Translations under genes and position numbers: made by a program | DNA from: Romeriopsis navalis LEGE 11480 | Lineage (GTDB): Bacteria; Cyanobacteriota; Cyanobacteriia; Leptolyngbyales; Leptolyngbyaceae | Assembly: GCF_015207035.1 (NCBI RefSeq) | Contig: NZ_JADEXQ010000044.1 | Span: 1 to 48,361 of the forward strand | Direction of reading: 5' to 3' | Length of the DNA stretch: 48,361 bases | The notes under the pieces: generated by a model | Database searches by the model: none | Seen by the model: only the letters and a program-made list of their open reading frames with translations | What the model was told of the DNA's origin: nothing | Shown: positions 1-48,361 of the stretch, piece after piece | Position numbering within the stretch: the stretch's first letter is position 1 | Layout of the letters: each line of letters starts with the position of its first letter

Positions 1-908
1 TCCATTTCGACCAAGCCACGGTAACGCCCATCAGAAGCCGCAAAGTAGGCGACCGGATGCGTCGCCGCCAACACATAGGTATCAGCAAACTCCCGCAATG
101 ATTCTCCCGCTGGGAGCACCCGAAAATCACGGGTCATCGCATCACTGGCTTTCAAATTGACCAAACTTTCCTGTAAATCAGCTAACTGGTTATAGCGCTC
201 GGCATTCCGTAGCATAAATGAGCCAATCAGAATCGCCCATAAACCACCGATATAGGGCAAATTCAACGCACGAGTCAAGCCCAGCATATCCGCTGCGCCT
301 AAGCCCATAATCCCCCAACCCAACCACTTACCGGTTTTTGCCGCCGTATGGGAGCCTTTGAGATAGCTATCCGATCGCTTCCAGATCCAGGCTTTCAGCA
401 TCTGGCCACCATCTAGAGGTAAACCTGGAATCAGATTAAATATCGTCAGGGTGAGATTCAGACTAGCAACGCGCATCAAAATCACGCTTGCAACTTGCCC
501 AAACAACCCACCGGGCAACGGTGCAAGTAAGACGGTCGCACCAAACAAGATAAATAGCGCAAAACTGACTAATGGTCCCGCCGCTGCTACCTGAAACATC
601 TGCCCTGGCGTTTTCGGCTCATCTTCGATCGCCGCCACCCCACCAAATAGAAACAGCGTAATGGAGTTCACCGTAATTCCCTGCCGTTTCGCCACCAGGC
701 TGTGACCCAACTCATGCAGCAACACAGAAGTGAACAAGAGCAGCGCCATTGCCAGTCCCGCACTAAACGCTACAGGGGCACCCCAACGGCCTTGCCACTG
801 CAACCCATCCGAAACCGTAATCCAAGCCACAATCAAAAACCAGCTTGGATCAAGAAATAACGGGATTTTAAATAGCGAACCAACACGGCGGGCATTTTGG
901 GTTTGCAT
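1..908 (-). CDS. Site-2 protease-like M50 zinc metallopeptidase with CBS domain (partial)
   Basis: Membrane-embedded zinc protease of family M50, the kind that cleaves transmembrane substrates. The zinc motif HELGH is at residues 65-69 (nt 702-716) and the second metal motif LPLDGG at about 163-168. Several hydrophobic segments lie around them (residues 14-30, 50-65, 90-115, 120-160, 195-225). After residue 240 the sequence turns soluble and reads like a CBS domain (NLKASDAMTRDF), as in the SpoIVFB-like M50B proteins with C-terminal CBS pairs. The ATG at 908 gives the family-typical start (MQTQNARRVGSLF). The 3' end lies outside the window, so about 302 codons are present and the CBS region is cut. 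Substrate unknown. Confidence 0.9.
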   Translation of the reverse strand, partial: MQTQNARRVGSLFKIPLFLDPSWFLIVAWITVSDGLQWQGRWGAPVAFSAGLAMALLLFTSVLLHELGHSLVAKRQGITVNSITLFLFGGVAAIEDEPKTPGQMFQVAAAGPLVSFALFILFGATVLLAPLPGGLFGQVASVILMRVASLNLTLTIFNLIPGLPLDGGQMLKAWIWKRSDSYLKGSHTAAKTGKWLGWGIMGLGAADMLGLTRALNLPYIGGLWAILIGSFMLRNAERYNQLADLQESLVNLKASDAMTRDFRVLPAGESLREFADTYVLAATHPVAYFAASDGRYRGLVEM

Positions 909-1445
909 TACTAAAACGATAAATTATCAGTCACACCACTAGTGTAGATCGATAATCTAACTGACTGGCGTCGCACAGCCCACCAAGCGAAGCACGGATT
1001 ACCGCCCGCTCGGCGCGATCGTCCCAGTTCCCCAAAAAAGAAAAAGTCTGGTCAACTCCTCAGAATCAACCAGAACCATGACAACACTATTAACGGTTCG
1101 AATCACCCTTGATTAGCGTGCATTCTGCAACTAGCTGAATCAATTTCTGACTAAGCATTCGAACACTCAAAAGCTCAGCGTAATCGGCTGAAACACCCAT
1201 CTGGAAGAGGCAACGCACTATCCAGTGGATGACATAGCGAAAGATGCCAGATTAAGCAACACCAGAATTATAGGTAGAACAATCCCAGCAACCATAAATC
1301 GAACGAGATTGTTTACAAAAAGGATTAAGTTAGACTACGAAATCTGTCAACAACGTAAAAACCAGCGCTGTCAAACTCGGCTGAAACACTCAGTGCTATC
1401 ATGCGGCAACACCCACCAAGAGAACATTTCACCCGAACTAAACCC
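909..1445. other. Intergenic region between divergent M50 protease and trpF
   Basis: No convincing gene. The only longer reading frame, starting near 1225, runs out of frame into trpF and resembles no protein family. A weak TCTGGT...ACCAGA hairpin occurs near 1046-1074. It should hold the promoters for both flanking genes. Confidence 0.4.
1309..1336 (+). promoter_or_regulatory. Possible sigma70-type promoter for trpF
   Basis: TTGTTT at 1309-1314 and TAGACT at 1331-1336 are separated by 16 bases and lie about 110 bases upstream of the trpF start. Pattern match only. Confidence 0.25.
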
Positions 1446-2081
1446 ATGTCATTGCGCGTCAAAATTTGTGGAATTACCCGGCCCGACCAAGGCGCGACGA
1501 TCGCCGCACTCGGGGCAAATGCATTGGGGTTTATTTGCGTGCAACAATCCCCTCGCTTTGTTGATGCAATCCAAATTCAACAAATTCAGCAACAGCTTCC
1601 CCCATCGATTGCGCGGATTGGCGTTTTTATGGATACAGACGTCGAGACTATCGCCCAAGTTGTCAAAATCGGCGGACTAACCGCGGTTCAACTACATGGC
1701 GGCGAATCGGTGGAAGACTGTCAAGCAATTCGCGATCGGCTACCGCAGATCGAACTGATCAAGGCTTTGCGTATTCGTCGCACCTGGGAACTCGAGATGG
1801 CTGCCGACTATACCCCCGCCGTGGATTGGCTCCTACTGGACGCCTATCATCCCGAAATGGGAGGTGGCACAGGTAAAACCCTCAACTGGGAATCACTCCA
1901 GTCATTCAAACCAGATAAACCATGGTTTCTGGCTGGCGGACTCCGACCCGACAATATCAAGCAAGCACTCAAGCTGATCCAACCCGATGGCATTGATTTA
2001 TCCAGTGGCGTCGAAATTACGCCCGGCGAAAAAGATCTTGTTGCCGTTCAGTCACTATTTGCACATATTAATGGTGCTTAA
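1446..2081 (+). CDS. trpF: Phosphoribosylanthranilate isomerase
   Basis: Catalyses the Amadori rearrangement of N-(5'-phosphoribosyl)anthranilate to CdRP in tryptophan synthesis; cytosolic TIM barrel. The N-terminal signature RVKICGITRPDQG, with the catalytic Cys, is followed by ALGFICVQQSPRFV, TAVQLHGGES, the catalytic-Asp segment LLLDAYHPEMGGGTGKT, and the phosphate-binding end FLAGGLRPDNI...GIDLSSGVE. The start at 1446 (MSLRVKICGI) is preferred over the in-frame ATG at 1401, because the family begins two or three residues before the first beta strand. The length of 211 aa is normal. It stands alone, not in a trp operon, as is usual in cyanobacteria. Confidence 0.95.
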   Translation: MSLRVKICGITRPDQGATIAALGANALGFICVQQSPRFVDAIQIQQIQQQLPPSIARIGVFMDTDVETIAQVVKIGGLTAVQLHGGESVEDCQAIRDRLPQIELIKALRIRRTWELEMAADYTPAVDWLLLDAYHPEMGGGTGKTLNWESLQSFKPDKPWFLAGGLRPDNIKQALKLIQPDGIDLSSGVEITPGEKDLVAVQSLFAHINGA

Positions 2082-2528
2082 AGGAATCACTCCAAGGGAT
2101 GACATGCGGGAACGTTTTCGTGGCATTTGCCCAACATAATCTCAGGCAAATTACGGAAGCACTTTCAGTAAAGTTACGGGGTGGGAACTTAATTGAGAAA
2201 ATCAAATCTTAGGAATTGTTAATATCGTCGGGATTTATGCGTAAATCAGCCAATTAATTATTGCATTTAACTACGGATGACCCCAGGTAATTCCCACAAA
2301 GTAGTACTTTGGGGAGTATCGTTCGAGTTACTTAATCTTCAATTTTCAAATCGCCGAGAACATCGAAAGTCTACACAAAAGCCTTCATTTTTTTATCCTG
2401 ATTCTCTAAGATAGTACTTGTAAGGTTCATTAAGCGCCACCTGAAAACTAATGACAACTTGGGCACATTCATCATCAACACTGACATGGTTAAGCGACAC
2501 TTTTGGGAAGTTGTCGTCCAGTACTGTT
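2082..2528. other. Intergenic region downstream of trpF
   Basis: AT-rich and without a recognisable gene, tRNA or strong terminator. It includes the 2451-2528 stretch that could extend the following HAD gene if its in-frame ATG at 2451 is used. Confidence 0.35.
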
Positions 2529-3176
2529 GTGATCACACCCGCACGAAAGTCAGTGGTGTTTGATTTTGATGGCACAATTGCCGATAGCTTTGGAATTAGT
2601 TTGACTGTTGGCAATCAATTAGCCCAAGAATACGGCATTGACCCCGTTACCCCAGAAAAGCTTGAACGCTGGCGACATATGAGTTCGCACGACATTCTGA
2701 AGGAAGTCAATTTGCCACTGCTGCAGTTACCGATCATGCTGCATCGCTTCAAAGCAGCACTGCAAGCCGAAATTAATAATTTCCCATTTATTTTAGGGAT
2801 GCGCGAAACGATCCTTGAACTTTGGGACCAAGATTATATCCTTGGCGTTGTCACTTCCAATTCTGCCGAAAATGTCCAGCAGTTTCTGAACCATCAAGGC
2901 ATGGGGCACTTGTTTGAATTTGTTGAATCCTGCCCTTACTACATGGGGAAGCAACATGTGCTGAAGCGCATTGCCCGCCAACATCAGCTCGATCGCCAAC
3001 AGATGATTTACGTTGGTGATGAAACACGTGACGTTGATGCCGCGAAGAAATTTCAGGTTCAGTCAGTGGCAGTAACTTGGGGGTTCAATTCGCCAACAAC
3101 CCTGAGCGATCGCCAACCGGATCATCTAATTGACCACCCCCGTGAATTGCTCAAAATTGCCGCCCAAATTAACTAG
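2529..3176 (+). CDS. HAD-superfamily phosphatase
   Basis: Haloacid-dehalogenase fold hydrolase of the phosphoglycolate-phosphatase-like subgroup. Motif I is VVFDFDGTIADS with the nucleophile Asp and the +2 Asp. Motif II is the Ser in LGVVTSNSAEN. Motif III/IV is the Lys region (MGKQHVLKR) plus IYVGDETRDVDAAKKF. A helical cap sits between motifs I and II. The start is uncertain: an in-frame ATG at 2451 adds 26 residues with no family counterpart, whereas GTG at 2529 places motif I about ten residues in, as usual for the family. Neither has a strong Shine-Dalgarno. The 3' end overlaps the convergent membrane-protein gene by 8 bases. Substrate not predictable. Confidence 0.85.
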   Translation: MITPARKSVVFDFDGTIADSFGISLTVGNQLAQEYGIDPVTPEKLERWRHMSSHDILKEVNLPLLQLPIMLHRFKAALQAEINNFPFILGMRETILELWDQDYILGVVTSNSAENVQQFLNHQGMGHLFEFVESCPYYMGKQHVLKRIARQHQLDRQQMIYVGDETRDVDAAKKFQVQSVAVTWGFNSPTTLSDRQPDHLIDHPRELLKIAAQIN

Positions 3177-4221
3177 CATCACTTGGCTGACGTAGTCGCA
3201 TAAAAATATAGAGCGCAATGACCGCCAAAATCACTGTGCGCAATAGTGCTTGGCCCAGACCGATCACCGTTAGCTGATCAAAGGTCATCCGTAAATCCCA
3301 AGTAAACTTCAAACTATTGCCAAAATCCCTCAGACTATTGAGCGCTGCACCGCCAAACCCCAAACAAACAAATATCGTGACATACTGCCGCATTAGTTGC
3401 CCCGATGTGCGGGCCGTAATTAAGCGGGGTGGCACTTCCCCTTGTGAACGCATCAGCATCCGCTCCGTTTGCCACCATAACCATAGAGCCCAGGGAAACA
3501 AGCCATACAGCAAATAAGCCGCGGTCACATTCGTTGAGGATTGCAACAATAGCAAGCGGCCAGGCGTTTGGCTAAACAGTATCAGACCATTCCAAGCAGC
3601 ATGACAAAGGCAAGCAGCCAACCAACCATGGAGGGTGAGTTTGGTGGAATATTCTAAATGGCGACTCATCCGACAGAGACCCACCCCAAGGGCAAATCCC
3701 CAGGGCATGCTGAAAACCATCTGCATCGGCATCATAAGCAACACATTCATCACCGATTCACGGCCGTACCACAGTGCAACCAAGCTAGTTTGCGCGGCAA
3801 AACCTAACGCCACAGCGATCGTCGCTAACAGGACTGTGCTCGGTTGCGCTGGCACACGTTGATAGCGGCGCACCAACCAACCTAATGGCAGCACAACCGC
3901 AGCTAATTTACAGGCTTCCGCGGCCGGGGCCGTGACTGCGGCTTGCCACAACACCATGCTGAATAGCGTCTGTTCCGGCACGGTGGGATTCAGGCGTAAG
4001 GATATGGGCAATGCTTGCACCATCAACCACAACCCATGCTCCAACCCCCAGGCCATCAATCCGGCCAACATCCCAATACCAAATAGTGCGGCCGCACCGT
4101 TGACCGGCGGCGCTGCCCGAATCCGCCGATGGTATAGCAGCAACAGTGAAAACGGTGGCACCACGGACCAAATGACGATCGGGAACCATTGCAAGCGATT
4201 GATTAAGTCCGCCGATACCAT
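3169..4221 (-). CDS. PrsW-like polytopic membrane protein, degenerate protease motifs
   Basis: About nine hydrophobic segments over 350 aa. The segment APAAEACKLAAV (E102, K105) matches the EExxK motif of PrsW intramembrane metalloproteases, but the first Glu is Ala. The next motif region reads GFAAQTSLVALW, lacking the usual FE pair, and the later HAAWNG segment matches the conserved His-containing motif. Known for the family: PrsW cleaves anti-sigma factors in Bacillus. Inferred: fold membership is likely, but loss of acidic residues argues against full catalysis. It meets the HAD gene tail to tail. Confidence 0.6.
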   Translation of the reverse strand: MVSADLINRLQWFPIVIWSVVPPFSLLLLYHRRIRAAPPVNGAAALFGIGMLAGLMAWGLEHGLWLMVQALPISLRLNPTVPEQTLFSMVLWQAAVTAPAAEACKLAAVVLPLGWLVRRYQRVPAQPSTVLLATIAVALGFAAQTSLVALWYGRESVMNVLLMMPMQMVFSMPWGFALGVGLCRMSRHLEYSTKLTLHGWLAACLCHAAWNGLILFSQTPGRLLLLQSSTNVTAAYLLYGLFPWALWLWWQTERMLMRSQGEVPPRLITARTSGQLMRQYVTIFVCLGFGGAALNSLRDFGNSLKFTWDLRMTFDQLTVIGLGQALLRTVILAVIALYIFMRLRQPSDAS

Positions 4222-4271
4222 TCAACACACTGAGCGATTAGGGCTTACATAAAATTCGAACTTGAGCCATG

Positions 4272-4330
4272 CAATCTAGCCACACGTGCCATCTAAGAAC
4301 ACGTAAATCTCGCAACACGTACAATCTAGC
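4272..4330. repeat. Short direct repeats (CAATCTAGC x2, ACACGT x3)
   Basis: CAATCTAGC occurs at 4272-4280 and 4322-4330, enclosing ACACGT at 4282, 4299 and 4315 (spacing 17 and 16). The cluster lies between the methyltransferase stop and the start of the membrane-protein gene, upstream of the latter, and could bind a regulator. No known motif recognised. Confidence 0.4.
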
Positions 4331-4332
4331 GA

Positions 4333-5307
4333 CTAAACACTGGGCAACTGCGCCACGATCGTCCGATGCCGCGGTGTATTACACACCACTTTAGGTGATT
4401 CAAATCCAGCAGTCACGATCGCCTCGCACAAATCCAAACGAAAATATTCATCAAGATAAGGCTCTGTACTCTTAAGCAGCGTCAAAATATAGGGCGGCAT
4501 CTTCAGAAAAACCGCCGATCGTGGATTCATATCCATAATCGCGAGATAACCACCGGGTCGCAACAGCCGCTTTGCCTCTTGAATAATTTGCACTGATACA
4601 GCCTGGGGCAACTCATGAAAGACCAAACAAGACGACACTAAATCATAGGAAGCGGCTGGTAAACCGGTTGATTCAGCGGCGGCATGAACCCAAGTTGGCG
4701 CCGATTGCTGATTCGGCTCACAAACTTGAAGCTGTAAACCGTTTCCCTTACCGGCTTGACGTAGGGCAGTGCGATACTGCGCTACGGCCAAGAAATATGG
4801 CGACAGGTCAGCACCTGTAATCTGTGAACCCGGAAAAGTATCTTGCAACGCAAAGGTACTCATCCCTACCCCACAGCCCAAATCAACCATATCGTGCGGA
4901 GGATCGACCACCGCCTGTTTCAACACATCATGAAAACTCTGGCGCAACAGCGGATCACCATTCACACCCGAATCCGACCAAATTCGAGCATGCACTGCAT
5001 AGGCCGCAAGTTCGACTTCTGTCGCCGGAGACCAGCCCAGATTGCCCTCGTTATAGGCATGAAACGGTTTGACGTAATACTCGGGATATTCGAGTTGTGG
5101 ATTATTCACCGCATCAAACTCCATCTGCCAATCACGGGCTTGGAGCTGTGCCGCCTGCTCACGCCACATCACCCCCATTGATTCCGCCCGTTCAATCATC
5201 ATTTTGCGCGCCCGCTTTTTCGCAAAGGCAAACAAAGGGGTAATCCCGAGGACAAAATTGACCAAGCGTACAGTCAACGGGGAACGAGAATCAAGCGATG
5301 CGGTCAT
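4333..5307 (-). CDS. Class I SAM-dependent methyltransferase
   Basis: 324-aa methyltransferase. Motif I is MVDLGCGVGMSTF, followed by ITGADLSPYFLAVA (acidic end of beta 2), AAAESTGLPAASYDLVSSCLVFHELP (motifs II/III) and LLRPGGYLAIMDMNP (post-motif). These match the Methyltransf_11/25 group acting on small molecules or lipids. An N-terminal extension of about 130 residues contains a hydrophobic/basic start (ITPLFAFAKKRARKMM) that may sit at a membrane. Acceptor unknown. Single gene, transcribed away from the PrsW-like gene's 5' side. Confidence 0.85.
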   Translation of the reverse strand: MTASLDSRSPLTVRLVNFVLGITPLFAFAKKRARKMMIERAESMGVMWREQAAQLQARDWQMEFDAVNNPQLEYPEYYVKPFHAYNEGNLGWSPATEVELAAYAVHARIWSDSGVNGDPLLRQSFHDVLKQAVVDPPHDMVDLGCGVGMSTFALQDTFPGSQITGADLSPYFLAVAQYRTALRQAGKGNGLQLQVCEPNQQSAPTWVHAAAESTGLPAASYDLVSSCLVFHELPQAVSVQIIQEAKRLLRPGGYLAIMDMNPRSAVFLKMPPYILTLLKSTEPYLDEYFRLDLCEAIVTAGFESPKVVCNTPRHRTIVAQLPSV

Positions 5308-5375
5308 ATCAAAATGGGTTGAAGTTACGGTTTAGTCATGCCGTTCATTATGCCAGGATTCCTGTAAGTCAACGG

Positions 5376-5627
5376 CTAAACACCCTGAGATGACAACCAA
5401 TCAGCCAAATCATCCGGGGTTGATAAATTATCGGCAGCTTGAGCCAAGGCATCCATTTGAGATGGGGATAGCTGTTTGATCCGTTGCTGTTGGACCGGCG
5501 CGATCGGCCCAATAATCCGACTGAGCTGCTGAATCATCAACGTACTCTGAACATTCGACTGCACGTTCTGAAGCTGAAACTTCTGAAAAAATGGGAGTTG
5601 ACGAAAAAATCGCAGAATCGCTTCCAT
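5376..5627 (-). CDS. Small DUF4351-like protein
   Basis: 83 aa starting MEAILRFFRQ. The ATG at 5627 has an AGGAG ten bases upstream; upstream in-frame ATGs have none. The C-terminal half (IGPIAPVQQQRIKQLSPSQMDALAQAADNLSTPDDLADWL) follows the pattern of the DUF4351 tail common at the end of cyanobacterial Rpn/PD-(D/E)XK transposase-like proteins. Here it stands alone behind an amphipathic N-terminal helix. Function unknown. Confidence 0.65.
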   Translation of the reverse strand: MEAILRFFRQLPFFQKFQLQNVQSNVQSTLMIQQLSRIIGPIAPVQQQRIKQLSPSQMDALAQAADNLSTPDDLADWLSSQGV

Positions 5628-5710
5628 ACAGCACACTCCTCGATAAATTACCCAAACAAAATTAATGCAGGCTGAATTGAGTGGCATTAACGCCAGTCAG
5701 CTTGAACGCA

Positions 5711-5741
5711 TTGTATCGAAAGAAAAGCATCTCAGTATAAT
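5711..5741 (+). promoter_or_regulatory. Candidate promoter for the methyltransferase-glycosyltransferase gene
   Basis: A perfect TATAAT -10 hexamer (5736-5741) with TTGTAT (5711-5716) 19 bases upstream, 67 bases before the ATG at 5808. Pattern match only. Confidence 0.35.
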
Positions 5742-5807
5742 TAGAAACAGTGTGTCACAGTCTGCTCATCCCACCCTTCGTCGTCTCGCCCCCTCGATGT
5801 TTCGCCC

Positions 5808-8087
5808 ATGCAATGTAAAATCTGTGGATCGACTTCCCACCCGTTCGGTCAAGCAGCTTTCCTCGGCAAATATGCCGTCAGCTATTATCAATGCGAAAGC
5901 TGTCGATTTGTCCAAACCGAAGATCCCTACTGGCTCGATGAAGCCTACCAAGATGCCATTAGTGGTAGCGACATTGGGTTAGTGTCACGTAACCTCAATT
6001 TGTCGAATGTCGCCCGCTTTCTGATTGCCAAATACTTTGATGCCAATGGCACCTTCCTCGATTATGGCGGCGGGTATGGACTATTTGTGCGCTTGATGCG
6101 GGATGCGGGATTTGACTTCAATTGGTTTGACCAGTACTGCGAGAATTTGTTTGCCCAAGACTTCATCGGCAAACTCGAAAATCACTATGAATTAATCACG
6201 GCGTTTGAGCTGTTTGAGCATTTAGTAAATCCAATCGAAACGCTGCAAACCCTCAGCAAAAGTGCCCATAGCATCTTCTTTAGCACTTCATTACTGCCAG
6301 CCAACAATCCACCGCCTGGCGAGTGGTGGTATTACGCACCGCATGAAGGCCAACACATTGCCATTTACACCTATGAATCGCTCGTCCAGCTCGCCCAAAC
6401 GCTAGGCTATAACCTGTACTCCGATCGTCAGTCGCTTCACTTACTGACCCAGAAGACCCTACCAGACGACTTATTTGATACCCTATTTGCCGAAATGCCC
6501 CCAGCGATGCAGCGGGAATCACTGCTCAATATCGATGCCAATCATGTCTTTATGCAGCGCCAACAGGTGGTGCAGGAAGCAATCGAGCCAGAAACAGCGG
6601 CAGTCGAACTTGAGTCACCCTTAATTGTGATTGATGGGGTCTTTTTTCAGCTTTATGAAACGGGGATTGCCCGGGTCTGGCAATCACTATTGGCCGAATG
6701 GGCACAGCAGGATTTCGGTCGACATATTTTAGTACTCGATCGAGCCAATACTGCCCCCAAGATTGAAGGCATTACTTATCAACAAATTCCAGAGTTTAAC
6801 TATCAAACGATCGATGCCGATCGTGACTTGCTCCAGACCGTTTGCGATGATGTGGGCGCTGATATATTTATGTCGACTTATTACACAACACCGCGATCGA
6901 CACCTTCGGTATTTATGGCCTATGACATGATTCCCGAAATGCTCGGCGCGGATCTGAGTCAACCGATGTGGGTCGCAAAACATACAGCGATTCAACAGGC
7001 AGTCGCGGCCATTAGTATTTCTGAAAATACGGCCAAAGATCTGGCCACGGTTATTTCCGCCGATCGTCACTACCCGATTACCGCCGCCCGCTGCGGCGTC
7101 AACCCCATTTTTCACCCCGCATCGCCTGAAGCGATTTTGCAATTCAAAGCCAAGTTTGGGATTCAAAAACCTTACTTCATGCTGGTCGGCGCCGGACTAG
7201 GGTACAAAAATTCCCAGCTATTTTTCCAAGCCCTGAATCAATTGCCCAGTCGCCAGGCATTTGCGGTGGTTTGCACCGGGCCAAGCAGTGCCCTGCTGAA
7301 AGAATTTCAAGCCTGGATTCCCGATGTCACCATTCATGCGGTCCGACTATCCGATGCCGAACTAGCAACGGCCTACAGTGGCGCGATCGCCTTAGCTTAC
7401 CCTTCAAAATATGAAGGATTTGGCCTACCGCTGGTCGAAGCGATGGCTGCCGCCTGCCCCATCATCACCTGCGCCAATGCTTCAATTCCTGAAGTCGCAG
7501 GCGATGCAGCAATTTACGTAAATGATAGTGATATTAGCGAAATGGCCGATGCGCTCCTAGAAGTGCAGAAACCCAGCACCAGGGCGAGACTGATCGAGCG
7601 CGGTTTAAAGCAAGTGCAACAATTCAATTGGCCCGATATGGCCAGTACGATTCAAACCGTTTTGCTCAATACAGCCACCACACAAGCAACCAAGGCAATT
7701 ACCGCAAATCATTTATTACAGATTAACTGGCAACAGTCAGAAGAAACGATCGCCAACGAACTAGGGCACTTCCTCAGCCACCTACTCAGCAGCTCCACCA
7801 ACCTTACGGAGACGAAGTTTTTCATCGATGCAACCACGATCGATGCCGAAACAGCCGACGCGATCGTCAGCTTCGTCGCCATGAACTTGATGATGGATGA
7901 TCGCCTAACCATGACGGAAGAACCGAATTTAGAGTTACTCAGTCGCGTCACGAATATCCAATGGCAAATGCTCAAACCAACCCTCAAATCCCGCATTCAG
8001 CTCAGCCCCACAATTGCCCATAGCATTGCCAATCATGATCTAGGGGATATTCCCATTGATAATCAATACTGCATTGCAAATGTCTAA
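5808..8087 (+). CDS. Methyltransferase-glycosyltransferase (GT4) fusion protein
   Basis: 759 aa with at least two enzymes. Residues 1-30 contain a CxxC...CxxC zinc-ribbon-like pair (CKIC, CESC). Residues 80-230 form a SAM methyltransferase domain, with motif I LDYGGGYGLFVRL and ELFEHL as the downstream acidic element. Residues 270-630 read as a GT4-type glycosyltransferase, with the nucleotide-sugar signature EGFGLPLVEAMA near 535-545 followed by IPEVAGDAAIYV. The last 120 residues are a separate unassigned domain. Such fusions occur in cell-surface polysaccharide assembly. Acceptor and donor are unknown. It is isolated, with no polysaccharide cluster in the window. Confidence 0.85.
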   Translation: MQCKICGSTSHPFGQAAFLGKYAVSYYQCESCRFVQTEDPYWLDEAYQDAISGSDIGLVSRNLNLSNVARFLIAKYFDANGTFLDYGGGYGLFVRLMRDAGFDFNWFDQYCENLFAQDFIGKLENHYELITAFELFEHLVNPIETLQTLSKSAHSIFFSTSLLPANNPPPGEWWYYAPHEGQHIAIYTYESLVQLAQTLGYNLYSDRQSLHLLTQKTLPDDLFDTLFAEMPPAMQRESLLNIDANHVFMQRQQVVQEAIEPETAAVELESPLIVIDGVFFQLYETGIARVWQSLLAEWAQQDFGRHILVLDRANTAPKIEGITYQQIPEFNYQTIDADRDLLQTVCDDVGADIFMSTYYTTPRSTPSVFMAYDMIPEMLGADLSQPMWVAKHTAIQQAVAAISISENTAKDLATVISADRHYPITAARCGVNPIFHPASPEAILQFKAKFGIQKPYFMLVGAGLGYKNSQLFFQALNQLPSRQAFAVVCTGPSSALLKEFQAWIPDVTIHAVRLSDAELATAYSGAIALAYPSKYEGFGLPLVEAMAAACPIITCANASIPEVAGDAAIYVNDSDISEMADALLEVQKPSTRARLIERGLKQVQQFNWPDMASTIQTVLLNTATTQATKAITANHLLQINWQQSEETIANELGHFLSHLLSSSTNLTETKFFIDATTIDAETADAIVSFVAMNLMMDDRLTMTEEPNLELLSRVTNIQWQMLKPTLKSRIQLSPTIAHSIANHDLGDIPIDNQYCIANV

Positions 8088-8142
8088 CGCAATTGCTCAC
8101 AAAACTGTAGTGCCATACAGCGCCCAATAAAATCAATCACAC

Positions 8143-8179
8143 AAAAGCGAGGACAGTCAAATTGACTGTCCTCGCTTTT
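8143..8179. terminator. Bidirectional intrinsic terminator
   Basis: A perfect 18-bp inverted repeat (8143-8160 and 8162-8179) with a one-base centre. The arms begin AAAAGCGAGGAC and end GTCCTCGCTTTT, so each strand has a GC stem followed by a T run. It sits between the convergent glycosyltransferase and RNase J genes and can serve both. Confidence 0.9.
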
Positions 8180-8235
8180 AGGTAATCTCAAGGGTTGATT
8201 ATCAAGCCTAAACCAAAGCTACACCATAGTAGTAA

Positions 8236-10185
8236 CTAAACTTTAGTGGCACTAGAGCGTGTCCGACGACGACGGGTTGGAGCCGTCGAACTGGCAGCTT
8301 CTGCAATTGGGTTAGCGGCTTCCGCCTTCGGCGCCGGTATTACCTTCTTCTTCTCCACGACTGGCTTCGCGGAACCAGCTACCACTGGTTTCACCGACTT
8401 AGCCGGCTTTGCAGAACCGCGTTTTGGCTCTGGCTTCGGCGTGGCTTGACGACGCGCCTTGCTCAGCTTTGCCGCACCTTCAGCGTCTGGACTCTGCATC
8501 AAGAAGACTAGCATCGGGTTACTTTGCAGCTCACGCTTCAAGAGACGATTCACTTCTCGCTCCATCTGCACCTGCAAACCAGCCCAGTCAATATCAATCT
8601 TGTCGCTGCCCGGCAACTTACGAGCGAACTCAGTCCAACGCTCATTGAGCACGATCGCAATGCTTTCCTGAATACGTGTCTGCAGGGCACCACGATCAAC
8701 ACTGCTGACCACACCCCGTAGATGCATTTCTGGCTTCGCAAACAATTTGCCCTCTTCCGTCACAGTGGAGACGATTGTCACCGCACCGTCACCGGCAATC
8801 TGCTGCCGCTCTTCCAAGACCTTGCTCGTCACAATACCTGAACGCGAGGTATCAATCAGCTCAATGCCGGACGGCACTTTACCGTGCTTACGAATCGAAT
8901 CTTCAGTCAACTCAACAATATCGCCATTTTCGATAATGACCATATTCTCAGCTGGCACACCCATCGATTGTGCTGTCTGACTATGCTTCACCAACATCCG
9001 ATGCTCACCGTGAACCGGCAAGAAGAACTTCGGCTTGGTCAAAGCGATCATCCACTTTTGATCCTCTTGGCAACCATGGCCCGAAACGTGAATTCCATGG
9101 GCCTTACCATAGATCACCTTCGCACCCTGCATCATCAACCGATCGATGACATTAACCACCGAAATCGTATTGCCTGGAATCGGGTTGGCTGAGAACACAA
9201 CCGTATCACTATCTTTAATCTTCACCTGACGGTGCTCTTGACGCGAAATCCGGGTTAGGGCAGCCATTGGCTCACCCTGGGAACCGGTCATCAAAATCAA
9301 GACCTTATGGTCCGGCAATTTGTGAATACTATTCAGCGGAATAATCGTGGAATCCTTACAGCGGATGTAGCCCAAGGTGCGCGCATGGGCAATCACATTC
9401 AGCATTGATCGGCCCAAAATTGCCACAGAACGGCCATGCTTTTCCGCCAACTGCAGAATCATATTGACGCGATGCACCGATGAAGCAAATGTCGTGACCA
9501 TCAGTCGCGCTTTTGCCTGGGAAAATACACGATCGAGATTCGGGAAGACTGACCCCTCAGAAGGCGTGAAACCAGGTACCTCTGAGTTAGTTGAATCACT
9601 AATCAGGCAAAGCACGCCTTTCTCACCGTATTCCGCCAAGCGCTGAATATCGAACTTCTCACCATCAACTGGCGTGTGATCAAACTTGAAGTCACCGGTT
9701 TGAATGATAATTCCCTTCGGCGTGTGGATCGCCACAGTAAAGCTATCCGCCATGGAGTGAGTGTTGCGAATAAACTCAACGAGGAAATGCTTACCAATTC
9801 GGATAAAGTCACGCGGCGCCACAGTACGCAACTCGGTGCGATCCTCAACGCCGGCTTCCTGCAACTTGCCACGCAGCAATGCCAATGCCAGACGGGGGCC
9901 ATAAATTACTGGAATATCGACTTGCTTCAGATGAAAGGCAATTCCACCAATATGGTCTTCATGACCGTGGGTGACCACCATGCCCTTAATCTTGTCACGA
10001 TTCTCGCGCAGATAAGTCGTATCTGGCAGCACAATATTGACACCGTGCATTCCCTCAGTCGGGAACGACAAACCCGCATCGTATAGCAGAATTTCATCTT
10101 CGTACTCGAACACGAGGGTATTCTTACCAATTTCGTGCAATCCACCAAGGGGAATGACTTTCAGCGCGGATTCAGTTTGACTCAT
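8236..10185 (-). CDS. rnj: Ribonuclease J
   Basis: Metallo-beta-lactamase/beta-CASP nuclease with 5'-3' exo- and endonuclease activity in RNA turnover. The zinc motif HGHEDH is at residues 73-78. DSTNSEVPG, the beta-CASP helix region, FSANPIPGN and VSGHGCQED/PVHGEHRML (late His motifs) follow in order. The core ends near residue 570. A low-complexity Ala/Lys/Pro tail of about 75 residues follows and finishes TRRRRTRSSATKV. The gene lies downstream of asd and dapA, an order I know from other cyanobacteria (Synechocystis slr0549-slr0551). A 435-bp spacer upstream suggests its own promoter or a long leader. Confidence 0.95.
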   Translation of the reverse strand: MSQTESALKVIPLGGLHEIGKNTLVFEYEDEILLYDAGLSFPTEGMHGVNIVLPDTTYLRENRDKIKGMVVTHGHEDHIGGIAFHLKQVDIPVIYGPRLALALLRGKLQEAGVEDRTELRTVAPRDFIRIGKHFLVEFIRNTHSMADSFTVAIHTPKGIIIQTGDFKFDHTPVDGEKFDIQRLAEYGEKGVLCLISDSTNSEVPGFTPSEGSVFPNLDRVFSQAKARLMVTTFASSVHRVNMILQLAEKHGRSVAILGRSMLNVIAHARTLGYIRCKDSTIIPLNSIHKLPDHKVLILMTGSQGEPMAALTRISRQEHRQVKIKDSDTVVFSANPIPGNTISVVNVIDRLMMQGAKVIYGKAHGIHVSGHGCQEDQKWMIALTKPKFFLPVHGEHRMLVKHSQTAQSMGVPAENMVIIENGDIVELTEDSIRKHGKVPSGIELIDTSRSGIVTSKVLEERQQIAGDGAVTIVSTVTEEGKLFAKPEMHLRGVVSSVDRGALQTRIQESIAIVLNERWTEFARKLPGSDKIDIDWAGLQVQMEREVNRLLKRELQSNPMLVFLMQSPDAEGAAKLSKARRQATPKPEPKRGSAKPAKSVKPVVAGSAKPVVEKKKVIPAPKAEAANPIAEAASSTAPTRRRRTRSSATKV

Positions 10186-10620
10186 ATGTCTCCTTTCAGA
10201 CCTATTTAGTTAGAAACTTGTGGATGAACCAGAATGTAGAGCGGTTCAATCAATCGGACCGAGCGACAGCGAAGCGGTGCGGCTCAATCATGAAACTGGA
10301 AAAATTCTTGTTGGGAGGTTCACCAAACCAGACAGGATGACATCACATGCAGCATCCAGCAGTAGTTTGAGCACTCCGAGGCGAAATCTCAATCGCTATT
10401 CACAACCCGAAAACTGCGACCGCCACGATCGCCAGTAGGCGCGAATAAATGCGTTGACACTAAGGGCACAGCGATGAAACTGAAAAAAATTGGCATAGAT
10501 AATGTGATTAAACAAATTTTAGAATCGAGCGAACAACGAAACTCCGGAGCAGCAAACCAACGAAAACAAACACAATTAAATTTTCAAAACTCTAGTGAAA
10601 TTCCGATACAACTAGCGCCT
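10186..10620. other. Spacer between dapA and the RNase J gene
   Basis: No gene supported. It lies upstream of the RNase J start and is A-rich on the plus strand near 10480-10600. In the direction of transcription it would be a long RNase J leader. No riboswitch-like fold was recognised by eye. Confidence 0.35.
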
Positions 10621-11499
10621 CTACAGGAGACTTAAACCGGAAAGTGTCTGCCGCAACATTTCGACAACGTCATCATCAGCTTCACATAGTGGCGAACGAC
10701 ATTCACCGACATTCCATCCTGTTAGCCTCATCGCCGACTTCAGCGGAATGGGATTTGTTGTGACGAAGAGCGACTTACATAAGGGTAGCAGCTTTAGATG
10801 AATTTCGCAGGCTTTTTTTACCTGGCCTTGCTCAAATAGCTGAATCATCTGCTGTAAGTCATTACCGACCAAGTGACTCGCCACACTGACCACACCACAT
10901 CCACCAACGGATAGTAACGGCAAGGTGAGCGAATCATCGCCCGAGTAAATACCGAATTCGGTCGGGGTTAACCGGCGAATATGGCTGGCTTGATCAAGGT
11001 TTCCACTTGCTTCTTTAATCGCCACAATATTCGGCAACTCCGCCAATCTCGCCACCGTTTCTGGCAGCAGATTTTGGCTTGTCCGACCCGGCACATTGTA
11101 AAGCATAATCGGCATTTCTGAGGCTTCAGCGATCGCCCGAAAATGCTGATATAAACCTTCTTGAGGGGGTTTGTTGTAGTAAGGCACAACTTGCAACGAA
11201 CCATCCAGCCCTAAGCTAGCCGCTTTTTGGGTCGCCTCAATTGCCTCACTGGTAGAATTCGAGCCAGTCCCTGCCATGACTTTAGCTTTCCCCGCCACAG
11301 CCGACTTTACAACTTTAAATAGGGCAAATTCTTCATCCCAAGTCAGGGTGGGGGACTCCCCCGTTGTACCACAGACCACTACGGTATCCGTACCGTGATC
11401 AGATAAATAGGCGGCAATTTTTTCCGTCTCCGCATAGTTCACTGCGCCATCTTGGTCAAATGGCGTAATCATCGCCGTCAGTACTCGTCCAAATGTCAC
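10621..11499 (-). CDS. dapA: 4-hydroxy-tetrahydrodipicolinate synthase
   Basis: Condenses pyruvate with aspartate semialdehyde, the first committed step of lysine/diaminopimelate synthesis; (beta/alpha)8 enzyme. Visible: [11 protein letters not shown] start, GTTGESPT (pyruvate-binding TT), LYNVPGRT (catalytic Tyr), IVAIKEASG (Schiff-base Lys) and the GIYSGDDSL loop. A GTG at 11499 with GAGGT just upstream gives 292 aa, the normal family size; the longer in-frame ATG at 11601 adds 34 residues without family counterpart. It lies 113 bp behind asd, which makes its substrate, so co-transcription is likely. Confidence 0.95.
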
Positions 11500-11612
11500 G
11501 TTCGACCTCACCCACAGTTGAATCGGTATGTTCAAAAACTCGATCGTCTTACCTGAATTGACTACCCGCGCAAGCACCAGAATTCCACATCCCGGCCTCA
11601 CACTCAGACCAA

Positions 11613-12650
11613 TTAAGCTGACGCAGCCGGACGTTCCAACCAGTTATTTTGGGCGACCAGTTCTGCAATCTGTACCGCATTCAAGGCCGCACCTTTACGA
11701 ATTTGGTCGCCGCAGAGCCAGAGTTCCAAACCATTCGGATTAGAAATGTCTTGGCGAATCCGACCCACCAAAACATCATCTTTGCCGCTGGCGTCGATCG
11801 GCATCGGGAAGTAATTTTTCTCCCAATCCTCCAGCAGTTCTGCCCCCGGCGCCTTGGCGATCGCTTGACGGGCCGCGGCTAAATCAAACGGCTGATCAAA
11901 CTCCAAATTGATCGACTCAGCGTGGGCCCGCAATACCGGCACACGAATACAAGTCGCCGTCACTTTCAGATCCGGCACGCTCATAATTTTACGGGTCTCA
12001 TTCACCATCTTCATTTCCTCCTCGCAATACCCCTGATCATTGATCGTGGTGTTATGCGGAAAGAGGTTAAAGGCCAATGGATATGGGAAAGATTCCGTCG
12101 GCGGCGTCTCCCCATTCAGGATTGCCTGGGTCTGCTGCTTCACTTCTTCCATCGCCCGCGCACCAGCACCACTGGCTGACTGATAAGTCGAAACAACGAT
12201 GCGCCGGATCGGCTGAATATCGTGCAACGGCTGCAATGCCACACACATCAAAATTGTGGTGCAATTCGGATTAGCAATAATCCCCTGGTGGTTCTGTGCC
12301 GCAGCCGGATTCACCTCAGGCACAACCAATGGAACCTGCGGATCCATCCGAAAGGCGCTCGAATTATCAACCATCACCGCACCGGCTTTCACAATCGCAT
12401 CCGCCCACGCCTTAGAGGTGGATCCGCCAGCAGAAGCGAGGACAAAGTCCATCCCTTCAAAGGCGCTCTCGCTCACTGCTTCGATCGTCAACTCTTCGCC
12501 TTTGAATTTCAACTTTTTCCCAGCGGATCGGGGAGAAGCTAGGAGCTTCAGCTCGCTCAGGGGAAAATTACGCTCTTCGAGGAGCGCCAGCAATTCGGTA
12601 CCAACGGCCCCCGTCGCACCTAATATAGCGACGCGATAAGACTGACCCAA
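11613..12650 (-). CDS. asd: Aspartate-semialdehyde dehydrogenase
   Basis: Reduces aspartyl phosphate to aspartate semialdehyde with NADPH for the lysine, threonine and methionine branches. The N-terminal Rossmann motif is [11 protein letters not shown], the active-site Cys is in NPNCTTI, and later elements include SASGAGA, CIRVPV and the C-terminal DNVRKGAAL-type helix ([16 protein letters not shown]). The start chosen is TTG at 12650, five bases after AGGAGG, giving [14 protein letters not shown] and 345 aa. The alternative ATG at 12782 would add 44 unrelated residues. First gene of the asd-dapA pair; divergent from tig. Confidence 0.94.
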
Positions 12651-13183
12651 GATGACCTCCTGTGAATTGTGAAGCAAGACAAAACGATTGCAGACAGACT
12701 GAAGCAGTAATGACGATTGAGTTGAATGGACTAAATTTAAGTTGATTGCCGCAAAATAAGCACAAATCTGCCGAGCAATCACAATTTAGCGGCCACTGCC
12801 TAAGAAACCCGCAAATTAGCGAACGACCACATTCGGTTGGCCATATCGACTACGGAAAGCGCATCTCATTATAAGTAGCAATTTAATCCAAAACTTCCAC
12901 AATTCAAATACCCAATCCTAAATTCAACCCCAGCCGCTGCGCGACGGCGAAGGATTCAACGATCGCCGATCAGCCATAGGCAAACCGAGTCAAACCTGTA
13001 TGAATCCAGAAAAATAGCGGTAGATCGTGCCACCACTTCCACTCATAGGTTAGTATTACTAACTGCGGTTTAAGCACGGTCCAACCGATACACAGATTGG
13101 ACTGAGCGCCAGATAAAGTAGATGGCCAGCCTCCGTAAGCCACTGAAAAATTAATTTAGTTAGCCACCCCCGAAATTACACCG
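12651..13183. other. Divergent promoter region between asd and tig
   Basis: 533 bases with no supported gene. It contains the AGGAGG Shine-Dalgarno of asd at its left edge and must hold divergent promoters. No clear operator palindrome was seen. Confidence 0.4.
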
Positions 13184-14782
13184 ATGAAAGTTACCCAGGA
13201 AAAGCTACCCGCTAGCCAGATTGGTTTGGAAATTGAAGTTCCAGCGGAAACGTCGAAGAAAGCCTACGACAAGGTTGTGAACAACCTCCTCCGCACCGTG
13301 CGGCTTCCTGGGTTTCGTCCGGGTAAAGTACCAAAGCAGGTATTAATGCAGCGGTTTGGGGCAAAAAGCATCAATGGTGAAGCACTCCAAGAGCTGGTTG
13401 ATAACGCGCTGAAAGACGCCCTCAAGCAAGAAGAAATTGAGGCGATCGGGAATTACCAGCTCACGACACCGTTTGAAGAGCTGTTGGAAAACTTTGATCC
13501 CAATAAGGCACTGACCTTCAAGGCCGCAGTCGATGTCCAACCCGAAGTGACGCTGAAGAATAGCAAAGGCTTCACCCTCAAGGCTGAAGAAGTCAAGCCT
13601 GATCCAGAACAGCTCACAACCACCCTGGATGGCTACCGCACTCAAGTCGCCACGTTGGTACCGGTTGAAGATCGGGCGGTAAAGCAAGGTGATGTCGCCG
13701 TCGTGACTTACCACGGCCGTTATACGCCGGAAGGTGGCGAGGAACAGGATGTCCCGGGTGGTCAGGCCGAAAACTTCCAGATGGATGTCGAGCCCGATCG
13801 ATTTATTCCGGGCTTCGTAGAAGGCGTAATCGGGATGAAGTCGGGAGAGACCCAAGAATTATCAGTGCAATTCCCGGATGACTACAGCTCTGAGGAGCTA
13901 GCTGGCTGCGCTGCCAAGTTCTCCATGACCGTCCATGAGATCAAGGAACGCGAACTACCCGAACTAGATGACGAATTTGCCAAAGAGATTAGCGATGGCG
14001 AATACGAGACGATCGATGCCCTCCGCGAAATGCTCGAAAAGCGGTTTGCCGATGAAGCAGCGGACAAAACTAAGCAAAACAAAGAAACAGCGATTCTGAA
14101 CGAATTGCTCAACCACGTCGAAGTTGACTTGCCCGAAACCTTACTAGATAAGGAAATCGAATCAATGCTGATGCAGTCGGCTTACCAGTTGCAGCAGCAG
14201 GGCATTGATGTGAAGCAGCTGTTTAACCAAGACACGTTGCCACGTCTGAAGGAATCGTCACGACCAGAAGCCATTAGCCGGCTGAAGCGGACTATGGCCT
14301 TGGGCGAAATTGCCAAGCAGGAAAAGCTGGAAGTCAGCCCGGCGGAGTTGGATGCCAAGATTAAGGAAACCCTCGAGGAGCTGGGTGGACAGCAGGATGT
14401 TGATCCAGAAAGACTCCGCGCTGTGCTGTCGGAGGAACTGCTCAAAGAAAAGATTCTCGGTTGGATTGAAGAGAATTCCACAATTGAGCTAGTGCCTGAA
14501 GGTTCGCTCGCCGCCGAAGCCGCTGAAGCCGAAGACGACAGCAGCGAGGCAACTGGGGAAGAAACCGAGAAGAAAGCCAAGAAATCAGCGGCAAAGAGTA
14601 AAGCCGATGATGAAGAAAAACCAAAAGCCAAAGCCAAGGCAAAGAGCGAAAAAGCCGATAAGCCAAAAGCCGAGAAAGCGAAGGCGGATAAGTCAAAAAC
14701 TGATAAATCCACCAAAGCCAAAGCGGATAGTAAAGAAGAAAAGCCCAAGGCCAAGAAGGCTAGCAGCAAGAAAAAGTCCTAG
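13184..14782 (+). CDS. tig: Trigger factor with long Lys/Ala-rich tail
   Basis: Ribosome-associated chaperone and peptidyl-prolyl isomerase. The ribosome-docking signature GFRPGK is at residues 43-48. An FKBP-type PPIase domain spans about 160-250 (VVTYHGRYTPEGG, RFIPGFVEGVIGMKSGE), and the helical C-terminal chaperone domain runs to about 450. Residues 466-532 are an extra tail made almost only of Lys, Ala, Asp, Glu, Ser and Pro. Typical trigger factors are 430-480 aa, so this tail is an addition. It heads the tig-clpP-clpX cluster, a conserved cyanobacterial and wider bacterial arrangement linking folding to ClpXP proteolysis. Confidence 0.95.
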   Translation: MKVTQEKLPASQIGLEIEVPAETSKKAYDKVVNNLLRTVRLPGFRPGKVPKQVLMQRFGAKSINGEALQELVDNALKDALKQEEIEAIGNYQLTTPFEELLENFDPNKALTFKAAVDVQPEVTLKNSKGFTLKAEEVKPDPEQLTTTLDGYRTQVATLVPVEDRAVKQGDVAVVTYHGRYTPEGGEEQDVPGGQAENFQMDVEPDRFIPGFVEGVIGMKSGETQELSVQFPDDYSSEELAGCAAKFSMTVHEIKERELPELDDEFAKEISDGEYETIDALREMLEKRFADEAADKTKQNKETAILNELLNHVEVDLPETLLDKEIESMLMQSAYQLQQQGIDVKQLFNQDTLPRLKESSRPEAISRLKRTMALGEIAKQEKLEVSPAELDAKIKETLEELGGQQDVDPERLRAVLSEELLKEKILGWIEENSTIELVPEGSLAAEAAEAEDDSSEATGEETEKKAKKSAAKSKADDEEKPKAKAKAKSEKADKPKAEKAKADKSKTDKSTKAKADSKEEKPKAKKASSKKKS

Positions 14783-14858
14783 TGCATGCAGTCTCTCGAT
14801 GTAACGCGTTAGGCAGTTCCAGATAGAACGTCCTGGAGCAGTGGCAGAAAAGTGGACA

Positions 14859-14887
14859 GCTGGGGACAAATCACTTGAATCCCCAGC
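14859..14887 (+). terminator. Hairpin between tig and clpP (attenuator or processing site)
   Basis: Perfect 8-bp stem GCTGGGGA (14859-14866) / TCCCCAGC (14880-14887) with a 13-base loop. No T run follows, so full termination is doubtful; transcript processing or partial attenuation between tig and clpP is as likely. Confidence 0.35.
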
Positions 14888-15078
14888 AAATCCCAGAATT
14901 GTGATCGCAACCCGATAATCATGGGCTAAAATCGGAACCGCATTTCCACCCCAGAATGGGATGAGTTGTTGCATAATGGGGGCAGGCAATTTGGCACGGC
15001 TTGCAGACTATGTCGGACAGAGTCACCAGATAGACTTAACTTTAATCCCCAGGAATTCCAGGCTGTTTACGAGGCTTT

Positions 15079-15759
15079 ATGGTCAGTTCTCAATCTCCTA
15101 ATACAATCAAGAGTCAGTCTGACTTTAAGCTCTACGCTGTCAGTGGCAGTGTCGTTCCGATGGTTGTTGAACAATCGGGACGGGGTGAGCGGGCATTTGA
15201 CTTATACTCACGGTTACTGCGTGAGCGGATTATTTTTCTTGGTTCTGATGTCAATGATGACGTCGCCAATACGATCGCCGCGCAGATGCTCTTCTTAGAA
15301 GCCGAAGACCCCGAAAAAGATATTCAGCTTTACATCAACTCGCCTGGCGGTTCGATTAGTGCTGGCATGGCGATTTACGACACGATGAAGCAGGTACGCT
15401 GCGACGTTGCCACGATTTGCTATGGACTCGCCGCCAGTATGGGCGCATTTCTACTCTCGGGGGGGACAAAGGGCAAACGGATGGCTTTGCCAAATGCTCG
15501 GATCATGATTCACCAACCCTTGGGTGGCGCTCAGGGTCAAGCAGTCGATATTGAGATCAAAGCTAGAGAGATTCTGTATCTCAAAGGTTTGCTCAATCAA
15601 CTCATGGCCGATCATACGGGTCAGCCCCTATCGCGGTTGGAAGTGGATACCGATCGGGATTTCTTCATGTCTCCCGAAGAGGCAAAAGAGTATGGTTTGA
15701 TTGATCACGTAATTACACGTGATGCTCAACCTGCGCAAACTGTTGCGGCTGTAAGCTAA
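15079..15759 (+). CDS. clpP: ATP-dependent Clp protease proteolytic subunit
   Basis: Serine peptidase that forms the ClpP barrel. The catalytic triad is visible: S120 (GLAASMGAF), H145 (MIHQPLGG) and D194 (TDRDFFMS). The SPGGS hydrophobic-pocket motif and [12 protein letters not shown] loop are intact. 226 aa with a 30-residue N-terminal stretch before the mature-type region. It lies ten bases upstream of clpX, so the two are translated from one message. Cyanobacteria have several clpP paralogues; synteny with tig and clpX matches clpP2 of Synechocystis (sll0534). Confidence 0.96.
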
Positions 15760-15769
15760 GAGGGAAAGT

Positions 15770-17119
15770 ATGCCTCAGAATCGCTACGACTCCCATCTCA
15801 AATGTTCCTTCTGCGGTAAATCGCAGGAACAGGTTCGCAAATTGATTGCTGGACCTGGCGTCTACATTTGTGATGAATGTGTCGACCTGTGTAATGAGAT
15901 TTTGGATGAGGAGTTGTTTGACTCCGCTGCGGCCCCTCAGCCTGTGCCGAAACGCGAGCAGGGTGAGAAGCGCCGGGCCAAGTCTGGTGGACTGACATTG
16001 GGGCAACTTCCCAAGCCACGCGAAATCAAGAATTACTTGGATGAGCATGTTGTTGGTCAGGATGAAGCGAAGAAAGTCCTGTCTGTGGCGGTTTACAACC
16101 ACTACAAGCGGCTCAGCGTGATGGAAAGCGGCACACAGGGTAAGCCTGCCGCGGATGATGGGATCGAGCTCCAAAAGTCGAATATTCTGCTGATTGGGCC
16201 AACGGGTTCGGGGAAGACGCTATTAGCTCAAACCCTGGCTGACATCTTAGATGTGCCATTTGCCGTCGCTGATGCGACAACTTTGACTGAAGCCGGTTAT
16301 GTCGGTGAAGATGTCGAGAATATTCTGCTGCGATTGCTGCAAGTTGCGGACTTAGACGTTGAAGAGGCGCAGCGCGGCATCATCTATATCGATGAGATCG
16401 ATAAGATTGCGCGGAAGAGTGAGAACCCTTCAATTACGCGTGATGTCTCCGGTGAGGGCGTTCAGCAAGCATTGCTGAAGATGCTCGAAGGGACTGTGGC
16501 CAATGTGCCCCCGCAAGGCGGACGGAAGCACCCTTATCAAGACTGCATTCAAATCGATACAGGCAACATTCTGTTTATTTGTGGCGGGGCCTTTGTTGGA
16601 CTCGATAAGATTGTTGAGCAGCGTACCGGGAAGAAGTCGATGGGCTTTGTGCAACCGGTGATGAACGATATTGGCTCACGCGATAAGCGCAGTGCCGATA
16701 TTCTCAAGTTCATGGAAGCGGACGACATTGTTAAGTTCGGGATGATTCCGGAGTTTATTGGTCGGATCCCAGTTGCTGCAACCTTACAACCGTTAGACGA
16801 AGATACGTTAGTCGCCATCTTGACGGAGCCGAAGAATGCGATCGTCAAGCAGTATAAGAAGCTGTTGAAGATGGATAACGTTGACCTTGAGTTTAAGGTT
16901 GAGGCAATTCGCAGTATCGCGAAGGAAGCCTATCGGCGGAAGACTGGAGCACGTGCATTACGCGGCATTGTGGAAGAACTGATGCTGGATATTATGTACG
17001 AAGTGCCATCGCGGAAGGATATGGAAGTTTGTGTGATTACCAGTGACATGGTGGAGAAGCGATCGACCGCGGATTTGCTGGTGCATCCGTCTTCCTTACC
17101 GAAGCCTGAGTCGGCATAG
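15770..17119 (+). CDS. clpX: ATP-dependent Clp protease ATP-binding subunit ClpX
   Basis: AAA+ unfoldase that recognises substrates and feeds ClpP. The N-terminal C4 zinc-binding domain is CSFCGKS...CDECVDLC. Walker A is GPTGSGKT (residues 143-150), Walker [11 protein letters not shown], followed by sensor and arginine-finger regions (SRDKR, GRIPV). A C-terminal small domain includes [15 protein letters not shown]. 449 aa is normal. The ATG follows GAGGGAAAGT, a good ribosome site. Ends before an intrinsic terminator. Confidence 0.97.
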
Positions 17120-17144
17120 CGGTTTGCTGGTTTCTAATTTTTGT

Positions 17145-17178
17145 AACCTGCCCGTGGTTTCGATCGGGGCAGGTTTTT
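17145..17178 (+). terminator. Intrinsic terminator of the tig-clpP-clpX cluster
   Basis: Stem AACCTGCCC (17145-17153) / GGGCAGGTT (17167-17175) followed directly by further T residues, 25 bases after the clpX stop. Confidence 0.85.
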
Positions 17179-17211
17179 CAATGGGATTAATGTGATTGGC
17201 ACTTAGGTCTT

Positions 17212-18045
17212 ATGGCGGTTTTAGCGTTGCCGGATGGGAAATTATTCTATGAATGGGTGACGGCCGCTAACGGTGAACGGACCGATCGACCAATTTTAGT
17301 TTTCGTGCATGGGTGGGGCGGTTCGGCAAGATACTGGAAAGCGACAGCAACGGCCTTAAGTAATAGCTACGATTGCTTGCTGTATGACATGAAGGGGTTT
17401 GGCCGATCGACGATTCAGACCAATGCCGTTTCGAGCTTGGCGAGTTGTACGGCCGATCTCGCTAGTCTGCTAAAGCATTTAGCGATCGAGCGGCTTTCGA
17501 TTATGTCGCATTCCATGGGGAGTTCGATTGCGACTTTATTTTTGGGTCAGTATGGCGCGCAAGTTGATCAGGCGATTCTGACTTGTGGTGGGATTTTTGA
17601 ATATGACGCACGCGCGTTTCAAATCTTTTATAAGTTTGGCAGTGGGGTCGTGAAGTTTCGGCCACAGTGGCTGACGCAGGTACCGGGCATGGATTGGCTG
17701 GTCATGCAGCGGTTTTTGCATCGGGGTTTGCCCAAAGGCGATCGGCAGGAATTTTTGGAAGATTTTTTGATGGCGGCAGACAACGCGGCATTAGAAACCA
17801 TGTTTGATGCAGTGAGTGAAGAAACATCGGTTGCGTTGCCTCAAGTCTATGCAGAGCTAGCAATGCCAACGTTGATGATTTCGGGGGAGTACGATCGCAT
17901 TATTCCGGTCAAACTAGGGCAAGCAGCAGCAGCGTTAAATCCGGATATTGAATTTACCGTGCAAAGAAACGTGGGGCACTTTCCGATGTTGGAAGATGCC
18001 CCAGTATTTCTCGATCGGGTGCGATCGTTTTTGACCGCCGCCTAG
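17212..18045 (+). CDS. Alpha/beta-fold hydrolase
   Basis: 277 aa with the full alpha/beta hydrolase layout: oxyanion region FVHGWGGSARYW, nucleophile elbow SHSMGS, acid in SGEYDRIIPV and catalytic His in VGHFPMLEDAP. A cap of about 60 residues lies between the nucleophile and the acid. No signal peptide, so cytosolic. Substrate not predictable. Close to the clpX terminator and probably a single-gene transcript. Confidence 0.88.
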   Translation: MAVLALPDGKLFYEWVTAANGERTDRPILVFVHGWGGSARYWKATATALSNSYDCLLYDMKGFGRSTIQTNAVSSLASCTADLASLLKHLAIERLSIMSHSMGSSIATLFLGQYGAQVDQAILTCGGIFEYDARAFQIFYKFGSGVVKFRPQWLTQVPGMDWLVMQRFLHRGLPKGDRQEFLEDFLMAADNAALETMFDAVSEETSVALPQVYAELAMPTLMISGEYDRIIPVKLGQAAAALNPDIEFTVQRNVGHFPMLEDAPVFLDRVRSFLTAA

Positions 18046-18094
18046 GAATTGCGATCGTCGCGACACAAAGAGCATAGAAATTCCGACAAACAAA

Positions 18095-18133
18095 AACCCC
18101 GCTTACTCTGCCAAAGCATCAGTAAGCGGAGTT
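18095..18133. terminator. Intrinsic terminator between convergent genes
   Basis: 13-bp stem with one wobble, 18095-18107 / 18121-18133 (core CCGCTTACT/AGTAAGCGG). On the minus strand it is followed by TTTTTG, so it terminates the PTPA-CTERM gene; it can also stop the hydrolase transcript. Confidence 0.8.
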
Positions 18134-18157
18134 CAATTTAGTTGAATGAAAGAAACT

Positions 18158-18814
18158 TTATGCCTCTTGCTCAGCCGTAGCTAAACTTTTACGCTTCCGA
18201 AGAGCCGCTACCCCCATCCCAATCAGACCAGGCAACATCGCTGGTGTTGGAATTGCTGGTGTTCCTTCACGATAATAAAGGGAAAGATGAGAAACAGCCT
18301 TAAGGTTCGGATTATTGGTATTGGAGAAAGGAGATGTCCAATCACCAGTAAACCCAGCTGTAGGATCAATCCGATACCCAACAAATGAACTGATTGTACG
18401 ACCATCAACTACACGCTGAGGATTAGAGTTATTGCCTCCCTTAAAGACCAACAACACATCACTCCAGTTAGACTGAACTACAGCAGATATATCATATGAG
18501 CCAGCTGTTGAAGTTCCCGGCACATAGCCAACCCCGATTTGATCTTCTAGTGCACCGCCACCTTCGTCTTTACCGGCAAATATCCAATCATCAAAGCCAA
18601 AAAACATATCATTGTTTACTTGGCCAGGAATCGGATTATCGTTGTTCGCCGAACCAAGCTCACAGCCTGAAGTACCCGTGACATTACTCGTCACATCAGG
18701 ACTAATTGCAGAACAAGCCAATGACATAGCAGAGGCCGGCTTTCCGAAGCCAACTGCTGCTGTAACTGCAGCAACTGCCACCAAGCTAACTTGCAGCGAA
18801 ATCATCTTTTGCAT
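18158..18814 (-). CDS. PTPA-CTERM sorting-domain exported protein
   Basis: 218 aa with an N-terminal signal peptide (MQKMISLQVSLVAVAAVTAAVGFGKPASA) and a C-terminal tripartite tail: PTPA motif, hydrophobic LPGLIGMGVAAL and a basic RKRK cluster. This is the PTPA variant of the PEP-CTERM/exosortase signals typical of cyanobacteria. The mature part is rich in Gly, Asn and Ser, with two Cys near the N-terminus (AMSLACSAI, GCELG), and resembles secreted surface proteins. An AGGAGA lies 12 bases before the first ATG. Function in the envelope or matrix unknown. Confidence 0.85.
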   Translation of the reverse strand: MQKMISLQVSLVAVAAVTAAVGFGKPASAMSLACSAISPDVTSNVTGTSGCELGSANNDNPIPGQVNNDMFFGFDDWIFAGKDEGGGALEDQIGVGYVPGTSTAGSYDISAVVQSNWSDVLLVFKGGNNSNPQRVVDGRTISSFVGYRIDPTAGFTGDWTSPFSNTNNPNLKAVSHLSLYYREGTPAIPTPAMLPGLIGMGVAALRKRKSLATAEQEA

Positions 18815-19417
18815 AACCTAATTGTTCTCCTCATTAAAAGGTCGCGAAACACATAACCTGAGGCAAACAACAACCCTGACTTTGAAAGATAAACAGATTT
18901 AGATTTAAGGCAATATGCACCAATGCAACTAACATTCAACACTTGGCCCAATAACCCCAACACTGGATTAAATTAGCCAGGTGAATTATATGAAACACAA
19001 GATAAGATAACGGCTTAAAAAGCCTTAATCGAACTCATAACCCGAGGATACAGGAATGCACCTTACGGTTAATTCTACCCTCAAAATATAATTTGTAAAT
19101 TCACACACATAAATCTTACATACAAAGTATAGAAACAGAGAATTAACTAACCACCCGGATTGACAATAGTGGTGATTTTCGAGCAAATATCGCGCTAAAT
19201 CTAGCCTGCACCAAATCCGCACAACTTCATACAGGCTTTAAATTAATTTCCAAAAAATATAAAGAAAATTAAAAATCAGTCTTTAAATGACCAACAACAG
19301 CCACATTCAATTGAATTGAACCGAACCAACAAAAACCGGGGCATTTGCGGGCCATCGACCATCAACAGATCAACAGACACAAGCACCCCGGCTGTCTCGA
19401 TTAGCTAATTCAACGAA
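18815..19417. other. AT-rich intergenic region upstream of the PTPA-CTERM gene
   Basis: About 600 bases without a supported gene. It holds a small GGCTT-AAA-AAGCC hairpin at 19012-19024 and, at its right end, a hairpin terminator of the QueD gene. The PTPA-CTERM promoter must lie on the left part of the minus strand. Confidence 0.4.
19336..19391 (-). terminator. Probable terminator of the tandem QueD gene
   Basis: CCGGGG (19336-19341) pairs with CCCCGG (19386-19391), with imperfect extension inward. On the minus strand the structure is followed by TTTTTG. It lies 27 bases past the stop. The long loop lowers certainty. Confidence 0.5.
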
Positions 19418-20287
19418 CTAAACCTGCGCTAATTCTGGCTGCTGCATCTGCGCAAAATTATCCGCCGTCGCACCACTGCCATAAACTTCGCAGGAATTAT
19501 TCGGACTTTCGTACAGCTTCACCTTATGCAACTCACCACCCAGCTCCCGCACCCGCGGCTCTAGCACCTGGCAAATATAAAAGGCGATATTCTCCGCCGT
19601 CGGCACCACCTTCTCGAAATAAGACACATCCTTATTCAAGAACGTATGGTCCATCGGCTCGACGATATGCTCGTCGATCGCTTCCTGGAGCTTACCAAGA
19701 TCAATCAACATACCCGTCCGGGGGTCAATCTGCCCCTTCACCATCACATCCAAGTGATAGTTATGGCCATGGCCATTGGGCCGCGCACATTTCCCATAAA
19801 TTTCGCTGTTCTCCTCAAAACTCAAATCCGTCCGCGCCAAACGATGGGCCGCACTAAAGTGAGTACTAAGAGTCAAAAATGCTTCCATGTCCTTTCCTTG
19901 GTAATCCGCCCAGAGTTGGGGGTGTTCATACAACCGAATATTGACGATCGGTAAGTGCGGCGATAATTTTTGCCAAATTACCCGTGCCATATTCTCGGTT
20001 GTAGGCAGGGTTTGCCGGAATTCTTCCCAAGCGTCGTTCAAAAATGAATAATCAAGCTGACTCGTTACTTCATGCTTAATCGTATGCTTCACATCAGAAA
20101 GGTTGAGCACCATTCCGTATTCATCCAACTCACCCAACATCGAGACGTGCAGGGTGTAGTTGTGCCCATGACCAGGATATTTGGCACAAGCTCCGAACTG
20201 TTCCGCATTTTCGGCCTCACTCAACTCCGGCAGCCAATATCGATGGCTAGACGAAAACTGAGCACGGCGATCAATGACACACTTCAT
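19418..20287 (-). CDS. 6-carboxytetrahydropterin synthase-like protein, two tandem domains
   Basis: Two fused QueD/PTPS domains of about 140 aa each. Domain 1 has SSSHRYW, catalytic-type Cys in GACAKYPGHGHNY (zinc His pair), and LDYSFLN, where the family's catalytic His is Tyr. Domain 2 has SAAHRLA, GKCARPNGHGHNY, intact MDHTFLN and KLYESPNNS with the substrate Glu. QueD converts dihydroneopterin triphosphate to 6-carboxytetrahydropterin for queuosine and other deazapurines. The second domain looks competent; the first may be structural or altered. Start at ATG 20287 (MKCVIDRRAQF) puts the first strand at the N-terminus. Confidence 0.88.
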   Translation of the reverse strand: MKCVIDRRAQFSSSHRYWLPELSEAENAEQFGACAKYPGHGHNYTLHVSMLGELDEYGMVLNLSDVKHTIKHEVTSQLDYSFLNDAWEEFRQTLPTTENMARVIWQKLSPHLPIVNIRLYEHPQLWADYQGKDMEAFLTLSTHFSAAHRLARTDLSFEENSEIYGKCARPNGHGHNYHLDVMVKGQIDPRTGMLIDLGKLQEAIDEHIVEPMDHTFLNKDVSYFEKVVPTAENIAFYICQVLEPRVRELGGELHKVKLYESPNNSCEVYGSGATADNFAQMQQPELAQV

Positions 20288-20794
20288 AGACAATGAGTAA
20301 TGAGAGATAAGGTGTGAAGTTTCGTGAACTTGCACACCCCTTCCAGAATAGCGAATTCCTGCCGCAATCTCCGGTAAATATTCGGCGGATCATCCACCTC
20401 AGCAAGTACGGATACCTCCATCAAAGTCCTAAAACCGATCGCATAAACCCCAACAAAACGCTATCGGTAGTCATAACTCCACAGTCAAATGACAGCATTA
20501 GCGTCTATCTGCGCAAGCTAAAACTAATAACTACGCACTAAAAAATTAAACTTTTCGCATCCACCTTGCTCGATCAAAGTCCGGTCTGCTAGCCTGATAG
20601 AAGGATAAATCAGTGCTGACGAACTATTAGCTCGTGTAAGGGCGATCGTCAATGCCGCCTCAGTCATAAAGGCATCAACTGAAAATCATCCGAAAGATTT
20701 TTAAATAAGACTGGACAAGTTCAAATGTTTTAGGGTACAAATGTCCTAGTGGTAGAACTACCAGCATTTCACCCAAACGATATGGCCTAAATCA
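20288..20794. other. Divergent intergenic region between QueD gene and lexA
   Basis: 507 bases without a supported gene. The right end carries a LexA-box-like sequence and a short palindrome near lexA. The rest shows no recognised structure. Confidence 0.4.
20734..20763. promoter_or_regulatory. LexA-box-like site plus TGGTAG-AA-CTACCA palindrome upstream of lexA
   Basis: GGTACAAATGTCCT at 20734-20747 fits the published cyanobacterial LexA consensus RGTACNNNDGTWCB at all but one position. Three bases on, TGGTAG (20750-20755) and CTACCA (20758-20763) form a perfect inverted repeat. The pair lies 32-61 bases upstream of lexA, suggesting autoregulation. Inferred from pattern only. Confidence 0.45.
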
Positions 20795-21427
20795 ATGCAA
20801 CCTTTTGAATCACTGGAACCGTTAACAACGGCCCAAAAAGAGCTTTATGACTGGTTAGTGGATTACATTCACACCAATCAACATTCGCCTTCCATCCGGC
20901 AAATGATGCGGGCAATGAATCTAAAGTCTCCAGCACCAGTGCAGAGTCGCTTGGATCATCTGCGCAAGAAGAGCTATATCGCTTGGGAAGAAGGTCAAGC
21001 TAGAACGATTCGCTTGCTGCACAATCAACCCCAAGGTTTACCAATTATTGGCGCGATCGCTGCCACCAGTTTGGTTGAGACCTACGACGACACCGAAGTA
21101 GAAATCCTCGACTTGAATGGCATGTTGATGAAGCCGGACTACTATGCCTTGAATGTGCGTGGTCACAGCATGATCGAAGCGATGATCGATGATGGCGACA
21201 CCGTGGTGATGGAGCGCCCCCACGACATCCGATCAATTAAAAATGGCACGATCGTTGCGGCCCGGGTTGAAGGTAAGACCACACTGAAGTACTACCAGAA
21301 GAAGGGCAGCAAAATCACGTTAATGCCGGGAAACCCCGATCGTGAGCTGTATCCCGTCACCGAAGTCAAAGCCAGCGATGTCGATGTTCAAGGCATCCTT
21401 AAAGCCGTTTGGCGCAGCGTTCGCTAG
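20795..21427 (+). CDS. lexA: LexA-like transcriptional repressor with altered cleavage site
   Basis: 210 aa: an N-terminal winged helix-turn-helix (residues 10-75, TTAQKELYDWLVDYI...SPSIRQMMRAMNLKS) and a C-terminal S24 peptidase-like domain. The Ser/Lys dyad is present: S125 in VRGHSMIEAM and K165 in TTLKYY. The autocleavage site, normally Ala-Gly, reads A90-T91 (IGAIAATSLVE). Cyanobacterial LexA proteins vary; Synechocystis LexA lacks cleavage residues and regulates non-SOS genes. Here cleavage may be slow or lost. Monocistronic, with a strong hairpin after it. Confidence 0.92.
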   Translation: MQPFESLEPLTTAQKELYDWLVDYIHTNQHSPSIRQMMRAMNLKSPAPVQSRLDHLRKKSYIAWEEGQARTIRLLHNQPQGLPIIGAIAATSLVETYDDTEVEILDLNGMLMKPDYYALNVRGHSMIEAMIDDGDTVVMERPHDIRSIKNGTIVAARVEGKTTLKYYQKKGSKITLMPGNPDRELYPVTEVKASDVDVQGILKAVWRSVR

Positions 21428-21470
21428 GACAAAGATCAGCGCTTGCCATTCAGAGCTTGTCATATCGTTG

Positions 21471-21508
21471 GAAGTTGGGCCACTCCTGGTAGTGGCCCAA
21501 CTTCCGTT
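21471..21508 (+). terminator. lexA terminator
   Basis: Perfect 14-bp stem GAAGTTGGGCCACT (21471-21484) / AGTGGCCCAACTTC (21491-21504), loop CCTGGT, then CGTTTT. It begins 43 bases after the lexA stop. Confidence 0.85.
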
Positions 21509-21567
21509 TTGTGCCGGACATTTCCAAGAATGGTACGCTAGGAAAACTGTCAGAGCACCCAAACGCT

Positions 21568-23070
21568 ATGAGTACGCTTGATTGGCTAATCGTTGCCCTA
21601 TACGCCCTCGTAATGATTGGCATCGGTTATGCAGCCAGTCGCAAACAAGCCAATACAGATGAGTATTTTCGGGGAGCAAGACAAATTCCCTGGTGGGCGA
21701 TCGGCATCTCAATTATGGCCACCTCATTCTCAGCCGCTTCACTCTTGGGTGGACCAGCACAAGGGTATGACAAAGGGTTTCTCTGGCTCCAAATGCAGAT
21801 TGGCGATTTGGTCGGCTATACCCTGGTCATCTTGTTGTTCTTGCCACTGTTCGTCAAGCTAAATATCACCACCGCCTACGAATATTTAGAAAAGCGCTTT
21901 GATGCCAAGAATCGTTCCCTCGCTTCATTCTGCTTTCTGCTGTTTATCTTGGCGCGCCTCGGTGGCCTCCTCTACGGGGCAGCCTTAGTGGTGTCGATCG
22001 TGACCAACTTGCCTTTGAATGTGGCGATCGTGATTGTCGGCATCGCCTCGATCGCCTATACCGTAGCGGGTGGCATTGCCGCTGTGGTCTGGACTGACGT
22101 GCTGCAATTTGCCTTAATTTTCGTAGGTTTGGGGGCCGGCGTCTGGGCCGCAAGTAGTGGTGTTGAGGGTGGATTTGGTGAACTGTGGTCCACCGCCGCC
22201 GCCGCTGGCAAACTCCAAGTGATCAATTTATCTTGGGAACCCACTAACCTGGTTTCCTTACCAACGGCAGTTATCCCCTACGGCATTCTGGCTTTCGCTG
22301 TCGCGGGTACCAACCAACAGTCGGTCCAACGCTACGTTTCCTGTGCTGATGTTCAGTCGGGTCGGAAAGCTGCTTTACTCGGTTGGTTTACAGGGCTGAT
22401 CGGTGTAGCCATCACATTGCTGTTAGGGATTTTAATGTATTCCTTCTACACGATCAAAGCTGGCAGCTTACCGGCTGACATCACGGGCGATAAAATCCTG
22501 CCGCACTTTATCACGACCCAAGTGCCACCGGGGGCAGCTGGTCTGCTAGTAGCAGCAGTCTTTGCGGCGGCGATGTCATCGATCGATTCGGGCCTCCACG
22601 CCCTCGCAACTTGCATGACCGTTGACTTCTACGAACGCTTCTTCAAACCCAACCGCAGCGATCGCCATTATCTCAAAGTGGCTCAACTCCTAATTGTCAT
22701 CTGGGGCCTGTTCAGCGTTGCGGCAGCGTTCTATGTCGCCTCGGCGGAGATCAATCTTTTACCCTACTTGATTAAGTATGTCGCGTTCTTCCTCGGACCA
22801 GTCCTGGGTCTATTTCTCATGGGTATCCTTTTCCCTCGCATTAATGCAAACGGGGCATTCTTCGGAACCCTTGCAGCAGGGGTCATTCTGGGCATAAATT
22901 ACAGCGCCGGTGGATACAATTTCGGAATTTGGCAGACCGCGATCGCCGCACCTTTAGCCGTGATCATTGGCTATGGCATTTCCCTACTGGGCAAAACACC
23001 TTCTCCGGCTTCTCTCCGTGGCCTAACGCTGATACACGGCCAGACCGAGGACGACTCACCCCGCGAGTAA
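21568..23070 (+). CDS. Sodium:solute symporter family permease
   Basis: 500 aa, about 13 hydrophobic helices, SSS/SLC5 family (LeuT fold). Start at ATG 21568 (MSTLDWLIVALYA) places TM1 at the N-terminus; the in-frame ATG at 21511 lies inside the lexA terminator region. Family features: DEYFRGARQIPWWAIGISIMATSFSAASLLGGPAQGY (TM1-TM2), YTVAGGIAAVVWTDVLQ and the TM8 sodium-site region AAAMSSIDSGLHALATCMTVDFY with adjacent Ser/Thr/Asp. Imports a solute with Na+. Substrate (amino acid, pantothenate, sugar or carboxylate) cannot be told. No accessory genes. Confidence 0.93.
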   Translation: MSTLDWLIVALYALVMIGIGYAASRKQANTDEYFRGARQIPWWAIGISIMATSFSAASLLGGPAQGYDKGFLWLQMQIGDLVGYTLVILLFLPLFVKLNITTAYEYLEKRFDAKNRSLASFCFLLFILARLGGLLYGAALVVSIVTNLPLNVAIVIVGIASIAYTVAGGIAAVVWTDVLQFALIFVGLGAGVWAASSGVEGGFGELWSTAAAAGKLQVINLSWEPTNLVSLPTAVIPYGILAFAVAGTNQQSVQRYVSCADVQSGRKAALLGWFTGLIGVAITLLLGILMYSFYTIKAGSLPADITGDKILPHFITTQVPPGAAGLLVAAVFAAAMSSIDSGLHALATCMTVDFYERFFKPNRSDRHYLKVAQLLIVIWGLFSVAAAFYVASAEINLLPYLIKYVAFFLGPVLGLFLMGILFPRINANGAFFGTLAAGVILGINYSAGGYNFGIWQTAIAAPLAVIIGYGISLLGKTPSPASLRGLTLIHGQTEDDSPRE

Positions 23071-23122
23071 AGTCGGCTAGAATCGATCTGAACCCACATG
23101 CAACTTGATCGAGGTAACGTTA

Positions 23123-23305
23123 ATGGCTGCTTTTTTCCGTCAATACATCGCACCGTTGATTGCGGTACTGATTTTTGCCACCGCTTTGGTCGCCACAAGT
23201 GCGCGGATTTTCCTGCCAAATGATATGGCCGGTCCCGCACCGATCGAAGACATTGCGCCCACAACACCCTCGGCGTCTAGCCCATCCAATGGACTTTCCA
23301 GTTAA
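23123..23305 (+). CDS. Small single-span membrane protein
   Basis: 60 aa starting MAAFFRQYIAPL with GAGG nine bases upstream. One transmembrane helix (about residues 7-30, APLIAVLIFATALVATSA) is followed by a Pro/Ala/Ser-rich hydrophilic tail. The frame has a proper ribosome site and its end overlaps the start of the GNAT gene by 17 bases, suggesting translational coupling. I do not recognise a named family. Function unknown. Confidence 0.65.
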   Translation: MAAFFRQYIAPLIAVLIFATALVATSARIFLPNDMAGPAPIEDIAPTTPSASSPSNGLSS

Positions 23306-23750
23306 CGGCTATACGATTCAGCGCGGGTCAACCCTCGATCGCGCTTTGCTAAGCAAATTTATGGGGATTACCTATGAGGAATTATTTCCGGGTAATCCCC
23401 TGACGCATTTAGGTCACACGGTAGAACAATATTTTTCATCCGATACCCCACTGTGGTGGGTGTTCGACGCCTCCCAAACCGCGATCGGTTGTCTTTGGGT
23501 AGGCATTGCGATCGACCAATCCTCCGGTGTTCGCCACGCTCACATATTTCTGCTGTATGTCCACCCAGAACACCGACGGCGCGGCATTGCCACAGCAATG
23601 ATGCAATGCGCCACCGCCTGGGCCCAAGCACGCGGCGATCAACAAATTGGCTTACAAGTCTTTGCGAATAACCAACCCGCAGTTCAGCTCTATCAATCCT
23701 TAGGCTACAAGATTGAGGCATACTCTATGCTGAAACAACTTGAGGCATAA
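23289..23750 (+). CDS. GNAT-family N-acetyltransferase
   Basis: 153 aa. Acetyl-CoA-binding motif A is IFLLYVHPEHRRRGIATAMMQ (V-x-P-x-x-R-x-x-G-I/A pattern); motif B is IGLQVFANNQPAVQLYQSLGYKIEA. Start at ATG 23289 (MDFPVNGYTIQRG) overlaps the upstream small membrane protein gene. Upstream in-frame ATGs would extend into that gene without family support. Acetylates an amine of unknown identity. Confidence 0.88.
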   Translation: MDFPVNGYTIQRGSTLDRALLSKFMGITYEELFPGNPLTHLGHTVEQYFSSDTPLWWVFDASQTAIGCLWVGIAIDQSSGVRHAHIFLLYVHPEHRRRGIATAMMQCATAWAQARGDQQIGLQVFANNQPAVQLYQSLGYKIEAYSMLKQLEA

Positions 23751-23810
23751 CCCCCTCCAGCGAAAAATTACTCTTTACCCGTACCCCCTTTTGCGATTAA
23801 TCTGGGGTTT

Positions 23811-24569
23811 ATGTATAGCAAAGATGATTTAAGCGTTCTTGATTTTGAAGCTGATTTAGACAGTCCTTTAGATCCGCTCGACGATCTTGAATCGGAACCC
23901 CAACCCAAAGTTGACCCGGAAGAAATGTTGCCGCTGCTCACATCATCGGATGTGCAACAGCGTATGATCGCAGCACGGGCTTTCTGTGAATTAGAAGATT
24001 CACGGGCAATTCCAGCATTAATTCAACTGCTCTCTGACAGTTGTCCACTGATTCGAGTCAGCGCCGCCTATGCCTTAGGTCGGAATACGAGCGCTGATGC
24101 GGTGGAGCCATTGATTCAGCAGTATGCAACTGACTGGAATGGCTATGTCCGTAAAGGCGTCGTTTGGGCCTTGGGCAACTGCCGTGATGCAAGAGCCGTA
24201 CCAACGCTGCTTGGTGCCATTAAGACCGATATTGCCGCAGTGCGAATGTGGGCCGCGAGTGCCATGGCTCAGATGGGCAGCATTGGCTATGAGCAAATTA
24301 TTCAGACAATTCCACCCCTGATTGAAGGTTTACGCGGCGATTTGATTGCCGCAGTCCGCAGTAATTGCGCCTGGTCCGTGGGTGAGCTATGCCGAGATTT
24401 ACCGGCGAACGTAGTTTATGCAACTGCCGTCGATTCGCTGATCGAAGCATTTGCGGAAGACCCGGATATTAGCGTGCGGGAAGATGCCAAGGCGGCAATG
24501 CTGAAACTTGGCGACCCACGAGGGCTACAAGTGATTGAAGAACTCGAACAAGAGGGCTGGGGATTATAG
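23811..24569 (+). CDS. HEAT-repeat protein
   Basis: 252 aa. An acidic N-terminal 45 residues (DLSVLDFEADLDSPLDPLDD) are followed by five to six HEAT-like helical repeats, e.g. RMIAARAFCELEDSRAIPALIQLL, IRVSAAYALGRNTSADAVEPLIQ, VRKGVVWALGNCRDARAVPTLLGAI and VREDAKAAMLKLGDPRGL. The pattern matches the PBS-lyase/HEAT family common in cyanobacteria, which includes phycobilin lyase (CpcE) and NblB-like proteins, but no chromophore partner is nearby. Likely a binding scaffold. Confidence 0.85.
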   Translation: MYSKDDLSVLDFEADLDSPLDPLDDLESEPQPKVDPEEMLPLLTSSDVQQRMIAARAFCELEDSRAIPALIQLLSDSCPLIRVSAAYALGRNTSADAVEPLIQQYATDWNGYVRKGVVWALGNCRDARAVPTLLGAIKTDIAAVRMWAASAMAQMGSIGYEQIIQTIPPLIEGLRGDLIAAVRSNCAWSVGELCRDLPANVVYATAVDSLIEAFAEDPDISVREDAKAAMLKLGDPRGLQVIEELEQEGWGL

Positions 24570-24583
24570 GCAGTGGAAGTTGC

Positions 24584-24623
24584 TCATAGTGGGCATTGAT
24601 CATTCATAGTGGGCATTGATCAT
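24584..24623. repeat. Perfect 20-bp tandem duplication
   Basis: TCATAGTGGGCATTGATCAT occurs at 24584-24603 and again directly at 24604-24623. It sits 15 bases past the HEAT gene stop and 18 bases before the island's left direct repeat. Confidence 0.9.
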
Positions 24624-24641
24624 ACGGTGCGTGGCGCGAAC

Positions 24642-24670
24642 GATCACCGATCGAGTTCATCAATATTCCA
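24642..24670. repeat. Left copy of 29-bp direct repeat bounding the island
   Basis: The 29 bases starting GATCACCGATCGAG and ending ATATTCCA are identical to 31625-31653. Both copies cover the last codons and stop of a solute-binding-protein gene in minus orientation. They enclose the methyltransferase, toxin-antitoxin, helicase and GIY-YIG genes. Possible attachment or recombination scar. Confidence 0.85.
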
Positions 24671-24745
24671 TAGGCCCCCAAGACGGCAAACTACTGTATT
24701 GCCGACCTTTGAAATCTTCCTTGACCTCCGTCAGCGCTTTAGCGA
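24644..24745 (-). pseudogene. 3' remnant of a family-5 solute-binding protein gene
   Basis: Read on the minus strand, two frames joined by a one-base shift give ALTEVKEDFKGRQYSSLPSWG and LWNIDELDR-stop. The intact gene at 31627-33414 ends ALMAVRKDVKGLKYSGLPTWGLWNIDELDR. So this is the last 33 or so codons of a third paralogue, carrying one extra G and no 5' part. Homology fades near 24745, where the island's first gene region begins. Confidence 0.8.
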
Positions 24746-24753
24746 ATGGATTT

Positions 24754-24766
24754 CGTGATTTTCACG
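24754..24766. promoter_or_regulatory. CGTGA-TTT-TCACG inverted repeat upstream of the island operon
   Basis: Perfect 5-bp arms with a 3-base spacer, 35 bases before the methyltransferase ATG. Position suits an operator or promoter element for the operon. No binding protein is known. Confidence 0.3.
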
Positions 24767-24800
24767 TATCATAGGGGGCGGTTATTGGCAGCTCAGGGTT

Positions 24801-27596
24801 ATGAATGCAGTCGAAATCGAAGAAGCCATTTCTCAGCTTGCCGAAGCGCCCTTTGATGCAGCTGCATTCCCCTTTGCTTTCCTCGAAGCATTTGGCAATA
24901 AGGCGACGACGCTCAAGAAGCTGAAGAGCAACAGTTCAAACAAGTCTGACTTGGGTGGGGTGCTTCAACGCAACAATATTCATCTGAAGGTTTGCGAGGA
25001 AGGCGAAGTGACGGCGACGCTGACGGCGCTGCGGGAGAGTCCAGCGACGGCGAAGCAGAAGGCAAAGTTTATTCTGGCGACGGATGGTGTGAGTCTGGAG
25101 GCAGAGAATCTGGCGGATGAGGCCGAGCCGCCGTTGGTTTGTGAATACGCCAAGTTTGATGACCATTTTGGATTTTTCCTGCCATTGGCGGGCATTACGA
25201 CAGTCAAGCAGATTCGAGAGAATGCCTTTGATATTAAAGCGACGGGGCGGTTAAATCGGCTGTATGTGGAGCTGTTGCAGAAGAATCCGGATTGGGATAC
25301 GGATGAGCGCCGGGAGGCAATGAATCATTTTATGGCGCGGCTGATCTTTTGCTTTTTTGCAGAGGATACGAATATTTTTCACAGTGAGAATCTGTTTACG
25401 GCAACGATTGAGCAGATGTCTGCGCGGGATTCTTCGAATACCCATGCAGTGCTGGCAGAGCTATTTCGGGCGATGCGGACGCCACCGCAGGAGCGGGCGG
25501 CGGCGGGAATCAAGAATTGGGCCAACCAGTTTCCCTATGCCAATGGGGGACTATTTTCGGGCAGTTTAGAGGTGCCGCGTTTTAGTAAGATTGCCCGGTC
25601 CTATCTGCTGCATGTGGGGAATTTGGATTGGACGAAGATCAACCCGGATATTTTTGGGTCGATGATTCAGGCGGTGGCGGATGATGAGGAGCGCGGTGCG
25701 TTGGGGATGCACTATACGAGTGTGCCGAATATTCTCAAGGTTTTGAATCCGCTGTTTTTGGATGACTTGCGGGAGCAACTGGAGGCAGCGGGGGAGAATG
25801 GGCGGAAGCTGCTGAATTTGCGGAAGCGGATGGCGCGGATAAGGGTGTTTGATCCGGCTTGTGGGTCGGGGAATTTTTTGGTGATTGCCTATAAGGAGAT
25901 GCGGGCGATCGAGGCGGTGATTAATGAGCGTCGGGGGGAGGCGGATCGGCGATCTGAGATTCCGTTGACGAATTTTCGAGGAATTGAGATTCGTCATTTT
26001 TCCTGTGAGGTGGCGCGGTTGGCGTTGATTATTGCGGAGTATCAGTGTGATGTGGTTTATCGGGGGCAGCGGTTGGCGTTGGCGGAGTTTTTGCCACTGA
26101 AGGATGAGAATTGGATTACTTGTGGGAATGCGTTGCAGTTGGATTGGTTGAGCTTGTGGGATGCGGATCAGCAAGGTGTCAGGGTTCGACAGGAACGTCT
26201 GGATTTATATGGCGAGACGAGGGAGCAAGCCGAAGTCGATTTCGAGAATGAAGCTGGTGAAACTTTTCTGTGTGGAAATCCACCTTATTTGGGCTCAACT
26301 TGGCAATCCAAAGAACAAAAAGCTGATTTAAAGCATATTTTTGAGGGGCGAACCAAGAAATGGAAATCGCTGGATTATGTGTCGGGATGGTTCATGAAGG
26401 CGGTAGATTATGGAACACAGACAAGATCTATTACGGCTTTTGTATCTACAAATTCAATCTGTCAGGGGCAACAGGTGTCAATTCTCTGGCCGCTAATTTT
26501 TAATACAGAGCATGAGATTTCTTTTGCGCATACGTCATTTAAGTGGGCAAATTTAGCAAGTCATAATGCCGGTGTCACAGTCGTAATCGTCGGACTTGCT
26601 AGCAACGCTGAAAAAGCTCGAAACTTGTTTTCTATTGAAGATAAAGGCGAGACAGTAGTAAGGGAAGCTGAAAATATCAACGCTTATTTAGTCGCTGGCT
26701 CTAACGTTGAAATCTCCAAGCATATGGAGCCTCTATCCAATACAGCAGAAATGCTTCGCGGAAATATGCCTTATGACGGTGGTAATTTACTTCTCTCAGC
26801 TGATGAGGTTATAGATTTAGACCTTACGCAAGATCAATATGAAAAATTGATTCGACGAATTTATGGCTCAGCCGAGTTTATCCGAGGATTATCTCGTTAT
26901 TGCCTTTGGATCGAAGATGATCTTTTGGATGAAGCACTAACGATCGCACCAGTTCGGCAACGAATCGAAGGAGTGCGAAAAATGCGGTTGGCAAGCCGTG
27001 ACAAGAGTGCAAATGCAATGGCTGCTTATCCGCACCGTATGCGTGAGATGAACCTTGCGAAGCAGCAAACCATTTCCATGCCGCGCATTTCATCTGAAAG
27101 ACGCGAGTATCTTCCAGTTGGTTTAGTCGATTCAAAAACCACCATAACTGACCTTTGCTTCGGTCTTTACGATGCTTCTCTATGGAACATGGCGCTAATA
27201 GCCTCCCGCATACACCTCGTCTGGATCGCTACCGTCTGCGGCAAACTTGAAACGCGCATTCGCTACTCCAACACCCTCGGCTGGAACACCTTTCCTGTCC
27301 CTACCCTCACCCAACAAAACAAAACTGACCTCACCCGCTGCGCCGAAGACATCCTCCTCGCCCGCGAACAATACTTCCCCGCCACCATCGCCGATATGTA
27401 CGACCCCAAACGCATGGACAGCGAATTCCCCCTCGTCCGCCAAGCCCACGATCTCAACGACGAAACCCTAGAGCGCATCTACATCGGACGCCGCTTCAAA
27501 AACGACACCGAACGCCTCGAAAAACTCTTCGATCTCTACACTAAAATGACCGCCCAGCAACCACCCGCGAAAAAGTCGGCCCCCCGAAAAAGTTAG
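24801..27596 (+). CDS. MmeI-like class I DNA adenine methyltransferase, no evident nuclease motif
   Basis: 931 aa. SAM motif I is FDPACGSGNF (D351-F359) and the catalytic motif IV is GNPPY (N493-Y496), the NPPY of N6-adenine methylases. Order is N-terminal domain, helical spacer (to 340), methylase core (345-600), variable target-recognition region (about 560-800) and conserved C-terminal segment (SEFPLVRQAHDLNDETLERIYIGRRF). This is the MmeI/type IIL architecture, but I find no D...ExK motif in the first 200 residues, so cleavage may come from a partner. Base composition is mosaic: G-rich to about 26170, AT-rich to 27190, C-rich after. First gene of a five-gene same-strand array. Confidence 0.9.
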   Translation: MNAVEIEEAISQLAEAPFDAAAFPFAFLEAFGNKATTLKKLKSNSSNKSDLGGVLQRNNIHLKVCEEGEVTATLTALRESPATAKQKAKFILATDGVSLEAENLADEAEPPLVCEYAKFDDHFGFFLPLAGITTVKQIRENAFDIKATGRLNRLYVELLQKNPDWDTDERREAMNHFMARLIFCFFAEDTNIFHSENLFTATIEQMSARDSSNTHAVLAELFRAMRTPPQERAAAGIKNWANQFPYANGGLFSGSLEVPRFSKIARSYLLHVGNLDWTKINPDIFGSMIQAVADDEERGALGMHYTSVPNILKVLNPLFLDDLREQLEAAGENGRKLLNLRKRMARIRVFDPACGSGNFLVIAYKEMRAIEAVINERRGEADRRSEIPLTNFRGIEIRHFSCEVARLALIIAEYQCDVVYRGQRLALAEFLPLKDENWITCGNALQLDWLSLWDADQQGVRVRQERLDLYGETREQAEVDFENEAGETFLCGNPPYLGSTWQSKEQKADLKHIFEGRTKKWKSLDYVSGWFMKAVDYGTQTRSITAFVSTNSICQGQQVSILWPLIFNTEHEISFAHTSFKWANLASHNAGVTVVIVGLASNAEKARNLFSIEDKGETVVREAENINAYLVAGSNVEISKHMEPLSNTAEMLRGNMPYDGGNLLLSADEVIDLDLTQDQYEKLIRRIYGSAEFIRGLSRYCLWIEDDLLDEALTIAPVRQRIEGVRKMRLASRDKSANAMAAYPHRMREMNLAKQQTISMPRISSERREYLPVGLVDSKTTITDLCFGLYDASLWNMALIASRIHLVWIATVCGKLETRIRYSNTLGWNTFPVPTLTQQNKTDLTRCAEDILLAREQYFPATIADMYDPKRMDSEFPLVRQAHDLNDETLERIYIGRRFKNDTERLEKLFDLYTKMTAQQPPAKKSAPRKS

Positions 27597-27636
27597 CCAT
27601 AATAATAACGACGAGCCCATTTACCCCCGAAAAACC

Positions 27637-27876
27637 ATGACAGCCACCGAAAAGCTCTACCAACTGCTCCAAACCCTCCCAGAAAACCAAATCACCGAAG
27701 TCCTCAACTTCGCCGAATTTCTCCACCAAAAACAGCCCACCACTCCAACGACCAAGACGATCCCCCCCGGTACTCTTACTGGACTCCGAGGCATCGCCAA
27801 ACATCCCGGTTCTACTCCAAATGAAGCCGAACTAAAAGCCGAATATACCGACTATCTAACCCAGAAATACCAATAA
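27637..27876 (+). CDS. DUF2281-type antitoxin
   Basis: 79 aa. The N-terminal LYQLLQTLPENQITEVLNFAEFLHQKQ matches the DUF2281 antitoxin pattern (LPE...V.DF.EFL), followed by a Pro/Thr linker and a C-terminal ELKAEYTDYL segment likely to bind the toxin. It lies 40 bases after the methylase stop and 8 bases before the PIN gene. Expected role: neutralise the PIN RNase and autoregulate the pair. Confidence 0.85.
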   Translation: MTATEKLYQLLQTLPENQITEVLNFAEFLHQKQPTTPTTKTIPPGTLTGLRGIAKHPGSTPNEAELKAEYTDYLTQKYQ

Positions 27877-27884
27877 GCCTGCCC

Positions 27885-28292
27885 GTGAAAATTCTCATCG
27901 ATACCAACATCGTCCTCGATCTCATCCTGGAAAGAGACCCCTTTGTTGAAGACGCGATCGCCATCTTCGAGCAAATTGAACAGAGCAACTTGGAAGGCCA
28001 TATCGCCGCCACCACTATCACCAATATTTTCTACCTCATCCGTAAAATCGAAGGTCGTGAAGTCGCCCTTGCGGCCATTCACCGGCTCCTGATTGGTCTC
28101 CAATTTTGTGCTGTCGATCGCCAAACCATCGAAACTGCACTCAGCCTTGGCCTGAAAGACTTTGAAGACAGCATTCAACTAGCCTGTGCCACCCTCAATC
28201 AACTCGATGCGATCGTCACCCGCGATCGGAAAGACTTCGTCGGTAGCAACCTCCCTATTTATTCCCCCACAGAACTCTTAAACCAGCTCTAG
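27885..28292 (+). CDS. PIN-domain toxin (VapC-like RNase)
   Basis: 135 aa starting at GTG. The acidic residues of the PIN active site are visible: IDTNIVLDLI (D6 and D11 region), LKDFEDSIQLACA and IVTRDRKDF. PIN toxins are Mg2+-dependent RNases that cut tRNA or rRNA. The antitoxin precedes it by 8 bases, and the helicase gene follows after 25 bases, so the pair is embedded in the operon rather than beside it. Confidence 0.88.
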   Translation: MKILIDTNIVLDLILERDPFVEDAIAIFEQIEQSNLEGHIAATTITNIFYLIRKIEGREVALAAIHRLLIGLQFCAVDRQTIETALSLGLKDFEDSIQLACATLNQLDAIVTRDRKDFVGSNLPIYSPTELLNQL

Positions 28293-28317
28293 ACAAAGCA
28301 CATCTAAAGAAATTTCT

Positions 28318-30387
28318 ATGAGTCAGCCTATTTCAGTACCCGCCGTATCCGTCACCTACGCCCAAGCTGGCACCTCCACAAGCTCTAATGCCCTCGGTAT
28401 GCGCCCCATGCAAGAGCGGGCCTACCAGCAACGCGGCGAACAATACCTCCTAATCAAATCACCCCCGGCCTCCGGCAAAAGTCGGGCACTCATGTTTATC
28501 GCCCTGGACAAGCTGGAACACCAGCAACTCAAACAAGCCATCATCGTTGTGCCAGAGAAATCGATCGGTTCCAGCTTCCAGGATGAACCGCTCAGTCAGT
28601 ATGGCTTTTGGACCGACTGGCAAGTCGAACCCCGATGGAATCTTTGCGATGCGCCAGGAAACGACGGCGGCAAAGTCGATGCAGTGAAGAAGTTCCTCGC
28701 CAGCGAGGCCAAGATACTAGTCTGTACTCACGCCACCTTCCGCTTCGCCGTGGATAAATTCGGCATCAAAGTGTTTGACGATCGCCTGATCGCCGTAGAT
28801 GAGTTCCACCACGTTTCCGCCAACCCCGACAATCGGCTCGGCGATCAGGTACGCCAACTCATGGCCCAAGGCAAAACCCATATCGTCGCCATGACTGGCT
28901 CCTACTTTCGCGGCGACGCCGAAGCCGTACTGCAGCCAGACGACGAATCAAAATTTGCCACCGTCACCTATACCTACTACGAACAACTCAACGGTTACGA
29001 GCACCTGAAGCAGCTCGACATCGGCTACTACTTCTACTCCGGCAGCTACACCGACGAAATCATGCGGGTGTTAGATCCTCGACAAAAAACCATCCTGCAC
29101 ATCCCCAACGTCAACTCCCGCGAAAGCACCAAAGACAAAATCCGTGAGGTCGAACACATCATCGACGAACTGGGAGAATGGCAAGGCACCGATCCCAAAA
29201 CAGGATTTCAACTCGTCAAAACCACCGATGGCCCAATCCTCAAAATCGCCGATCTCGTAGATGACGATCCCAGCAAGCGCGATAAAGTTGCCACCGCTCT
29301 GAAAGATCCCGCCCAAAAAAATAACCGCGATCACGTTGATATCATCATCGCCCTCGGCATGGCTAAAGAAGGCTTCGACTGGATTTGGTGCGAACACGCC
29401 TTGACGATCGGCTACCGCTCCAGCCTCACCGAAATCATCCAAATCATTGGCCGCGCCACCCGCGATGCCCCCGGCAAAACCCGTGCCCGCTTCACCAACC
29501 TGATCGCCGAACCCGATGCCAGCGAAACCGCCGTTACCGAAGCAATCAACGACACGCTCAAAGCCATTGCGGCCAGTCTGCTCATGGAACAAGTCCTCGC
29601 CCCGCGCTTCGAGTTCCGCCCCAAGCACCCCGAAAATCAACCCACACCGGGCTTTGACTACGGGGAAGGGGGCTACAATGCCGCCGGAACAAATGTGGGG
29701 GTCAATCCAGAGACCGGACAAATTCAGCTCGAAATCAAAGGACTCGCCGCACCCAAAAGTCCAGAAGCTGAACGCATCTGTCGCGAAGACCTCAACGAAT
29801 TAGTCACAGCCTTCGTCCAAGACAAGCCCAGCATCGAGCGCGGCCTATTTGATGAAGAAGTCGTTCCCGAGGAACTGACCCAGGTGCGCATGGGCAAAAT
29901 TGTTCAGGAAAAGTTTCCAGATCTAGCAGCTGAAGACCAAGAAGCTGTTCGACAACATGCGATCGCTGCCCTCAACGTCGTCCAACAAGCAAAAGCGGCT
30001 GAATCGGGCGGAAACTATTCGACAGACGATTCAGGAGACGAGTCAACTCCGAACACTGCTCTCATTGACGGCGTTCGTCAATTCGCCCTATCGGTCACAG
30101 AACTCGATATCGACCTGATTGACCGCATCAACCCCTTTGGCGAAGCCTATGCTATCCTCTCAAAATCCATGAGCGAAGAGCGGCTTAAGCAGGTCGCAGC
30201 GGTCATTGCAGCGAAGCGGATCAATCTCACGATGGAAGAAGCCAGAGAATTAGCCAAACGAGCCGTACGCTTCAAGAATGAGAAAGGGAGACTGCCCTCA
30301 ATTACCGCAGCCGACCCCTGGGAAAAACGTATGGCCGAAGGAATTGCGTTCCTGCAACGCAAGGTAAAGGAGGAGAGTAATGCCTAA
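28318..30387 (+). CDS. SF2 DEAD/DEAH-box helicase-like ATPase of the island
   Basis: 689 aa. A Q-motif-like MRPMQERAY (28-36) precedes Walker A PPASGKS (49-55). The DExH box is DEFH (161-164), motif III MTGSYF, motif VI QIIGRATR (375-382). The C-terminal 250 residues contain FKNEKGRLPSITAADPWEKRM, a (F)xxExGRLP module found again in the next protein. Likely ATP-driven DNA translocase, analogous to HsdR or DISARM/BREX motors but without a fused nuclease. Stop overlaps the GIY-YIG start by 8 bases, with AAGGAGG serving the latter. Confidence 0.88.
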   Translation: MSQPISVPAVSVTYAQAGTSTSSNALGMRPMQERAYQQRGEQYLLIKSPPASGKSRALMFIALDKLEHQQLKQAIIVVPEKSIGSSFQDEPLSQYGFWTDWQVEPRWNLCDAPGNDGGKVDAVKKFLASEAKILVCTHATFRFAVDKFGIKVFDDRLIAVDEFHHVSANPDNRLGDQVRQLMAQGKTHIVAMTGSYFRGDAEAVLQPDDESKFATVTYTYYEQLNGYEHLKQLDIGYYFYSGSYTDEIMRVLDPRQKTILHIPNVNSRESTKDKIREVEHIIDELGEWQGTDPKTGFQLVKTTDGPILKIADLVDDDPSKRDKVATALKDPAQKNNRDHVDIIIALGMAKEGFDWIWCEHALTIGYRSSLTEIIQIIGRATRDAPGKTRARFTNLIAEPDASETAVTEAINDTLKAIAASLLMEQVLAPRFEFRPKHPENQPTPGFDYGEGGYNAAGTNVGVNPETGQIQLEIKGLAAPKSPEAERICREDLNELVTAFVQDKPSIERGLFDEEVVPEELTQVRMGKIVQEKFPDLAAEDQEAVRQHAIAALNVVQQAKAAESGGNYSTDDSGDESTPNTALIDGVRQFALSVTELDIDLIDRINPFGEAYAILSKSMSEERLKQVAAVIAAKRINLTMEEARELAKRAVRFKNEKGRLPSITAADPWEKRMAEGIAFLQRKVKEESNA

Positions 30388-31591
30388 GCAAACCAAGCCT
30401 AAGCAAAAGCAGACGACAGAAGACGACTTGGCGCTGCTTGATGAATTGGGCTTAGACACAGTGCCCGAAAAACCTAAAAAGCTTTCTGCCAAAGAAGAAC
30501 GGATCATCGCAGGCTTCGAAGAAATTGAGCACTTTGTTGAAGAACAGGGCAGATTGCCCCAGCATGGCGAACATCGAGACATCTTTGAGCGGCTCTATGC
30601 AGTGAGGCTAGATCGCCTACGGGAATCAAAGGAATGTCGCAAAGTATTACAGTCAATTGATTCAAGAGGACTATTAGAGGCTGACAACGATGGGCACCCA
30701 CCCCTAGAAGAAGACATTACAGACGAGGACTTGCTCTCAACGCTTGGCCTTGATGCCACTACTGGCAATGACATCACTCAACTCAAACATGTGCGATCGC
30801 GCGCCGAAATTAAGTCTGCTGAGGAGATTGCACAACGCAATCCCTGCGAAGACTTCGAGCAATTCAAACCCGTTTTCGAGAATGTTCAAAACGACCTAGA
30901 TACAGGTCTACGAAAAACGCTCAAGTATCAAGATAATGCAGCGGTCAATCAAGGCGATATGTTCATCCTTGATGGTCACAAAGTGATAGTGGCTGAAATG
31001 GATGCGCCTTTCATCGCGGATTATGGCCGCCAAGATCGCCGACTGAGGGTGGTATATGACAACGCCACTGAAAGCGATTTGTTGATGCGATCGCTACAAC
31101 GCTCCTTAAACAAAGACAGGGCTAGCCGCCGCATCACCACCCCAGACTTTGGCCCCCTGTTTTCGCAAGTCGAAGCAGAAGATGACTATCCCACTGGCTA
31201 TATTTATGTGCTGCGGAGCCAATCAGATGACCCCTTCATTGCAGAACATCGGTCTGTAGTCCACAAAATCGGTGTGACTAGCGGTGATGTAAAACAGCGA
31301 ATTGCCAACGCCAAAAAAGATCCAACCTATCTACTCGCAGACGTTGAGATCGTCACAACCTTCAAGCTCGCCAATATCAACGCCAAAAAACTCGAAGCTC
31401 TCCTTCAGAAATTTTTTAGCAGTGCCCGATTGGATGTGGAATTACAGGATCGCTTTGGTACAGCAGTGAAACCTCGAGAATGGTTTCTCGTTCCATTAGA
31501 GGTGATTGAACAGGCAATCGAAAAAATTCGCGAGGGAACTATTGGCCAATTCCGATACGATCCAAATACAGCTAGCCTCAAGCAATTGTGA
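30380..31591 (+). CDS. GIY-YIG nuclease (MUG113/T5orf172-like) of the island
   Basis: 403 aa. The C-terminal 130 residues are the nuclease: G273-Y-I-Y-V-L (GIY), K296-I-G (YIG position), R307, metal-site E339 in KKLEALLQKFF, and the MUG113-type REWFLVPLE. The N-terminal 100 residues hold IEHFVEEQGRLPQHGE...FERLYAVRLDRL, sharing the ExGRLP module with the helicase C-terminus. The middle (150-270) is unassigned. Translationally coupled to the helicase. Expected role: DNA cleavage by the island's defence machinery. Ends 35 bases before the convergent solute-binding-protein gene. Confidence 0.88.
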   Translation: MPKQTKPKQKQTTEDDLALLDELGLDTVPEKPKKLSAKEERIIAGFEEIEHFVEEQGRLPQHGEHRDIFERLYAVRLDRLRESKECRKVLQSIDSRGLLEADNDGHPPLEEDITDEDLLSTLGLDATTGNDITQLKHVRSRAEIKSAEEIAQRNPCEDFEQFKPVFENVQNDLDTGLRKTLKYQDNAAVNQGDMFILDGHKVIVAEMDAPFIADYGRQDRRLRVVYDNATESDLLMRSLQRSLNKDRASRRITTPDFGPLFSQVEAEDDYPTGYIYVLRSQSDDPFIAEHRSVVHKIGVTSGDVKQRIANAKKDPTYLLADVEIVTTFKLANINAKKLEALLQKFFSSARLDVELQDRFGTAVKPREWFLVPLEVIEQAIEKIREGTIGQFRYDPNTASLKQL

Positions 31592-31624
31592 CAAAACAGA
31601 CCATTTAGAACCGCCCCAGGTTGT

Positions 31625-31653
31625 GATCACCGATCGAGTTCATCAATATTCCA
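31625..31653. repeat. Right copy of 29-bp direct repeat bounding the island
   Basis: Identical to 24642-24670. Here it covers the last nine codons of the intact solute-binding-protein gene and two bases beyond its stop. Confidence 0.85.
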
Positions 31654-33414
31654 CAGACCCCAGGTTGGTAAGCCGCTGTATTTGAGACCTTTCACATCTT
31701 TGCGAACGGCCATCAGCGCCCGATCGTTGACTAAGTGAATAATTGGCACTTCTTCAGCCACTATCTGCTGGAATTGGCCATAGATTTCCTTGCGCTTGGC
31801 TTCGTCAAATTCTTGGGCACCGGCAATAAACAGCCGATCAATCGCTGATTCATAAGGCTTTGGTGCGTAATCTTTAACTTCCGACTGACCGGGTTGTTGC
31901 TTCAGATTAAATGCATGGGAACCACCACTGGTCATCCAGAGATTCGCCACACCGTGAGGATCAACCCCACCCCCAAAGCCGACAATGTGAATATCCCAAT
32001 CGCGCGTGGTAGTGAGCTTATCCACCAACACATTGAAATTTAGCGTTTGGAAATTCACCTTCATGCCAATTTTGTCGAGGTCTTGTTTGATCTGTGAGCC
32101 GATCGCCACGCGCACCAAATTATTGGAATTTGTAATCAGGTTGAATTCGACACGGTTGCCATCCGCATCAAAGAGCTGACCCTGATTGTCATATTTAAAC
32201 CCCGCGCCCGTGAGCAACTGCTTCGCGGTGTCAATGTTGTAGTCGTAGACTTTCAATCCCTGTTCCGGCGAGAGAAAGTAGGGACTTTGGATCGAAACGG
32301 GTGAATGCTGCACCACGCCTAAACCCCGGAAAAGATTGGTGTTGATCCGCTCTTTATCGATCGCATGGGCCACGGCCTGCCGAAATTCCTTGGTGTTAAA
32401 CCATTTAGCTTTGATCGGGTCAACAAACGGCTTACCCTCAGCATTTTTAGCCGTGCTGACATTAAAGACAAATTGCAGCACCCCCGACCAAGCACCACCG
32501 TCCAGCACATTCGCATTCAGACGTTTGGCCTCTTGCTTCAGCAAACCGTAGTATTCCGATTTCATCGGGCGAGTATCACCGAGAACATCTAAGTCACCCG
32601 ATCGAAACCGCAGTAGCTGCACATCAAGATTCTCGATTACCTGCCAGATAATTTTATCGAGCTTGGGTAGTTGGGTGCCATCCTCAGCTTTGCGCCAATA
32701 GTAGGGATTGCGACGGAAGACAACACGCTGTCCCGCCACGTAAGCATCCAGTTTGTACGGACCATTCACAATAATTTGGTCCGGCGGCGTATCGCTCCCC
32801 CAGGTGGATAGAAAGGCCAGATTCCCATTGGCATCTTTAGTTTTGAGTGACTGCTCTAGGGCATGTTTCGGCAAAATACAAACGCCATTCGGGGCAGCAG
32901 TCGCCCGCAGAAATGGCGCAAAGGGTTCTGGGAAAGTGAATTTCACGCGCCGATCATCCAGCTTCCGCAGCGAAGGATATGCCTGTTTTGCCCCAATTTT
33001 CAGATTGTCTTTGACCTCGATCGGCACCTTGGGATTGAACACCACATCTTGGTAAGTAAACACCACATCATCAGCGGTGAGTGGGTTTCCATCGGACCAT
33101 TTCAAATCGGGTCGCAGGGTAAATATCGCGGTTTTCTTATCCTTGGAAAATTGCCAGGATTCTGCTAGTGATGGCTCAATCTCGCCCGTCACACCGTTTT
33201 CCCGCGTTAACCCATCATAGGTAAACATGAAAATATTCGGGAACGACTGGTTATTGGCAAAGTTGAAGGTTTTGGGGTCGGTGGGTGTGGCGAGCACAAG
33301 TTGGGATTCGTTGTGCGCCCGAAATCGCTGGAGACTACAGGCAGATAAGGGCAGCAATAAGCATAGACAAACCAACAAGACCCTGAGGAAATTGAGCCGC
33401 CGACTGCGTTTCAT
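31627..33414 (-). CDS. ABC transporter substrate-binding lipoprotein, family 5
   Basis: 595 aa SBP_bac_5 protein (oligopeptide/dipeptide/nickel type). A lipoprotein signal (MKRSRRLNFLRVLLVCLCLL, lipobox LSAC) leads the mature protein, which starts with LATPTDPKTFNFANN and contains the family segments EPSLAESWQFSKDKKT, LKWSDGNPLTADDVVFTYQDV and FRQAVAHAIDKERIN. Start at 33414 fits the signal peptide; the upstream ATG at 33558 adds 48 basic residues. No permease or ATPase gene is nearby, so it must serve a transporter encoded elsewhere. Its 3' end is the right boundary of the island. Confidence 0.92.
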   Translation of the reverse strand: MKRSRRLNFLRVLLVCLCLLLPLSACSLQRFRAHNESQLVLATPTDPKTFNFANNQSFPNIFMFTYDGLTRENGVTGEIEPSLAESWQFSKDKKTAIFTLRPDLKWSDGNPLTADDVVFTYQDVVFNPKVPIEVKDNLKIGAKQAYPSLRKLDDRRVKFTFPEPFAPFLRATAAPNGVCILPKHALEQSLKTKDANGNLAFLSTWGSDTPPDQIIVNGPYKLDAYVAGQRVVFRRNPYYWRKAEDGTQLPKLDKIIWQVIENLDVQLLRFRSGDLDVLGDTRPMKSEYYGLLKQEAKRLNANVLDGGAWSGVLQFVFNVSTAKNAEGKPFVDPIKAKWFNTKEFRQAVAHAIDKERINTNLFRGLGVVQHSPVSIQSPYFLSPEQGLKVYDYNIDTAKQLLTGAGFKYDNQGQLFDADGNRVEFNLITNSNNLVRVAIGSQIKQDLDKIGMKVNFQTLNFNVLVDKLTTTRDWDIHIVGFGGGVDPHGVANLWMTSGGSHAFNLKQQPGQSEVKDYAPKPYESAIDRLFIAGAQEFDEAKRKEIYGQFQQIVAEEVPIIHLVNDRALMAVRKDVKGLKYSGLPTWGLWNIDELDR

Positions 33415-33515
33415 GAATGCTACTCCAAGGTTCCGGAACGATCGGCTGCAAGCCCGAGAAATGTCTGGATTCGATCGTACCGGAACAGCGGACGCTCTTT
33501 CAATCCTGCCGCTTG

Positions 33516-33545
33516 TTTTAATCTTCCGACTTTTAATCTTCCGAC
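33516..33545. repeat. Perfect 15-bp tandem duplication
   Basis: TTTTAATCTTCCGAC occurs twice without spacer (33516-33530, 33531-33545) in the gap between the two solute-binding-protein genes, upstream of the first. Confidence 0.85.
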
Positions 33546-33564
33546 TGCCCGTCGCCATAAAACA

Positions 33565-33592
33565 ACTCCCTCACCCAACCGGGCAAGGGAGT
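33565..33592 (-). terminator. Terminator downstream of the second solute-binding-protein gene
   Basis: 12-bp stem with two wobbles, ACTCCCTCACCC (33565-33576) / GGGCAAGGGAGT (33581-33592), loop AACC. On the minus strand TGTTTTA follows. It lies 31 bases past the 33623 stop and would separate the two transcripts. Confidence 0.65.
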
Positions 33593-33622
33593 ATGGCAAA
33601 ACCGACACACAATTAATGGCCG

Positions 33623-35389
33623 CTATTCGGCAACCCGTAACTCGTGAATATTCCAAGTAATCCCACCGGATTCGGGATAGCGCACGCCTTCAACCTTATT
33701 GCGGCCCACGGCCATGATGCGCTCCACTACGAGGGGAATCCAAGGCAACTGCTCCTGGCCAATTTGCTGGACCTTGCCGTAGATTTCACGGCGTTTGGCA
33801 TCGTCGAGTTCCGTTGCCCCTTGAGTATAAAGCCGCCCCATTTCCTTTTCCCAGTCGGAAACCTGCTGACCTTCTAGCATCTTGGTGCCGCCTTCGGCTC
33901 GCTGGTTAAACCCGTGGGATGCCCCGTCCGGCTGCCAGACATGGGATAAGTAATGCGGCTCAGGGCCACTGCCAAAGGCCAGTAGATAAGCCTGCCAATC
34001 GTAGGTATTGCCAATTTTCTCAATCAGGGTATTGAAGTTAATCGGGTTGAGATTGACTTTGATCCCGATGTCCGCCAAGTCCTGCTTGATCTGCGCAATC
34101 AGGGAGACGCGCAACGTATTCGAGGAGTTGGTCATCAGCGTGAACTCGACCGGATTACCCGCGCTATCTTCTAGCTGGCTACCGTTGTACTTGAAGCCCG
34201 CATCTGTGAGGAGTTTTTTCGCTTTCTCCGGGTCATAGTCGTATACCTTCAATCCCTGTTCCGGCGATAGCGAGTAGGGACTCCGGGTACTAATAAACGA
34301 ATTAATCAACACCCCCAAACCCCGGTAGGAGTTGGTGTTCATTTTGTTGCGATCGATCGCATAGGCCACGGCCTGACGGAATGCGGTGTTGTTAAACCAC
34401 TTCGATTTAATCGGATCAACCACAGGCTTACCATCCCGTTTGCCTTGGTTGAGGTTGAACGACATAAACGTCGTAACAGGACGGGCTTCCCCCATATAGA
34501 CCTTGAATTTGCCCCGCTTTTCTTCATTCTTCAGTAGCGGAAAATCTTCGGGACGCAGGGGCTCAATGATGTCGGATTCACCCGATCGAAACTTAATCAA
34601 TGTCGTATCGCGGTTATCCACCAACTTCCAAACTAACCGCTCGACATAGGGCTGTTTTTTGCCTTCCGCATCCTGACGCCAATAGTTGGGATTGCGGCGG
34701 AAGGTGACGCGCTGACCGCTAACGTACTCTTCGAGGGTGTACATCCCGTTGGTGATGACACTCTTGGGATCATCATTGGTGCTCCAAGTGCTAAGAAATA
34801 GCGGTTTACCATCACGATCTTTTTCGGTAATCGTCTTGGCCAATGCGTGCTGAGGCATAATGCCCAGGCTCATGGTGCGCAAGAAAGGCGCAAAGGGTTC
34901 CGGTGTGGTGAATTTGACCTGCTTTGGCCCAACTTTCTCCACCTTCGGCAGTTTGCGTTCTTTGCCAATGCGGAGAATATCCTGAATATCCGTCTGGATT
35001 TCAGGGTTGAGGTAAATGGAGTTGTAGGTGAAGACCACATCATCGACGGTCAGCGGCTCACCGTCAGACCATTTGAGATTATCTTTGAGCGTGAAGGTGA
35101 GGCTCTTTTTATCATCAGAGACTTCCCAGGACTCGGCGATCGCCGGTTCGATTTCGCTGGTTAGACCATCTTCCGTAATCAGTCCTTCGTAGGTATAGCC
35201 AAAAACATTCGGAGAGGAGTTATTCAGCGCATAGTTGAAAGTGCCGGGATCGCCGAGTTGACTTTCAATAATTTGGGAAACCTGCGCCGTTGGGTTGCGC
35301 AACTGATTGGGACTACAAGCCGACAGCCCCAAGACCAAAAGTAACCCTGCACAGAAAATGGCTAAATAGCGCCGCACCAAAACTACCAT
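33623..35389 (-). CDS. ABC transporter substrate-binding lipoprotein, family 5 (paralogue)
   Basis: 588 aa, clearly paralogous to the neighbouring gene (shared LKWSDGEPLTVDDVVFTYNS, EPFAPFLR, FRQAVAYAIDRNKMNTN, SPYSLSPEQGLKVYDYD). N-terminal lipoprotein signal with lipobox LSAC. Begins MVVLVRRYLAIFCAGLLLVL. The ligand is probably a peptide or metal chelate; the two copies may differ in specificity. A third copy survives only as a fragment at 24.64-24.75 kb. Confidence 0.92.
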   Translation of the reverse strand: MVVLVRRYLAIFCAGLLLVLGLSACSPNQLRNPTAQVSQIIESQLGDPGTFNYALNNSSPNVFGYTYEGLITEDGLTSEIEPAIAESWEVSDDKKSLTFTLKDNLKWSDGEPLTVDDVVFTYNSIYLNPEIQTDIQDILRIGKERKLPKVEKVGPKQVKFTTPEPFAPFLRTMSLGIMPQHALAKTITEKDRDGKPLFLSTWSTNDDPKSVITNGMYTLEEYVSGQRVTFRRNPNYWRQDAEGKKQPYVERLVWKLVDNRDTTLIKFRSGESDIIEPLRPEDFPLLKNEEKRGKFKVYMGEARPVTTFMSFNLNQGKRDGKPVVDPIKSKWFNNTAFRQAVAYAIDRNKMNTNSYRGLGVLINSFISTRSPYSLSPEQGLKVYDYDPEKAKKLLTDAGFKYNGSQLEDSAGNPVEFTLMTNSSNTLRVSLIAQIKQDLADIGIKVNLNPINFNTLIEKIGNTYDWQAYLLAFGSGPEPHYLSHVWQPDGASHGFNQRAEGGTKMLEGQQVSDWEKEMGRLYTQGATELDDAKRREIYGKVQQIGQEQLPWIPLVVERIMAVGRNKVEGVRYPESGGITWNIHELRVAE

Positions 35390-35531
35390 CCTTATTGCTA
35401 TCCCAGGTTGATTATTCTAAGCATGATAGCGAGATTAAGGCATCTTGGACTTTTTAGTTAGGCATGGGATAGCCCCATACACTCAACATCAGCAGCGACA
35501 GAGCATGTGAATACCATGCTGTCTGAGCAAT

Positions 35532-35791
35532 TTATTCATAGTGATAACGGCAAGAAACCACACTAATTTCGGCATCATTCACCTGATAGACCAAACGATG
35601 TTCATTGGTAATCCGACGTGACCAATAGCCACTTAGCTGATGTTTGAGCGGTTCTGGCTTGCCTAATCCAGTAAACGACGCACGATCGATATCTTTGAGT
35701 AGCGTGGTAATTTTGGCGAAGATTTTGCGATCGGTTTTATCCCAGTCAGTGAAGTCTATAAAAGGCCTCAGCTTGAAAGATGACTTTTCAT
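35532..35791 (-). pseudogene. YoeB/Txe-family toxin ORF without usable start (frameshifted)
   Basis: An uninterrupted frame encodes FTDWDKTDRKIF, ...GLGKPEPLKHQLSGYWSRRI, TNEHRLVYQV and SCRYHYE-stop, the YoeB/Txe mRNA-interferase pattern including the catalytic Glu/Arg/His region and C-terminal SCRYHY. The frame opens directly after the antitoxin's TGA, in the same frame, with no ATG, GTG or TTG. The expected ATG (35789-35791) is one base off: an AAAA run with one more A would give MKKSSFKLRPFIDF. Either a pseudogene, a homopolymer error, or expression by frameshift or readthrough. Confidence 0.75.
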
Positions 35792-35792
35792 T

Positions 35793-36017
35793 TCATGCAA
35801 ATTCTTCAAGATCAACTTCTGCTAAGTTATTTTGTTGCTCTACATCCTGAATTGCCTGAAGCAAGTGCTGACGGTTAGCCTCATTCGCCATCAAATAAGC
35901 AGTTTCATCCGCCTCAGAAATCACAATTTCAATTTCGCGATCGCCCCACAAGGCTCTGAGACTTTCAAGAAAGCGATCGTCAAGTTCATTCGCTTTGAGA
36001 CGATAGACGGATTGCAT
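35793..36017 (-). CDS. Antitoxin of a YoeB-type toxin-antitoxin pair
   Basis: 74 aa, acidic C-terminus (VEQQNNLAEVDLEEFA). Ends at the position where the YoeB-like toxin frame opens, the typical antitoxin-first order. The N-terminal half (MQSVYRLKANELDDRFLESLRALWGDREIEIVIS) is the likely DNA-binding/dimer part, and ANRQHLLQAI is the common helix of Phd/YefM-like partners. Assignment rests on position and general pattern. Confidence 0.75.
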   Translation of the reverse strand: MQSVYRLKANELDDRFLESLRALWGDREIEIVISEADETAYLMANEANRQHLLQAIQDVEQQNNLAEVDLEEFA

Positions 36018-36071
36018 GGGCCAGATTGGTCGAACGTAAAGGTGCCTACATGCTAACAGTTTTCCGCAAAA

Positions 36072-36100
36072 GCCTCCGGTACCAAGACGATACCAGAGGC
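36072..36100 (-). terminator. acs terminator
   Basis: GCCTCCGGT (36072-36080) / ACCAGAGGC (36092-36100), one mismatch, 11-base loop. On the minus strand TTTTG follows. It lies 31 bases past the acs stop. Confidence 0.7.
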
Positions 36101-36130
36101 GGAGTTAACTATGCTGTTTGCAGAACCCGG

Positions 36131-38101
<1,971 letters not shown>

Positions 38102-38246
38102 GGGCTCTGTAGGTCGCTTTCAAAGTCTAGTTTGTCATTTTTGGCACAGTCGATCTGGCCACTGATTCAAAGATAGCGGCATATGGGATTTCGGCGCAGT
38201 GCATTAAGATTTTTGTTACGTAGACTGAATTGAAAGCTCTCAAAAA

Positions 38247-38269
38247 AGATAGATAGATAGATAGATAGA
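38247..38269. repeat. (GATA)n microsatellite
   Basis: AGAT/GATA units repeated more than five times without error (38247-38269), 146 bases upstream of acs. Prone to slippage. Confidence 0.9.
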
Positions 38270-38283
38270 ACGAGTCCCATTAT

Positions 38284-38608
38284 TTACCTCAACTGCTTAT
38301 TCATCGGAGGCTGATACTGCTTTATTAAATACTCTTCCAAAACATCACAGGTAATTGGGTCGTCAATAACCTTGGCATGAATATACGACGGACCAAATTG
38401 AATTGCTTCACCGAATCTGTCATGAGTCGGAATACGCTGTGCAAAACTTCCAGTCTTACCAAGTGTATAAAGGCACCCAAGAATCCACCGTTCGATAAGC
38501 AAAAATATAAAGTCCAGAAGTAGAACTCCATTGAATTTGCAAATTGAGCGGATATACATCAAACTCCACGAAACCTTGATTGGTGAGGGGCTATTTAGTT
38601 TTTTCCAT
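38284..38608 (-). pseudogene. Decayed GIY-YIG nuclease gene
   Basis: Reading two frames gives SGLYIFAYRTVDSWVPLYT, then GKTGSFAQRIPTHDRFGEA, followed by KVIDDP...LEEYLIKQYQPPMNKQLR-stop: GIY (GLYIF), YIG (LYTGKTG), R and E elements of a short GIY-YIG protein. Removing one T in ACTTGG (near 38458-38462) fuses the frames. Upstream, the same frame reaches an ATG at 38608 but meets TAG five codons in. So one frameshift and one possible nonsense codon. The downstream half alone remains open as a 92-codon frame. Not closely similar to the island's GIY-YIG protein. Confidence 0.7.
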
Positions 38609-38939
38609 CTGTAGACAAGACTTTCTATAGTTCTTCGGCACTAAAATTATAGGGTGGACTATATTTAATGCACACTCCGATACAGTTCTCCTAGTGCAGG
38701 ATCAACCGTTATATGAGGGATAAAAGTTCTTTGAATAGGCTTGACTCACCAACTCTTCACGCAGGTACAAGGGTCATTTGAATAGGATCATCTGCACAAT
38801 TTCTCTATGATGTAAGCAACTTCAAATCACTACTGCATCAATATGCCATCCCTTTTTCCTGGAATATAGCATTCCCTTTACCTGGATGGCCCCTACCTCG
38901 AACATCCTGAAATGTGGCCGGAAGTACATCATCGGCGAG
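38609..38939. other. Intergenic region with nested hairpin
   Basis: No supported gene. A nested inverted repeat, GCCATCC (38845-38851) / GGATGGC (38884-38890) enclosing GGAAT / ATTCC (38861-38865, 38871-38875), lies downstream of the duplicated membrane-protein gene and may act as its terminator, though no T run follows. Confidence 0.4.
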
Positions 38940-39509
38940 TTAGCGCGATCGCCACTTAATGATGTTTGAGACAATCCAAGCCACAACAAAACCAACGCCT
39001 CCGCCCACCACAAATGGACTGATCGGGAATCCAATCATCCCAGGCATTGCGAACAAAGCGGCCAGATCAAACCCAGATGGCTTTGGTACACCACGACTGC
39101 CCCAAGCCTGTGCGATCACCAAAAGTGTAAACCCAAAATAGAATATTCCAAATAACGGAATAAACAACCCATAGGGCCACTTGGATGCTTTAGGGCGAGA
39201 CGATTGGCGATTGGAACGACTTGACGCGCCCAGGGTTTTCACACCGGTCAAGAGACTAGCGACCGGGAACCCCAAGCATCCGCCCAGCAAAAATGGGCTG
39301 ATCGGAAACCCGACCATACCGGGCTGAGAAAACATAACAGCCAGATCAAACCAAAATGGCTTAGGTCCGCGCCCCCAAGAATCACCAAAAACCCAAAGGG
39401 TAAACTGCAAATACAACCCGCCAAACAGCAGCGTCAATAAGACCAACAGCAGGCCAAATAACCAGTCGGGCGATTTAGAAGATTTTGGACGCGGCAATTT
39501 ACGAGTCAA
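38940..39509 (-). CDS. Internally duplicated membrane protein
   Basis: 189 aa with two similar halves. Repeat 1: LFGLLLVLLTLLFGGLYLQF, then W-G-GPKPFWFDLAVMFSQPGMVGFPISPFLLGG. Repeat 2: YGLFIPLFGIFYFGFTLLVI, then W-G-VPKPSGFDLAALFAMPGMIGFPISPFVVGG. Each has two hydrophobic helices around a conserved PKPxxFDLA-F--PGM-GFPISPF loop. A basic Ser/Arg linker joins them (SRSNRQSSRPKASK). I know no named family. Likely four transmembrane segments. Function unknown. Confidence 0.75.
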   Translation of the reverse strand: MTRKLPRPKSSKSPDWLFGLLLVLLTLLFGGLYLQFTLWVFGDSWGRGPKPFWFDLAVMFSQPGMVGFPISPFLLGGCLGFPVASLLTGVKTLGASSRSNRQSSRPKASKWPYGLFIPLFGIFYFGFTLLVIAQAWGSRGVPKPSGFDLAALFAMPGMIGFPISPFVVGGGVGFVVAWIVSNIIKWRSR

Positions 39510-39788
39510 AATACTTACTGCATCTAATACATTCTCGTCTATGCATTAGGTTACCCACACCACTAGCTAGTCATCTCATCACAGCATATCTGAACCATTA
39601 TCCTCAGCCCAATTCTTCAATCTACAGACTCATCCGCTAGATACAGGATAAAGCCAGCGATTAGCCGCGATACCAGCCATTGACAAATATTTTCCGCCTA
39701 AAACGTAAACCGCTTGTAATATCCGAAGCTCCAGCAATTGATAGGCTAGAGGTGAGGAACTTCACCTGTTGATACGAGCTGTTCGCAC

Positions 39789-41009
39789 ATGAGTCTTTCT
39801 ACAGTTATTTTACTGGCATTAGGGGCTGGAGTAGTATTTGGGGCAGGTCTGCACGAATTTTTGCCGGGGGCCATTCCCAGTCTTGACCACTACATGCTCG
39901 ATCCATTGGGTCAGGCTTTTTTGCGGCTAATTCAGTTTGTGGTGGTGCCGATCGTCTTCGCTTCCCTAATTCTTGGCCTGACGCGCATCCAAAATGCGGC
40001 CCAAGTCGGTCGGCTCACCGCCAAACTGCTGTTCAGCTATGTGATCACCAGCGTAATTGCGGTCGGCTTAGGTCTGGGCTGCGCGATCGTCCTCCATCCC
40101 GGCGCGGGGATGACTGGCTTTGCAACAGCGGAACTGGCCAGTGCCGAACAATCACCCGACCTAATCACTTGGCTGGTGGAGCTGATTCCGACCAACCCGC
40201 TGGAAGCCCTGAGCACTAGCAACCTATTGCAGACCATTATTTCCGGCGCACTGATTGGCATTGGGATTCAACAGGCCGGGGAAAAGGGCAAGCCCTTTGT
40301 GGCATTTACAGAAAGCATTTACGTTATTAGCGAAAAAATTCTGTTTTTGATTTTGTACCTGGCTCCAGTCGGTGTATTTGCGCTGATGGCTTCGGTGATT
40401 GCGGAGCAGGGGATTGCACTACTGGGTAAGCTGCTGACTTATATGGTCGGGACTGTGATTGCGATCGGCATGATGACCGCCTTTTACGGCCTCTTGCTCG
40501 GATTGCTGAAAGCACGACCCATGGCATTCTTCCGCAGCTTTTTTCCCAGTTTATCTTTGGGCTTTGGGACCGCTAGCTCCAATGCGGCTTTACCGATCGC
40601 CCTAAATAATGCCCAGGATGACTATGGCATGTCCAGCACGATCGCCAGCTTTGCGATTCCATTGGGGACAGCACTAAAACGAGATGGAATGGCCGTGGGC
40701 CAAGCCTTTAATGCACTGTTTATCGCGCAGCTTTACGATATTGAACTGACGCCGAGTCTACTGCTGGCAGTGGCTTTAAGCACATTACTCGTGTCCTTTA
40801 GTACGGCTGGCGTACCAGGGGCCGGAATTGTGATGATGACAACGATCTTTACCGCTGCAGGTTTGCCCTTAGAAGGAGTGGCGATTTTGGCGGGGGTCGA
40901 TCGGTTAATGGATAGCTTCCACACCTTCCTAAATATCATCGGCAATGCCGCCAACGCCGCCATCCTAGAGCGCTGGGAGCCGGACCAAGCCGGTCATGAA
41001 ACTGCTTAG
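39789..41009 (+). CDS. Dicarboxylate/amino acid:cation symporter (copy 1)
   Basis: 406 aa DAACS (GltP/DctA) family, eight helices plus two re-entrant loops. Hairpin 1 carries GTASSNAALP (SSxxxLP), TM7 contains the GTALKRDGMAVGQAF region, hairpin 2 STAGVPGAG and TM8 ends with GVDRLMDSFHTFLNIIGNA (substrate Asp and Asn). Co-transports glutamate, aspartate or C4-dicarboxylates with H+ or Na+. A second copy follows after 36 bases on the same strand. Confidence 0.94.
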   Translation: MSLSTVILLALGAGVVFGAGLHEFLPGAIPSLDHYMLDPLGQAFLRLIQFVVVPIVFASLILGLTRIQNAAQVGRLTAKLLFSYVITSVIAVGLGLGCAIVLHPGAGMTGFATAELASAEQSPDLITWLVELIPTNPLEALSTSNLLQTIISGALIGIGIQQAGEKGKPFVAFTESIYVISEKILFLILYLAPVGVFALMASVIAEQGIALLGKLLTYMVGTVIAIGMMTAFYGLLLGLLKARPMAFFRSFFPSLSLGFGTASSNAALPIALNNAQDDYGMSSTIASFAIPLGTALKRDGMAVGQAFNALFIAQLYDIELTPSLLLAVALSTLLVSFSTAGVPGAGIVMMTTIFTAAGLPLEGVAILAGVDRLMDSFHTFLNIIGNAANAAILERWEPDQAGHETA

Positions 41010-41045
41010 CTCGAAATTTACTGACCCTATTTTTGCATTTGCTTT

Positions 41046-42287
41046 ATGTCTCTCTCAACGCTGATTTTCCTGGCTTTAGGTTTTGGGATTGCCTTTGGGG
41101 CGGGGTTGCATGAATTTTTCCCAGCTTGGGTCGGACCCACTGATCATTATCTGCTCGATCCCCTGGGCCAGATCTTTTTGCGGCTAATTCAGTTCGTTGT
41201 CGTACCTTTAGTCTTTTCGTCGCTGATTCTGGCTTTGACGCGGGTGAAAAATGCCGCTGAAGTGGGCCGTTATGCGGTGAAGCTGCTTGGCGGCTATGTC
41301 GTGACAACCACGATCGCCGTCGTCCTCGGTATGGGCACCGCGATCGTCCTCAAGTCTGGGGAAGGCATGGTCGGCATTGCCGCCAAATCGACCACCACCG
41401 CTGGACAAGCTCCCGATTTAATTGCTTGGCTCGTGAGTTTGATTCCCACGAACCCGCTCGAGGCACTGAGCACTAGCAATCTCCTCCAAACGATCCTATC
41501 CGCCGCATTGATTGGGATTGGGATGCAGCAGGCGGGGGATAAGGCGCAATCCTTTGCCGACTTTGTGTCTAGTGTCTATGAGATTAGCGAAAAGATTTTG
41601 ATCATTGTGCTGTACATTTCGCCCGTCGGCGTCTTTGCCCTGATGGCTTCAGTGATTGCCAATGCTGGATTTGGGGTGATTATTAATCTCTTTAGCTATG
41701 TGCTGGGCCACATTGTTGCGGTTGCTTTAATGATTGCCGTTTATACAATTTTATTGTTAGCTTTTAAGATCTCGCCCTGGCAATTTTTTAAGAGTTTTAC
41801 TTCGACTTATACCTTGGCCTTTGGCACCGCTAGCTCCAATGCGGCCTTGCCTGTCGCCATGCAGGAGGCACAGGATAACTACAAATTGCCCTTGCCGATC
41901 GCCAGTTTTGCGATCCCCCTCGGCACCGCCGTGAAGCGCGATGGCTCAGCCATTATGGAAGGGTTTAGCGCCATCTTCATCGCCCAACTATTTCAGATTC
42001 CGCTGACGGGGAGCTTGCTACTCTCAATTTTCTTGAGTACGTTGCTGGTTTCTTTTAGTACAGCCGGGGTACCGGGGTCAGGCTTGGTGATGATGACGAC
42101 GGTATTAACAGCTTCGGGGTTGCCGGTGGAAGGGGTGGCGATCGTCGCTGGGGTAAATCGTTTAGCAGACGGGTTTTGTACAATGCTGAATTTGATTGGG
42201 AATACGACCCATGCCGCATTACTAGCCAAGTGGGAAGGGTTAGAGATCGAAACTCTCGATCGTGCTCCAGTGGAAATTGAGGGTTAA
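41046..42287 (+). CDS. Dicarboxylate/amino acid:cation symporter (copy 2)
   Basis: 413 aa, paralogous to copy 1 throughout (LGQIFLRLIQFVVVPLVFSSLI, IPTNPLEALSTSNLLQTI, GTASSNAALP, STAGVPGSGLVMMT). TM8 reads GVNRLADGFCTMLNLIGNT: where copy 1 has the Asp in GVDR, this copy has Asn, and D/S in LMDSF is D/G, so substrate preference may differ. A tandem duplication, likely one transcript ending at the 42314 hairpin. Confidence 0.94.
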   Translation: MSLSTLIFLALGFGIAFGAGLHEFFPAWVGPTDHYLLDPLGQIFLRLIQFVVVPLVFSSLILALTRVKNAAEVGRYAVKLLGGYVVTTTIAVVLGMGTAIVLKSGEGMVGIAAKSTTTAGQAPDLIAWLVSLIPTNPLEALSTSNLLQTILSAALIGIGMQQAGDKAQSFADFVSSVYEISEKILIIVLYISPVGVFALMASVIANAGFGVIINLFSYVLGHIVAVALMIAVYTILLLAFKISPWQFFKSFTSTYTLAFGTASSNAALPVAMQEAQDNYKLPLPIASFAIPLGTAVKRDGSAIMEGFSAIFIAQLFQIPLTGSLLLSIFLSTLLVSFSTAGVPGSGLVMMTTVLTASGLPVEGVAIVAGVNRLADGFCTMLNLIGNTTHAALLAKWEGLEIETLDRAPVEIEG

Positions 42288-42313
42288 TCACACGACAAGC
42301 ACCATAGCAGAAA

Positions 42314-42338
42314 CGCTCCACCCTTAAAGGGTAGAGCG
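42314..42338. terminator. Hairpin between convergent symporter and SDR genes
   Basis: CGCTCCACCCTT (42314-42325) / AAGGGTAGAGCG (42327-42338), one mismatch, 27 bases after the symporter stop. No strong T run on the plus strand; on the minus strand GTTTC follows. Moderate evidence. Confidence 0.5.
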
Positions 42339-42365
42339 GATGGCTAGAATCCTAAAATAAACCGG

Positions 42366-43109
42366 TTATGCGGCATTCGGAAGCATCCCCGCAAACTGCT
42401 GTTCAATATCTTTAAGCGGCGTATGAACTGCGGAAAAGACTTGCTGCGCGATCGGGTCAGGGTAAACATGTTCAATTTGGTTTTCGACCGCGTTTAGCGT
42501 CAACTCCGCCACTTGAATCGGCGCAATTTTGTCCAAATCAATGCCAGCGGACATCGATGTATCAACTGGGCCAGGAAACACCCCAATGACCTGCGTATTT
42601 TGGGATGCCAGCTCAGCACGAGCGACTTGGGTAATCGAATGTAGTGCCGCCTTGGAGGCGCTGTAGGAAGAGAAGGCGGGAATCCCTACCACTGAAACGA
42701 TCGAGAGTAAATTCGCAATCGCACCACCCCCGTTAAGCTTCAGAATTGGCGCATAGGCGCGCATCATCGCGAGCGTACCAAAGTAATTGGTTTGCATTTC
42801 CCATTCCGCATTACCCACGGTTTCATCCGTAAAGAGTCCCCCCATTGAGGCAACCCCAGCGTTATTAATCAAGAGGTTTACGTCTTGGGTTTGCGGCACC
42901 GCCGTCGCAACCTGCTGAGCATTTGTGATGTCGAGGGCGATCGGGAAAACGCGATCCGGGGCAATTTTTACGACATCATGTAGCGATTCAATATTTCGGG
43001 CCGCCGCATAGACTTTCTGCGCGCCACTTTTGATCAGGGCTTCGACAAAGGCTTTACCAATACCGCGATTTGCACCGGTGACTAAAGCGATGGAATTTTG
43101 GACTTGCAT
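42366..43109 (-). CDS. Short-chain dehydrogenase/reductase
   Basis: 247 aa SDR of the classical type: cofactor motif TGANRGIGKA, NNAGV, catalytic Ser (SIVSVVG) and YSASKAA (Tyr/Lys). The AAARN after beta 2 points to NADP. Start at ATG 43109 (MQVQNSIALVTG) has GGAG eight bases upstream; an in-frame ATG two codons earlier is too close to it. Divergent from a LysR regulator that probably controls it. Substrate unknown. Confidence 0.9.
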   Translation of the reverse strand: MQVQNSIALVTGANRGIGKAFVEALIKSGAQKVYAAARNIESLHDVVKIAPDRVFPIALDITNAQQVATAVPQTQDVNLLINNAGVASMGGLFTDETVGNAEWEMQTNYFGTLAMMRAYAPILKLNGGGAIANLLSIVSVVGIPAFSSYSASKAALHSITQVARAELASQNTQVIGVFPGPVDTSMSAGIDLDKIAPIQVAELTLNAVENQIEHVYPDPIAQQVFSAVHTPLKDIEQQFAGMLPNAA

Positions 43110-43250
43110 GGTCATTGCTCCAAGTTGTTTAGGGATACGACGGAAAATCTCGACTGAACGCAATAAAACTCAAATTCAGCAGTGGTTTGAGCGGTTGATT
43201 ACTTGCGATATCCCTATGATGATTCATCCCTTTTGATTTGAGAAGACGGT

Positions 43251-43277
43251 AAATTAGAATACTATATATTCTAATTT
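43251..43277. promoter_or_regulatory. Perfect 11-bp inverted repeat, probable LysR operator
   Basis: AAATTAGAATA (43251-43261), spacer CTATA, TATTCTAATTT (43267-43277). Contains the T-N11-A layout of LysR sites several times over. It ends 13 bases before the LysR ATG and lies 142 bases from the SDR start, in the shared promoter region. Confidence 0.75.
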
Positions 43278-43290
43278 GGCATGAATAGAC

Positions 43291-44202
43291 ATGGATCGAC
43301 TGGATTGCATGCGGAGCTTTGTGCGGACGGTGGAAACGGGCAGTTTCTCGGCGGTGGCACGGGAAACGGCAACGACACAACCAACGATTAGTAAGCAAAT
43401 TGCTTGGTTGGAGCGTTATCTGGATGTACAACTTTTGAGCCGATCGACGCGCAGTCTACGGCTGACGGAAGCGGGCGCCCGGTTTTATGAGCATTGCCAA
43501 GAGATTTTAGAATCCGTATCGGCAGCGGAAGCCAGTGTTAGCCAGCGGCAAAATGCCTCCGGAAATCTGCAGGTGAGCTGTTCAGAAGCGTTTGCCAACT
43601 ATACGCTGATGCCAAGACTGGCAGGGTTTTTGGCACAGTATCCTGACATCACGATCGACCTCCGGCCAGCGGACCAATTTATTAATCTCGTAGAGGAAGG
43701 GATCGATCTAGCGATTCGGGTGGGGAAATTTCAAGATCCGGCCCTTGTGCATAAACTGGTGGGCAATTCACGTCGAATTGCTATAGCCACAAAATCCTAC
43801 TTAGAGCAGGCGGGCAGGCCCAAGACACCGCAAGATTTGATCAATCACAACTGCATTGTGTATTCCAATCTGTCCACCCTCAATGAGTGGGAATTTTCAG
43901 CGGCCAGCAAGGATGGAAAACGTAGTCCGATCGTAGTTAAGGTCAATGGGCGATTTCACAGTAGCGGCTCTTCAACCATTCGGCACGCGATCGAAGCGGG
44001 ATTGGGGATTGGGTTTGTTCCTTGCTGGCTATTTGGCGGGGTAATTCCAGATGATTTACAGGTAATACTCCAAGACTATCAACCCGAACCGATTCCGATT
44101 CGGGCAGTCTATCGGCGGGGGCGATTTGTACCCGGGAAAGTTCGGTGCTTTATTGAGTTTCTAACCAGTGAGTTTCAGCAAAACCAAATGCTATGTGGCT
44201 AG
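43291..44202 (+). CDS. LysR-family transcriptional regulator
   Basis: 303 aa. N-terminal winged HTH (MDRLDCMRSFVRTVETGSFSAVARE, TQPTISKQIAWLERYLDVQLLSR, LTEAGARFYEHC) and a C-terminal effector-binding domain of type 2 periplasmic-binding fold (DLRPADQFINLVEEGIDLAIRVG). Closest in style to CrgA-like LysR proteins. It is divergent from the SDR gene, the classical arrangement for a regulator and its target, with a perfect palindrome between them that would also allow autorepression. Confidence 0.92.
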   Translation: MDRLDCMRSFVRTVETGSFSAVARETATTQPTISKQIAWLERYLDVQLLSRSTRSLRLTEAGARFYEHCQEILESVSAAEASVSQRQNASGNLQVSCSEAFANYTLMPRLAGFLAQYPDITIDLRPADQFINLVEEGIDLAIRVGKFQDPALVHKLVGNSRRIAIATKSYLEQAGRPKTPQDLINHNCIVYSNLSTLNEWEFSAASKDGKRSPIVVKVNGRFHSSGSSTIRHAIEAGLGIGFVPCWLFGGVIPDDLQVILQDYQPEPIPIRAVYRRGRFVPGKVRCFIEFLTSEFQQNQMLCG

Positions 44203-44214
44203 AGTCTGAATCAT

Positions 44215-44754
44215 TTATGCGTTTTGCAATCGATCGAGCGTTTCCAACACTTCCTTGCTATGTAGGGCGGGATTGACACCAGTAAACTCCGATCGAATCA
44301 CCCCTTCTGGGTCAATCACAAAGGTATGACGCACGGAGCGAATTCCGAGCCAGGAACCATAGGCCTTGCTGACGCTACCATCAGTATCGGCTAGCAGCGG
44401 AAATTTCAGCCCCTCAGAGTCACAGAATTCGGAGTGGGACTGAATATCATCAGCACTGATGCCCAAAACTTGGGTATTGCGATCCATATACTTCGGTAAA
44501 TCTTCCTGGAACCGTCGCGCTTCAAGGGTACAACCGGGAGTGAAGTCAGCGGGATAGAAATAAGCAACCACCCATTGGCCTTTGTAGTCCGTGAGAGAAA
44601 TATCACCTTCACCCGTATTCGTCGGCAGCGTAAAGGCCGGAGCCGGTTGGTCTAGGGTTGGGAGTGTCCCACCGAGCGCCAGCACGGGTTGCGTGAAAAA
44701 GAGCAAAAACGCGGCACAGAACGCTAGAACAGTGGGGATAAGGCAACGGAGCAT
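44215..44754 (-). CDS. Peroxiredoxin (PrxQ/BCP-like) with signal sequence
   Basis: 179 aa. The first 26 residues form a signal peptide or anchor (LIPTVLAFCAAFLLFFTQPVLALG), so the enzyme acts in lumen or periplasm. The thioredoxin-fold core has the peroxidatic Cys in FTPGC (C75). PrxQ enzymes usually have the resolving Cys five residues on; here that position is Arg (CTLEAR), and another Cys, C111 in SEFCDSEG, is the only candidate partner. Reduces H2O2 or alkyl hydroperoxides. Tail to tail with the LysR gene, 12 bases apart. Confidence 0.9.
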   Translation of the reverse strand: MLRCLIPTVLAFCAAFLLFFTQPVLALGGTLPTLDQPAPAFTLPTNTGEGDISLTDYKGQWVVAYFYPADFTPGCTLEARRFQEDLPKYMDRNTQVLGISADDIQSHSEFCDSEGLKFPLLADTDGSVSKAYGSWLGIRSVRHTFVIDPEGVIRSEFTGVNPALHSKEVLETLDRLQNA

Positions 44755-44832
44755 AGGTTTTGCGGTGAGGAAAGATTCCTGTCAATGGTAACAAATTTCT
44801 TCATATCAACCACCCGTAGGAACGCATATCCC

Positions 44833-45099
44833 TCACCCAATCAACGCCCTCGATATTCGAGGATTGACCCAATATTGAGGCATCAGAAAGGGTAATCCTG
44901 GGATCAGGCTAATTACCAGAATCGCCACATACAGCGCAATACTCAACCCAAAAAGCGGTGGACCCCGCCAAGATTCGACTTGCATTATTGCAGGCACGGT
45001 GAAGCGTACCTGGAATTTGGCTAACAAGGATGCGTAATTCTGGATCAGTGGTGTCAACCCAAGATTTTTATTGACTTCAGAAACATTCTTTTGATGCAA
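44833..45099 (-). CDS. Possible small membrane protein
   Basis: 88-codon frame overlapping the 3' end of the HNH gene by 23 bases. The second half, from an internal Met at 44985, reads MQVESWRGPPLFGLSIALYV followed by AILVISLIPGLPFL, one hydrophobic span. No Shine-Dalgarno at either start and no recognised family. May be real from 44985, or chance. Confidence 0.3.
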   Translation of the reverse strand: MHQKNVSEVNKNLGLTPLIQNYASLLAKFQVRFTVPAIMQVESWRGPPLFGLSIALYVAILVISLIPGLPFLMPQYWVNPRISRALIG

Positions 45100-45850
45100 C
45101 AGGTAAATCAGCTGCTCGGAACTTTTCCTTTAGTTGATTAATGGTCAATGGTGGGGAATAACGATGAATCATAGCGTGACAGTTTGGACACACTGGTCGT
45201 AAATCGTTAATCGGATCAACTTGATATTCCTGAGCAATTTTAGAAATTGGGTGAAGATGATGCACATGAATGAAACCATCACCTCGTTCACCCAGCACAC
45301 TACTGAATTGAAAACTACAAACACAACAACTTGCACCATAGTGTTCGATACATTTTCTGCGCGCTTGGGGATTGCGTTCATAGGCATTAACCTGAACTTG
45401 ACTCACTGCACCTTCATAGAATTCTTCAGACGGATTAACTTCATCAGGAAAGTCCTTTAGGACGGAACATTGAGTGGAAGGTGATTTCAAACCTTTATTA
45501 TTTTCCGATTCTTTCTGATTTTTAAGTACTTCCATCAACTCGGGGTGTAGTTCACACAGCCAATAAGATCTGTCACCTTCTGGTCGGAACCACTTCACCA
45601 CAATCGTAGCTGGAGATGAAGAAATACTATATCCCAAATAATTCAAGATTTTCTTCCCGAGATTCCCATATGCACCATTAACCCCACCATGATTTTTATA
45701 TCCAACTGCCGCCGCCAAATTTGGGCACGTAGCAGGTTTCTTGGTCTTCACCTGATACTGATAATGAAAATCAAGCAAACTTTTCTGTCCTTGTGTCAAC
45801 TCGATATTGGCTAATGCCTCAGCATATTCTTGGGATGTAAAGTATTCCAT
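45077..45850 (-). CDS. HNH endonuclease family protein
   Basis: 257 aa. The C-terminal HNH domain shows zinc pairs CCVC and CPNC around HVHHLHPIS (the catalytic His), NDLRPVCPNCHAMIH (the N and final H), as in McrA-like enzymes. The N-terminal 110 residues (TSQEYAEALANIELTQGQKSLLDFHYQY, ATCPNLAAAVGYKNHGGVNGAYG) look like a DNA- or modification-sensing domain of restriction-type HNH proteins. Start ATG 45850 has GAGAGG six bases upstream; an upstream ATG at 45913 has none. Solitary gene, possibly type IV-like restriction. Confidence 0.88.
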   Translation of the reverse strand: MEYFTSQEYAEALANIELTQGQKSLLDFHYQYQVKTKKPATCPNLAAAVGYKNHGGVNGAYGNLGKKILNYLGYSISSSPATIVVKWFRPEGDRSYWLCELHPELMEVLKNQKESENNKGLKSPSTQCSVLKDFPDEVNPSEEFYEGAVSQVQVNAYERNPQARRKCIEHYGASCCVCSFQFSSVLGERGDGFIHVHHLHPISKIAQEYQVDPINDLRPVCPNCHAMIHRYSPPLTINQLKEKFRAADLPVASKECF

Positions 45851-46207
45851 AAACGACCTCTCCACAAACTCAGTTGATAGTGTTGAAATTGCAGTAGAGC
45901 ACCTGAATATCACAACGCTACTAACATTGCTTGCTGTTTGATTAGGCTACTGCTCCAGTTGGCAAACAAAGCTCATGTCTCAAACATCACTACAGAGAAA
46001 CTGAAGCGTATACTCTGCAATGATTCAGTTGAAAATTATAGTACACAAATTCAGTAAGCTGCTTATCAAACACACGAGCAATAATCAATTTCCCAAAGGC
46101 CCCGACTTCGAGAGGAGTTGGGCACCAGGTAAATACTAAGGAGCAACAATAAAGGGAACTAAATAATCTAGTTCCCCCTAAATCAATTGAAGTTCAGCAA
46201 AATAGGC
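45851..46207. other. Intergenic region between por and the HNH gene
   Basis: No gene supported. Holds the por terminator at its right end and the HNH promoter region on the left. Confidence 0.4.
46154..46176 (-). terminator. por terminator
   Basis: GGGAACTA (46154-46161) / TAGTTCCC (46169-46176), 7-base loop, extended outward by CCC/AAAG partial pairing. On the minus strand TTTATTGTT follows. 32 bases past the por stop. Confidence 0.6.
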
Positions 46208-47525
<1,318 letters not shown>

Positions 47526-48361
47526 ATGTTCCCAACTCACCGACCCCGCCGTCTCCGCTCTAGTGAAGCCATGCGCCGCATGGTCCGCGAGACTGTCCTG
47601 ACAACTAACGACTTAATCTATCCCCTCTTTGCGGTGCCCGGTGAGAACTTCTCCAAAGAAGTCGTATCCATGCCAGGGGTTTACCAGCTCTCCGTCGATA
47701 AGATCGTCGATGAAGCCAAAGCAGTTTGGGATTTGGGCATCCCGGCGATCATCCTCTTCGGGATTCCCGCGGACAAAGATGACGAAGCCACCGACGCTTG
47801 GCATGATTGCGGCATCGTCCAGAAAGCCACAGAAGCAGTCAAAAAAGCGATCCCAGAAATGATCGTGATTAACGACACCTGCCTCTGCGAATACACGCCC
47901 CACGGGCACTGTGGCTACCTCGAAGTTGGCGACCTCACGGGCACCGTGATGAATGATCCGACTTTAGAACTGCTGAAAAAAGTGGCCGTCGCCCAAGCCA
48001 ATGCCGGAGCCGATATTATTGCCCCCTCCGGCATGATGGACGGCTTCGTCGGTGCAATTCGCGCCGGGTTGGATGATGCGGGATTTACGAATATCCCGAT
48101 CATGTCCTACGCCGTCAAGTACGCCTCGGCTTACTATGGTCCCTTCCGGGATGCCGCCGAATCAGCACCGCAGTTTGGCGATCGCCGCACCTATCAGATG
48201 GACCCCAGCAACTCCCGCGAAGCCACCCGCGAACTGCTATTGGATATTGACGAAGGCGCTGACTTCCTCATGGTCAAACCGGCGCTTTCCTATATGGATG
48301 TCATTCGCCAAGTCAAGGAAGCTTCGCATCTACCCGTCGCCGCCTACAACGTCTCCGGTGA
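47526..48361 (+). CDS. hemB: Porphobilinogen synthase (5' part)
   Basis: The first 278 residues of delta-aminolevulinate dehydratase, which joins two 5-aminolevulinate into porphobilinogen. Visible: N-terminal arm [18 protein letters not shown], the Cys-rich zinc site [14 protein letters not shown] (three Cys), active-site Lys residues in [17 protein letters not shown] and [13 protein letters not shown]. The three Cys indicate a zinc-dependent active site. ATG 47526 starts [11 protein letters not shown]. Truncated by the window end; about 50 residues are missing. Confidence 0.96.

Follow-up and report, generated by a model that had tools for sequence, protein, structure and literature searches.

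What is encoded by a methylase gene, a DUF2281/PIN pair, a helicase-like motor gene and a GIY-YIG nuclease gene that lie side by side on one strand, and do the five genes constitute a single, new system? The question is raised by a locus within a 48,361-nucleotide stretch of DNA (the window, which is the whole stretch that was analysed).

Organization of the locus

ORF calls in combination with Pfam searches placed five genes on the + strand at 24801-31591, which encode a full-length methylase, a DUF2281 protein, a PIN protein, an SF2 motor and a nuclease of the T5orf172/GIY-YIG type, in agreement with an earlier note on this DNA that had described five ORFs on one strand. The features of the locus are listed below.

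24801..27596, + strand: DnmA/YeeA-type MmeI-family N6-adenine DNA methyltransferase that includes a target-recognition domain and has lost the nuclease motif (931 aa; Pfam, MmeI 5hr4, residues)
27597..28317, + strand: cargo slot, the 721-nt methylase-motor interval that holds the DUF2281/PIN pair (comparison of 82 loci)
27637..27876, + strand: DUF2281/VapB-like antitoxin, cargo (79 aa; PF10047, E 2.3e-16; sub-threshold NF050009 VapB)
27885..28292, + strand: PIN_3 (VapC-like) toxin, cargo (135 aa, GTG start; PF13470, E 6.6e-23)
28318..30387, + strand: YeeB-type SF2 DNA translocase/helicase (689 aa; PF00270/PF04851, DEAD/ResIII, E 9e-9 and 3e-6)
30380..30387, + strand: 8-nt overlap of motor stop and nuclease start, coupling both genes (ORF coordinates)
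30380..31591, + strand: YeeC-type protein with a C-terminal T5orf172 GIY-YIG nuclease (403 aa; PF10544, E 1.3e-15; MUG113, 5e-14)

The intergenic spacings are, in order, 40, 8, 25 and −8 nt. The last of these corresponds to the overlap of the nuclease start with the helicase stop that the earlier note had pointed out, and the residues it had named (N493 of NPPY, the Walker A lysine K54 and the nuclease residue E339) were correctly identified. Within the cargo, DUF2281 precedes PIN_3 with a spacing of 8 nt, the gene order of VapBC modules. Promoter and terminator scans of the locus returned fewer sites than were found in shuffled sequence. When PADLOC was run on the five proteins its sole label was a single-gene type IIG system for the methylase, with no system assigned to the motor or the nuclease.

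The GNAT and HEAT-repeat genes that immediately precede the locus form a conserved neighbourhood in several relatives that do not contain the five genes, an arrangement consistent with an inserted island. The oligopeptide-binding genes downstream were not found beside the GNAT-HEAT genes in these relatives, a comparison that sets no 3' boundary for the island. The genome is cyanobacterial, judging by its relatives.

By domains and gene order the core is a dnmA-yeeB-yeeC operon

Judged by domain content and gene order, the methylase-motor-nuclease trio is the dnmA(yeeA)-yeeB-yeeC operon, which is conserved and already described (PMC7261158, PMC9973331). The first gene encodes a MmeI-family methylase with full methyltransferase and target-recognition domains and no PD-ExK motif, and is followed, after a two-gene insert, by an SF2 gene and then a T5orf172/GIY-YIG gene on the same strand. 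The same trio is present in four Bacillota homologues (L109, L125, L145 and L146); PF20466 matches in the B. subtilis control genome, and B. subtilis YeeA, YeeB and YeeC were compared through their published description.

The trio was named dnmA-yeeB-yeeC in papers of 2020-2023, which report that B. subtilis DnmA methylates GACG(m6A)G and is without the MmeI nuclease motif, that helicase and T5orf172 genes come after it and that the synteny of the trio is conserved (PMC7261158, PMC9973331). A 'Type I-like' restriction system was proposed for the trio (PMC7261158); the same literature credits a MmeI-family survey (Morgan et al. 2009) with noting the homologues and suggesting such a system, and relays a link to defence islands from Makarova et al. 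2011 (PMC7261158, PMC9973331). The author of the earlier note could not assign this set of genes to any named and characterised system. As the trio has been published as dnmA-yeeB-yeeC, that claim of novelty is unsupported and, the PIN pair aside, the match to a described system is exact. The cargo slot is the sole part of the locus that may be new.

The methylase has lost its nuclease motif and has a predicted target site

The methylase contains the Pfam domains MmeI_N, MmeI_hel, MmeI_Mtase (E 2e-115), MmeI_TRD and MmeI_C, its solved relative is MmeI (5hr4), and its catalytic motifs, DPACGSG at 351 and NPPY at 493, are intact. The nuclease site of MmeI, PD...ExK, comprises D70, E80 and K82 (PMC4833311). 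In the alignment the window methylase has SNKSDLGGVLQRNNIHLKV in place of the D-x9-ExK of MmeI and the nuclease motif is therefore absent, bearing out the earlier description of an NPPY adenine methylase with no visible nuclease motif. A sequence of the type SNxSDxxGVLQxxxIH replaces D-x9-ExK in all 57 full-length trio methylases aligned, as well as in the window. This conserved, non-catalytic replacement looks like re-use of the N-terminal domain rather than random decay, and the region perhaps serves as a docking site.

The specificity residues of MmeI were mapped onto the window methylase, following the rules of PMC4833311, which provided a prediction for positions 2, 3, 4 and 6 of the target, with position 1 given as N (residues in MmeI numbering). 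The replacement of K645 by M indicates A at position 2, E751 to R and N773 to D indicate G at position 3, A774 to L with R810 retained indicates G at position 4, and the retained E806/R808 indicate C at position 6. The predicted target is thus 5'-NAGG(m6A)C-3', in which the A at position 2 is the least secure call, residue 642 being different as well.

The loss of the nuclease motif coincides with the presence of the motor/nuclease pair. A profile search identified PF20466 in 83/292 cyanobacterial genomes, and from the 60 loci taken, 58 methylases had an assessable N-terminal motif. D-x9/10-ExK is kept in 48 of these 58, none of which adjoins a motor/nuclease pair (0/48), and is missing from ten, nine of which have the pair adjacent; in the tenth genome (G229) the motor and nuclease are on another contig. 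The Fisher p of 9e-10 for motif loss against adjacency (n=58) only describes the pattern, as related sequences are not independent. The comparison of motifs and neighbours shows that the pair and the fused MmeI nuclease are alternatives. The view, taken in the earlier note, that modification, translocation and cleavage reside on separate chains is supported.

The trio is widespread and plasmids carry the motor

At least 550 relatives of the motor were identified in one genome scan. The best 80 of these 550 belong to Cyanobacteriota, Pseudomonadota, Bacillota, Verrucomicrobiota, Planctomycetota, Chloroflexota and further groups. A scripted search recovered the trio in 71 of 82 loci, with Cyanobacteriota, Pseudomonadota, Bacillota, Verrucomicrobiota and Chloroflexota among the phyla represented, and most of the remaining loci were truncated by contig ends. 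The motor is present in 264 plasmid records, of which 118 are conjugative plasmids, and was seen on a 22.8-kb plasmid of Synechococcus elongatus PCC 11801 and on an IncHI1B plasmid of Klebsiella pneumoniae. It occurs in 17/386 cyanobacterial genomes, several of which contain fragments only, and the 50,697 phage records searched yielded only fragments or distant matches.

Motor and nuclease keep their catalytic residues

The motor displays a Walker A motif (ASGKS), a DEFHH box, MTGS and IGRATRD, all intact. Across the 30 motors aligned these motifs are largely invariant, with no exception at K54, at the DEFHH box (161-165) or at R379/R382. The window YeeB is 74-85% identical to most homologues of other phyla, which implies that strong selection continues to act on the motor as well as on the methylase. 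The nuclease comprises an N-terminal helical region, a SH3/Tudor-like barrel (a weak match) and the C-terminal T5orf172 GIY-YIG domain. Its motifs GYIY, KIG, E339 and REWF are intact, and an alignment of 39 nucleases shows no variation at G273, Y276, K296, G298, R307, E339 or E367-W368-F369. As these positions include the catalytic residues of GIY-YIG enzymes, cleavage is probably required.

Sequence searches for solved relatives of the motor and nuclease found none, and no biochemistry of YeeB or YeeC was found in the literature. The motor model was poor (pLDDT 67) and adds little, since it matched only generic SF2 enzymes, including HsdR of EcoR124I, with low TM-scores. The nuclease model (pLDDT 80) places the barrel at ~180-253; the best fold match reached only Z 5.1 and was SH3/Tudor-like (residues 167-258). 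No GIY-YIG entry was among the matches listed, an absence of little weight in a multi-domain model of 403 residues.

A probable Type I-like restriction system, or possibly a relic

We consider it probable, albeit with a substantial margin of doubt, that the core is a Type I-like restriction-modification system built on a MmeI-family methylase, with the PIN pair as VapBC-like cargo. The methylase, through its own target-recognition domain, would methylate a single strand of a short asymmetric site, NAGG(m6A)C by prediction, and self DNA would therefore always keep at least hemimethylation. At unmodified sites the methylase would join with its partners in a complex, recruiting or licensing YeeB, which would translocate on DNA and deliver YeeC to cut. 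The locus in the window may have an anti-phage function.

The main rival is that the locus is a restriction relic, made up of a methylase that serves as an orphan epigenetic enzyme and of a motor and nuclease that have ceased to restrict, as was concluded for B. subtilis. In that bacterium deletion of dnmA, yeeB or yeeC left transformation and phage growth unchanged, neither plasmid uptake nor any of three phages was restricted, and m6A influences transcription (PMC7261158, PMC9973331). Decayed copies were also found, namely a remnant of yeeB that contains stop codons in G060, a genome of the same family, a 72-residue fragment in G352 and a dnmA frame in L214 that is split into two pieces ~750 nt apart. 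In the window, however, all three frames and all the catalytic residues checked are intact, and this, together with the strong conservation of YeeB across phyla, argues against a relic here. In addition, PMC9973331 reports that deleting dnmA or yeeB in Vibrio crassostreae affects phage sensitivity, indicating that homologues matter in a Vibrio host. We thus regard the relic as unlikely for this copy.

It is also conceivable, but less probable than decay, that the proteins provide defence by means other than cutting unmodified sites, for example through recognition of replication or of modified DNA, the methylase then acting solely as a sensor or self-marker, a logic like that of BREX. This would be consistent with the observation that GACGAG is not depleted among phage genomes (PMC9973331), with the little-characterised nature of T5orf172 domains, and with the large N-terminal region and SH3/Tudor-like barrel of the nuclease. 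The invariance of the catalytic residues in the nuclease is at odds with such a mechanism, and matches of the five proteins to partner models of BREX or DISARM were poor at best.

The slot between methylase and motor holds apparently exchangeable cargo

The position of the DUF2281/PIN pair was explored in 82 loci in which the methylase and motor genes could both be placed. The interval is empty in 31 of these, where the two genes are spaced by −8 to +14 nt, mostly −4 (one apparent 481-nt overlap was an over-long ORF call), and filled in 51, where they are separated by 258-5120 nt. By comparison the motor-nuclease junction is tight, the overlap being exactly 8 nt in 46/81 loci and the gap exceeding 100 nt in only 2. 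The inserts include RhuM (5), YhcG/DUF1016 nucleases (5), SLFN_AlbA_2 (4) and DinD/Bro-N (3), together with MntA-HepT, DUF2281 and PIN proteins, RelE/HI1420, AbiEi-like/AbiEii, DarT/DarG, Fic and BrnT. Scanned representatives of three more recurrent families gave no Pfam match; one of these families looks PLD-like by eye only. Many inserts match the PADLOC candidate defence models PDC-S02 and PDC-S05; small insert ORFs are uncertain because the genes in the inserts were called with a simple ORF picker.

The trio therefore recurs both with and without the PIN pair, the comparison that the earlier note had recommended, and its treatment of the five genes as one unit does not hold, given the 31 loci that lack cargo and the varied families that otherwise occupy the slot. 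The pair lies outside the conserved core and is apparently exchangeable cargo. We consider a single obligate system of all five genes very improbable; in such a system the PIN toxin would be the effector, set free when the restriction complex is inhibited, as PrrC is by inhibition of EcoprrI. The genes are indeed closely spaced on the same strand, the same pair occupies the same slot in L033 (L042 has a PIN/DUF2281 pair), inserts closely abut both neighbours in 26 of the 51 filled slots, and accessory genes have a precedent in PrrC, which is encoded within a type I locus (PMC12707154). The edges of the window pair, however, are spacers of 40 and 25 nt and not overlaps.

No description of the slot was found in the open-access literature. 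A tentative proposal, which we put forward as doubtful, is that the slot is dedicated to repeated exchange of unrelated abortive-infection and toxin-antitoxin modules, creating a layered platform in which a failed or inhibited restriction machine triggers the embedded toxin. The DUF2281/PIN pair may either stabilise the operon or provide an abortive response as a second line of defence. The trio ranks among the commoner split restriction-like operons and its only well-studied copy was judged inactive; the intact residues, predicted site and apparent exchange slot described here make the questions of restriction by this family and of a toxin fail-safe directly testable.

Comparison with known systems

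DISARM was rejected as only partial DrmMI matches, to the methylase, were seen among the five genes, and BREX as PglX matches were weak, partial and far below NCBIfam cut-offs, with no pglZ, brxC or brxL among the five. The locus resembles DISARM and ARMADA in combining a related adenine methylase with a helicase gene, and ArmB of ARMADA has been described as YeeA-related (PMC12458937). In contrast, DrmA, DrmB (DUF1998), DrmC and a YprA- or BrxHII-like helicase are absent among the five genes, and the window has a GIY-YIG nuclease instead.

An adenine methylase, an SF2 motor and a nuclease in one system are shared with Type I (HsdRMS). Recognition in the window resides within the methylase rather than in HsdS, and the nuclease is a separate GIY-YIG protein, whereas HsdR has a PD-(D/E)XK domain fused to the motor; neither HsdS nor such an HsdR was matched by Pfam, NCBIfam or PADLOC among the five proteins. 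The type IIL enzyme MmeI aligns end to end with the window methylase through its methylase, helical spacer, target-recognition and C-terminal domains, and modifies one strand of an asymmetric site, as is predicted for the window methylase. MmeI, however, has its own PD-ExK nuclease, while the D70...E80-x-K82 signature of type IIL is missing from the window chain and motor and nuclease are separate genes. The cargo resembles VapBC in its VapB-like DUF2281 gene followed by a PIN-domain gene, but it is embedded in the slot of a restriction-like operon whereas VapBC stands alone.

The closest known system is dnmA-yeeB-yeeC of B. subtilis (M.BsuPY79I, GACGAG) with its homologues, which has the same three gene types in the same order and direction. 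The window differs in the DUF2281/PIN pair between methylase and motor and in its predicted site, NAGGAC. The locus is thus a genuine and well-formed example of an operon family already described, and it carries a VapBC-like cargo.

Cargo and integrity of the operon at other loci

The cargo slot, between the methylase and motor genes, contains two recurrent protein families, one of about 260 aa (L110, L144, L148, L156 and L169) and one of about 137 aa (L112, L130, L134, L147 and L151), each with five members. Neither displayed a Pfam match among the representatives scanned, and both are candidate new effectors. A Candidatus Chloroploca locus carries another cargo in this slot:

L096 7543-8689, cargo slot: DarT/DarG-like pair (ADP-ribosyltransferase and macro-domain protein)

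In genome G229 (loci L032, C232, and L213, C36) the motor and nuclease genes, about 1.2 kb apart, lie on a different contig from the motif-less dnmA. Downstream of this dnmA come PIN and further small genes resembling those of toxin-antitoxin pairs. At L214 (6728-10291) dnmA is in two pieces separated by about 750 nt, and decayed yeeB remnants persist in G060 (C21), a same-family genome, and G352 (C1), showing that the dnmA-yeeB-yeeC operon has been both gained and lost among cyanobacteria.

Other genes in the window

Two family-5 peptide/nickel-type solute-binding paralogues lie side by side, adjoining the island:

31627-33558, - strand: paralogue 1
33623-35389, - strand: paralogue 2

A single ORF (19418-20335, - strand) seemingly encodes, judged by eye only, two tandem 6-pyruvoyltetrahydropterin synthase/QueD-like domains.

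The methylase compared with MmeI and type IIG enzymes

The window methylase (24801-27596) matches PADLOC model PDLC03598 end to end (E 1e-282). As this model's label, an all-in-one type IIG restriction enzyme-methyltransferase, is thereby placed on a protein that itself lacks a nuclease motif, automated annotation of defence genes may put dnmA family members in the wrong class and overlook the motor and nuclease genes. Where MmeI has its PD-ExK site, all full-length trio methylases aligned (the window protein and 57 homologues) carry another sequence:

24928-24993, + strand: SNxSDxxGVLQxxxIH-type sequence, residues about 43-64

This conserved replacement of the PD-ExK site suggests, from the alignment, that the former nuclease domain has acquired a new role.
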